DNA from: Actinomycetes bacterium
GTDB lineage: Bacteria > Actinomycetota > Actinomycetes > JAHEKZ01
Assembly: GCA_024644345.1 (NCBI GenBank)
Contig: JAHELE010000010.1
Span: 1-43,683 of the forward strand
DNA length: 43,683 nt
Direction of reading: 5' to 3'
Part shown: piece by piece, positions 1 through 43,683 of the stretch
Layout: each line of letters begins with the position of its first letter
How positions within the stretch are numbered: position 1 is the first letter of the stretch
Notes under the pieces: generated by a model
The model's input: the letters and a program-made list of their open reading frames with translations, nothing else
Told to the model about the DNA's origin: nothing
The model's database searches: none
Made by a program: the position numbers and the translations under genes

Positions 1-1890
1 ATCACCGACGAGTGGCGTGAGGTGTCATGGGACGAGGCGATCAGCTTCACCGCGCGCCGGTTCACTGAGCTGCAGCAGCAGTACGGCACTGACGCTATCG
101 GTGGAATCACCTCGTCGCGCTGCACGAACGAAGAAGTCTTCGTCGTACAGAAGATGGTGCGTGCAGCTTTCGGCAATAACAACGTCGACACCTGCGCGCG
201 TGTCTGCCACTCCCCCACGGGCTACGGCCTGAAGCAGACCTTCGGCACGTCGGCCGGCACCCAAGACTTCAAGTCGGTCGAGGACGCCGACGTCATCTTG
301 CTGATCGGCGCCAACCCCACCGACGCACACCCGGTGTTCGGCTCGCGCATGAAGCAGCGGCTGCGTGCCGGCGCAGAGCTGATCGTCGTCGACCCGCGAC
401 GGATCGACCTGGTGCGGACGCCTCATGTCGAGGCGTCCCATCACCTGCAGCTGCTGCCGGGTACCAACGTCGCCATCGTCAACGCGCTCGCCCACGTCGT
501 CGTCACCGAGGGCCTCGTCGACCGCGAGTTTGTCGCCGCCCGTTGTGAGGACGACTCCTTCGCCGACTGGGAGGCGTTCATCGCGCGCCCGGAGAACAGC
601 CCCGAGGCGATGGAGGGCGCGACCGGCGTTCCGGCTTCCGAGATCCGTGCGGCCGCCCGCCTGTACGCCACGGTGCCCAATGGCGCGATCTACTACGGCC
701 TCGGCGTCACCGAGCACAGCCAGGGCTCGACCATGGTCATGGGCATGGCCAACCTGGCCATGGCCACCGGCAACATCGGCCGCGACGGCGTGGGCGTCAA
801 CCCCTTGCGGGGCCAGAACAACGTGCAGGGATCGTGCGACATGGGGTCGTTCCCCCACGAGTTCAGCGGCTACCGCCACGTGTCCGACGACACGGTCCGG
901 GTGCTGTTCGAAGACGTGTGGGGGCGCGAGATGCGCGCCGACCCGGGCCTACGCATCCCCAACATGTTCGACGCCGCGGTCGCCGGCACGTTCCGTGGGC
1001 TCTTCGTGCAGGGCGAGGACGTCGCGCAGTCCGACCCGAATGTCACTCACGTGACCGCGGCGCTGAAGTCGCTCGATCTGCTGGTGGTGCAAGACCTGTT
1101 CATCAACGAGACCGCCAAGCTGGCGCACGTCTTCTTGCCCGGCACGTCATTCCTCGAGAAGGACGGCACCTTCACCAACGCCGAACGACGCATCAACCGG
1201 GTGCGGCCGGTGATGGAGCCGAAGACCGGCAAGGACGAGTGGCAGGTGGCGTGCGACATCGCAACTGCCATGGGCTACCTGATGGGCTACGACAACGCCT
1301 CGCAGATCATGGACGAGATCGCGCAGGTGACGCCGACCTTCGCCGGCGTCTCGTTCGCGCATCTCGACGAGGCCGGCAGCCTGCAGTGGCCGGTCAACGA
1401 CGCAGCCCCCGAGGGAACGCCGATCATGCACGTCGACGGGTTTGTCCGCGGTAAGGGGCACTTCGTACCGACGCCGTATGTGCCGACAGACGAGAAGGCC
1501 AACCGTAAGTTCCCGCTGCTGCTCACCACCGGGCGCATTCTCTCCCAGTACAACGTGGGCGCTCAGACACGCCGTACGGCGAACGTCGAGTGGCACCCCG
1601 AAGACCTGCTCGAGATGCATGAGGCTGACGCCGCCGAGCGCGGTATCAGTGACGGTGACTGGGTGGCACTCAACAGCCGAGTGGGCGAGACGCACATGAG
1701 GGCCCGGATCACTGACCGCGTCCCGCAAGGTGTGGTCTACACGACGTTCCACCACCCCGAAAGTGGCGCCAACGTCGTGACGACCGAGAACTCCGACTGG
1801 GCGACGAACTGCCCTGAGTACAAGGTGACCGCCGTCCAGATCCGTCCGGCGAATGCGGTCGACCCGATGCGCGTCGAGGTTGCCACGTGA
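1..1890 (+). CDS. fdhF: Formate dehydrogenase alpha subunit (molybdopterin oxidoreductase), 5' end cut by window
   Basis: This is the catalytic subunit of a Mo/W-bisPGD formate dehydrogenase, which oxidises formate to CO2. The frame is open from base 1, so the gene starts outside the window and any N-terminal iron-sulfur domains are missing. About 629 residues are visible. The motif TCARVCH lies near codons 64-70; Cys69 (TGC, 205-207) sits where E. coli FdhF has selenocysteine, so this is a Cys-type enzyme, and the next residue is the conserved catalytic His. The C-terminal part, from about NRKFPLLLTTGR onward, is the molybdopterin dinucleotide-binding domain. The next gene encodes a FdsD-like delta subunit and overlaps the stop codon by 4 bp. 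This points to the soluble NAD-dependent Fds type, so fdsA would be an equally valid name. FdhD, encoded convergently, fits as its cofactor sulfurase. Confidence 0.95.
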   Translation: MTDEWREVSWDEAISFTARRFTELQQQYGTDAIGGITSSRCTNEEVFVVQKMVRAAFGNNNVDTCARVCHSPTGYGLKQTFGTSAGTQDFKSVEDADVILLIGANPTDAHPVFGSRMKQRLRAGAELIVVDPRRIDLVRTPHVEASHHLQLLPGTNVAIVNALAHVVVTEGLVDREFVAARCEDDSFADWEAFIARPENSPEAMEGATGVPASEIRAAARLYATVPNGAIYYGLGVTEHSQGSTMVMGMANLAMATGNIGRDGVGVNPLRGQNNVQGSCDMGSFPHEFSGYRHVSDDTVRVLFEDVWGREMRADPGLRIPNMFDAAVAGTFRGLFVQGEDVAQSDPNVTHVTAALKSLDLLVVQDLFINETAKLAHVFLPGTSFLEKDGTFTNAERRINRVRPVMEPKTGKDEWQVACDIATAMGYLMGYDNASQIMDEIAQVTPTFAGVSFAHLDEAGSLQWPVNDAAPEGTPIMHVDGFVRGKGHFVPTPYVPTDEKANRKFPLLLTTGRILSQYNVGAQTRRTANVEWHPEDLLEMHEADAAERGISDGDWVALNSRVGETHMRARITDRVPQGVVYTTFHHPESGANVVTTENSDWATNCPEYKVTAVQIRPANAVDPMRVEVAT

Positions 1891-2099
1891 CGTCACAGGA
1901 TCTGGTCCGGATGGTGAACCAGATCGCGATCAACCAGGCCTACCTTCCCGATGACGAAGCCGTCGAGGTCGTTGCCTCGCATCTCACGATGTTCTGGGCC
2001 CCCGCCATGCGCACCGACCTGTTGGCGGCAGTTGCTGCAGGGGATGCAGACCTCAACGAGGTTGCGCTGCGTGCGGTGCAGCAGCTTCAGCCAGCCTGA
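1887..2099 (+). CDS. fdsD: NAD-dependent formate dehydrogenase delta subunit
   Basis: A 70-residue protein with the FdsD pattern: N-terminal LVRMVNQIAINQ, then an acidic stretch, then VASHLTMFWAPAMR. FdsD is a small accessory subunit of soluble NAD-linked formate dehydrogenases. The GTG start overlaps the TGA of the alpha-subunit gene (GTGA), which implies translational coupling. Its 3' end overlaps the convergent fdhD gene by about 47 bp (2053-2099), a real antisense overlap of two coding regions. Confidence 0.88.
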   Translation: MTSQDLVRMVNQIAINQAYLPDDEAVEVVASHLTMFWAPAMRTDLLAAVAAGDADLNEVALRAVQQLQPA

Positions 2100-2889
2100 T
2101 CCGCTCAGTCCCCGCGTAGCAGTTGAACGAGTCGTTGCGTGAGAATCCGATGAGTGTCAGCCCGGCATCGCGCGCGAGGTCGACGGCCAGGGTCGATGGT
2201 GCGGACACCGCGGCAAGCAGGGGGATCCCCGCCATGACGGCCTTCTGCGTCAACTCGAACGACGCTCTTGCGCTGACCTGAAGCAGCCACTGCGACGCGG
2301 GGAGCTTTTCCTGCTGGAGGGCCCAGCCGATCACTTTGTCGACCGCATTGTGACGCCCGACGTCCTCACGGATGCAGACCGGCCCGCCATCGAGCGTGAA
2401 CAGTCCAGCGGCGTGCAGACCGCCCGTTCGGTCGAACGCCGACTGCGCGAGTCGGAGTCGCTCCGGCAGTTCAGAGATAACCGATGGCGCGATGTGCAGG
2501 TCGCCACTTCCATCAGCCCGCCGAGTGAGCGCGCCGCGCCGGGCGATGACCTCGGTGATGCTGTCGGAGCCGCAGATCCCGCATGCGCTGCTGGTCATGG
2601 TGAGCCGTGGGGCCGGCGGCGCGACCGCTGCAGACAGGCGAACCTCCACGGTGTTCTCGTCGCAAGCGATGGCCCCAATGAGATCGTCGGGTTGCCGGAC
2701 CACTCCTTCGCCTACCAGCCAACCGAGTGCGAGCTCGATGTCGTGACCCGGCGTCCGCATGGTGGTGGCGGTGTCGACGCCGTTCACCCGGATGGTGAGG
2801 GGCTCTTCGACGGCCAGCTGATCGACGACCTCGCTCGCTACGCCGTCGCGCAGCCGCGTCATGCGGCGGCGGTCCACGAGGCGTCCCAT
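2053..2889 (-). CDS. fdhD: Formate dehydrogenase accessory sulfurtransferase FdhD
   Basis: A 278-residue FdhD protein. FdhD carries sulfur from a cysteine desulfurase to the Mo-bisPGD cofactor and is needed for formate dehydrogenase activity. The conserved CxxC is visible as SSACGICGS (Cys103 and Cys106). Other family blocks are TPGHDIELALGWL (47-59), GGLHAAGLF and CIREDVGRHNAVDKVIGW, and the C-terminal GFSRNDSFNCYAG. The gene is convergent with fdhF-fdsD and overlaps the end of fdsD, so it belongs to the same functional module though not the same transcript. Confidence 0.96.
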   Translation of the reverse strand: MGRLVDRRRMTRLRDGVASEVVDQLAVEEPLTIRVNGVDTATTMRTPGHDIELALGWLVGEGVVRQPDDLIGAIACDENTVEVRLSAAVAPPAPRLTMTSSACGICGSDSITEVIARRGALTRRADGSGDLHIAPSVISELPERLRLAQSAFDRTGGLHAAGLFTLDGGPVCIREDVGRHNAVDKVIGWALQQEKLPASQWLLQVSARASFELTQKAVMAGIPLLAAVSAPSTLAVDLARDAGLTLIGFSRNDSFNCYAGTERIRLAEAAAPHAAQPR

Positions 2890-2961
2890 CCGTCAATGGT
2901 GCCTCACTCATCGCGAAATGGCGTCCCTGTTCCACGTCCGACTCGGTCGTGGGCCCGGCCC

Positions 2962-3690
2962 TCAGAGCACTGTCAGGTACGGCGTCACGCAGGGCGGTCC
3001 ATCGGCGTGCTCGTAGTGCACTAGTCCGGAGTCGGTGACGAGCACGGTGGCACTCGACACGGTGCCGTGGCCCTCGGCGTGGATGCAGGCCGGTGATCCG
3101 GCGTCATCGGTCTCGTGCGAGCTCAGCAGCTGCCGCAAGGCGCTGATCAGGTCGTTCGGGGTTGCTGAGGTGGCGAGGGCTGCTGTGCTCTGAGCGAGGA
3201 GGCGGGTCGCCTTGGCGTCGTGCGGGTCGTCGAGATCTTGTTCGGTCAGCACATGGATGCCCGGTGTGAGGGGGGCGGTGCGGCGGCCCTGTCTGTCGTC
3301 GAGCGCCGTCCAGTAAGCCGCGAAGCTGGAGGCGTAGAAGACGTTCACCGGGTTGTACCTGGTCGGGCTCAGCGACTGCATCCAGGCGAGAGCGGCGGTG
3401 TCGTCCGCGGCCAGGGCTTCCAGCGGCAGTCGTCCGCGCGTCTGCCGGGCGGCGTCCCGCGGCGGTACGAGACCCCCGGGGTGGCGGTTGGTCACGGCGG
3501 CGACGCGGCCTTCCGGGTCGACCGCGAGCCAGGTGCCACCGGCGAGCACGTCACGACCGCCCCAGCGCGGAGGATCAGGGGACAATAGGAGCGGCGGCTC
3601 GCTGGGACGTCCGAGCAGCTCGTCGCGGTTGGCCGCGACCACCAAAGGGGCACCAGGGACGCACTGCCACGCCACGACAACCGTGCACAC
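2962..3690 (-). CDS. NRDE (TANGO2-like) family protein
   Basis: A 242-residue NRDE-family protein. The GTG at 3690 was chosen because it gives the family N-terminus M-C-T-V-V-V-A-W, with a potentially nucleophilic Cys2, and places the NRDE motif at residues 21-24 (AANRDELLGRPS). The open frame extends upstream to 3747, but that stretch runs into a large inverted repeat and has no family similarity. A further conserved-looking block is AVDPEGRVAAVTNRHPGG. TANGO2 homologues have been linked to haem or acyl-lipid handling in eukaryotes; the bacterial role is not established, so no specific function is claimed. The upstream neighbour on the same strand is the pucR-like gene, separated by the 160-bp repeat region. 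Confidence 0.85.
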   Translation of the reverse strand: MCTVVVAWQCVPGAPLVVAANRDELLGRPSEPPLLLSPDPPRWGGRDVLAGGTWLAVDPEGRVAAVTNRHPGGLVPPRDAARQTRGRLPLEALAADDTAALAWMQSLSPTRYNPVNVFYASSFAAYWTALDDRQGRRTAPLTPGIHVLTEQDLDDPHDAKATRLLAQSTAALATSATPNDLISALRQLLSSHETDDAGSPACIHAEGHGTVSSATVLVTDSGLVHYEHADGPPCVTPYLTVL

Positions 3691-3704
3691 CCACCCACCG
3701 TAAT

Positions 3705-3840
3705 GGGGCCATGTCACATGGGTTCGAAATGACCGAACCAGCGACACCTGATGGGCCTCTGTATGACGACCGCAATGGTCGAATCACGACGTTGGTGACG
3801 GCATTGGTTCGAAATGACCGAACCCATGTGGCATGGCCCC
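3705..3840. repeat. 36-bp inverted repeat with nested hairpins
   Basis: Two 36-nt arms, 3705-3740 and 3805-3840, form an inverted repeat around a 64-nt centre. The outer 22 nt of each arm (GGGGCCATGTCACATGGG then TTCG) match with one mismatch. Each arm ends in the same-orientation 19-mer GGTTCGAAATGACCGAACC, itself a small hairpin (GGTTCG, 7-nt loop, CGAACC). The structure fills the gap between the pucR-like stop and the NRDE start, both on the minus strand. It could be a terminator or processing structure, a regulator-binding array, or a miniature mobile element. No U-tract is seen. Confidence 0.85.
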
Positions 3841-3851
3841 ACCTTGGGGGG

Positions 3852-5495
3852 TTACTGGGGGCGCAGGGCTTCGTAGGCCATCACTGCTGCGTGGAGGGAC
3901 GTGCAGGCCTCGGCTGAGTCCAGGTCGACCGTCAGTACCTTCTCGATCGTGGTCAGGCGCTGGTAGAACGCCTGTCGCGACAAGTGAGCGGCGTCGGCGG
4001 CCGCCGACTTGTTGCGCCCGTGAGCGAGGTAGATCTGCAACGCCCCGAGCAGGTCGGTTCCCTTCCTCGCGTCGTGGTCGAGCAGCGGCCCCAGTGTCCG
4101 CTCGACGAAGGCCTGTAGACGTGGGTCGCCGCCGAGTACGTACAGCAGTCCACGCAGCTGCACGTCCGGCAGCTCGTAGTAGGGCTTGTCCTCAGGTGAC
4201 CCCTGGGACGCCTCGGCGGCGTGGGCTGCCTCCGCGAACGAGCGCCGCACCGCATCGAGGTCGTGCACGGCCGAACCGACGCCGATCACCGGTCGGCTCA
4301 CGTTGGCTGAGTCGGCCTTGGCGATGACGTGCTGAGCCACCTTCGTCAGGGTCGTGGACGCGTCGCTGCCGTCGGGCAACGGCAGCAGGACGCCAACCCG
4401 TCCTGGCCGTAGCGACCCGACGAGCGCCTTGACGTCGGCGGCCCGGAGCGCTGACGCGACAAGCTCGGCCTCGAGGTCGCGGGGTCTGGCATGAGGCTGG
4501 TGCGCCCGGTCGGCGCTGAGCTCGACGACCACCGCCATCAGCCGCTGCCGTGCCGTCGGGACGCCCAGCGCAGCGGTGCGTGCATGGATGTCGTCGGATG
4601 ACTCAAAGCGTCGGTCGATGATGTCGGCCAGCGTGGTGCGGTGGGCCTGGAGCTCCATGGGGTCCTGCTGCTGCTCCAGCAGCCGGTTGAGGGTGAGCGC
4701 GGTGGCGGCGCGCTCGAGCACCATCAGATGGAGTGCGTCCGGCTCGCCGTCCGGCAACAGGACCAGCCGTCCCCACACCTCGCCGCGGGCTTCGACCATG
4801 GCGACGAGCCACCCCTCCGGTCCACACAAGTCGCTGTGCTCAGAGGTCTGCGCGGCCCGCGACCGCGTGCTCCAGTCGCGAAGCACCTCGTCCGTTGACC
4901 GGCTTGCCGGGGCATGCGCCACGACCTGGTGGACCAGGTTCTCGAAGACAACAGCGCAGGAGGAGAGGCGTGCGGCCTCATGCACGATCGACGACGCCGA
5001 CGCCCCCTCGACGCATAGCCGGGTGAATACCCGATGGGCCAGCTCAGAGGCGTGGAGGGCATTGATCTGTTCGACGACGATGAGCGAATGAACCGCCTGA
5101 GTCACCTTCACGAAACGCAGTTCCCGGTGGAGCGAGACGAGGGGTAACCGGTGCCCCTCACAGGCCTTGACGAGGGCACGGGGGAGCTCGTCGTAGCGTC
5201 TGCCCAGCTCGACGACCAGCGCCACTGCACCCGCTGCGGCCAGCGCGTCCGCGTAGGTGCGGAGTGACTCGTCGGTTTCCGGCAACGCGATTCCGGTGGT
5301 CAAGATGACCTCGCCGCCGGCCAGCAGCCCAGCGATGTCAGGCAGCTCACTGACATGGACCCAGCGGACGCGAGCATCAAGGCCGCGGGCGCCGGCGTCC
5401 ACCCGAGGCAGACCGACTGCGATGTCAGGCAGCTCGAGCAGGTCACGAACCCGCGGAAGCGCGGTGTCGGCGGCCAAAGCTGCGCGGTCGGGCAT
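3852..5495 (-). CDS. PucR family transcriptional regulator
   Basis: A 547-residue regulator. The N-terminus (VRDLLELPDIAVGLPRVDAG onward, residues about 14-140) is the PucR-type sensory domain. The C-terminus (about 480-545) carries the PucR helix-turn-helix: LAHGRNKSAAADAAHLSRQAFYQRL. The ATG at 5495 is preceded by GAGGGG at a good distance; the frame is open further upstream to 5669 but without family similarity. PucR regulators often control purine, amine or peptide catabolic and uptake genes. The gene is divergent from the peptide ABC operon across a 308-bp intergenic region, so local control of that operon is the simplest guess. The effector is unknown. Confidence 0.92.
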   Translation of the reverse strand: MPDRAALAADTALPRVRDLLELPDIAVGLPRVDAGARGLDARVRWVHVSELPDIAGLLAGGEVILTTGIALPETDESLRTYADALAAAGAVALVVELGRRYDELPRALVKACEGHRLPLVSLHRELRFVKVTQAVHSLIVVEQINALHASELAHRVFTRLCVEGASASSIVHEAARLSSCAVVFENLVHQVVAHAPASRSTDEVLRDWSTRSRAAQTSEHSDLCGPEGWLVAMVEARGEVWGRLVLLPDGEPDALHLMVLERAATALTLNRLLEQQQDPMELQAHRTTLADIIDRRFESSDDIHARTAALGVPTARQRLMAVVVELSADRAHQPHARPRDLEAELVASALRAADVKALVGSLRPGRVGVLLPLPDGSDASTTLTKVAQHVIAKADSANVSRPVIGVGSAVHDLDAVRRSFAEAAHAAEASQGSPEDKPYYELPDVQLRGLLYVLGGDPRLQAFVERTLGPLLDHDARKGTDLLGALQIYLAHGRNKSAAADAAHLSRQAFYQRLTTIEKVLTVDLDSAEACTSLHAAVMAYEALRPQ

Positions 5496-5803
5496 GAAAC
5501 CCCTCGTCAACGGTGCTGCCGGAGCCTGGTGCCGTGAGGGTAGCGAGCGCAGGCGTGCAGGTGGGCCGGGGGATGAACCGCCGTGACCCGCGTCCCGGTG
5601 ACACGGTTCGATCACAACGCTAGACGCGCCGCGGTGCGAGCGGTTAGGTTCGGCGCACGCAGCAGGCACGGCTGGGTGATTCTTTGCTGGGAACCGGAAG
5701 TTTTATGGCCCCGAAGGCCATATGCCGGAGAAACTCCCGAACCCGCGCCGTTGACCTGGGACAGGCCGGTTGCCGCAGAGTGCGGCGCCAGGAGGGATTG
5801 GGC
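5496..5803. promoter_or_regulatory. Divergent control region between pucR-like gene and peptide ABC operon
   Basis: This 308-bp gap holds no gene. It contains an inverted repeat ATGGCC-CCGAA-GGCCAT at 5705-5721, flanked by looser mirrored arms (GGAAGTTTT before, GAAACTCC after), which could be a regulator operator. A possible promoter for the operon is TTGACC at 5752-5757 with a weak -10 (CAGAGT) about 19 nt further on. A strong ribosome binding site GGAGGG lies at 5791-5796, 7 nt before the ATG of the binding-protein gene. PucR binding here is inference. Confidence 0.4.
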
Positions 5804-7663
5804 ATGGCGAGGACGCGGAGGAGCTTGCGGTGGGGGGCCGTGGCGAGTGCAGCAATGGTGGCAGGACTCCTGCCGCTGGCCACCACAGGAGGTCAGGCTC
5901 AGGCACTGGAGCAGGACGGGAAGAACATCTTCGTCGTCGGTGTGCTCCAGGACGTCGACAACCTGAACCCCTTCAAAGGCATCACCGTTGCGGCATACGA
6001 GGCGTGGGCGCTGACCTACGACAGCCTGACGGGGTACGGAGCCGATCGCTTCGAGCCCGTCCCGCAGCTCGCCAAGGACTGGGGCGCGTCTGAAGACGGT
6101 CTGACCTGGACGTACAACCTGGTCGACAACGCCACGTTCAGCGACGGCGAGCCGCTGACCGCTGACGACGTGGTCTACACGTTCCAGCGAATCATGGACG
6201 GCGAGTCGATCGAGCGCACCAACTGGGGCTCGTACGTCAAGAACATCGAGTCGGTGACCGCAGTGGACGACACCACGGTCGAGATGGTCGTGGAAGAGCC
6301 GTCGCCGATCATGGACACGCTCACGATCCCGATCCTCCCCGAGCACATCTGGAAGAACATCGACGCGGATGCGCTCCGCAAGTACACCAACGAGCCCGAC
6401 TCCGACCCCCCAGGCATGGTGGGTAGTGGACCGTTCATCATGACGGACGCGGTCAAGGGCCAGTACTACCGTTTCGAGACGAACCCGAACTACTGGGGCG
6501 ACCAGCCCAATATCGATGGCGTCGAGTACAAGATCTACCAGAACGACAACGGTCTGGTGACTGCCCTCGAGAACGGCGAAATCGACTTCGCCGATGACAT
6601 CGAGGCATCCCTTTTCAACACGCTCGAGGGCAACCCCGACGTCACGGCCAAGTCCTCGCAGTACTCGGGGTTCAACTACCTGACCTTCAACGGCGGTGCC
6701 CAGCTCACCGACGGCACCCCGATCGGCAACGGACACCCGTCGCTGAAGGACCCGATCGTGCGTGAGGCCATCCACTACGCGATCGACAAGGAAGCCCTCG
6801 TCGACCGAACGTTGCAAGGCCGCGGAAGTCCGGGCGACACCTTTATCCCTCCGATCTATGGCGACTTCCACCAGACGGTCGAAGACCCGATCACCTATGA
6901 CCCGGATATGGCCAACAAGCTGCTCGACGATGCCGGGTATGCGATGGGCTCTGATGGGATCCGCACGATGCCCGACGGGTCCGACCCCTTGGTGTACCAG
7001 CTCTACTCACGGCAGAACTCCAAGACGTCCCAGACGACGATCCAGCTGCTTGAGGGCTGGTTGAAGGCGATCGGCATCGACTCCAAGTCGGAGTCGGTCT
7101 CGGAGGGACGCCTGTACGGGATCGCCGGTGACGGCACGTTCGACATGTACGAGTGGGGTTGGGTTGTCGAGCCTGATCCTGACTACCAGGTCTCGGTGTT
7201 CACCTGCGACCAGATGAGCTACGAGACCAAGAGCGGGCAGGTGTACGCGGGGCTCAATGACAGCTTCTACTGCGACAAGGAGTACGACCAGCTCTACCAG
7301 GACCAAGCGATAGAGGTCGATCGTGCCGCTCGGGCCGACCTGGTCAAGCAGGCGCAGCAGAAGGTGTACGACGCGAATGCGTACATCGTCACCGAGTACT
7401 ACGACTACCTGCAGGCCTACCGGAACGACCGTTTCACCGGCTTCGTTGAGCAGCCGTCAGACAACGGAGCGATCCTCTTCCAGTACGGGACGTACTCGTA
7501 CGAGAACATCAAGCCGGTTAGCGCCGACTCGGGTTCTGGAAGCTCCAGTGACTCCAACACCGCGCTGATCATCGGTGGTGTTGCCGCGGCAGCGGTGCTC
7601 GTCGGGCTAATCGTGTGGTTTGCGACGCGGGGACGCCGCGGCGCCAACGCCGACGTGGAGTAG
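5804..7663 (+). CDS. Peptide/oligopeptide ABC transporter substrate-binding protein with C-terminal membrane anchor
   Basis: A 619-residue family 5 extracellular solute-binding protein, first gene of a five-gene importer operon. The ATG at 5804 is preceded by GGAGGG and gives a good signal peptide (MARTRRSLRWGAVASAAMVAG, cleavage near Ala-Gln-Ala). There is no lipobox cysteine. Family features include the N-terminal LNPFKGITVAAYEAW block and a GSGPFIM block. Instead of a lipid anchor, the C-terminus has a Ser/Gly/Asp-rich linker, a hydrophobic helix (IIGGVAAAAVLVGLIVWF) and a basic stop-transfer RGRRG. The protein is therefore probably held to the membrane by its C-terminus, which is unusual for this class. 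The ligand is likely a peptide, judged from the operon type only. Confidence 0.93.
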   Translation: MARTRRSLRWGAVASAAMVAGLLPLATTGGQAQALEQDGKNIFVVGVLQDVDNLNPFKGITVAAYEAWALTYDSLTGYGADRFEPVPQLAKDWGASEDGLTWTYNLVDNATFSDGEPLTADDVVYTFQRIMDGESIERTNWGSYVKNIESVTAVDDTTVEMVVEEPSPIMDTLTIPILPEHIWKNIDADALRKYTNEPDSDPPGMVGSGPFIMTDAVKGQYYRFETNPNYWGDQPNIDGVEYKIYQNDNGLVTALENGEIDFADDIEASLFNTLEGNPDVTAKSSQYSGFNYLTFNGGAQLTDGTPIGNGHPSLKDPIVREAIHYAIDKEALVDRTLQGRGSPGDTFIPPIYGDFHQTVEDPITYDPDMANKLLDDAGYAMGSDGIRTMPDGSDPLVYQLYSRQNSKTSQTTIQLLEGWLKAIGIDSKSESVSEGRLYGIAGDGTFDMYEWGWVVEPDPDYQVSVFTCDQMSYETKSGQVYAGLNDSFYCDKEYDQLYQDQAIEVDRAARADLVKQAQQKVYDANAYIVTEYYDYLQAYRNDRFTGFVEQPSDNGAILFQYGTYSYENIKPVSADSGSGSSSDSNTALIIGGVAAAAVLVGLIVWFATRGRRGANADVE

Positions 7664-7666
7664 CGA

Positions 7667-8722
7667 GTGGCACAGCAGGAACCAGGGGGAGTTTCCGACG
7701 CTGCGCTGGACCCGACCGAATTCGGTCGGGTCCAGCGCCCGTCGCGCGTGTCGGGGATCGGCCGCTTCACGGCCCGCCGGCTCCTGACCGGCCTGGGAAC
7801 TCTTGCATTCGTCCTGGTCTTCAACTTCTTTCTCTTCCAGATGCTGCCTGGCGACCCGCTTGCTAGGTACAAAGGTGCGCGCGAGATTTCAGCCGAAGAC
7901 CTCGCGGCTTTGAGGCAAGAGCTCGAGTCTCCGCTTTGGGAGCAGTTCTTCAACTACGTCAAGGACCCTCTCCAGCTTGACTCGTACTCAACGATTCAGG
8001 GCAAGCCGGTCTGGGAAGTCATTGCCGATGCCCTCCCATGGACTTTGATACTGCTGGGCACATCGACACTGCTGGCGACAGTGATCGGAATCTGGATCGG
8101 CATCAGGGCAGGTTGGAACCGGGGAAGCAAGTTCGACAAGAACTCGACCGGGATCACTCTCTTCCTCTACGCCACGCCCGAGTTCTGGCTCGGTCTGCTT
8201 CTTATCCTCTTCTTCTCGACGGGCTTCTGGATCTTTCCCGGGATCTTCCCCAGCGGATCGGCCATCGGTTCCGGTCTCGATCCATGGACGGTCGATGGTG
8301 TGATCAGCATCGCCTGGCACACCGTGCTGCCCGCAGCTTCTCTGGCGGCCGTCTACCTTGCTGACTACTCCTTGATCATGCGTGCGTCGATGGTGGACGA
8401 GCTTGGTCAGGACTACCTGATGACTGCCCGGGCGAAGGGGTTGATGGACCGCGCGATCCGTCGCGGGCATGCGGTGCCAAACGCGTCGCTGCCGACGATC
8501 ACGCTGATCTTCCTGAACATTGGGTTCATCATCGGTGGCGCCATCACCGTCGAGACGGTGTTCTCCTATCCGGGACTCGGCCTCCTGACATGGAACGCTA
8601 TCCAGGCCGATGACCTGCCACTTCTGCAGGCGCTTTTCCTGTTCTTCAGTGTCTCGGTGATCGTCTTCAACATGATTGCCGACATCGTCATCGCGGCGAT
8701 CGACCCCAGGATCCGACTGTGA
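7667..8722 (+). CDS. Peptide ABC transporter permease, DppB type
   Basis: A 351-residue inner-membrane permease of the DppB/OppB family. A first membrane helix near residues 40-65 (TFAFVLVFNFF-like, followed by LPGDPL) precedes a periplasmic loop and a five-helix BPD_transp_1 core. The EAA loop contacting the ATPases is visible as ARAKGLMDRAIRRGHAVPNA. It starts with GTG 3 nt after the binding-protein stop and overlaps the next permease gene by 4 bp (GTGA), so the operon is translationally coupled. Confidence 0.93.
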   Translation: MAQQEPGGVSDAALDPTEFGRVQRPSRVSGIGRFTARRLLTGLGTLAFVLVFNFFLFQMLPGDPLARYKGAREISAEDLAALRQELESPLWEQFFNYVKDPLQLDSYSTIQGKPVWEVIADALPWTLILLGTSTLLATVIGIWIGIRAGWNRGSKFDKNSTGITLFLYATPEFWLGLLLILFFSTGFWIFPGIFPSGSAIGSGLDPWTVDGVISIAWHTVLPAASLAAVYLADYSLIMRASMVDELGQDYLMTARAKGLMDRAIRRGHAVPNASLPTITLIFLNIGFIIGGAITVETVFSYPGLGLLTWNAIQADDLPLLQALFLFFSVSVIVFNMIADIVIAAIDPRIRL

Positions 8723-9651
8723 CCACCGACACTGCGCCAACGGTTGCGATCCCGTCAGTTCGGGCCATCCGATGGAAGCGTCGGCAAGTTGCCACCGCTC
8801 GGTTCATACGTGCGTTCTCGAGGTATCGCTCAGGGCTTTTCGGCGTCGGCATTCTGCTCTTCTTCGTCGCGGTCGCGGTTTCTGCTCCATACGTCTTTCC
8901 CGAGTATCTGCTTGACCCGAACGCGAACCTGAGCAACTCGGTCTACGCACCACCCAGTGCCGAGTTCTACTACTGGATGGGCACGGACGACCTGGGCCGG
9001 TCGGTTCTTGCCGAGCTCGCCTGGGGAGCACGGCCGTCGCTGGTGGTGGGAATCCTTGCATCGATCATGGCGATGATCATCGGCACCCTGGTCGGAATCG
9101 CGAGTGGCCACTTCCGCGGCTTCTTCGGCGGTTCGATGGAGCGGCTGACTGACTGGTTCCTGGTGCTGCCCTTCGTCCCGACAGTGATCGTGCTGCAGGC
9201 TGTACTGGGTGAGACGACGATCTGGATCACCGTCATCGTGCTCGGCATCACATCGTGGCCGGGAACGGCGCGCCTGGTGCGTGCTCAGACATTGAGTGTG
9301 GAGGCGCGCCCATATATCGAGCGCGCGAAGGTGCTTGGTAACAGTGACTGGGCCCAGATGGTGCGACATATTCTGCCGAATGTCATGCCGCTGGTCATCG
9401 CCAACACGACGCTCACCGTCGCCATCGTCATCCTGTCCATGACAACGTTGGCCTTCCTTGGTCTGCTCGATCCGAACTTGATTTCATGGGGTGGAATGCT
9501 GGACAGTGCCGATGCGACAGGGGCAGCGCTGCAGGGAGCCTGGTGGTTCCTGATTCCACCCGGTCTCTGCGTCATCGCCGTCGTTCTGGCGTTTACGCTG
9601 ATAGGCCGTACCCTTGAGGTCGTTCTCAACCCGCGACTGGGGAGCAACTGA
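8719..9651 (+). CDS. Peptide ABC transporter permease, DppC type
   Basis: A 310-residue DppC/OppC-type permease, partner of the preceding DppB-like protein. The N-terminal helix (FGVGILLFFVAVAVSAPYVFP) is followed by the characteristic HWMGTDDLGRS-like block, here YWMGTDDLGRSV. The EAA loop reads RAKVLGNSDWAQMVRHILPN. It starts with GTG overlapping the upstream stop and is followed directly by the ATPase gene (TGA then ATG with no gap). Confidence 0.93.
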   Translation: MTTDTAPTVAIPSVRAIRWKRRQVATARFIRAFSRYRSGLFGVGILLFFVAVAVSAPYVFPEYLLDPNANLSNSVYAPPSAEFYYWMGTDDLGRSVLAELAWGARPSLVVGILASIMAMIIGTLVGIASGHFRGFFGGSMERLTDWFLVLPFVPTVIVLQAVLGETTIWITVIVLGITSWPGTARLVRAQTLSVEARPYIERAKVLGNSDWAQMVRHILPNVMPLVIANTTLTVAIVILSMTTLAFLGLLDPNLISWGGMLDSADATGAALQGAWWFLIPPGLCVIAVVLAFTLIGRTLEVVLNPRLGSN

Positions 9652-10629
9652 ATGGCCGTGCTCGACATGCGTGACGTGTCGCTGACGTATCACCCCTCTG
9701 AGGGCCCCGTGCCTGCGGTGCGTCACGTCGATCTCAGTGTCGACGCAGGCGAGGTCGTCGGGGTCGCCGGTGAGTCAGGCTGCGGCAAGTCGACCTTGAT
9801 CTCGACTGTGCTGCGTCTGTACCCGAAGAGCGCGACTGTCGACGGCGAGGTGCTCGTCGACGGCGAGAACGTCTTCGACATGAAGTGGAACCGCATGCGG
9901 GCGGTGCGGTGGGGCGAGGCGGCCGTGGTGTTCCAAGGCGCGCTCCACTCGCTCAACCCAATCCAACGAATCGGTAAGCAGCTTGTCGAACCGATCCTGG
10001 TGCACGACAAAGGCGCCACCGAGGCGTCCGCCATGAAGAAGGTGCGTGAGCTGCTCGATCAGGTGGGTCTGCCGACGCGGCACGTCAACGCCTATCCCCA
10101 TCAGCTCTCCGGCGGTCAGAAGCAACGCATCATGATCGCGTTGGCCCTCACCTGCGACCCGAAAGTGCTGCTGTGTGACGAGCCAACCACGGCCCTGGAC
10201 GTCATGGTGCAGGCGCAGATCCTTGACCTGCTCAAAGGCATTGCTCGTGATCGGGCCATGGGAATGCTGATCATCAGCCATGACCTCTCGGTGCTGTCGA
10301 CCAACTGTGACCGCATCGCGATCATGTACGCCGGCCAGGTGGTCGAGCAAGGTCCGGCGCTCGATCTCTTCCAAAATCCCGCTCACCCGTACACCAGGGC
10401 CTTGATGGGCGCCTTCCCGACGATTGGAGACGGTGAGTCGCGCTACGCGCCGACCGGTCTCCCCGGAGATCCGCCCTTCCCGGGTGACCTGCCCAGTGGG
10501 TGCTCATTCCACCCTCGCTGTGCGATTGCGACGGACGAGTGCAGCACGGTCAACGTCGTCCTTGAGCCTGTTGGGCCCGGCCGCGACGCCGCCTGTATCC
10601 ATGTCAATCAGGGGGTGGGCGCGCCGTGA
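9652..10629 (+). CDS. Peptide ABC transporter ATP-binding protein, DppD type
   Basis: A 325-residue ATPase of the peptide importer. Walker A is GESGCGKST (residues 40-48), the signature is LSGGQKQR, and Walker B is VLLCDEPTTALD. The C-terminal oligopeptide-transporter extension has the cysteine-containing GCSFHPRC block, which in this family can hold an Fe-S cluster. The start abuts the upstream stop, and the 3' end overlaps the second ATPase by 4 bp. Confidence 0.94.
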   Translation: MAVLDMRDVSLTYHPSEGPVPAVRHVDLSVDAGEVVGVAGESGCGKSTLISTVLRLYPKSATVDGEVLVDGENVFDMKWNRMRAVRWGEAAVVFQGALHSLNPIQRIGKQLVEPILVHDKGATEASAMKKVRELLDQVGLPTRHVNAYPHQLSGGQKQRIMIALALTCDPKVLLCDEPTTALDVMVQAQILDLLKGIARDRAMGMLIISHDLSVLSTNCDRIAIMYAGQVVEQGPALDLFQNPAHPYTRALMGAFPTIGDGESRYAPTGLPGDPPFPGDLPSGCSFHPRCAIATDECSTVNVVLEPVGPGRDAACIHVNQGVGAP

Positions 10630-11657
10630 GCAGCTCAGTCGAGGACGTCCACACGCAGACCGAGATCGTGATCGAGGTTGACGACCTCCACGTCACGTTC
10701 GAGGGCCGCGAGGGTGGTACGGCGAGAGCTGTCGACGGCGTGAACATTGCTATGCGCAAGGGCGAGATCATCGCGATGGTCGGAGAGTCGGGCTGCGGCA
10801 AGACGACGCTGGCCCGCACCATCCTTGGCCTCGAGAAGCCGGCCTCGGGAACGGTGCTGTCCCACGGAGAACCGCTCCAGTACAGCGGTCGTGCGTTGAA
10901 GACGTACCGCAAGAACGTCCAACTGGTGCTGCAGGACCCAACGGGCTCACTCAACCCACGGCACTCCGTCTACGAGGCAGTTGCCGAAGGCCCGCGTACG
11001 CACGGGATGGATGACGAGACCGGACGCGTCAGTCGAGCGCTGGCCATGGCCGGGCTTCGTCCGCCCGAGCGGTTCTTCCTTCGGTACCCTCACGAGCTCT
11101 CAGGTGGCCAGCGCCAGCGCGTCGTCATCGCCGGTGCCCTGGCTCTCGATCCCGATGTGATCATCGCCGACGAGCCGGTGAGCAGCCTCGACGCGTCTGT
11201 CCGTGGCGAGATCTTGGCCCTCATGCTCAAGCTGCGCGACGAGCTGGGCCTCACGCTGTTGGTGGTGACGCATGACCTCGGACTTGCGTGGAACATCGCC
11301 GACCGCATCGTCGTCATGTACCTCGGTCGGGTCGTCGAGCAAGGACCCACCGAGGAGGTCCTGAACAACCCGCAGCACCCCTACACGCGGGCGTTGCTGT
11401 CGGTGGTTCCAGAGATGCACGGAACCGAGCAGATCGTCCTGTCGGGTGAGACACCTGACCCGACGAAGATCCCGTCGGGCTGCAGGTTCCACCCGCGGTG
11501 CCAGGAAGTACGCGACGGCGTAGCTGAGAAGGCCGGAGTCCTTGCTGCCTGTCAGTCGGTGAGCCCGGTGATCTTGTCAGCGCAAATCCCGGTCGGCGAA
11601 ACTGAATTGGGCCACGACGCCGCGTGCCATCTGGTGACTCCTCCGCCAACAGCCTGA
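10626..11657 (+). CDS. Peptide ABC transporter ATP-binding protein, DppF type
   Basis: A 343-residue second ATPase of the importer. Walker A is GESGCGKTT (about 53-61), the signature is LSGGQRQR, and Walker B is VIIADEPVSSLD. The C-terminal GCRFHPRCQ block matches the oligopeptide/dipeptide ATPase extension. GTG start overlaps the DppD-like gene (GTGA). It is the last recognisable transporter gene; the SRPBCC gene 7 nt downstream may share the transcript. Confidence 0.94.
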   Translation: MSSSVEDVHTQTEIVIEVDDLHVTFEGREGGTARAVDGVNIAMRKGEIIAMVGESGCGKTTLARTILGLEKPASGTVLSHGEPLQYSGRALKTYRKNVQLVLQDPTGSLNPRHSVYEAVAEGPRTHGMDDETGRVSRALAMAGLRPPERFFLRYPHELSGGQRQRVVIAGALALDPDVIIADEPVSSLDASVRGEILALMLKLRDELGLTLLVVTHDLGLAWNIADRIVVMYLGRVVEQGPTEEVLNNPQHPYTRALLSVVPEMHGTEQIVLSGETPDPTKIPSGCRFHPRCQEVRDGVAEKAGVLAACQSVSPVILSAQIPVGETELGHDAACHLVTPPPTA

Positions 11658-11664
11658 CTTCCGC

Positions 11665-12315
11665 ATGCGAGGTCGGTCGGCGGCGACGCTCCTCTCGTTG
11701 ACGACTGCCGCTGTGGCAGCGTCGCAATGGCAGGGTAGGACGTCGGGCAGCACGGCGTCCGAGCGTTCACGCGGACTGCCAGGTGACGACATCGTGCCAA
11801 CGCCGACGGTCGTGACGAACCACGCCCGCACCTTGCGCGCGACACCAGAAGAGGTGTGGCCATGGCTCACCCAAGTGGGATGGCACCGAGGTGGTTGGTA
11901 CACCGCACGGTGGGTTGATCGACTGCTCTTTCCGGCGAACTGGCCCTCCGCTGACTGGCTTGACCCCGACCTGCTCCGCGACCTAGCGGTCGGCGACGTG
12001 ATCGCTGATGGGCCGCCTGGCACCGCTCACTTCGTTGTCGCGCAGGTGGATGAGGCCCGACTCCTGGTGCTGCACTCCACCACACATATCCCGGGCAGCT
12101 GGCAGAAGAAGACAGGCGCACGCATCGACTGGGTGTGGATCTTCACCCTCGAGCCGGCTAGCTGCGGCGGCACCAGAATGCTGATCCGCACCCGGGCGTC
12201 CACCTCCCCTTGGTGGCTCACGGCGGCCTACGTAGGAGCGCTGATCCCGGCGGACCACATCATGGCGACGAGCATGTTGCGCGGACTCGACAAGCGGTCC
12301 GGCCGCACGCCCTAG
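11665..12315 (+). CDS. SRPBCC family protein
   Basis: A 216-residue protein with a short hydrophobic N-terminus (TLLSLTTAAVAAS) and an SRPBCC/polyketide-cyclase-like core. Recognisable blocks are TLRATPEEVWPWLTQVGWHRGGWYT and VGDVIADGP, followed by a hydrophobic-cavity strand pattern and a C-terminal helix IPADHIMATSMLRGLDKR. A paralogue with the same VWPWLAQMG...RGGLYSYDW pattern lies at 37246-37902. It starts 7 nt after dppF, without a clear ribosome binding site. The last 4 bp overlap the convergent bpa stop (CTAG). The ligand or activity is unknown. Confidence 0.8.
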   Translation: MRGRSAATLLSLTTAAVAASQWQGRTSGSTASERSRGLPGDDIVPTPTVVTNHARTLRATPEEVWPWLTQVGWHRGGWYTARWVDRLLFPANWPSADWLDPDLLRDLAVGDVIADGPPGTAHFVVAQVDEARLLVLHSTTHIPGSWQKKTGARIDWVWIFTLEPASCGGTRMLIRTRASTSPWWLTAAYVGALIPADHIMATSMLRGLDKRSGRTP

Positions 12316-12869
12316 AGGTAGGGCCCGCTGGTCCGCTGGCTCTGTTCCAGGTCGGGCGGTGAGACGGCTGTGCTGTCCGGTCCGGCGGGGAGGGCGGCGC
12401 GGCGGCGCATCTCTTCGAACTGGGCACGCGCGGCGACCTGCTGGGCGAACAGTGCGGTCTGGATACCGTGGAAGAGCCCTTCCAGCCATCCGACCAGCTG
12501 CGCCTGCGCGATCCGTAGCTCGGCCTCGCTGGGCACGCTGTCGTCGGTGAAGGGCAGCGATATGCGTTCGAGCTCTTCGGTGAGCTCAGGGGCCAGGCCG
12601 TCCTCGAGCTCGGCGATCGAGCGACGGTGGATTTCCTTGAGACGTGCTCTTCCGGCTTCGTCCAGCGGTGCGCTGCGCACCTCCTCGAGCAGCTGCTTGA
12701 TCATGGTGCCGATCCGCATCACCTTGCCGGGCTGTTCGACGAGCTCGGTGATCGGCGGCTGGCCGTCGTCGTCGCCGTCCATGGAGGGGGTGGGGATCTC
12801 TCCGACCGCCTGGCCGTCGGGGCCAACGATCACAATGCGGTTCGGGGTCTCGTCCTGAGGCTGCGTCAT
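12312..12869 (-). CDS. bpa: Bacterial proteasome activator Bpa (DUF2587)
   Basis: A 185-residue homologue of mycobacterial Bpa/PafE. Bpa forms an ATP-independent ring that opens the 20S proteasome gate and feeds it loosely folded proteins. Diagnostic blocks are PGKVMRIGTMIKQLLEEVR, KEIHRRSIAELEDGLAPEL and LRIAQAQLVGWLEGLFHGIQ, followed by ALFAQQVAARAQFEEM. The protein ends in G-P-Y-L, a variant of the GQYL docking tail that binds the alpha ring; Tyr and Leu are kept. The N-terminus is acidic and probably disordered. Its presence implies a 20S proteasome elsewhere in the genome. Confidence 0.93.
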   Translation of the reverse strand: MTQPQDETPNRIVIVGPDGQAVGEIPTPSMDGDDDGQPPITELVEQPGKVMRIGTMIKQLLEEVRSAPLDEAGRARLKEIHRRSIAELEDGLAPELTEELERISLPFTDDSVPSEAELRIAQAQLVGWLEGLFHGIQTALFAQQVAARAQFEEMRRRAALPAGPDSTAVSPPDLEQSQRTSGPYL

Positions 12870-12931
12870 GGCTCCTATCTTGCCCTGGAAACCCAGTGGA
12901 CGATCACCCGGTGCTGCGCCAGGGTGTGCGG

Positions 12932-13927
12932 ATGGACCTCACCGGCATTCAGGCGGCGCTGCCCGGTCACGCGGTGCGTGCGGTGACGATGGAAGACATC
13001 CCTGCCCTGCTCGACCTCGTGGGCCGGCTCACCACTGTCGTGCTCGGTGAGCCGGACGTGAGCGAGTCAGAGATGCGTGACGACCTCACGGGAGCTCACT
13101 TCGACCTCGCCGCAGACACCTTCATTGCGCTTGCGCCCGACTCGCGTGCGATGGCCTACGGACAGGGGTACGACGAGCGCTCGGGTACCGGGTGGGTGGA
13201 TGTCTACATCGACCCCGCTCTAGAGGATGAGAACTTCGAGGCTGTGGCCGACGCCGCGATTGCCGCTGCAGTCGCGCGCATCGTCGAGTCGGCGAAGGGT
13301 CGCGGTGAGTCATCTGTGCGTGTGACTTCCAACTTGTACGAGACCGAGCTACGGATGCGCGCCGCGTACGAGCGGGCCGGGTTGGCGGTCGAGACGGTCT
13401 ACTGGCGTCTACAGCGCCTGTTCGCGCCGGGTGAGGTGCTGGAGCACCCGATCGTGCCGGACGGCTTTGTCGTCGCGAAGGTCGATCCGAGGGACGAGTC
13501 GGTGATCGAGCAGGCGTACCACCTGTTTCACGACACGTTCAGCGACCATCACGGACACGACGGGACTCAAAAGAGCTTTGCGGACTTCACCGAGGACAAC
13601 CGCAGCGCCGAGTCCTTCGATCCCGAGGCATGGTGGTTCGCGTGGCAGGGCAGCGATCCGGTCGGGCTGTTGATCGGCGATGACCGCCGTGCCGAGCAGG
13701 GGTTTGGGTACGTTCCAGCCATTGGCGTCCAGAGGCAGCTCAGAGGACGTGGGATAGCCCGGGCCCTGCTGTTGTCGGCGTTTGCCGACTATCAGCTTCG
13801 TGGGCATATCGGCGTCCAGCTCGGTGTGGACACCGGCAACACCACAGGCGCGACGCGGTTGTACGAGTCGGTAGGCATGACCTCGCTCCACTCCGCGATC
13901 GCGCTGGGGGCCGGTCTCACGCTCTGA
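12932..13927 (+). CDS. Tandem GNAT-domain acetyltransferase
   Basis: About 331 residues with two GNAT halves. The C-terminal half has the acetyl-CoA-binding pattern GVQRQLRGRGIARALL, followed by LGVDTGNTTGATRLYESVGM. This resembles mycothiol synthase-like and other tandem GNATs. The N-terminal half (RAVTMEDIPALLDLVGRL onward) is more diverged and may be non-catalytic. The ATG at 12932 has AGGG 7 nt upstream and leaves room for a promoter facing away from bpa; a GTG at 12896 in the same frame is an alternative. The substrate cannot be told from sequence. Confidence 0.85.
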   Translation: MDLTGIQAALPGHAVRAVTMEDIPALLDLVGRLTTVVLGEPDVSESEMRDDLTGAHFDLAADTFIALAPDSRAMAYGQGYDERSGTGWVDVYIDPALEDENFEAVADAAIAAAVARIVESAKGRGESSVRVTSNLYETELRMRAAYERAGLAVETVYWRLQRLFAPGEVLEHPIVPDGFVVAKVDPRDESVIEQAYHLFHDTFSDHHGHDGTQKSFADFTEDNRSAESFDPEAWWFAWQGSDPVGLLIGDDRRAEQGFGYVPAIGVQRQLRGRGIARALLLSAFADYQLRGHIGVQLGVDTGNTTGATRLYESVGMTSLHSAIALGAGLTL

Positions 13928-13979
13928 CCGTGTGCACTCGAGGAGCGAAAGTGTCATCCCGGTGTGCACTCGGCGAGAG

Positions 13980-14648
13980 CTAGGGAAGGGATACGCGGTC
14001 GAGGAAGGCGTCCACCAGTTGGTAGGCGCGCTCACGGTTCTGCTCGGCGAGCTGCTCGCTCTGCGCGTACAACGCCTCGAAGTCGATGCCGTACTCGTCG
14101 GCCTCAGCCGCGCTGTCCTCGCCCCAGCGGCGGATGATCGCGGTCGATACCTCGGGGTGGAACTGCACCGCCAGTGTTCGTCCGAGCCAGAAGGCCTGGG
14201 GGCCGGCGTCGGAGGTGGCGAACACCTCGGCGTCCGGTGGTGGGGTGAACGTGTCGACGTGAAACTCGAACCAGGGGCCCGGGGGTGCCAGTGCGTGATC
14301 GTCTGACGACACCTCGAACCAGCCGATCTCGGTCAGGTCCGACCGTTGGACGGATCCGCCGAGGGCGTGGGAAAGCAGCTGAGCGCCGTAGCAGATGGCA
14401 AGCGTCGGCGTGTTCGAGGCGACGAGCTCGCGGGCGACTGCTGCCTCGCGCTCGACATGGTTTGCCACCTTGTCCCAGTAGACCGACCAGTCAGAACCGA
14501 GCAGCACGACGAGGTCGACCCCGGCCGTGACGATCGGGTCGTCTCCGTCGCGATAGACGATCTCCAGCGTGAATCCGTGCTGGACGAGTCGCTCGCCCAC
14601 GTGACCGGCGTCGTCGTCGCCACGGTTGGCGATCACCAGTGCTTTCAC
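13980..14648 (-). CDS. Class I glutamine amidotransferase-like protein
   Basis: A 222-residue GATase1-fold protein. The nucleophile elbow is AICYGAQLL (Cys86) and the His/Glu pair is FHPEV (His164, Glu166), so the catalytic triad appears complete. It is a stand-alone domain similar to GMP-synthase-type amidotransferases that cleave gamma-glutamyl substrates; no synthase domain is attached. It starts with GTG 11 nt after the stop of the MFS gene on the same strand, so the two are probably co-transcribed. A link between the exporter and glutamyl-conjugate handling is possible but unproven. Confidence 0.86.
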   Translation of the reverse strand: MKALVIANRGDDDAGHVGERLVQHGFTLEIVYRDGDDPIVTAGVDLVVLLGSDWSVYWDKVANHVEREAAVARELVASNTPTLAICYGAQLLSHALGGSVQRSDLTEIGWFEVSSDDHALAPPGPWFEFHVDTFTPPPDAEVFATSDAGPQAFWLGRTLAVQFHPEVSTAIIRRWGEDSAAEADEYGIDFEALYAQSEQLAEQNRERAYQLVDAFLDRVSLP

Positions 14649-14659
14649 AAGATGGCAGG

Positions 14660-15949
14660 CTACGGCAGCGACTGGTCGGACGTGGCGTCAGAGGCCGTGG
14701 TGCCCGGCGCGACCGGATGAGCCGATCGAAGGTCGATGACCGCAGGCGGCAAGGTGCGAAGAAGGGCCCAGGAGCTGTACGCCACGGGCAGGATCAGGGC
14801 GATCGCCATTGTGGACGTGGTCGGCAGCACGGTGGCGACTGCTCCAGCGGCCAGGGCGCCAAGAGCCTGGATCCCCATCAGGCCCGGTTGGATGATCGAC
14901 ACGAAGGGCGCCCGCAGGTCTGGCGGAACAATCATCATCGAGCCGGTCATCGTCGGTACGTCGGCCGCGATGGTCACGCCGTAGGCGGTGATGGCGAGCA
15001 GAGCAAGAACAACGACAAGCCATCCGGAGGCCGTCCCGGACAGGGCAAAGAGCAGGGCCGCGGGGCTGGCCGCGAGGATGGTCACCGTGCACGAGATGCG
15101 CATCAGACGAGTGGGTGAGCCCTCGCGCGGAACCACAGTTCCGCTGAACGCCCCGACCAGCGGAGCTGTCGCGATCAGCGCCGCCATGACCAACGGGTTG
15201 ACGGCTTCACTCCGTAGGAAGACCGGCAGCAGCCCGGTGATGGCCGCGTCGGCAAGGGCGAGCAACAGGAAGAAGACCAGCATCTGACGGAGGAGTCCGC
15301 GTCGAGCCATCATCGAGAAGGCGTTCTTGGTGCGGGTGATCGGAGGCTCAGGGGGAGGTGGTCGGCGTCCGGCGTCGAGGCTGAACAGCAGGACTGCCGA
15401 GACGCCGAACGTTGCGGCGTTCATGATCAGCGCGGCTTCGGGTCCGATGAGGAGGAGCAGAGCACCGCCGACGGCGAGCCCAAGGGCCTGAGCGGTCTGG
15501 AAGGTGACGTTGCTGAGCGCGTAGGCGTCGGCCATGCGGTCTTCGCCGGCGGCCTCGGGGATCACGGCGGTGCGGGCCGCCTCGAACGGCGGGGTTGCGA
15601 GCCCAGCGACGAAGGCCAGTACGAGCAGAGACCAGGTGGGCAGCGGCAGCGCGATGAGGGCGAACAGCGCCATGCGCACGATGTCGGAGCCGATCATCAT
15701 GCGCCGCAACGAGTAGCGCTGCGCGATCGGGGTGATGACCGGACTGAGCAGGTAGGGGAGGTAGGTGACGGCGAGCGTTGCCGCGGTGAGGAACGCCGAC
15801 CCGCTGCGGTCGAAGACCAGGACCGCGAGCGCGAAGCGGGCAGCCCAGTCGCCGACCTCGCTGAGCACCTGCGAGCCCCAGACACGACGCATGTCGTGAA
15901 TGCGGAGCACGCTGAAGGACGCGACGAATCTCTCGCGCGTCGTGGTCAA
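14660..15949 (-). CDS. MFS transporter, possible leader-regulated exporter
   Basis: A 429-residue major facilitator protein with about 12 membrane segments. The N-terminus (MRRVWGSQVLSEVGDWAARF) is typical of actinobacterial MFS exporters of the macrolide-efflux-like type. The loop between helices 2 and 3 reads AQRYSLRRMMIGSD. The start is taken as TTG at 15949, preceded by GGGGGG at a short distance; an internal ATG about 19 codons in is an alternative. Upstream on the same strand lie a UUCG-loop hairpin (16062-16090) and a 15-codon ORF (16106-16153), which together look like an attenuator. The substrate is unknown. Confidence 0.85.
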   Translation of the reverse strand: MTTTRERFVASFSVLRIHDMRRVWGSQVLSEVGDWAARFALAVLVFDRSGSAFLTAATLAVTYLPYLLSPVITPIAQRYSLRRMMIGSDIVRMALFALIALPLPTWSLLVLAFVAGLATPPFEAARTAVIPEAAGEDRMADAYALSNVTFQTAQALGLAVGGALLLLIGPEAALIMNAATFGVSAVLLFSLDAGRRPPPPEPPITRTKNAFSMMARRGLLRQMLVFFLLLALADAAITGLLPVFLRSEAVNPLVMAALIATAPLVGAFSGTVVPREGSPTRLMRISCTVTILAASPAALLFALSGTASGWLVVVLALLAITAYGVTIAADVPTMTGSMMIVPPDLRAPFVSIIQPGLMGIQALGALAAGAVATVLPTTSTMAIALILPVAYSSWALLRTLPPAVIDLRSAHPVAPGTTASDATSDQSLP

Positions 15950-16061
15950 GGTCCCCCCAGGTTGGATGGTCAGGTGGCGAATTTCACCACATGGGCGCGA
16001 GGATCTGCGGCAGGTTGTGCGGGGTGCCGCTTATCGGGTGAATGGACGTCGGGAACGACAA

Positions 16062-16090
16062 GGACGGGGGACCCGAAGGTCACCCCGTCC
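16062..16090 (-). terminator. UUCG-loop hairpin, terminator or attenuator
   Basis: Read on the minus strand, the left arm GGACGGGG-U-GACC pairs with GGUC-CCCCGUCC around a UUCG tetraloop closed by C-G. This makes 12 base pairs with a single bulged base. It lies 15 nt after the stop of the 15-codon ORF and 112 nt before the MFS start. A weak U-rich run (TTGTCGTT) follows. The hairpin is very stable and is either a terminator for the mini-ORF or a regulatory terminator for the MFS gene. Confidence 0.7.
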
Positions 16091-16105
16091 TGGGGAACGA
16101 ATAGA

Positions 16106-16153
16106 TCAGGCCCACTTCTTGCCTGGGACAGCCTCGAAGGTGCACTGGATCAT
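16106..16153 (-). CDS. 15-residue candidate leader peptide
   Basis: An ATG with a strong ribosome binding site (GGAGGG, 4 nt spacing) opens a 15-codon ORF: MIQCTFEAVPGKKWA, stop TGA at 16106-16108. A possible -10 (TAATCT, plus positions 16193-16198) lies about 40 nt upstream. A stable UUCG hairpin follows 15 nt after the stop, and the MFS gene lies beyond it. Within the ORF, CUGUCC (plus 16126-16131) can pair with GGACGG of the hairpin's left arm, so an antiterminator is conceivable. I do not recognise the peptide. The good ribosome binding site and placement are the only support for translation. Confidence 0.5.
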   Translation of the reverse strand: MIQCTFEAVPGKKWA

Positions 16154-16241
16154 GGTTCCCTCCTTCTGTCTCCGCGTTGTGGTGCGAGCGTGAGATTAGT
16201 GGGGCAAAGAGGTCGCTGTCCCCGTTTGGCCTGATTCCCGG

Positions 16242-16261
16242 CTATCCACACCTTATCCACA
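16242..16261 (+). promoter_or_regulatory. Tandem DnaA-box-like sites
   Basis: TTATCCACA (16253-16261) is a perfect match to the DnaA-box consensus, and CTATCCACA (16242-16250), 2 nt upstream in the same orientation, matches 8 of 9. The pair lies in the 169-bp gap between the end of ung and the 15-codon ORF. It could titrate DnaA or regulate a neighbour; no oriC genes (dnaA, dnaN) are in this window. Confidence 0.45.
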
Positions 16262-16322
16262 GGATTCGGGATAAATCGGGCACACTGTGCGGTCGGGCGC
16301 TCACTCTCCGATGCCTCGTGCC

Positions 16323-17000
16323 CTATGGCAGTCGCCAGTCGACGGGCTCGCCCGCCTGCGCGACCAGTGCCTCGTTGGCCCGGCTGAACGGCCGCGACCC
16401 GAAGAAGCCGCGAGACGCCGACAGAGGGCTCGGGTGCACGCTCGCGATCTGCGGAACACCCTCGAGGAGCGGCGCTGCGGACTGCGCGTCCCGCCCCCAG
16501 AGCACAGCCACCAGCGGTCCACCGCGGGACGCCAGGGCGCGGATCGCTGCCTCGGTCACGCCTTCCCAGCCCTTGCCCCGGTGGGAGGCCGGGGCCCCGG
16601 GCTGCACCGTGAGCACGCGGTTGAGCAGCATCACCCCGCGGTCAGCCCACGGCGAGAGGTCCCCGGTGCTGGGGGTCGGGAAACCGAGGTCGTCGCTGTA
16701 CTCCTGGAAGATGTTCGCCAGGCTCTTGGGCACCGGTCGAACGTGAGGTTCGACCGAGAATGACAGCCCTACGGCATGACCTGGTGTGGGGTACGGGTCC
16801 TGCCCGACGATCAGCACGCGGACCGCCTTGAGCGGCTGTGAGAACGCACGTAGGACGCGGCCTCCGGCAGGCAGGTAGCCGCGTCCCGCTGCAAGCTCGG
16901 CGCGGAGGAAGTTTCCGATCTGGGCAATCGTCGCGGTCTCGGGCTCCAAGGCTGGCAGCCACGACGAATCCACCAGCTCGGCCAACGGTCGTGGTGCCAC
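16323..17000 (-). CDS. ung: Uracil-DNA glycosylase, family 1
   Basis: A 225-residue family 1 uracil-DNA glycosylase that removes uracil from DNA as the first step of base excision repair. The water-activating motif is GQDPYP (Asp68) and the minor-groove loop is [21 protein letters not shown]-like near the C-terminus, with the active-site His. The GTG at 17000 was chosen because it gives the usual family start ([10 protein letters not shown]) and avoids overlap with the divergent GNAT gene; the frame is open to 17054. Confidence 0.95.
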
Positions 17001-17034
17001 GGGGGTCGAGCGTAGAGGCACCCGCCCGGTTACG

Positions 17035-17499
17035 GTGACCGGCGTGACCTTCACGTTGGAGACGGTGCGCTACGACTCGCCCGAGGCTCATGTTCTGATC
17101 GAGGAGCTGCAGGAGGAGTACGTCATCCGATACGGCGGACGCGATGAGACGCCGGTCGATCCCGACGACTTCGCCCCGCCGCGCGGAACCTTTCTACTCG
17201 CCCACCGCGATGGCGAGGTGGTGGGGTGCGCCGGAATGCGCCGGCGTTCGCGGACCGAGGTCGAGGTGAAGCGGATGTTCATCCGCCAGCCCTTTCGAGG
17301 TCGCGGCTACTCGCGGGGGCTTCTTGCGCTGATCGAGGACGAGGCACGCACCCTGGGATTCACGCGGGTGCTGATGGAGACAGGCCTGGCGCAGCCGGAG
17401 GCGATGAGCCTGTACGAGTCCAGCGGCTATGAGCGCATCCCCGGCTTCGGTCACTACCGCAACGAGCCGCAGAACCGCTGCTACGCCAAGGAGCTCTGA
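17035..17499 (+). CDS. GNAT family N-acetyltransferase
   Basis: A 154-residue single-domain GNAT. The acetyl-CoA pyrophosphate-binding motif is [14 protein letters not shown], followed by the [20 protein letters not shown] block typical of small-molecule or amino-acid N-acetyltransferases in actinobacteria. The start is GTG at 17035 or GTG at 17044; neither has a clear ribosome binding site, so a leaderless transcript is possible. It is divergent from ung with a very short gap. The substrate is unknown. Confidence 0.88.
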
Positions 17500-17554
17500 G
17501 CGGCACTCCGATCTTCGCGCCCCATCTGGCTGGGCGCATGCTGCAGGCACGAAG

Positions 17555-17639
17555 CGGAGGGTGAGGGATTTGAACCCCCGGATGCTTTCGCATCGCTCGC
17601 TTTCAAGGCGAGTGCAATCGGCCGCTCTGCCAACCCTCC
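17555..17639 (-). tRNA. tRNA-Ser (anticodon TGA)
   Basis: An 85-nt class II tRNA on the minus strand. Acceptor arms GGAGGGT and ACCCTCC pair, with G as discriminator. The anticodon arm is CTCGC-CTTGAAA-GCGAG, giving TGA for serine UCA codons. A long variable arm (GATGC-GAAA-GCATC) and the T arm GGGGGTTCAAATCCCTC-like are present. No encoded CCA follows. Confidence 0.95.
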
Positions 17640-17677
17640 CGAGGCAGCCATTCTGCCGTACGCCCCACCCAACCGAA

Positions 17678-17725
17678 CAACGTGTGAGTTTGCTGACGCT
17701 ATAGCGTCAGCAAACTCACACGTTG
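17678..17725. terminator. 48-nt perfect palindrome at the end of oleD
   Basis: A perfect palindrome of 48 nt centred between 17701 and 17702: the left arm starts CAACGTGTGAGTTTGCTGAC and the right arm is its exact complement with no loop bases. It includes the last two codons and stop of oleD (TGA 17716-17718), so it can act as a strong hairpin terminator for the ole operon, and it sits before tRNA-Ser on the same strand. Perfect symmetry without a loop is unusual for a simple terminator. Confidence 0.75.
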
Positions 17726-18690
17726 CGGGGTTGGTAGGACGCGGTGAGGCGCTCGAACCCCTCAGCCAGTGACACCCTCGGGGCCCACTGCAGCCGTTCC
17801 TGAGTGCGGCGCTGGTCAAACCAGTGCGCGGTCGACAGCTGCTCGGCCAGGAAACGAGTCATGGGTGGCTCCCCCTCGCGTCCGGTCACCGACCAGGTGC
17901 GCTCGACCACCGCCCCGGCACCTGACGCCACCGGGCGTGGCACCGAACGTGTCGGTCCGCGGACGCCGGCGGCGCGGCACATCCGGGCCAGCAGCTCAGC
18001 GACGGTTCGTGGCTCTCCGTTGCTCACGACGAACGCCTCACCACTCACCTCGTGCACTCGGTCGAGCGCTGCGACCAGCGAGTCGGCAGCGTTGTCGAGG
18101 TACGTGGTGTCGATCAGCGCCGTACCGCCATCGATGAGCACGAGACGACCAGACGCTGCGCGCTCCACGATGCGCCCGACGAGCTGTGTGTCACCGGGGC
18201 CCCAGACCAGATGCGGACGCACCGCCACGACGTCGAGGTCAGCGTCCGCGGCCTCGAGTGCGAGCTGCTCGGCCATCGCCTTGCTGCGTGCGTAGTGACC
18301 GTGGGCTCTGTCGGGATCGGCCGGGTCAGCATCTGCTGCCATCAACGGCTCGCCGAAGTGCGCCACCGACGGCGACGACACGTGCACCAGGCGACCGACG
18401 TCGTGGGCCCGGGCGGCGTCGAGCACGTTCTGCGTACCCCCGACGTTGACCGACTCGAACTCGTCCCAGTCGCCCACCACGGAGACTTTGGCGGCCGCGT
18501 GCACGACCGCGTCGACGCCCTGCATGGCGTGGTCGACGATCGCAGCGTCCCGGATGTCGCCACGCACCTGCGCCCAGTCCCGGTGCCCCTCGCCTCGCTG
18601 CAGCGCGACGACGTCGTCTCCCCGGGCGACGAGCCGCTCGGCGACGCCGGCTCCCAACAGACTCGTAGCTCCCGTCACGAGCACCCTCAT
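17716..18690 (-). CDS. oleD: OleD, NADPH-dependent 2-alkyl-3-oxoalkanoate reductase
   Basis: A 324-residue extended short-chain dehydrogenase. The nucleotide-binding motif is TGATSLLG (residues 6-13) and the catalytic pair is YARSK (Tyr133, Lys137), with HVSS upstream supplying Ser. By position in an oleA-oleBC-oleD cluster it reduces the 2-alkyl-3-ketoacid made by OleA to the beta-hydroxy acid. The start overlaps the oleBC stop by 4 bp (ATGA). The stop lies inside a 48-nt palindrome. Confidence 0.92.
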   Translation of the reverse strand: MRVLVTGATSLLGAGVAERLVARGDDVVALQRGEGHRDWAQVRGDIRDAAIVDHAMQGVDAVVHAAAKVSVVGDWDEFESVNVGGTQNVLDAARAHDVGRLVHVSSPSVAHFGEPLMAADADPADPDRAHGHYARSKAMAEQLALEAADADLDVVAVRPHLVWGPGDTQLVGRIVERAASGRLVLIDGGTALIDTTYLDNAADSLVAALDRVHEVSGEAFVVSNGEPRTVAELLARMCRAAGVRGPTRSVPRPVASGAGAVVERTWSVTGREGEPPMTRFLAEQLSTAHWFDQRRTQERLQWAPRVSLAEGFERLTASYQPRNV

Positions 18691-21269
18691 GACAGCGCGC
18701 CACCGTGGCCGGCCAGTACCTCCGACGCCATCTGTGACACCCGGACCCGGTCGATCTTGGAGTTGTGCCGGATGTCGACCGGCAGCTCGTCAACGACCAG
18801 GACCGCGGCGAACTCGATCCCAGAAGCGAGCCGCAGTGCGTCGGTCAGCTCGAGTGAGGCCACACCCTTGTCCTGCTGTGGCGCCTCGACGACGGCAACA
18901 ACGGCCTGCCGCCCCGCAGGGCCGACGCCGACCACGGCTGCGAGCCGTACCGGATCGAGACGTTCGAGGCGCTGCTCGGGTCCGACCGGAGTGACCACAC
19001 CGACAGGTGTCGTGATGATGTGTGCGATCCGCCCCTCGACCCACAGCCGGCCCTCCGGGTCGAGATGACCGATGTCTCCGGTGCGATGCCAGCCGTGGTC
19101 GCGGGCGCTTTCCCGTTGCGTCACCCACAGCTGGTCGTAGTGATCCTTCACATGCGGCCCTCGTACACAGATCTCGCCGGTGACGTCAGCTGAGTCAGTC
19201 AGCGCGCCGGTTGCGGCACCCGTCGGATCGAGAGGGCTGATGGCGATCTGAACGCCCGGCACCGGATGCCCGACGAGCACCCCGTTGCCTCGTCCACCGC
19301 TCTCGAGCTCGGCCAGGGTCACGTCGGCGACGGGCATGGCCTCTGTCATGCCGTACGGCGTGTGGGCTTCGCAGCCGCCGAGCACCAGCGACGCAGCCCG
19401 CAACGTCTCGCGGGGGACCGGCGCCCCGGCCGACAGCAGCAGCCGGACGCGCTCACATCTCTCGCGCTGCGCCTGGTCGAGGCTGGACGCGGTGCGGACG
19501 ATGTTGCGCAGCGCCGCGGGGGCGGCAAAGACGAGCGTGGCATCGATCGCCGCGATCGCGTCGGCCATCGCCCGTGAGGTAAGGGTGGCGGGCTTGGTGA
19601 TGTCCATGGCTGGGACCGCCGAGGGGATGCCCAGTGCCGGACCGAAGAGCGCGAAGGGTGCGAACGCGGCCACCAGACGGTCGTTCGGTCGGATGTCGAA
19701 GGTTTCGGCGATGATGTCGCGCTGCGCCTCGAGCTGGGCATGCCGATACACGACGCCTTTGGCCGGTCCCGTCGCTCCGGAGGTGAAGAGGACGGCGGCC
19801 TCGGCCGTGACCGAAGGCTTGGTAGAGGTGGGCAGCTGGCGCCCGATCTGGGCCAGCTCGGTGGCGGTGTAGTCGACGCCCAGTGCCCGGCGGAGCCCAG
19901 GTGGAAAGCCCCCGACGGAGACGTACGTCCCCGGCAGCCCCATGCCTTTGGCCGCGCTGAGCCCGCGCGCCACCCCGATCACGTGCTGCACGTCTGCTCC
20001 GCGCAGCGCGCGGCGCAGGGCAGGGAGGCCAAGACCGGCGTCAGCGACGACAGGGACCGCACCCGCCCGCCAGGTGGCGTAGAGCACGGCCGTCAGGTCA
20101 GCACCCGGCGGCACGAGCAGCGCGACACGATCCTGCGGTCGGACGCCAACGGCGGTCAGACCGGCGGACAGGTCTCGCACGGTCGCCGCCAGCTGCTTCC
20201 ACGTGATGGCTCTGGCCGGTCCACGGCGCCCCATCTCGACCACGGCGACGGAGCCGTCCTGTGCCCGGTCCTCCAGGGCCGACCACAGGGTGCGTCGCTG
20301 GGTGGAGGTAGTGGGCAGTAGGGCCGGGACGACCCGCAGCTCGCGCGTGCGTCCGGCGGCCAGGTCGGCCGCGAAGCGTTCGACGGCTTCGGCCACGGGT
20401 GCGTCCTCGATGACCAGGTGTCCGGCGCCCTCGAAGCGGTGGGTCTGCGCCTGGGGGAGTCGCCGCTGCAGGTCGCGTAGGTAGCGGTCGGCGAAAACCG
20501 GGTCGCGTGGGCCCCAGAGCAGCAGGACCGGAACGTCGCGCAGTGCGTCGAGGCCCTCGCCCACCTGGTCGAGGGTCGGGCGGCTCGGGTGGTCGGACTC
20601 GAGCGGGATGTCGGCGACGAAGTCGGCGATCGCCCGGCGGCGTCCGGCCTCACGGTAGGGAGCCCGGTAGGCATCGGCGACGTCGCGGGGGAGCGCCGGG
20701 TGCGCGAGGCGCAAGGTGCCGTCCAGGAAGGTGCGGGTGCGATGGGTGACGGTGCGAAGCAGGCGGCCGGCGCGAGCCGTCGCGATCAGCGGCGGTACCG
20801 ACGCATCGTCCGGTTGGCTGACCGCCGTATTGAGAAGGGTGATACCGGCCACGACGTCCGCATGCTTCTCGGCCCAGCCAAGAGCGATCGGGCCGCCCCA
20901 GTCGTGGGCGACGACGAGCACCGGACCGTGCACGCCGAGCTCGTCGGTCAGTGAGCCGAGCTCGTCGATCCGATCGGCCAGCGTGTGCGGGTGATCGGTG
21001 CGCTCGGAGTACCCCATGCCCAGGTGGTCCGGTGCGATCACCCGCCACGAGTCCCCGAGGGCCGCGAGGATCGACCGGAAGGTGTACGACCAGGTCGGGT
21101 TGCCGTGCACACAGAGCACCGTGCCCATCGGGGCGTCCGGTCCTGTGGGTCCGGTGTCGAGCACGTGCCACCTGCGCGAGGTGCCGGTGGCATCGGGAGC
21201 GGAGACGATCCGCGACCATTTCGGATCAAGGCCCGGCAGGTCAGCGGGTGGAAGCGACGCCGAGGTCAC
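18687..21269 (-). CDS. oleBC: OleBC fusion: beta-lactone decarboxylase plus beta-lactone synthetase
   Basis: An 860-residue fusion of two olefin-biosynthesis enzymes. Residues 1-305 are the OleB alpha/beta-hydrolase of haloalkane-dehalogenase type: oxyanion HGNPTW (55-60), nucleophile AHDWGG with Asp123, and His284 in GAGHLV. It converts the cis-beta-lactone to an olefin and CO2. Residues about 320-860 are OleC, an ANL-superfamily enzyme that closes the beta-lactone with ATP: P-loop TSGATGPAKG (496-505), YGMTEAMP, and the C-terminal Lys in HNSKIDR. Natural OleBC fusions are known in actinobacteria. It overlaps oleA and oleD by 4 bp each, so the three are translationally coupled. Confidence 0.95.
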   Translation of the reverse strand: MTSASLPPADLPGLDPKWSRIVSAPDATGTSRRWHVLDTGPTGPDAPMGTVLCVHGNPTWSYTFRSILAALGDSWRVIAPDHLGMGYSERTDHPHTLADRIDELGSLTDELGVHGPVLVVAHDWGGPIALGWAEKHADVVAGITLLNTAVSQPDDASVPPLIATARAGRLLRTVTHRTRTFLDGTLRLAHPALPRDVADAYRAPYREAGRRRAIADFVADIPLESDHPSRPTLDQVGEGLDALRDVPVLLLWGPRDPVFADRYLRDLQRRLPQAQTHRFEGAGHLVIEDAPVAEAVERFAADLAAGRTRELRVVPALLPTTSTQRRTLWSALEDRAQDGSVAVVEMGRRGPARAITWKQLAATVRDLSAGLTAVGVRPQDRVALLVPPGADLTAVLYATWRAGAVPVVADAGLGLPALRRALRGADVQHVIGVARGLSAAKGMGLPGTYVSVGGFPPGLRRALGVDYTATELAQIGRQLPTSTKPSVTAEAAVLFTSGATGPAKGVVYRHAQLEAQRDIIAETFDIRPNDRLVAAFAPFALFGPALGIPSAVPAMDITKPATLTSRAMADAIAAIDATLVFAAPAALRNIVRTASSLDQAQRERCERVRLLLSAGAPVPRETLRAASLVLGGCEAHTPYGMTEAMPVADVTLAELESGGRGNGVLVGHPVPGVQIAISPLDPTGAATGALTDSADVTGEICVRGPHVKDHYDQLWVTQRESARDHGWHRTGDIGHLDPEGRLWVEGRIAHIITTPVGVVTPVGPEQRLERLDPVRLAAVVGVGPAGRQAVVAVVEAPQQDKGVASLELTDALRLASGIEFAAVLVVDELPVDIRHNSKIDRVRVSQMASEVLAGHGGALS

Positions 21270-22282
21270 CAGACGATTTCACAGAAGGCGGTGTTGAGGC
21301 CGGACCCGATGCCCATGCAGAGCACGCGGTCGCCCGGCATCAGGTTGTCCACCTCGTGGGCCAGGGTGAAGGGAACGGAAGCGGGCCCGATGTTCCCGAA
21401 GAAGGGGAATGAGAGCGGAACCTTCTTCTGGTCGATGCCCAGTCGCTCGCACAGCGCACTGGTGTGCACCCGCGACACCTGATGGATGATGAAACGGTCG
21501 GCGTCCGACCAGTCGAAGTCGCCGGTCTTCCAGGCGGCCTCGGCCAGATCGAGCCCGGCATCCATCAGGCCACTGGCGTCGGTGTGCATCTGGTCCATGT
21601 CGCCCACACAGAGCTCGTGGTGCTCGGTTCCGGCGCGCGAGACACCACCGATGACGCGGTGGCCATCACTGTGCTGGTCGGTACGCCCAAGAACCATGGC
21701 GGCGGCACCGGACCCGAGCGTCAAGGTAGCGAACTCGCTGAAGAAATCAGCCGTGGTCGCAGTCGGCTCGCGCAGCCGGCGGATGGTGTTCTCCTGCACC
21801 TTCTGCGCGTCCTCGCCATTGACGATGAGCGCGTAGTCGATGTGTCCTGCGTCGATCATGGTGGCCGCTATATGGATGCCATTGACGAAGCCGAGGCATG
21901 CGTTGGCCAGGTCGAAGTTCATGGCCGACGGGGGCAGACCCAGCTTGTGGTGGATGCCGACGGCCGTCGACGGCTCGAGGTAGGCCCTCGAGACCGACGA
22001 GTTGATCATCAGCCCGATCTGCGACGGGTCGACGCCGGCCGCGGCGATCGCCTTGGCGCCGGCCATCGCCGCGCCGTCGGCGAAGTTCATGCCCTCTGAC
22101 CACCAGCGACGCTCGTGGATGCCGGCTAGCCCCTCGAGAAGTCCGGGACGTGCGCCTAGCCGTTCGTAGGCAGGGGCCAGCTGTTCGTCGAGCTCGGTGG
22201 AGGTGACCACGACCGGGGCTTCGATCGCCACGATCGACAGCACGGAGGTGCCGGAGTGGCGGAAGGTGGAGTTGCCGTCCAT
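21266..22282 (-). CDS. oleA: OleA, acyl-CoA head-to-head condensing thiolase
   Basis: A 338-residue thiolase-fold enzyme that joins two fatty acyl-CoAs by non-decarboxylative Claisen condensation. Catalytic residues are visible: Cys129 in NACLGF, His267 in IIHQVSR and Asn297 in FGNIGP. Glu103 (SRAYLEPST) aligns by spacing with the base Glu117 of Xanthomonas OleA. The ATG at 22282 follows GAGAGG; the longer upstream frame lacks similarity and overlaps the ggt gap. It is first of the coupled oleA-oleBC-oleD set and lies 79 bp downstream of a ggt-like gene on the same strand. Confidence 0.95.
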   Translation of the reverse strand: MDGNSTFRHSGTSVLSIVAIEAPVVVTSTELDEQLAPAYERLGARPGLLEGLAGIHERRWWSEGMNFADGAAMAGAKAIAAAGVDPSQIGLMINSSVSRAYLEPSTAVGIHHKLGLPPSAMNFDLANACLGFVNGIHIAATMIDAGHIDYALIVNGEDAQKVQENTIRRLREPTATTADFFSEFATLTLGSGAAAMVLGRTDQHSDGHRVIGGVSRAGTEHHELCVGDMDQMHTDASGLMDAGLDLAEAAWKTGDFDWSDADRFIIHQVSRVHTSALCERLGIDQKKVPLSFPFFGNIGPASVPFTLAHEVDNLMPGDRVLCMGIGSGLNTAFCEIVW

Positions 22283-22361
22283 CAATTCCTCTCTGGGTAA
22301 CCGCGAAAGTGTCGCATGCGCGGCCGAAAAGGGCCGAATCCAGGGGGTGGGGCGGCCCGGA

Positions 22362-23819
22362 TCAGAGGTCGATGACGGCCCCGGCGCCGTCGCGTCTTGC
22401 GTCGCCGGCGGCCTCGAGGCGACCGTCGGGGTGGCGGCGCACCGCATTGACGCCGCCGAAGTACATGCTGCGCCTGCTCCACCGGTTCACCGGGCCCACA
22501 TCTGCCAGCTCGAGGGCCACATCCTCGCTGACGTCGTGCTCGAGCTGGCTGGTGGTGCCGTCGAAGTGCACCCGGGGGGCGGCAACGGAGGCGTCGAGGG
22601 GCCGGCCGGCCACCAGCTGTGTGACCGTCTGAAGCAGGGCACTCCGAATGCGTTCGCTGCCACCGGAGCCGATCGCCACGGTCGATCCGTCAGCCAGGTC
22701 GAGAATGCTGGGAGCCATCATCGAGGCGACCCGGGTGCCCGGCTCGGCGTCGTGGAAGCCGTCGGGGTGCAGATCGGACTCGCCCATCATGTTGTTGAGC
22801 TGAACGCCTGTGCCAGGAACCAGGACCCCGGAGCATGACCCGTTGGACGTGGTCATCGATGCCACCATGCCGTCGCCATCGATGACGCTGACGTGCGTGG
22901 TCCCTTTGGTCGATGTCGGCGTCGGGGTCCGCGACTTCTGAGCCTCGGTGGCGTCGTGGAGTGCCTCGACCAGGGCCCGAGCAGCGGGCGCCTGGCCGTG
23001 GTCCGTGCCGTCGAGCCGGGTGAGGGCAGCACAGACGATGGAGCCCCCGAATGACGGTGGTGGGTTCGTGGTGAGGCGGGCACCGCGGTAGCTGACGACG
23101 TGGGGCTCCCGCGCCCGCACCTCGTACTGCCTCAGGTCCTCGGCTGTCAGGAGCCCCCCATGGGCCCTCATGGCGGCGATGGCGTCCGGCGTCTGGGGCA
23201 GGTCCGTCCAGCCGTCCGGGTCGACCTCCCCGAGCTGATCGAGGAAGGTGGCGTACTGCGGGTTGGCGAAGACCTCTCCGGCCTTTGGGGGGGCTCCGTG
23301 TCTGAGGTAGAGGTGCGCTGCTTCTGGGGTCAGGCCCAGGATCGCCTGGAGAAGCCTCAAGACCTCGGCCTGTGTCTCACTGAGCACCGCCCCCCGGCGG
23401 GCACGTGCCTTGGCCGGCGCCACCACCTCGGCCAGCGGCAGCCGACCGAGGCGCTGATGGGCTGCGAGGTAGCCGTTGAGGACGCCGGGCACCGCCACTG
23501 ACCCGTACCCGGCATGGAAGATCTGCTCGGCATCGGAGAAGACCACCGTCACGGGCGTGAAGTGTGGTGCGAGCTCGGTCATCGGCAGGCCGTGACCGGG
23601 GGCATCGACGAAGAAGTCGAGAACCTCCGCCGTCCCACCCGGCCGTCGCGAGAGCAGGAATCCGCCCCCACCGAGGCTGGTCAGGCCAGGCTCGACGACG
23701 GCGGCCGCGAACCCGGCGCCCAGAGCGGCGTCCACGGCGTTTCCTCCGGCCCGAAGAACGGCAGCAGCCGCTTCGACGGTCTGCCGGTCTCCCGCGGCAA
23801 CGGCCGCCTGCCCTCCCAT
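22362..23819 (-). CDS. Gamma-glutamyltransferase family protein (Ntn hydrolase)
   Basis: A 485-residue GGT-family protein. The self-cleavage site and N-terminal nucleophile are in KGTTHVS (Thr307). N-terminal family blocks are [18 protein letters not shown] and SLGGGGFLL; the small-subunit block [15 protein letters not shown] is also intact. In classical GGT the substrate alpha-carboxylate is held by an Arg in DFREMAP; here the region reads LDFFVDAPG, without that Arg. The substrate may therefore not be glutathione. No signal peptide is seen, so it is probably cytosolic. It is upstream of oleA in the same direction and could share its transcript. Confidence 0.88.
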
Positions 23820-23899
23820 GTTGCGGAGCGTATCGACCCGGCCTCGTGTTACACCCGGTCACCCGTTCGGCCCACCGTCGCCTGACTAACCCGGTCGGA

Positions 23900-23927
23900 T
23901 CAAGAAAGGGCCCTTTGCTGCCGACAC
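23900..23927 (+). promoter_or_regulatory. Possible FliA/WhiG-type sigma factor promoter
   Basis: TCAA (23900-23903), a 16-nt spacer, then GCCGACAC (23920-23927) resembles the motility sigma consensus TAAA-N15-GCCGATAA, matching 3 of 4 and 6 of 8 positions. It lies about 105 nt upstream of the chemoreceptor start in the correct orientation. The spacer holds the palindrome AAAGGGCCCTTT. Confidence 0.35.
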
Positions 23928-24031
23928 CATTGGTGTCTCGCCCGGAGCGGGCGGTGCGCCCACTTTGGGTGGCCCGTCTGCTGTCTGCCGGTCGTGGCGC
24001 TTGGGGGCGTTTCGACACGTGGAAAGGTGAG

Positions 24032-25561
24032 ATGGACAACCCGCAGCAGTTGGCGCGTACCGGGGCCTTGGCCGCATGGGTCAATGCTGGTCTCGGTCTT
24101 GTCCTCACACTGCTTATCCAGGTGGCCGATGACTCGGTTCCGGTCGCGCTGATCCCGGCCCTGATCTGGTGCTCCCTAGGCTTGGCCTTCGCCGCGTTCC
24201 TGTCGGTGCTGTCGCGCCGGATGAGTAACAGCGACCTCGAGGTAGGCAATCGGCGGTTGGCCCACGCGCTGATCACCACCGAGATGGTCTGGGTGGCTGG
24301 GTTGGTGGCTCTGACTGGTGGCCTGCGCAGTCCGGTCTGGGTGTTGTTCGTGACAGTCGCGGTCTTCGTTGCCGACGTGGTGGAACGCAAGGGTCTGGCC
24401 ACCTTCACGCTGCTGGCCCTGGCCATGCTGTTCGCGGCCGCTCTTGCCTCCGGCACCCTGAACCTGCAGGTACTGCCATGGCTGATCGCCGCGGCTGCGA
24501 TCATCCCGTTGACCGTGGGCTTCGACGAGATGCTCAAGTCGGGGATCCACGAAAGTCACAACACCCGCCTGCAGCGGCGTGTGGAAGAGCTGTCGGTATC
24601 CCTGGGGCAGGCCGCCGATGGTGATCTTGCCGTCGGAATTCCCACTCACGACGTCGATGACGCTGCTTTGCGCTCTCTGGCCATCAACATCGACGAGACG
24701 CTGGTCTCGTTGCGCATGCTGGTCGACCGAGTGCGTGACGGTGGTGAGCGGATCTCCGAGAGCGCGCAGGAGCTGCAGGCTGCGGCAGAGACCCAGGCAT
24801 CGGCGTCCACCAAGCAGACCGGTGCCGTGACCGAGTCGACCGTGACACTCAAGCAGCTGGCCGACATGGCCGAGACGATCGCCAACTCCAGTGCCGACGT
24901 GGTGGAGCAGGCCGCTTTGACCTTCCGGTTCGCCGAAGAGGGCCAATCGGCGGTGACGAACGCCGTCGACGCCATTGACGCGATCGCCCACCGCTCGCGA
25001 CTGGTCGCGGAACGTACGGCTGCACTGGCCGACAAGTCTGGCGAGATCGGCCGGATTCTCGATGTCATCGACGAGCTGGCCAACCAGACCAACCTGCTTG
25101 CGCTCAACGCTGCGATCGAAGCAGCCCGAGCTGGCGAGCACGGCCGCGGGTTCGCCGTCGTTGCCGCTGAGGTGCGCAAGCTCGCTGAGCGGGCACAGGC
25201 GTCAACCAAGCAGATCCAGACGATCGTGTCGGAGATCCAGGCCGAGATGAGAGCCACCACAGCGGCGACAGCCGAAGGAGCGGAGGAGGTGCTCAACGGA
25301 GTGGCTCTGGCACGTGACGTTGTCACTGTTCTCGAGCGCATCTCAGAGGTGGCAGATGAGACCACCACGGCGGCACGTGAGATCTCGAACGCCAGCAAGC
25401 AGCAGAAGACCGCATCGGCCGAGGTGGCTTCAGCGATGAAGGACGTTGTGGGTGTCTCAGAGCAGACGGCCACCGGATCACGCGAGGCAGCGCACGCCGC
25501 GGCGTCCCTGACGTCGCTGGCCGCCGATCTGCGTGAGTCCATCTCCAGGTTCCGCATCTAG
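24032..25561 (+). CDS. Methyl-accepting chemotaxis protein
   Basis: A 509-residue chemoreceptor. The ATG at 24032 has AAAGGTGAG just upstream; the frame is open from 23564 without similarity. The first about 180 residues hold five or six membrane helices with no large extracellular ligand domain, so sensing is likely within the membrane. A HAMP-like stretch ([20 protein letters not shown]) follows. The signalling hairpin tip is fully conserved: [20 protein letters not shown] then [11 protein letters not shown]. It should bind CheA/CheW at the membrane. No other chemotaxis gene is in the window. The ligand is unknown. Confidence 0.94.
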
Positions 25562-25622
25562 ATCCATAACGATCTTCGCCAAAAGCCTCGCGCTCTGGGG
25601 GTTGTCTTCCTAGGCTCGACCC

Positions 25623-27020
25623 GTGACTGAGCCCTTCGTCGCCCACAGCGTCCAGGCAGCGCGAACTGCGTACCAGGAGGCAGTCGAGCGACTGTCCGCG
25701 CAGTACAGGGAACTCGCGGACGACGCCCCCGTACGGCTGGCAAAGCGCACCTCGAACCTGTTTCGGATGCGCGACGCAAGCAGCGCCGCCGGCCTGGACG
25801 TGTCGGGTTTCTCAGGTGTCATCGAGGTCGACCCGACGAGCCGCACCGCTGACGTGCTCGGCATGACCACCTACGAAGATCTGGTGGACGCCACGCTGCG
25901 CCATGGACTGATGCCGCTGGTGGTGCCCGAACTGAAGACCATCACATTGGGTGGGGCTGTCACCGGCCTAGGCATCGAGTCCACCTCGTTCAAGAACGGT
26001 TGCCCCCACGAGTCGGTGATTGACTTCGACGTCCTGACCGGAGATGGACGTGTCATCACCGTCACGCGCGATGGTCCTCACTCTGACCTGTTCACTGGAT
26101 TCCCGAACTCGTACGGCACGCTCGGGTACGCACTTAGGCTGCGCATCGAGCTGCAGCCGGTGAAGCCGTTCGTTGCGCTCGAGCACTACCCGCATCACAC
26201 GCATCGCGAGGCCGCCGAGACCATCGAGGCGATCGCCACGTCGGGGGAGCATCGGGGACGCCCTGTCGACTTCCTCGACGGTGTGGTCTTCAGTCGCGAT
26301 CGGGTCATCGTCACGGTGGGCCGGTTCGTCGACGAGGCGCCATATCTGTCCGACTACACGCGGTCGAAGATCTACTACCGCTCGTTGGAGCAGCGAAGCA
26401 GTGACTTTCTCAGCGTCCGCGACTACCTGTGGCGATGGGACACGGACTGGTTCTGGTGCTCAGGCGCGCTGGGGGTGCAGAACCCACTGGTGCGTCCGCT
26501 GCTTCCGCGTCGGCTGCTGCGCAGCGATGTCTACTGGAAGGTCGTGGGGTTTGAGCGCCGCCACGGGTGGAAGGGCGCGTGGGATGCCAGACGCGGTAGC
26601 GCGCCGCGCGAACCGGTGATCCAGGACGTCGAGGTTCCGTTGGCTCGCCTCGATGAGTTCTTACGTTTCTTCCACGACGAGATCGGTATCGCTCCTGTCT
26701 GGCTGTGCCCTTTGCGACAGCGAGACCCTGTGGTCACCTGGGATCTCTACGCCTTGGATCCGAGCACCACCTACGTCAACTTGGGCTTCTGGTCATCGGT
26801 GGAGGAGAAGCCGGGGCAGCAAGTGGGTCACCACAACCGACGGATCGAAGAGGTCGTAGCAGAGCTCGGTGGACGCAAGTCCCTGTACTCCTCCTCGTAC
26901 TACGAGGAGGATGACTTCTGGCGCACATACAACGGGGGGCAGTACGAGCTCTTGAAGAAGGAGTACGACCCAGACGGTCGACTTCTTGATCTGTACGCCA
27001 AGTGCGTGCAGGGACGCTGA
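25623..27020 (+). CDS. tmsA: FAD-binding oxidoreductase, TmsA-like (10-methyl fatty acid synthesis)
   Basis: A 465-residue PCMH-type FAD protein of the DHCR24-like group, similar in architecture to mycobacterial Rv0449c. The FAD-binding region lies at about 65-190, with the block TITLGGAVTGLGIESTSF (106-123). Its role in the family is reduction of the 10-methylene group made by TmsB to a 10-methyl branch, as in tuberculostearic acid. The GTG start at 25623 lies 6 nt after TAGGCT, a plausible -10, so the mRNA may be leaderless. tmsB follows 9 bp downstream. The pair order matches known tms/bfa loci. Confidence 0.87.
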   Translation: MTEPFVAHSVQAARTAYQEAVERLSAQYRELADDAPVRLAKRTSNLFRMRDASSAAGLDVSGFSGVIEVDPTSRTADVLGMTTYEDLVDATLRHGLMPLVVPELKTITLGGAVTGLGIESTSFKNGCPHESVIDFDVLTGDGRVITVTRDGPHSDLFTGFPNSYGTLGYALRLRIELQPVKPFVALEHYPHHTHREAAETIEAIATSGEHRGRPVDFLDGVVFSRDRVIVTVGRFVDEAPYLSDYTRSKIYYRSLEQRSSDFLSVRDYLWRWDTDWFWCSGALGVQNPLVRPLLPRRLLRSDVYWKVVGFERRHGWKGAWDARRGSAPREPVIQDVEVPLARLDEFLRFFHDEIGIAPVWLCPLRQRDPVVTWDLYALDPSTTYVNLGFWSSVEEKPGQQVGHHNRRIEEVVAELGGRKSLYSSSYYEEDDFWRTYNGGQYELLKKEYDPDGRLLDLYAKCVQGR

Positions 27021-27029
27021 GGAGGAGCC

Positions 27030-28277
27030 ATGACGACGTCTTCTATCGCCACCGCGTTCGGAAGGGTGCTCGGTGACCGCCCCCAGCTTCGCCTGACGGC
27101 CTATGACGGCAGCAGCTACGGCGATCCCGACGCAGAAGTGACCTTGGCGATTCGCTCACCTGAAGCAATCCAGTACCTGGCGACGGCGCCCGGTGACCTG
27201 GGGCTGGCCCGGGCTTTCGTCAGCGGCTCCCTCGTCGTCGAGGGCTCGCTTCACCAAGCACTCACGATGCTGGTCATGGATCACAGCCAGGATGCTTCGA
27301 TGGCGGACAAGCTGGCTGTTCTGCGCGAGCTCGGCGGATGGGTGTTGCGGCGTCCGCCCCTTCCGCCCGAAGAGGCTTCGCCGTCTTGGCGACGAGGACT
27401 GCGTCACAGCAAGCAACGAGATGCCAAGGCTGTATCGCACCACTACGACGTGTCGAACCGGTTCTATGAGTTGCTGCTTGGTCCGTCGATGACCTACACG
27501 TGTGCTGTCTACCCCGAGGCAACGGCTTCGCTGGAAGAGGCCCAGTCGGCCAAGTACGACCTCGTCGCACGCAAGCTGGCTTTGGAACCCGGACAGCGTC
27601 TGCTTGATGTCGGATGTGGGTGGGGCGGCATGGTGATGCACGCCGCCGAGCACTACGGCGTCAAAGCGCTTGGCGTGACCTTGTCCGAGCAGCAGGCCGA
27701 GTGGGCGCAGAAGGCCATTGCTGAACGGGGAATCGCCGACCGCGCAGAGGTGCGGTTTCTTGACTACCGCGACGTCCCGGAGACGAACTTCGACGCCGTG
27801 TCGTCGATCGGGCTTACCGAGCACATCGGACGTCGACAGCTCGGCGCCTACTTCGCGCGCTTGGAGACCAAGCTACGTCCAGAGGGGCGGCTGCTCAATC
27901 ACTGCATCACCCGGCCCACGACCCGCGAAAGGGCGCGCGCCGGAGGTTTCATCGACCGGTACGTGTTCCCCGATGGTGAGCTGATGGGTGTCGGCCGCAT
28001 CATCACCTCGATGCAGAACAACGGGTTGGAGCCACGTCACGAGGAGAACCTCCGGGAGCACTACGCGATGACCCTTCGCGACTGGAGCACCAACCTCGAG
28101 ACCCACTGGGAAGAGGCCGTGGCAGAGGTCGGCCTGCGTCGGGCCCGCGTCTGGGAGCTGTACATCGCCGCGTCCAGGGTGGGCTTCGACATCAACAACA
28201 TCCAGCTGCATCAGGTGCTCGGCGTGAAGCTGGGCCGGGGGGGCGTGTCCGGCTTCCCGTTGCGACCAACCTTCTAG
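27030..28277 (+). CDS. tmsB: SAM-dependent fatty acid methyltransferase, TmsB/UfaA1-like
   Basis: A 415-residue cyclopropane-fatty-acid-synthase-family methyltransferase. The substrate-channel block SHHYDVSN lies at 136-143 and the SAM-binding motif LLDVGCGWGG at 191-200. Together with the FAD protein encoded just upstream, it should methylate oleoyl chains in phospholipids at C10, giving a 10-methylene intermediate. The ATG follows a strong AGGAGGAGC site. The gene converges on corA with only 2 bp between the stops. A plain cyclopropane synthase is the alternative, but the tmsA neighbour argues against it. Confidence 0.9.
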   Translation: MTTSSIATAFGRVLGDRPQLRLTAYDGSSYGDPDAEVTLAIRSPEAIQYLATAPGDLGLARAFVSGSLVVEGSLHQALTMLVMDHSQDASMADKLAVLRELGGWVLRRPPLPPEEASPSWRRGLRHSKQRDAKAVSHHYDVSNRFYELLLGPSMTYTCAVYPEATASLEEAQSAKYDLVARKLALEPGQRLLDVGCGWGGMVMHAAEHYGVKALGVTLSEQQAEWAQKAIAERGIADRAEVRFLDYRDVPETNFDAVSSIGLTEHIGRRQLGAYFARLETKLRPEGRLLNHCITRPTTRERARAGGFIDRYVFPDGELMGVGRIITSMQNNGLEPRHEENLREHYAMTLRDWSTNLETHWEEAVAEVGLRRARVWELYIAASRVGFDINNIQLHQVLGVKLGRGGVSGFPLRPTF

Positions 28278-28279
28278 GG

Positions 28280-29281
28280 CTAGAGCCAGTGTCGTCGCCG
28301 GAACATGACGTACAGAAGAACTGAGACCCCGATCCAGATGCCGGTGCTGGTCCAGAAACCGCTGTGCGCAGCGAACCCTGGGTAGGGGATGTTCTGGCCG
28401 TAGAACCCCGTGACGGCGGTCGGGACCGCAATGATCGCAGCCCAGGCCGCCAGTTGGCGTGTCACGGTGTTCAGCGTGTGGTCATTGAGGGCTAGCCGCG
28501 TCTCGTAGATCGTGGTGATCAGGTCTCGCAGCCCCTCGACCGTGTCGTTGACGCGGAGGACGTGGTCGTAGACGTCCTGGAAGTACGGCAGCAGGACGGG
28601 ATCGACCACGGGCCGCTCGGCATCAGCGCGACGCATGGTGCCAGAGACGACTTCGCGCATCGGTTGCGTGACGCGACGGAGCCGTACCAGCGACTTGCGG
28701 GCCGTGAAGCTGCGGAGCTGCGCCGCCCGTGGATCCACCTCTCGCCGGCCAGTGTCGTCGAAGAGGTCGTCCTCCATTCTGTCGACAGCTTCCGACAGCG
28801 AGTCGACGGCGTCGAGGTACGAATCGACGATGGAGTCGAGGAAGCCGTACAGCAGGGCAGGGACGCCATATTCGAGCAGCTGTGGGTTCCGCTCCCAACG
28901 CGGAAGCAGCTCTGTCTTGGTAGTCGGGCGGTCGTGGGCGACGGCAATCAAGCAGTCGGGCAGGAGGATCAGGGGAGCCGCCGTCAGGGTCAGATCAGCG
29001 TCGGTGTTCAGCGTGACTCGAAAGAGGTACACGAGCTCACAGTGAGGGAAGCGCTCGACCTTGGTGCGCTGGGCGATCCCGCTTGGTCCGTCGGCTCCAT
29101 GTACGGCGTCCGCGATCGCCTGTGGGTGAATGTTGAGCAGCGGTCCAAGCTCAGCGAACTCCGACGGGGAGACCTCGAGCCAGGTGATTGACGCCCGGTC
29201 ACGAGCGAGGGCGGCGGCTTCCGGAAGGTCGACCTGGCGATATTCCAGGTCCGTGCCATGAACCTGCCAAGCGTCTGCCAT
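28280..29281 (-). CDS. CorA family divalent cation transporter with GQN signature
   Basis: A 333-residue CorA-type protein. It has a long cytosolic alpha/beta and helical N-terminal domain and two C-terminal membrane helices. The selectivity signature after TM1 is YGQN (GQN at 295-297) instead of the classical YGMN, followed by IPYPGF. The positively charged tail RRRHWL is typical. The ATG at 29281 follows GGTGAG. Mg2+ (or Co2+/Ni2+) transport is expected from the family; the effect of the Met-to-Gln change on selectivity is uncertain. Confidence 0.9.
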   Translation of the reverse strand: MADAWQVHGTDLEYRQVDLPEAAALARDRASITWLEVSPSEFAELGPLLNIHPQAIADAVHGADGPSGIAQRTKVERFPHCELVYLFRVTLNTDADLTLTAAPLILLPDCLIAVAHDRPTTKTELLPRWERNPQLLEYGVPALLYGFLDSIVDSYLDAVDSLSEAVDRMEDDLFDDTGRREVDPRAAQLRSFTARKSLVRLRRVTQPMREVVSGTMRRADAERPVVDPVLLPYFQDVYDHVLRVNDTVEGLRDLITTIYETRLALNDHTLNTVTRQLAAWAAIIAVPTAVTGFYGQNIPYPGFAAHSGFWTSTGIWIGVSVLLYVMFRRRHWL

Positions 29282-29373
29282 GGGCTCACCGTATGCGTGG
29301 CACGGGCCTATGACGCGCTTTGCTGCCCTCACGCGCTGCCCGGTACCCTTCTCGGGCGGTCGAGAGGCCGCAT

Positions 29374-29464
29374 GGAGGCGTCGCCTAGTCCGGTCGATGG
29401 CGCCCGCCTGCTAAGCGGGTTGGGGTCTTATAGCCCCTCGAGGGTTCAAATCCCTCCGCCTCCG
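29374..29464 (+). tRNA. tRNA-Ser (anticodon GCT)
   Basis: A 91-nt class II tRNA. Acceptor arms GGAGGCG and CGCCTCC pair, with discriminator G29464. The anticodon arm is CCCGC-CTGCTAA-GCGGG, giving GCT for serine AGC/AGU codons. It has a long variable arm (GGGGTCTTATAGCCCC) and T arm GAGGGTTCAAATCCCTC. Confidence 0.96.
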
Positions 29465-29475
29465 CGTTGTTCTGG

Positions 29476-29543
29476 TGATCGGAGCGCTTCAGCCACGTCG
29501 CCCCCTTGTGAGGGTCGCGAGCTCGGCTGGAGCGCTCCGATCA
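29476..29543 (+). terminator. Long hairpin downstream of tRNA-Ser(GCT)
   Basis: Two 19-nt arms pair: TGATCGGAGCGCTTCAGCC (29476-29494) and GGCTGGAGCGCTCCGATCA (29525-29543). The single mismatch becomes a G-U wobble in RNA. It begins 12 nt after the tRNA and ends 58 nt before the ClC gene. It most likely terminates tRNA transcription. Confidence 0.65.
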
Positions 29544-29601
29544 ACCCACTGCGTGCGCCTGGAACACGTCGACGGATCGGCCGACCTTAGATGGAGGACC
29601 G

Positions 29602-30948
29602 GTGACTGACCCCACTGCCGCACCCACCAGCGCCGCGCCCCCGGACCCCGGCCAGATCCTGCGTAGTCGTGGCTATGTGGGGCTGCTGGTGATGGGTGCC
29701 CTGGTGGGGGTGCCCGTGGCGTTCGTGGCGTACTGGTTCCTGGTCCTCGTCTCGAAGTCGCAGACCTGGGTGTTCGAGAGCCTGCCCAAGGGCCTCGGAT
29801 TCGACACCGCCCCGGTGTGGTGGCCGCTCGTACCACTGACGCTGTCCGGCCTACTGGTGGCACTGTCGATCACCTATCTCCCCGGGACGAGTGGTCATCG
29901 ACCTGCCGAGGGCCTGAAAGCCACCGGCGCTACCGCGCCCCGAGATCTGGCCGGCGTCTTCGTCGCCTCGCTCGCGACGCTGTGCCTGGGGGCGGTGCTT
30001 GGTCCCGAGGCGCCCCTGATCGCCATCGGCAGCGGCCTCGGCGTCCTGGCGATACACCTGGTCAAGAAGGATGCGCCCGAGCAGGCGACGCTCGTCGTCG
30101 GTGCCGCCGGAAGCTTTGCCGCGATCGCCACCCTCCTGGGCTCACCGCTGACCGGCGCATTTCTGCTCATGGAAGCCGTGGGTCTGGGCGGGGCCTTGAT
30201 GGGAGTGATCCTGGTACCGGGTCTGCTGGCTGCGGGCATCGGTTCACTGATCTTCGTTGGTCTTGACTCGTGGACCGGCTACGGGACCTTTGCGCTGGAG
30301 ATTCCGAACATTCCCGCGTTCGGCACGCCGACTCTTGGTGAGTTTGGCTGGGCCCTGGTCATCGGGTTGGGCTCGGCCGTCGCGGGACTGTTCATCAAGC
30401 GTGGCGCTCTCGCCCTGCAGAGGGTCGTCGACCGCCAGCGCCTCATACTGACGCCGGTCGTTGGGTTCGTGATCGCCCTGCTGGCAATCACGTTCCACGT
30501 TGCGACGGACAGGTCATCCCAGTTCGTCCTGTTCTCCGGTCAGGACGCGTTGCCGACCCTCGTGGACGATGCCGCCACGTGGTCGGTGGGGGCGCTGGTC
30601 ATGCTCATGGTGTGCAAGGGCCTCGCGTACTGCCTGTCCCTCAGCGCCTTTCGGGGCGGTCCGATCTTCCCGGCGATGTTCATCGGGGCGGCGTTCGGGA
30701 TCGCGTTGTCCTCGCTACCGGGACTTCCCATGGTCGCGGGGGTCGCCATGGGTATCGGCGCGATGTGCGTGGCCATGCTCGGGTTGCCGCTGGTCTCGGT
30801 CCTGCTGCCGTCGCTGCTGCTGGCGGGTGACGCTGTGTCCTTGATGCCCCTGGTGATCGTCGCGGTGGTCGTCTCGTACGTTGCGTCGGCGCGGCTGCAG
30901 CCGCGCCCGGCAGAGTCCGCAGCCGAGATGCCTGCTGGAGCTAGCTAG
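29602..30948 (+). CDS. ClC family chloride channel/transporter
   Basis: A 448-residue ClC protein with the two-fold repeated helical architecture. The motifs are altered from classical ClC: GTSGHRP in place of GSGIP, LGPEAP in place of GREGP (gating Glu136 present) and FRGGPIFPA in place of GxFxP. The proton-side Glu is plausible in LLMEAVG. It starts with GTG after GGAGGA. A diverged paralogue at 35796-37115 lacks the gating Glu. Chloride or other halide movement across the membrane is expected; exchanger rather than channel behaviour is inferred from the retained glutamates. Confidence 0.9.
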   Translation: MTDPTAAPTSAAPPDPGQILRSRGYVGLLVMGALVGVPVAFVAYWFLVLVSKSQTWVFESLPKGLGFDTAPVWWPLVPLTLSGLLVALSITYLPGTSGHRPAEGLKATGATAPRDLAGVFVASLATLCLGAVLGPEAPLIAIGSGLGVLAIHLVKKDAPEQATLVVGAAGSFAAIATLLGSPLTGAFLLMEAVGLGGALMGVILVPGLLAAGIGSLIFVGLDSWTGYGTFALEIPNIPAFGTPTLGEFGWALVIGLGSAVAGLFIKRGALALQRVVDRQRLILTPVVGFVIALLAITFHVATDRSSQFVLFSGQDALPTLVDDAATWSVGALVMLMVCKGLAYCLSLSAFRGGPIFPAMFIGAAFGIALSSLPGLPMVAGVAMGIGAMCVAMLGLPLVSVLLPSLLLAGDAVSLMPLVIVAVVVSYVASARLQPRPAESAAEMPAGAS

Positions 30949-31031
30949 TCGGCAGGGGTTAGGCGGGAGGAAGGGACGGATTTCAGGGCTCCAGATCCGG
31001 CCGGTATGGTTGCTCCCGGCCTCAAGGCCAA

Positions 31032-31104
31032 GCGCCCGTAGCTCAACGGATAGAGCATCTGACTACGGATCAGAAGGTTGGGAGTTCGAATCTCTCCGGG
31101 CGCG
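31032..31104 (+). tRNA. tRNA-Arg (anticodon ACG)
   Basis: A 73-nt tRNA. Acceptor arms GCGCCCG and CGGGCGC pair, with discriminator G31104. The anticodon arm is TCTGA-CTACGGA-TCAGA, giving ACG (read as ICG after deamination) for CGU/CGC/CGA arginine codons. The T arm is GGGAG-TTCGAAT-CTCTC-like. A same-orientation degenerate copy lies at 37213-37264. Confidence 0.97.
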
Positions 31105-31175
31105 CAACGTCTTTGCAGGTCACAGGGGGTTACGTCGTTGTAACTGGCTCGCGTGGAAACGTCGCGCTCGGTCGG

Positions 31176-34100
31176 CTACTCCCAGTCGTGCATGGTCGAA
31201 GACAGCGTGTCCACCCAGGCATGGACCTTGGCGCGTCCTCGTTCGATCATCGTCGCGACGGTGATGGCGGCCAGGCCCAAGACAGCAACGGTGATCCAAA
31301 GCGTCGCGCCACGCCACTCCGGGAGCAGCGGGTAGAGCGGGATCGTGATCAGCAGGACGACTGCTGCGACGATCACGCCGGCGCCGACCGCCAGACGGCG
31401 CCGCACCTTGGTCACCGCGCCCCACAGCGTGATGAGTGCGCCTTCGGCGAGCGCCACCAGGAAGTAGCCGAGGCTGTCCGTGGCCATTTGCACCAGCGTC
31501 GGGAACGTGATGATCGCAAGGCCGGCCAGTTCCGGCAGCACCACGTAGAACGTGGCTAGCGGCAGGCCGGACTGTCGGCGGTCCCAACGGAGCAGACCCG
31601 CCACCGCAACCAGCGACAGGCCGATCGGCACGGCGTACCACTGGGGATTTCCCCCCAGGGTCTCGGACGCGTACAAGGTCCAGGCCACCGCGAGGACTGG
31701 TGGGCCGAGCAGCGTGAGCACGGTGATGGACCTGGCGCGGCCCAGCCCGAGACACTGGGCGGCGAGTACGAGGAGCGCCACCACCAGCGAGTCCCGACGT
31801 GGCAGTTCGAACGCGGCGGCGAGCAACGCAGCCAGCTCGGCACCACCGGTGGCCAGCAGGAGAGCCGGTTGCCAGACCTCGGCGCGGTGTCGCACCGTCA
31901 GCCCGACGCTGGCAATCAAGCTTGCGAGGGCGATCGTGCACCCCACGGCGACCACTTCCGGACCGGTGGCGTAGACGGCGTAGAGGTACGCCGCGACCGA
32001 CAGCGCCAGCAGTACCGAAGCCGTGGGACGCAGAGCACCGAACCCGAGTGGTCGTGCGCTCAGGCCCACGGCCGCGGCCGACAGCAGGTAGCCGAGGGCG
32101 ATCCACTGGCCGGCAGGTGAGCGGGGGACCACCTCGGAGGGCAGGGTCGAGGACACTCCGATGAGGCTGACCAGGACCAGCAGCCCCCACGGCCCCACCC
32201 ACGGACGGCTTTCCGCCAGCAGCCGACCAAGTCCGGCCAGGGCCAGCACCACGAGACCAGCGACGGCGGACGTGATGACGACCTGCACCTCGATGGTCCA
32301 GCCCGACCACTGCAGCAAGGACCACCAGGCGCCCGTTCCCGCTGCCGCGCCGACCAACCGCGCGGTTTCGCGTTCGGCAGGGCTAAGTGACGTGGCACGC
32401 CAGGCGACCAGACTCGCAGCCACCGACAGCGACGTCAGGGCGAGGGCGAGCCATCCCGGGCCGGCGTCCGCCGCACCCAGCAGCACCAGGAGGACCCCCA
32501 CCACGGAATAGCTCCACCGGGCGATCCGGCCGCGGGTCCGAGCTGCGAGCGCGAGCGAGACGGCGCCGGTGAGAGCGAGGCCTACAGCTGTGCCGCGGTT
32601 GAGCACGACGTACCAGAGGTTGAGCACAAGGACGATCTGCACGGCGATCGACGTGCTCGTCCCCGCCCTGCGCTGCCAGTCGTGACGAGCCAGGAGGCGC
32701 ACTCCCTCTACGGCCAACAGCCACGCCGCCCCCCACAGCACTGTCGTCCACGGCCGGTCGAGCGGCTCCCAGGGGGCGAGTGTCACGAAGGAGACGGTCA
32801 AGACGAGTGGCGCGACGCCAGCGATCTCGCCAAACCGCGACAAGACCGTGGCGGTCAGAACCACTGCACCCACGGCGAGGTACCACCAGCCGACGGTCAT
32901 ATCGTCGGCGCGGAAGGGAAGCACCAGCGTTCCCAGCGTCAGGGCTGCCGCCCCAAGGGCCGCGGGCGGAAGTGTGCGCCCGAACAGGCGACTGATCCGA
33001 GCCTCCTCGGGCAGCCGCTCTGCGGCCAGCGCGGCAACGACGAGGGAACCGCCCCAGGCGATGAGCACCTGCGGCCAGGAGTCACGCCCAGCGCCAAGTT
33101 GCTCAGCGCCCAGCAGGGTCAGCGGGGCCGTCACTGCCCAACCGAGCCAGACGTCCCGAGCGTCCCTCGCGGTTCCCGTCACCACCGCGCCGACCAGGAC
33201 CAGGGTCAACGTGAGGGAGGTGGGACCCTCGGGGGCGTCATCAGCCAGTCGGACAAGGACCGTGGCGACCGTGATCGCCGCCACTAGGAGCCACGCCTCA
33301 TGCAGCATGCGCGTCGTGCGGGGCAGGTGCTGCCCGGTCGCACGACCGGCAGCGCTGATAGCCAGTGCGCACGTCGCGGTGACGACCGGCCACCAGGCGT
33401 CGTCGACGCGACCGGTCGCCTCGACGCCGTAGTGGGCGGCGAGTGCCGCGACCAAAGGAGCTACCAGGGCGGGTGCGCTGCGGATCGGGATGGCCAGCTC
33501 GGGAACGGCGGAGACGAGAACATCGATGGCCGGCGAGCCTCCGCGGTCCTCGCGGACGGCGACCGCGGCCCAGGCGAGCGCAGTCAGACCCAGGACAGTC
33601 GCGATGGCCCAGCTCGGCAGTGACACCGCCACCGCTGTGCTAGCGGCGAGGGTGGTCAGTGCTAGACCGGCCAGGGCGCCGTGCGCCAGGTGTTCGCGGG
33701 CCACGCGGGAACCGAGCCGGCCACCTGCAGCCTCGATCGTGAGCACGAGGACTGCGGCACCCGCCGCCCACCCGACGGTGGTCCATGAGAGGTCGCCCGC
33801 ACGGACGACGACCAGCAGCGCCCAAGCCTCGGCGACGCCCGCGACGACCCCCCACGACTGCAAGCCGAGCGGGCGCACCCGGCCCACCGTCACAGTGGCC
33901 GCTGCCAGCAACGCCACGACGGGCGTCTGCCACGAGGTCTCCAGAGCGGCTGTGTCAGCGTCACCAGGCCAGGTCAGCGCGGACAGCATCGCCAGCGGAG
34001 TCCCCGCGGCGACGACGCCCGACGCCGCCGCGGCCCAGCTGCTCCAGAGGGGGTCGATCCGCGTCCACCACCGGGCGAGCACCGTCACGCCGAGCAGCGC

Positions 34101-35591
34101 AGTGCCAGTCGCCGCGAGACCCCACGGCCACCCGAACCCCGACACCACACCGAGCGCGACACCCACGGGAAGGACGGCGGCGAGCACCGAGTAGGAGCGG
34201 CGCGCCCCACCTGTCGTCGTCTGTCGGTGGTACAGCGCCCAACCGGTGGCCGCTCCGAAACCGAGCACCGTCGTGGCGGGCTCGACATCCAGCGCCGCAC
34301 GTGCCGCCAGCAGGCCCAGGCCCACCACGACCGACGTCGCGATGGACACGGTGGCGCCGGGTAGTCGTCCCGCCAGGGCCTCAAGCGCCAGAACCAGGCC
34401 GATCGCCGTCAGGACGAGCGATGTGTTCGGCCATTGGTCGACCGCACCGGCGAGAAGAGTCAGCACGACCAGCACGCCGACGGACAACGGGCCAGCCGCG
34501 AGCGTGGCGTCGGCCAGCCGTCGTCCCTCCCATCGGCGGACGGCCAGCAGCGTGACGCCAGCCGCCAACGCCATCACTGCCACCTCGGTGCTCTCCGGCT
34601 GCGCCACTTGGTCCCCTTGGGGGACGTCGTCGGAGAACGTCAGGCTGAGGAAGCCCAGCGCCAGCCAGCTGACGGGCGCGACCAGGTAGGCCAGGGCCGA
34701 CGTGGTGTGCAGACGCACCCAGAGCACGTAGCCACCAGCGACTAGAAGGGTGGCCAGGAAGAGAGTGACGGGTAGTGCCGAGCCCGTCGGGTCCGGCGGG
34801 ACGGGTGCGTCGTCGACGAAGGCGGCGACAACGACGATCGGGAGCAGCAGACCGCCTGCCACCTCGAGAGCGCCGGCGACGACGCGCGTGCCTCGACGGC
34901 GCAGCATCGCGGCCCCGACGAAGAGAGAGAGGGGAATGGCTAGCTCGGCGACCGGTCGCAGGTTGCGGCTGATGTCACCGAAGGACCAGACCACCAAGCC
35001 GAACACGCCGGCGAAGAGCAGCAGCACCCCCAGGTACGCCAGGCCGTGCACGGCCAGGTCGGACTTGACGGTGTCGACGGTCTCCGCCCACCACCGGGCG
35101 GCGCGCCCCGGCTCACGCGGCGAGACGGGGATGAATCGCGGTGTCGGATGGGTCGGTGCCCCCGATGTTGCCGATACGTCGGCACCTGGGGGCGGCTCTT
35201 CCCGGCCCCCCCAAGGGGCGGGTTCCTCCGCGCGCCCCCAGACTCCCGTAGGGACCGTCGCGGTGGGGCGTTGGCGGGTTGCGGGCTTCGGCGGGTGCGC
35301 GGCAGGAGCGTCGGTCGACATCGACCGTTCCCACCGCACCAGGTAGTCGGTCAACGCTTGATGGGTCAGGGGGGTTATGACGCCCTCGGCCCGTGCCCGC
35401 TGCAGGACGAACCGGGTGACCTCGAGACCGGAGGGTGGAGGCGTGTTCGGGTCGACGAGGGGAGCCAGGGTCCGTTCATCATCGGTGGCGACCCAGGGCG
35501 ACCAGCCGTCAGCGTCGAAGTAACGCAACCGCCACCCTCGGTCGGGGTCGCGGTACCAGCCGTCCGGGATGCCGCTCATCGAGATGATCAT
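31176..35591 (-). CDS. Giant polytopic membrane protein, DUF2510 plus DUF2157-like
   Basis: A 1471-residue protein of unknown function. Residues about 5-45 form a DUF2510 domain (GIPDGWYRDPDRGWRLRYFD then GWSPWV). A helical stretch with LQRARAEGVITPLTHQALTD follows, then a Pro-rich cytosolic linker (about 90-165). From about 180 to the end there are several dozen hydrophobic segments. The first module (LAYLGVLLLFAGVFGLVVWS, then DISRNLRP and AAMLRRRG) recalls DUF2157 membrane proteins. Start is ATG 35591 or ATG 35579; neither has a strong ribosome binding site. The gene stands alone between tRNA-Arg and the second ClC gene. A transport or envelope role is possible but nothing in the sequence proves one. 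Confidence 0.9.
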   Translation of the reverse strand: MIISMSGIPDGWYRDPDRGWRLRYFDADGWSPWVATDDERTLAPLVDPNTPPPSGLEVTRFVLQRARAEGVITPLTHQALTDYLVRWERSMSTDAPAAHPPKPATRQRPTATVPTGVWGRAEEPAPWGGREEPPPGADVSATSGAPTHPTPRFIPVSPREPGRAARWWAETVDTVKSDLAVHGLAYLGVLLLFAGVFGLVVWSFGDISRNLRPVAELAIPLSLFVGAAMLRRRGTRVVAGALEVAGGLLLPIVVVAAFVDDAPVPPDPTGSALPVTLFLATLLVAGGYVLWVRLHTTSALAYLVAPVSWLALGFLSLTFSDDVPQGDQVAQPESTEVAVMALAAGVTLLAVRRWEGRRLADATLAAGPLSVGVLVVLTLLAGAVDQWPNTSLVLTAIGLVLALEALAGRLPGATVSIATSVVVGLGLLAARAALDVEPATTVLGFGAATGWALYHRQTTTGGARRSYSVLAAVLPVGVALGVVSGFGWPWGLAATGTALLGVTVLARWWTRIDPLWSSWAAAASGVVAAGTPLAMLSALTWPGDADTAALETSWQTPVVALLAAATVTVGRVRPLGLQSWGVVAGVAEAWALLVVVRAGDLSWTTVGWAAGAAVLVLTIEAAGGRLGSRVAREHLAHGALAGLALTTLAASTAVAVSLPSWAIATVLGLTALAWAAVAVREDRGGSPAIDVLVSAVPELAIPIRSAPALVAPLVAALAAHYGVEATGRVDDAWWPVVTATCALAISAAGRATGQHLPRTTRMLHEAWLLVAAITVATVLVRLADDAPEGPTSLTLTLVLVGAVVTGTARDARDVWLGWAVTAPLTLLGAEQLGAGRDSWPQVLIAWGGSLVVAALAAERLPEEARISRLFGRTLPPAALGAAALTLGTLVLPFRADDMTVGWWYLAVGAVVLTATVLSRFGEIAGVAPLVLTVSFVTLAPWEPLDRPWTTVLWGAAWLLAVEGVRLLARHDWQRRAGTSTSIAVQIVLVLNLWYVVLNRGTAVGLALTGAVSLALAARTRGRIARWSYSVVGVLLVLLGAADAGPGWLALALTSLSVAASLVAWRATSLSPAERETARLVGAAAGTGAWWSLLQWSGWTIEVQVVITSAVAGLVVLALAGLGRLLAESRPWVGPWGLLVLVSLIGVSSTLPSEVVPRSPAGQWIALGYLLSAAAVGLSARPLGFGALRPTASVLLALSVAAYLYAVYATGPEVVAVGCTIALASLIASVGLTVRHRAEVWQPALLLATGGAELAALLAAAFELPRRDSLVVALLVLAAQCLGLGRARSITVLTLLGPPVLAVAWTLYASETLGGNPQWYAVPIGLSLVAVAGLLRWDRRQSGLPLATFYVVLPELAGLAIITFPTLVQMATDSLGYFLVALAEGALITLWGAVTKVRRRLAVGAGVIVAAVVLLITIPLYPLLPEWRGATLWITVAVLGLAAITVATMIERGRAKVHAWVDTLSSTMHDWE

Positions 35592-35772
35592 CCCGCCTGT
35601 ATGGCAAGAAATCCGAGGGCCGGAGGTCCCGCTCCCCGAGATGTTTGATGCAGCGTCAACCGCTTCGCCCGAGCCCTTCTGCTCGGTTGCCGATCAGTGT
35701 CGCCGTTGACTGCAGCTTGCGCTGCCCAGACGCCACACTGCCTAGTGGGGTTGTCGGAGCATGGAGATGATG

Positions 35773-35787
35773 GGGGGACTCGCCCCC
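35773..35787 (-). terminator. Possible short terminator hairpin after second ClC gene
   Basis: On the minus strand, GGGGG-CGAGT-CCCCC forms a 5-bp all-GC stem 9 nt after the ClC stop. It has no U-tract and is only weakly supported. The rest of the 35592-35795 gap shows no convincing gene. Confidence 0.3.
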
Positions 35788-35795
35788 GCTTGCCG

Positions 35796-37115
35796 TCACA
35801 GAGACTCCACGTTCGCTTTCTCTTCGTTCATCAACTTGGTGCTCACGACGTACGACGTGACGACTGCCACCACGATCAACGTTGCCGACTGAATGCCTGC
35901 GCTTGAGGTAAGCAGGAGCGTGATGAGGCACGCTGCAAGGGGAAGGCGCAGGGCGGCGACCAGAGTCGCTGCGACGACTGCGGGGACAGCTGCTCCCTCC
36001 GGAAAGCCCGGCAGGTTCGCTGCCAGAAGCCCACCGACAGTTCCCACGAAGATGGCAGGAAAGACCGGTCCACCGCGGAAAGCACCCATTGAGATACCCC
36101 ATGCCAGCGCCTTGAACGCGAGCAAGAACACAATGGTGCCGATCGACAGCGTGGCGGCGTCGTTGACGACCGGGTTGAGTGCACGCGAACCGGAGAACAG
36201 CACTGCGTACTGGGACTCACCGGTGATCTCGGAGAAGGCGATGGCGAGAGCGGCGACTGCGATCCCGGCGAGCGGCACGACCACGAACGTCTTGCGCTTG
36301 ACCACGGGCACGAGTCCCTTGCCGACTCGGGTCATGGCAATCGTGAGCCCAGCCGCGATTGCTGCCACCGGGATCGTCCATAGAAGTTCCGCGACCGTCA
36401 GCTCACCGAGGGCGGACAGCTGTACGGGCTGAAGAGCATATGCCGAGCTGTCGAGACCGCTCCACTGGTTCAGACCGAAGTAGACGAGGGAACCGATGCC
36501 GGCGGCCATCAGCCCGGGGAGTGCGATCACGGCGGCGGTCGCGCCGCCGAGGCCCATGGCTTCCACGAGGATCAAAGCAGCAATGATCGGGTTGTTGAAG
36601 ACGACGGCGAGGGCCGCGAACGCTCCCGCGGCCGCCACGATTGTCTTGATCTGATCCGGTGAGTCCTTCTTGGCGCGGTTTACCAGAAAGAGCGCGCCGC
36701 CCATGCCGAGGGCGATCACAGGCGACGACGGTCCCAGGACCAGCCCGAGGCCGAGGGTCGCTAGACCAGCCAGCAGAACGCTGGGCAGGGCGGACGGCTG
36801 AGTGACCCCTGCCGACAGTCCGTTGGCCGGGATGCCACCGCCAGCACCAGGCATTCGCGCGATTGCCCAGGCGGTGATCATGCCGGCTATCGCCAGCACG
36901 GGAAGGGACCACCACCAGGGCGCCTCGTCGAATCCGAGACCGTCGGGGAGGTCGGTGAATACGGCGTCCTGGATCCAGGGGACAAGGGTAAGGAAGGCCC
37001 ACGCCGCCACGGAGACGGCAACACCGATCAGACCCGCCAGGATGAGCAATTTGCGGTAGTCAGGACCGCTGATGATCGTCGCGGCCTTCTCGGGGCTCAC
37101 TGATTGGTCGCTCAC
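35796..37115 (-). CDS. ClC family protein lacking the gating glutamate
   Basis: A 439-residue ClC paralogue of the gene at 29602, clearly diverged from it. The first motif is GAGGGIP (close to GSGIP) and the third is FRGGPVFPA. The second reads LGPSSP, so Ser130 replaces the gating glutamate (Glu136 in the other copy). Loss of this Glu uncouples or opens ClC proteins in studied cases, so passive anion conduction is a reasonable inference. The GTG at 37115 is preceded by GGTGAG with 6 nt spacing; a GTG at 37121 is too close to that site. A degenerate tRNA-Arg lies about 100 bp upstream. Confidence 0.88.
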   Translation of the reverse strand: MSDQSVSPEKAATIISGPDYRKLLILAGLIGVAVSVAAWAFLTLVPWIQDAVFTDLPDGLGFDEAPWWWSLPVLAIAGMITAWAIARMPGAGGGIPANGLSAGVTQPSALPSVLLAGLATLGLGLVLGPSSPVIALGMGGALFLVNRAKKDSPDQIKTIVAAAGAFAALAVVFNNPIIAALILVEAMGLGGATAAVIALPGLMAAGIGSLVYFGLNQWSGLDSSAYALQPVQLSALGELTVAELLWTIPVAAIAAGLTIAMTRVGKGLVPVVKRKTFVVVPLAGIAVAALAIAFSEITGESQYAVLFSGSRALNPVVNDAATLSIGTIVFLLAFKALAWGISMGAFRGGPVFPAIFVGTVGGLLAANLPGFPEGAAVPAVVAATLVAALRLPLAACLITLLLTSSAGIQSATLIVVAVVTSYVVSTKLMNEEKANVESL

Positions 37116-37212
37116 ACACACCTCACCAGGGTCGGCTTCCCGTGCTGAGCGTAGTCAGTCGACGGTCTTGGCTCGTGATTTTCGGGCAGGTGTGATGGTG
37201 CGGAATCTTGCT

Positions 37213-37264
37213 CGTAGCTCAACGGATAGAGCATCGAACGGCGGATCAGAAGGTGGGGAGTTCG
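37213..37264 (+). pseudogene. tRNA-Arg remnant
   Basis: This stretch matches tRNA-Arg(ACG) at 31032 from its seventh base region to the T loop: 22 identical nt (CGTAGCTCAACGGATAGAGC then AT), a changed anticodon region, CGGATCAGAAGGT, one change, and GGGAGTTCG. The acceptor stem cannot form, the base before the anticodon (normally U33) is G, and the anticodon stem has mismatches, so it is not a working tRNA. It is in the same orientation as the intact gene. The 3' end of the minus-strand SRPBCC gene runs into it. Confidence 0.85.
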
Positions 37265-37902
37265 GCCTCGGCCCGGTCGCGTATCCCTCGCAGCATCCGC
37301 TCGGTCATGACGAAACTGACAACGGCCACCACCTCGACCAGTGCGCGGGCTGCGGTGGTGTGGCAGCGGTAGCGTTCGCGAACGACCAGCCGGCTTTGAT
37401 CAGGGGTGACGGGAACGAGCACGAACGCCCAGGTGAAGTCATAGGGCGCGCCGGCGTCACCAACGGTTGCTTCGCCCGTAGCGGATACGCCCCCCTCGAC
37501 GACCAGGGCGAGAGGCGGGTTGACGAGCACCACCTTCAGCGCCACGTCCGGGTGAATCCGGAAGTCATCCCCGACCTCGACGTCCTGCCACTCCGGCGCC
37601 ACGTGCTTGGCGCTGTTCATCTGGCAGCCGACGAGGTTCTCCACCCAGTCGTAGGAGTAGAGCCCGCCTCGACCCTGGCCCATCTGGGCCAGCCAGGGCC
37701 ACACGTCCTCGACTCCTGCCTGCACGGTGACGGCACGGGTGGCCTCGAGATCGACCCGCCCGAGCAGATCGTCCCCCGGAAGCGGCATGACTGCCTCGTC
37801 GGGGGTGGCGCCCCAATGGAACTGCCGGCGCCGAAGAGCCGCCGCGTAGGCACCCACGGTGGCCAGCGCGGCGACCGCGGCGGAGAGAAGGACCCGTCGC
37901 AC
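37246..37902 (-). CDS. SRPBCC family protein with N-terminal membrane helix
   Basis: A 218-residue SRPBCC protein, paralogue of the one at 11665. The N-terminus (RRVLLSAAVAALATVGAYAA) is a membrane anchor or signal, followed by WGATPDEAVMPLPGDDL. The core has VEDVWPWLAQMGQGRGGLYS and VGDDFRIHP, with TERMLRGIRDRAE at the C-terminus. GTG 37902 gives the usual family start; an ATG at 37989 in frame is possible but leaves only 24 bp to the divergent gene. The last five residues (ELPTF) and stop are read antisense through a tRNA-Arg remnant, so the C-terminus has been rebuilt on tRNA-derived sequence. The function is unknown. Confidence 0.8.
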   Translation of the reverse strand: MRRVLLSAAVAALATVGAYAAALRRRQFHWGATPDEAVMPLPGDDLLGRVDLEATRAVTVQAGVEDVWPWLAQMGQGRGGLYSYDWVENLVGCQMNSAKHVAPEWQDVEVGDDFRIHPDVALKVVLVNPPLALVVEGGVSATGEATVGDAGAPYDFTWAFVLVPVTPDQSRLVVRERYRCHTTAARALVEVVAVVSFVMTERMLRGIRDRAEAELPTF

Positions 37903-38013
37903 GGACTCAGCCTGCCACACGGACCAGGAGCCAAAACGTGTCTGGCGAAGCGGTTGGGCCCCCGGCCAGGTATGCTCCGCTGGCTCCATGAGGTGCCGAC
38001 GAGAAGAGATCCG

Positions 38014-38640
38014 GTGAGTGAAGGAAGTGAGAGCGGCATCGCACAACCGGTGCCGCCGAGCGATGGTGTCGGCGAACCAGGCGTGCGGGAGTTCGACCCT
38101 GGGGCTCCAGCGCAGTGGACAGCCGTCGTGGTCACACTGATCGTTCTGGCGCTCCTGACGATCGGCATGCCGCGCATCTCTGACGCCTTCGCACCTCAGG
38201 ACGTCGAACTGGCCGCGGGGGAGCGGATCGAGGCGGGCGGGATCGCCCTGCAGGCTGCCGAGGGCTGGTCGCTGGTCGATGGTGGCGGCGACATTCTGAT
38301 CATTTCCAAGGGTGAGTCCAAACTGACGATTTTCCCGCCCTCCAAGGGCAAGACATCGCCCGAGGACTCCGTCAAAGCCAGTGAGGCGTTCTTCACCGAA
38401 GACAAGACGCTGCACGCCACCGTTGGGGAGATCGCGACCTTCCAGACCGACTCGGGGCTCGATGCGGCTCTTGTGACGATCGCTGAACAGGACGCGCTCA
38501 CGGGCCTCTACGCGTTTGCGGACGGCAAGCTCATGACTGATGCGAACCTGTCAAGCACCCCCGGGGCCTATACCGATATTCACGAGGAGATCCAGGCCAT
38601 GCTCGCCAGTGTGGAGTTCACCGACGGGGCGTCGTCATGA
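38014..38640 (+). CDS. Single-pass membrane protein coupled to PrsW-type protease
   Basis: A 208-residue protein I do not recognise. A short acidic cytosolic N-terminus is followed by one membrane helix (about 34-50, TAVVVTLIVLALLTIG) and an extracytoplasmic domain of about 155 residues (ERIEAGGIALQAAEGWSLVD onward, with SKGESKLTIFPPSKG). This orientation fits the positive-inside rule only weakly. GTG 38014 is the best start between the divergent SRPBCC gene and the helix; the frame is open far upstream without similarity. Its stop overlaps the start of the PrsW-like gene (ATGA), so the two are coupled. It may be a substrate or partner of that protease. Confidence 0.78.
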   Translation: MSEGSESGIAQPVPPSDGVGEPGVREFDPGAPAQWTAVVVTLIVLALLTIGMPRISDAFAPQDVELAAGERIEAGGIALQAAEGWSLVDGGGDILIISKGESKLTIFPPSKGKTSPEDSVKASEAFFTEDKTLHATVGEIATFQTDSGLDAALVTIAEQDALTGLYAFADGKLMTDANLSSTPGAYTDIHEEIQAMLASVEFTDGASS

Positions 38641-39527
38641 GTAGTGCGAGCGCGACCGCGACCCCGACAGTTCGAGGGTCGGGCGCGATCGCAATCGTCG
38701 CGACTATGGCGATCGCCGGACTCTGGGGGGCGGTTCAGCTGTGGGACGACCTCAGCCTGCCCCTAGGTGTCGTCAGCAACGTCTGGGTCCTGATCTCGCT
38801 CGTGGTCTGGGCGCTCTACGGGTTCTGTCTGCTGCTCCTGGTGTGGCGACCGGCCCGAAGAGCTCAGGTTCTCCCGCTGGGCGTCGCGCTCGCACTGCTT
38901 TGGGGCGGTTTCACCGTCAGTCACATCGCCGGGACCGTGAACGGGGCGGTGCAGAGGCTGGCGATCAACGTCTCTGACGGCGGCGACGGGACGTGGACCA
39001 CCTGGGCCATTGCCCCAAGCATCGAGGAGACCGTCAAGACGCTCGGCATCGTGCTGCTGGCCATGCTGCCAGCGGCGAGGCGGTTCGGCGCCGGCGCCGG
39101 GCTGGTGATCGGGGCACTTGTCGGAGTCAGCTTCCAGGTCGTTGAGAACTTCGTCTATACCCTCCAAGCGATGTTCGATGCACCCGACCAGTACGGCGCC
39201 GACCTGGTGGACATGCTCTTTGTCAGGGGGGCCGTGGGAGTCTTCAGCCACGTAGTCTTCTCGGCGGTGATCGGCGCGGCTGTTGGCTGGTTCATCGCCA
39301 CCCGTGGTCAGCCCCTTGGCCGCCGAACCGTCGTTCTGGTTGGTGCGTTCGTTGCGATGGTGGGGTTGCACATGTCGTCGAACTGGGCCTCGCAATCGCA
39401 TCAATCGCTGATGTACGTCGCCTTGATGGTCGCGGGTCTCGTCGCCCTGATCGCAGCCTTGCGATGGGCGAAGGCGGTGGACGCGCCAGCACGACCCGAC
39501 CTCAGCGATGGCCCGCAAGGACGATAA
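38637..39527 (+). CDS. PrsW family intramembrane metalloprotease-like protein
   Basis: A 296-residue polytopic membrane protein of the PrsW/CPBP-related group. Conserved features are EETVK (Glu130, Glu131, Lys134), FQVVENFVY (Glu170, Asn171), a membrane His in FSHVVFSAVIGAAVGW (His205) and a final His in GLHMSSNW (His245). B. subtilis PrsW cleaves the anti-sigma factor RsiW. No sigma/anti-sigma pair is adjacent here; the only coupled gene is the upstream single-pass protein, whose stop overlaps this ATG. Proteolysis is inferred from the conserved residues. Confidence 0.88.
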   Translation: MSSASATATPTVRGSGAIAIVATMAIAGLWGAVQLWDDLSLPLGVVSNVWVLISLVVWALYGFCLLLLVWRPARRAQVLPLGVALALLWGGFTVSHIAGTVNGAVQRLAINVSDGGDGTWTTWAIAPSIEETVKTLGIVLLAMLPAARRFGAGAGLVIGALVGVSFQVVENFVYTLQAMFDAPDQYGADLVDMLFVRGAVGVFSHVVFSAVIGAAVGWFIATRGQPLGRRTVVLVGAFVAMVGLHMSSNWASQSHQSLMYVALMVAGLVALIAALRWAKAVDAPARPDLSDGPQGR

Positions 39528-39545
39528 GCATCAGAGCGACGAGTG

Positions 39546-40046
39546 TCACGCGTTCTGGTTCTTGATTTCCTTCTCGATCTCGTTGAATGAGGCGTTGACC
39601 TCACGCTTTTCCTGACGCACGGCACGCAGTTCGGCCTTCTTCAGCGCCTCTGAGACGGTCAGGTCACCGATCACCAAGAGGGCTGCCTCGCCGGAGTCGA
39701 TGAGCTCACCGAGCTCCTTGACGTCGCTACGTGACATGCCCTTCCACAGGTGTCCGCCAACAGCACCGATGACGCCACCCACCGCGGCCGCGCCGAGCAG
39801 CGACGGCGGGAACAGGATGCCAAGCACCGCGCCAACGCCGACGCCAGCCCATCCACCGGTGCGCGTCGCGGTCTCATCTTTGGCCACATGAACCTTGCCG
39901 TCAGCGTCCTTGGTGATGACCGCTGCGTCGAAGCTGCCGACTGCGTCGACCATGTGCAGGGCTTTGACCACGTCGTAGTCGGCCTGCGCCGCAGTTACGT
40001 CGGGGTACACCCCGATGTACAGGAATGTGCCGTCGTTCTCGCTCAT
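39546..40046 (-). CDS. DUF1269 family protein
   Basis: A 166-residue protein. It has an N-terminal ferredoxin-like part (FLYIGVYPDVTAAQADYDVV) and a Gly/Ala-rich hydrophobic hairpin (GGWAGVGVGAVLGILFPPSL then LGAAAVGGVIGAVGGHL). A C-terminal ELGELIDSGEAALLVIGD block and a charged coiled tail follow. This is the DUF1269 pattern. The ATG at 40046 follows GAGAGGA. The function is unknown; members are often stress-related in actinobacteria, which is only suggestive. It converges on the PrsW-like gene. Confidence 0.85.
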   Translation of the reverse strand: MSENDGTFLYIGVYPDVTAAQADYDVVKALHMVDAVGSFDAAVITKDADGKVHVAKDETATRTGGWAGVGVGAVLGILFPPSLLGAAAVGGVIGAVGGHLWKGMSRSDVKELGELIDSGEAALLVIGDLTVSEALKKAELRAVRQEKREVNASFNEIEKEIKNQNA

Positions 40047-40310
40047 TTGGTGTCCTCTCATTCAAGACGGTCGTGATCAACCACGCTCATCCAACCAGTT
40101 GCGTCAGGGGTCGATGCGGTAGGGCCGGGGGCGCCGCTTCGACGGTCAGCCTGGGTGGCAGCCTGGCCCGAACTGCACTCAGCACGTTGGAGCGCGTCGG
40201 CCGCGAATCGCTCGACTCAGGAACGCTCGGCTTCATCGACGGTGCAACCGCGTACGCGGACCTGCAGCGACGCTTCGCATGAGCGTCAGTTAGGCGCTGG
40301 AAACCGCGAT

Positions 40311-41075
40311 CTATCCGAGAACAATCAGCAAGACCCCGGCAATCACAAGCCCGATCTGAACCAAAGTGGTGAACACCGAGATGGGAAGTCTTTCGATGGT
40401 GCGCTTGCCGACGTACGAGCCCGCGATGCTGGCGGGTGTGAGTGCCAGGCCGTACCCAAGAGTGGTCACACTCAGGACTGCAGCGGCTCCGAACACAACA
40501 AGTTTTGTCACGTGCATAACTAGTGCTGAGGCTGCCTCGGTTCCGATGTAGGCACCTCGGACCAGGCCGCGAGCGAGGAAGAACGGGGCCACCAATACTC
40601 CCACGCTGCCGAACAAGGCTGAGCAGAAACCAGATACCACCCCGATGACGACAAACCCTCGGTCACCGATCCGCATCGCCTGAGGTCGACGTCGCAACCA
40701 GACCACGGCCGCGATGAGGAAGCCGCCGATACCTCTCGTCAGCAAAGGAAGGGGGGCGGTGCTGAGCAGGAAGGCGCCGGCACTGGCTGCCGGTACCGCA
40801 CCGAGGGCGAAGACCCCCAGGAGCGGTCGGTCAATTTCGTGCCGGTTGAACGCGACCCGACTGCCGTTGCTGGCCAACTGCGTGATGGTAAGGATGGCGA
40901 CAGCGTCCCGGGCACCAAACGTTGCAGCGAACACCGGCAGAAGCAGGATAGCGCCGCCGAACCCAGTTATCGCGCTTAGTGCTGCGGTGAGGAAGGTGAC
41001 TGCCACAAGTAGGGCGACGGTTGCCAGATCAAGCTCCACGTCGGGTGAGCCTAGGCCTGACTCCTCCCTTTTCAT
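40311..41075 (-). CDS. TSUP (TauE/SafE) family permease
   Basis: A 254-residue membrane protein with about eight hydrophobic segments in two repeats, typical of TSUP sulfite/sulfonate-type exporters. The N-terminal repeat has LSAITGFGGAILLLPVFAA and the second has VSGFCSALFGSVGVLVAPFF. The start ATG at 41075 follows AAGG. The substrate is not evident, as no sulfur-metabolism gene is adjacent. It is divergent from the RCC1 gene across 93 bp. The 264-bp gap downstream (40047-40310) holds no gene I can support. Confidence 0.88.
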   Translation of the reverse strand: MKREESGLGSPDVELDLATVALLVAVTFLTAALSAITGFGGAILLLPVFAATFGARDAVAILTITQLASNGSRVAFNRHEIDRPLLGVFALGAVPAASAGAFLLSTAPLPLLTRGIGGFLIAAVVWLRRRPQAMRIGDRGFVVIGVVSGFCSALFGSVGVLVAPFFLARGLVRGAYIGTEAASALVMHVTKLVVFGAAAVLSVTTLGYGLALTPASIAGSYVGKRTIERLPISVFTTLVQIGLVIAGVLLIVLG

Positions 41076-41168
41076 CGGCCTTAATTCCGGAAACCTTGGC
41101 AGGCATGCGCGACTGGCCTAGTGTGCCTAGCGCACCTAGCGGTGATCTTGCCAAGGTCTGGAGGATCC

Positions 41169-42338
41169 ATGCGCCTTGTCAGCCGCGCCGCCATCCCGTT
41201 GGTGACGCTGGCAGTTCTGATGGGTCCGATTGGCACGTTCGGCACTGCGTCAGGTGCCGCATCCTTCGGCACCGCTCGGGCGATCTCTGTCGGTGGCTAC
41301 TCGGCCTGTGCGGTCACCCCGACTAAGCATGTGAAGTGCTGGGGATTCAACAACGACGGTCAACTGGGAATCGGCGATGATCTCACCAGCCAGCCCCTTC
41401 CGGTCCGCGTTCCGGGACTACGCAACGTTCAACAGGTGTCGGTCGGCGACTACTCGACTTGCGCAGTCCTGGCCCACGGGCGACTGAAGTGCTGGGGCTA
41501 CAACGGAAGCGGCGAGCTCGGCGACGGGACTACCAAGGAGCGACACGTGCCGACCCAGGTCAAGGGTTTGAGCAGAGGAGTGCGAGGAGTAAGCGTAGGA
41601 AATTCCCATGCCTGTGCCCTGCTCATCAACGGAAACGTGAAGTGCTGGGGCGACAACAGTTCAGGTGCCGTCGGCGCGGGTACTTCGCACTCGCAGTACC
41701 ACCACCCAGTGCGGGTAGTGGGAATCTCCAGTGCTCACCAGGTGTCAGCAGGAGTCGACGCTACCTGCGCTGTCGTGGCGAACGGAAGGTTGAAGTGCTG
41801 GGGCAACAATGATCACGGAGAACTGGGAGATCGGTCCACGAAGGACAGGCGACGCCCAACTCAGGTGGTCGGTCTCAGCAGTGGGGTCCATCGGGTCATT
41901 GCTGGGTACTACTCAACGTGCGCAATCCTCAGCAGCGGGCGGTTGAAGTGCTGGGGCGACAACACGTTCGGCCAGATCGGAACTGGGGTCACCGGCGGGT
42001 ATTTCAACCATCCCGTTCAGGTCGTCCGAATGACCAAAGGAGTCACCTCGGTGGATACCAACGACGGCTTCGCGTGCGCGGTGAAGAACCGAAGCGCGAA
42101 ATGCTGGGGGAAGAATGACTTCTACCAGCTGGGTGACGGCACGATGGATGCGTATGACGTGCCGCACCAAGTCAGCGGGCTCACCAGCGGTGTTACTCGG
42201 GTGGGTCTCGGCTTCATCTCGGCATGCGCCCTGCGCAGCAATGGATTCGAGAAGTGTTGGGGGAGCAACAAAGAGGGCCAAGTCGGAATTGGCTCACCCG
42301 ACTTGGTGATCACGACCCCCAAGACCGTCCATCTGTAG
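41169..42338 (+). CDS. Secreted seven-bladed RCC1 propeller protein
   Basis: A 389-residue exported protein. The ATG at 41169 follows GGAGG and opens a signal peptide (MRLVSRAAIPLVTLAVLMGP, cleavage near TASGA-A). Seven RCC1-type repeats follow, each with a CA(V/L/I) then KCWG pair of cysteines about 10-11 residues apart, for example CAVLAHGRLKCWG and CALLINGNVKCWG. The GELGDG-like blade turns are also present. Regular cysteine pairing suggests one disulfide per blade, fitting an extracellular location. No enzymatic domain or cell-wall anchor is seen. RCC1-like propellers outside eukaryotes mostly have unknown binding roles. Confidence 0.9.
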   Translation: MRLVSRAAIPLVTLAVLMGPIGTFGTASGAASFGTARAISVGGYSACAVTPTKHVKCWGFNNDGQLGIGDDLTSQPLPVRVPGLRNVQQVSVGDYSTCAVLAHGRLKCWGYNGSGELGDGTTKERHVPTQVKGLSRGVRGVSVGNSHACALLINGNVKCWGDNSSGAVGAGTSHSQYHHPVRVVGISSAHQVSAGVDATCAVVANGRLKCWGNNDHGELGDRSTKDRRRPTQVVGLSSGVHRVIAGYYSTCAILSSGRLKCWGDNTFGQIGTGVTGGYFNHPVQVVRMTKGVTSVDTNDGFACAVKNRSAKCWGKNDFYQLGDGTMDAYDVPHQVSGLTSGVTRVGLGFISACALRSNGFEKCWGSNKEGQVGIGSPDLVITTPKTVHL

Positions 42339-42380
42339 GTGCCGCCCACGCCCAGTGAGTGTGTCGTAGGAGTCAGAGCA

Positions 42381-43175
42381 ATGGACGAGACCGGTAGTGC
42401 CCGATCGTTCCTCGCGTCCGGGCAGGCTTACGACCAATTCATGGGCCGCTACTCGCGACCATTGGCAGTCGCGTTCGTCGACGCCGTGGGTGTGGCCTCG
42501 GGTCACGCCGTTCTCGATGTGGGGTGCGGCCCTGGTGCGCTGACGGGAGTTCTCGCTGACGTCGTGGGGCCGGAAGCCGTCTCGGCGTTCGATCCGTCGC
42601 CCCCGTTCGTCGCCGAATGCACAGCCCGGCATCCGGGCGTGACCGTGCGCACAGGTCGGGCGGAGGCCATGCCCTTTGGCGACGCCCGGTTCGATTTCGC
42701 GCTCGCCCAACTGGTGTTGCACTTCGTGGATGACCCTGGGCAGGTAGCGTCGGAGTTTCGTCGAGTCCTGCGTCCGGGGGGTGTGGCCGCAGCCTGCGTG
42801 TGGGACTTCGCTGACGGCATGGAGATGCTGCGCCTCTTCTGGGACTCGGCGTTGGTAGTCGATCCAAAGGCACCCGACGAGGCGCAGACGTTGAAGTTCG
42901 GGCGCCAGGGTGAGATCACCGATCTCCTCGAAGCGGCTGGCTTTGGCGATGTGACTGAGACGACCTTCGACGTCCAATCCACATATTCGAGCTTCGATGA
43001 ACTGTGGGTGGGATTTCTTGCGGGGATCGGTCCGGCAGGCTCGTTCTGCGTGTCACTCGGAGCGTCCCAGCGGACCGCCCTGCGAGAGGATCTTCTACTT
43101 CGTCTCGGGTCACCCTCCGGTCCGTTCACACTGACAGCCAGGGCACGGTGTGCTCACGGACGCTCACCGTTGTAG
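42381..43175 (+). CDS. Class I SAM-dependent methyltransferase
   Basis: A 264-residue methyltransferase of the UbiE/Methyltransf_11 type. SAM-binding motif I is VLDVGCGPGALTG, followed by an acidic residue in SAFDPS, motif AEAMPFGDARFDFALAQLVL and the post-motif LRPGGVAAACVWDF. The ATG at 42381 has AGGAG upstream at 9 nt spacing. The family methylates varied small molecules and the substrate is not identifiable. It lies 42 bp after the RCC1 gene in the same direction; shared transcription is possible but a functional link is not evident. Confidence 0.88.
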   Translation: MDETGSARSFLASGQAYDQFMGRYSRPLAVAFVDAVGVASGHAVLDVGCGPGALTGVLADVVGPEAVSAFDPSPPFVAECTARHPGVTVRTGRAEAMPFGDARFDFALAQLVLHFVDDPGQVASEFRRVLRPGGVAAACVWDFADGMEMLRLFWDSALVVDPKAPDEAQTLKFGRQGEITDLLEAAGFGDVTETTFDVQSTYSSFDELWVGFLAGIGPAGSFCVSLGASQRTALREDLLLRLGSPSGPFTLTARARCAHGRSPL

Positions 43176-43250
43176 GTCCGAACGGTTAGGGTGCCGCAAT
43201 ATCAGCGTTCCCTTTGGACACACACGCACGCTGGTGAAAGGACATACACG

Positions 43251-43683
43251 GTGACCGAATCAGCTGTCGATGACGGGGAACCCGAGCCGCAGTCTCCGTC
43301 GGGTCCGAGGAAGAGCGATCCCCTTGCCGGCGCCCCCCCGTGGGTGATGCCCGTCATTCGCCGAGCAACGTGGCGAGTCGTCGGGATCCTGCTGACGGTG
43401 GCGATCGTCGCCTTTGCGCTCTTGCAGGCGCGGGGCCTGGTCAGCATGCTCGTCATCTCGCTGTTCTTTGGCATTGCTCTGGACCCAGGGGTGACGTGGC
43501 TCAGCAACAGGTACGGCTGGCGCCGTGGCTTGGCCACCGCGACGATATTCATTGCGCTTGCGCTCTTCGTGATCGTGATGATCTTCGTGCTCATCCCAGC
43601 GATCGTCCAGGTCTCTGATCGCATCGCCACGCAACTGCCCGGTTGGCTGAACGGTGCGGAGGACACCTTCAACATCACGATCG
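43251..43683 (+). CDS. AI-2E family transporter, 3' end cut by window
   Basis: The frame opens at GTG 43251 (GAAAGG upstream) and runs off the right edge without a stop, giving 144 residues. A hydrophilic Pro/Ser-rich N-terminus is followed by hydrophobic segments with the pattern VVGILLTVAIVAFALLQARG, LVISLFFGIALDPGVTWL, then a basic WRRGLAT and FVIVMIFVLIPAIVQ. This matches the start of AI-2E/UPF0118 family membrane proteins. These export autoinducer-2 or act as ion antiporters in studied cases; the role here is open. Confidence 0.8.
   Translation, partial: MTESAVDDGEPEPQSPSGPRKSDPLAGAPPWVMPVIRRATWRVVGILLTVAIVAFALLQARGLVSMLVISLFFGIALDPGVTWLSNRYGWRRGLATATIFIALALFVIVMIFVLIPAIVQVSDRIATQLPGWLNGAEDTFNITI

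Follow-up and report, generated by a model that had tools for sequence, protein, structure and literature searches.

We show, by comparison across related genomes, that a 15-codon open reading frame (ORF) ahead of an MFS transporter gene is conserved as coding sequence together with the hairpin that follows it, that its peptide resembles a family of actinobacterial micropeptides ending in G-x-K-[W/F], and that members of this family are associated with a particular membrane domain. The pattern of conservation indicates that the frame is a real, selected micropeptide gene and that it is probably translated. Our preferred explanation, to which we give somewhat better than an even chance, is that the ORF is a small independent gene that would encode a short, soluble member of the GxKW family, with the hairpin ending most of its transcripts and the peptide acting in trans. 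An earlier note on the same DNA had read the arrangement as an antibiotic- or translation-sensing leader, in which a stalled ribosome frees the sequence CUGUCC, disrupts a terminator and turns on the MFS exporter, a reading that we now consider improbable. The layout on which that proposal was built, with a GGAGGG site, the 15-codon ORF, a UUCG hairpin and the MFS gene in this order, is borne out: sequence inspection of the window (the whole stretch of 43,683 nucleotides that was analysed) found every element in its place.

16323..17054, minus strand: uracil-DNA glycosylase-like (ung-like) upstream neighbour, assigned by motif
16158..16163, minus strand: Shine-Dalgarno GGAGGG; GGGAAC at its 3' end pairs, in the predicted fold, with GUUCCC past the stop codon
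16106..16153, minus strand: micropeptide ORF MIQCTFEAVPGKKWA, 15 codons, C-terminal PGKKWA; ATG at 16153, TGA ending at 16106
16093..16098, minus strand: GUUCCC segment in the spacer between ORF and hairpin, predicted partner of the Shine-Dalgarno region
16061..16091, minus strand: strong hairpin with a UUCG cap and no U-tract, at which the micropeptide transcript probably ends; -25.2 kcal/mol alone
15974..15991, minus strand: TGTGGTGAAATTCGCCAC block immediately before the MFS start codon, a candidate operator or independent promoter for the MFS gene
14660..15949, minus strand: MFS transporter, 429 aa, TTG start at 15949; MFS_1 6e-22, MFS_3 8e-17

The hairpin is separated from the MFS start by 111 nt. 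A consensus scan of the region detected no promoter of the sigma70 type and no terminator with a U-tract, so the -10 put forward earlier stays a candidate and the hairpin, although its stem is as strong as claimed, does not fit the consensus for an intrinsic terminator. Actinobacterial terminators often lack the U-tract. The MFS protein has orthologues with 92% identity in G001 and 82% in the sister species G002, and the ung-like/MFS gene order is maintained in both; its match to TIGR00900 lies below the TIGR00900 cut-off, and no relative by sequence was found among solved structures. The three species with the MFS gene all show a recognisable form of the block before its start codon (TGTGGTGAAATTCGCCAC, at 15991-15974 in the window, TGTGGTGCAATACACGGC and TGTGGTCAAATACCCGGC), so the transporter may have start signals of its own. 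G003 is without the MFS/leader locus, and in G001 the assembly is interrupted by about 100 N precisely where leader and hairpin would lie (L038, G001:C46, directly before the MFS gene). The window also holds a DnaA box with the consensus sequence TTATCCACA, placed between the leader and ung (16253-16261, plus strand); its counterpart in G002 is TTGTCCACA at the matching place, each being the sole exact match in the scanned stretch.

Among 98 relatives searched, only G002 matched the leader strongly, with 87% identity (E 6e-17) along 68 nt that cover the Shine-Dalgarno site and the ORF, follow the orthologous ung-like gene and precede the orthologous MFS gene. This upholds the earlier claim that the ORF is real and is conserved with its hairpin ahead of the same MFS gene. 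The MFS-linked ORF is known from these two species, both represented by draft genomes (all g1 genomes are draft assemblies), and the G002 peptide reads MIESTFEAVPGKKWATAGKKWA. Across the shared codons, substitutions number 2, 0 and 5 at codon positions 1, 2 and 3 (P = 0.045 for at least five of seven at position 3), and five of the seven are synonymous; the difference in length is an in-frame 21-nt insertion in G002 that duplicates GKKWA. The synonymous substitutions and the duplication argue that the ORF is coding, and they bear on two null readings. One is that the ORF arose by chance and that the ung-MFS intergenic region is an ordinary one whose hairpin resembles a terminator; for this one could invoke how common short ORFs are and the lack of a consensus promoter. 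Coding conservation and the duplicated GKKWA of the sister species make this scarcely credible, as does the tail: this is the only stop-to-stop frame in the 43.7-kb window with a [GA]xKW end, it alone among 162 small ORFs preceded by a Shine-Dalgarno site has such a tail, and 60 Markov shuffles, with about 254 such ORFs each, yielded a G-x-K-[WF] tail only twice overall and never one with GKKW. The other is that the ORF is a decayed, functionless copy of a sensor-linked peptide module before an independently expressed MFS gene. Its truncation relative to relatives of 34 aa, the missing downstream coupling frame and the possible MFS promoter would all fit such a relic, which we nevertheless hold to be highly doubtful, given the excess of synonymous changes and the retention of start, stop, Shine-Dalgarno site and GKKWA between species that are 18% apart in the MFS protein.

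The hairpin of G002 (-28.7 kcal/mol) keeps the base of the stem and has an altered upper stem. In the predicted fold of both species the hairpin is intact, and the Shine-Dalgarno region pairs with the segment between the stop codon and the hairpin, through GGGAAC:GUUCCC in the window and through other bases, GAGGGA:UCCCUC, in G002. It is possible that this pairing, retained in the models with different bases, makes translation of the micropeptide self-limiting.

The stall-dependent switch of the earlier proposal requires CUGUCC to pair with GGACGG. Forcing this pairing gives -36.9 kcal/mol, as against -52.8 kcal/mol for the predicted fold, a cost of 15.9 kcal/mol, and its predicted probability in the nascent RNA is 3e-5. 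In our nascent-RNA test, the RNA was truncated before the 3' arm and the ribosome position was masked, with E. coli trpL as the positive control; an earlier equilibrium test with a masked ribosome was discarded, as E. coli trpL had failed to switch in it. The control formed the expected antiterminator at codons 10-11, the Trp codons (0.73-0.76 vs 0.06), whereas the same test revealed no antiterminator shift common to the window and G002 at any ribosome position, and masking the stop codon had opposite effects in the two species. On predicted energy and co-transcriptional folding, with trpL as control, we reject the CUGUCC:GGACGG switch. Comparison upstream of the orthologous MFS genes, the check proposed for the attenuator, comes out divided: the ORF and the hairpin are kept in G002, and no stall-dependent shift is shared by the two species. 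An attenuator can still draw on the proper order of Shine-Dalgarno site, short ORF, hairpin and transporter, conserved in two species, and on the documented control of multidrug transporters in this manner, as in bmrBCD (PMC4191407); its improbability follows from the folding results and from a peptide family that, as detailed below, is also found where there is no exporter and where no target gene follows at all. No Rfam covariance model matched over the leader. We also compared the hairpin DNA with the leaders of GGDEF-EAL genes; the resemblance is suggestive only, at best with 14 of 2000 shuffles as good, and for the hairpin of the G002 MFS leader it is not significant.

We define the GxKW family by a C-terminal G-x-K-[W/F] lying 0-4 residues from the stop, and the window ORF carries such a tail (PGKKWA-stop). 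A search of four genomes of the genus for AARAARTGGGC returned 23 sites, 13 of them in the tails of micro-ORFs. The members not linked to MFS genes are hydrophobic peptides of about 34 aa ending in GAGKKWA or GAGTKW, such as MKDIKAQVIVSVLGSAATVITLASVVGAGKKWAH, often in tandem pairs with a usual preceding partner (for example MKNVKARVVVSVLGSTASVFALVSVVGAGTKWQQ). Among GKKWA peptides, 364 of 426 pairwise differences fall at third codon positions, which indicates that the whole hydrophobic peptide is under purifying selection. Several pairs are free-standing: three tandem pairs lie at G000:C70 (L122 5096-6350), where each unit includes upstream sequence and, in those that were folded, a strong hairpin, and no sensor gene comes after them; others, at C110 and G002:C67, are both near tRNA genes by inspection. 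The peptides match no family in Pfam or NCBIfam and have insignificant matches only in PHROGs; Rfam has nothing at their loci, no relatives turned up in the plasmids and viral contigs searched, and we found no relevant literature on the peptide/GGDEF combination or on MASE9. GxKW micropeptides apparently constitute an undescribed actinobacterial family. A scan of 84,980 genomes for an RBS-ATG-GKKWA-stop pattern, which demanded the exact degenerate pattern, gave 21 matches, none from Actinomycetota by title, with about 18 estimated by chance.

An operator-like box of the sensor-linked peptides, TCACCCRTTYGGC, occurs 12 times in G000 and nine times in G002 (0 for the reversed control) and precedes GxKW peptide pairs, a chemotaxis receptor and an EAL-GAF protein. 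It is likely the signal of a motility/c-di-GMP regulon. A perfect copy lies in the window at 23859-23871 (plus strand), ahead of a chemotaxis receptor gene (24032-25561, MCPsignal). At the MFS leader the box is not convincing (poor score of 3.9, rank 133), and we do not claim it there.

Profiles of the peptides reached other families within the class as well as further classes of Actinomycetota; several of the matches lay inside long frames and were taken as false. Outside the genus, 13 loci are credible (G083, G061, G023, G157, G053, G590, G413, G473, G557, G357, G371, G391 and G596), and at every one of them the peptide is followed by a protein with the same N-terminal MASE9-like membrane domain, for which the match to MASE9 (Pfam PF20972) is weak in most proteins scanned, at best 33.4 bits and in several cases below the curated cut-off. 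The output is GGDEF-EAL or GGDEF in G083, G061, G023, G157, G473 and G557 (the sensor genes of the last two being cut off by the locus or contig end), likewise GGDEF-EAL or GGDEF by sequence in G053, and a histidine kinase (HisKA-HATPase) in G590, G413, G371 and G391. Since the same membrane domain is joined to either kind of output, the peptide tracks the sensor domain, not the output. In most loci a strong hairpin separates the peptide from the sensor gene. Class-wide, a tail ORF lies upstream of 12 of 50 sensor-like loci (one of the 12 looks spurious), compared with two on the reverse strand. An automated tail scan of non-seed MASE9-like loci across the phylum showed no enrichment (3 of 22 loci, and 5 of 22 for the reverse strand); the association therefore depends on peptide-first searches. 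Peptides noticed at such non-seed loci by looser inspection are leads.

Short soluble peptides also occur in this setting. MGHAVYTGVKW and MTAFAGHKW (G149) lie upstream of orthologous GGDEF-EAL genes, soluble second peptides ending in AGHKF lie upstream of GGDEF-EAL genes in G016 and G055, and LTRSEDTQYLPGYKWV is the short soluble peptide before the GGDEF-EAL gene of G157. The window peptide MIQCTFEAVPGKKWA has no hydrophobic stretch or helix. Peptides of this type are matched most closely by MICIQESAGSQVVDSDGTCCTFLAVATAGRKWT, the second of the peptides preceding a GGDEF-EAL gene in G023, which belongs to another family, with a single-comparison E of 3e-4 for CTFLAVATAGRKWT against STFEAVPGKKWATAGKKW; the G002 peptide and MICIQESAGSQVVDSDGTCCTFLAVATAGRKWT are aligned as STFEAVPGKKWATAGKKW / CTFLAV-----ATAGRKW. 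The window-type peptide and the second peptide of G023 have CTFxAV and the tail in common, and with the family the window-type peptide shares short stretches only. The window ORF has its own Shine-Dalgarno site and a following hairpin; the next gene is the MFS gene and not the MASE9-like gene that is usual, though not universal, in the family and that free-standing relatives also lack. The earlier picture of an isolated drug-sensing leader is at odds with these relationships, since the peptide belongs to a family normally found beside membrane signalling proteins and also free-standing.

Under the explanation that we prefer, most transcripts of the peptide gene would most likely stop at the hairpin, so that the peptide is expressed strongly and the gene downstream weakly, and the MFS gene would be expressed via read-through and/or its own putative promoter near 15980. 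Most likely the peptide would act in trans by way of its C-terminal motif, in general serving the MASE9-like domain as ligand or small partner; in the window the peptide-plus-hairpin arrangement of the sensor loci stands before an MFS gene instead. Another possibility is a leader acting in cis by a different route, in which the GxKW tail arrests or slows termination at the end of the ORF and thereby controls the downstream gene, a sensor gene in most genomes and the MFS gene in the window, perhaps by translational coupling or polarity, not by an antiterminator. What makes it possible is that the C-terminus alone is invariant, with N-terminal parts ranging from transmembrane helices to 9-mers, that the motif sits at the stop codon with the hairpin after it, and that several genomes open the GGDEF-EAL frame at a GTG overlapping the K-W codons. 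At L118, L119 and L127, this GTG overlaps the AAG-TGG codons of the second peptide and the hairpin falls within the first codons of the frame so opened, an overlap that possibly reflects translational coupling. However, the overlapping GTG frame of the window stops inside the hairpin, the distance from W to the stop varies from 0 to 4 residues, some pairs are free-standing and have no target gene, and purifying selection extends along the entire hydrophobic peptide. On these last two grounds we favour a trans-acting peptide and consider control in cis unlikely.

The signals of MASE-type membrane sensor domains are generally unknown. It is tempting to speculate, as a tentative and somewhat doubtful extension, that GxK[W/F] micropeptides form a widespread, unrecognised actinobacterial signalling module, whose C-terminal motif would be sensed by a MASE9-like domain driving c-di-GMP turnover or a histidine kinase, and that the window holds an orphan peptide paired with an MFS protein that might transport it or respond to it. 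A micropeptide that tracks one MASE9-like domain across classes, whatever the output, is a candidate ligand or partner and makes the question of the signal testable. Such peptide genes are readily overlooked, since genes of 9-36 codons are seldom annotated. More generally, a layout of leader ORF plus hairpin need not mean an attenuator; the ORF can be the peptide gene itself.

The locus can be set beside several known systems. In the BmrB leader of bmrCD in Bacillus subtilis, a short translated ORF and a hairpin precede the transporter gene (PMC4191407). As in this and other ribosome-mediated attenuators of resistance genes, the window has a hairpin and a transporter, and a short translatable ORF with a Shine-Dalgarno site stands upstream of the gene. 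Unlike BmrB/bmrCD, it is without a supported antiterminator, the folding test with its trpL positive control having detected no codon-specific, ribosome-favoured one, and its peptide family has free-standing copies and non-transporter neighbours. MASE9-domain sensor proteins (PF20972) provide a second comparison: the protein beside most GxKW peptides matches them weakly, and a gene of this kind is absent from the window locus. Type I toxin peptides (Ldr/Ibs/Fst-like) are about 30 aa long, form one helix, occur in tandem copies and have a strong hairpin after the ORF. The hydrophobic GxKW relatives alone resemble them (about 34 aa, tandem, with a hairpin) and are hydrophobic transmembrane peptides as those toxins are, whereas MIQCTFEAVPGKKWA is soluble and the relatives are tied to a sensor domain. 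Finally, in the toiL upstream ORF of E. coli topAI-yjhQ, RNA pairing hides the ribosome-binding site of the downstream gene (PMC12121999). The window likewise combines a tiny ORF with predicted RNA pairing over a ribosome-binding site; in contrast to toiL, the pairing predicted here covers the Shine-Dalgarno site of the small ORF itself and not that of the downstream gene.
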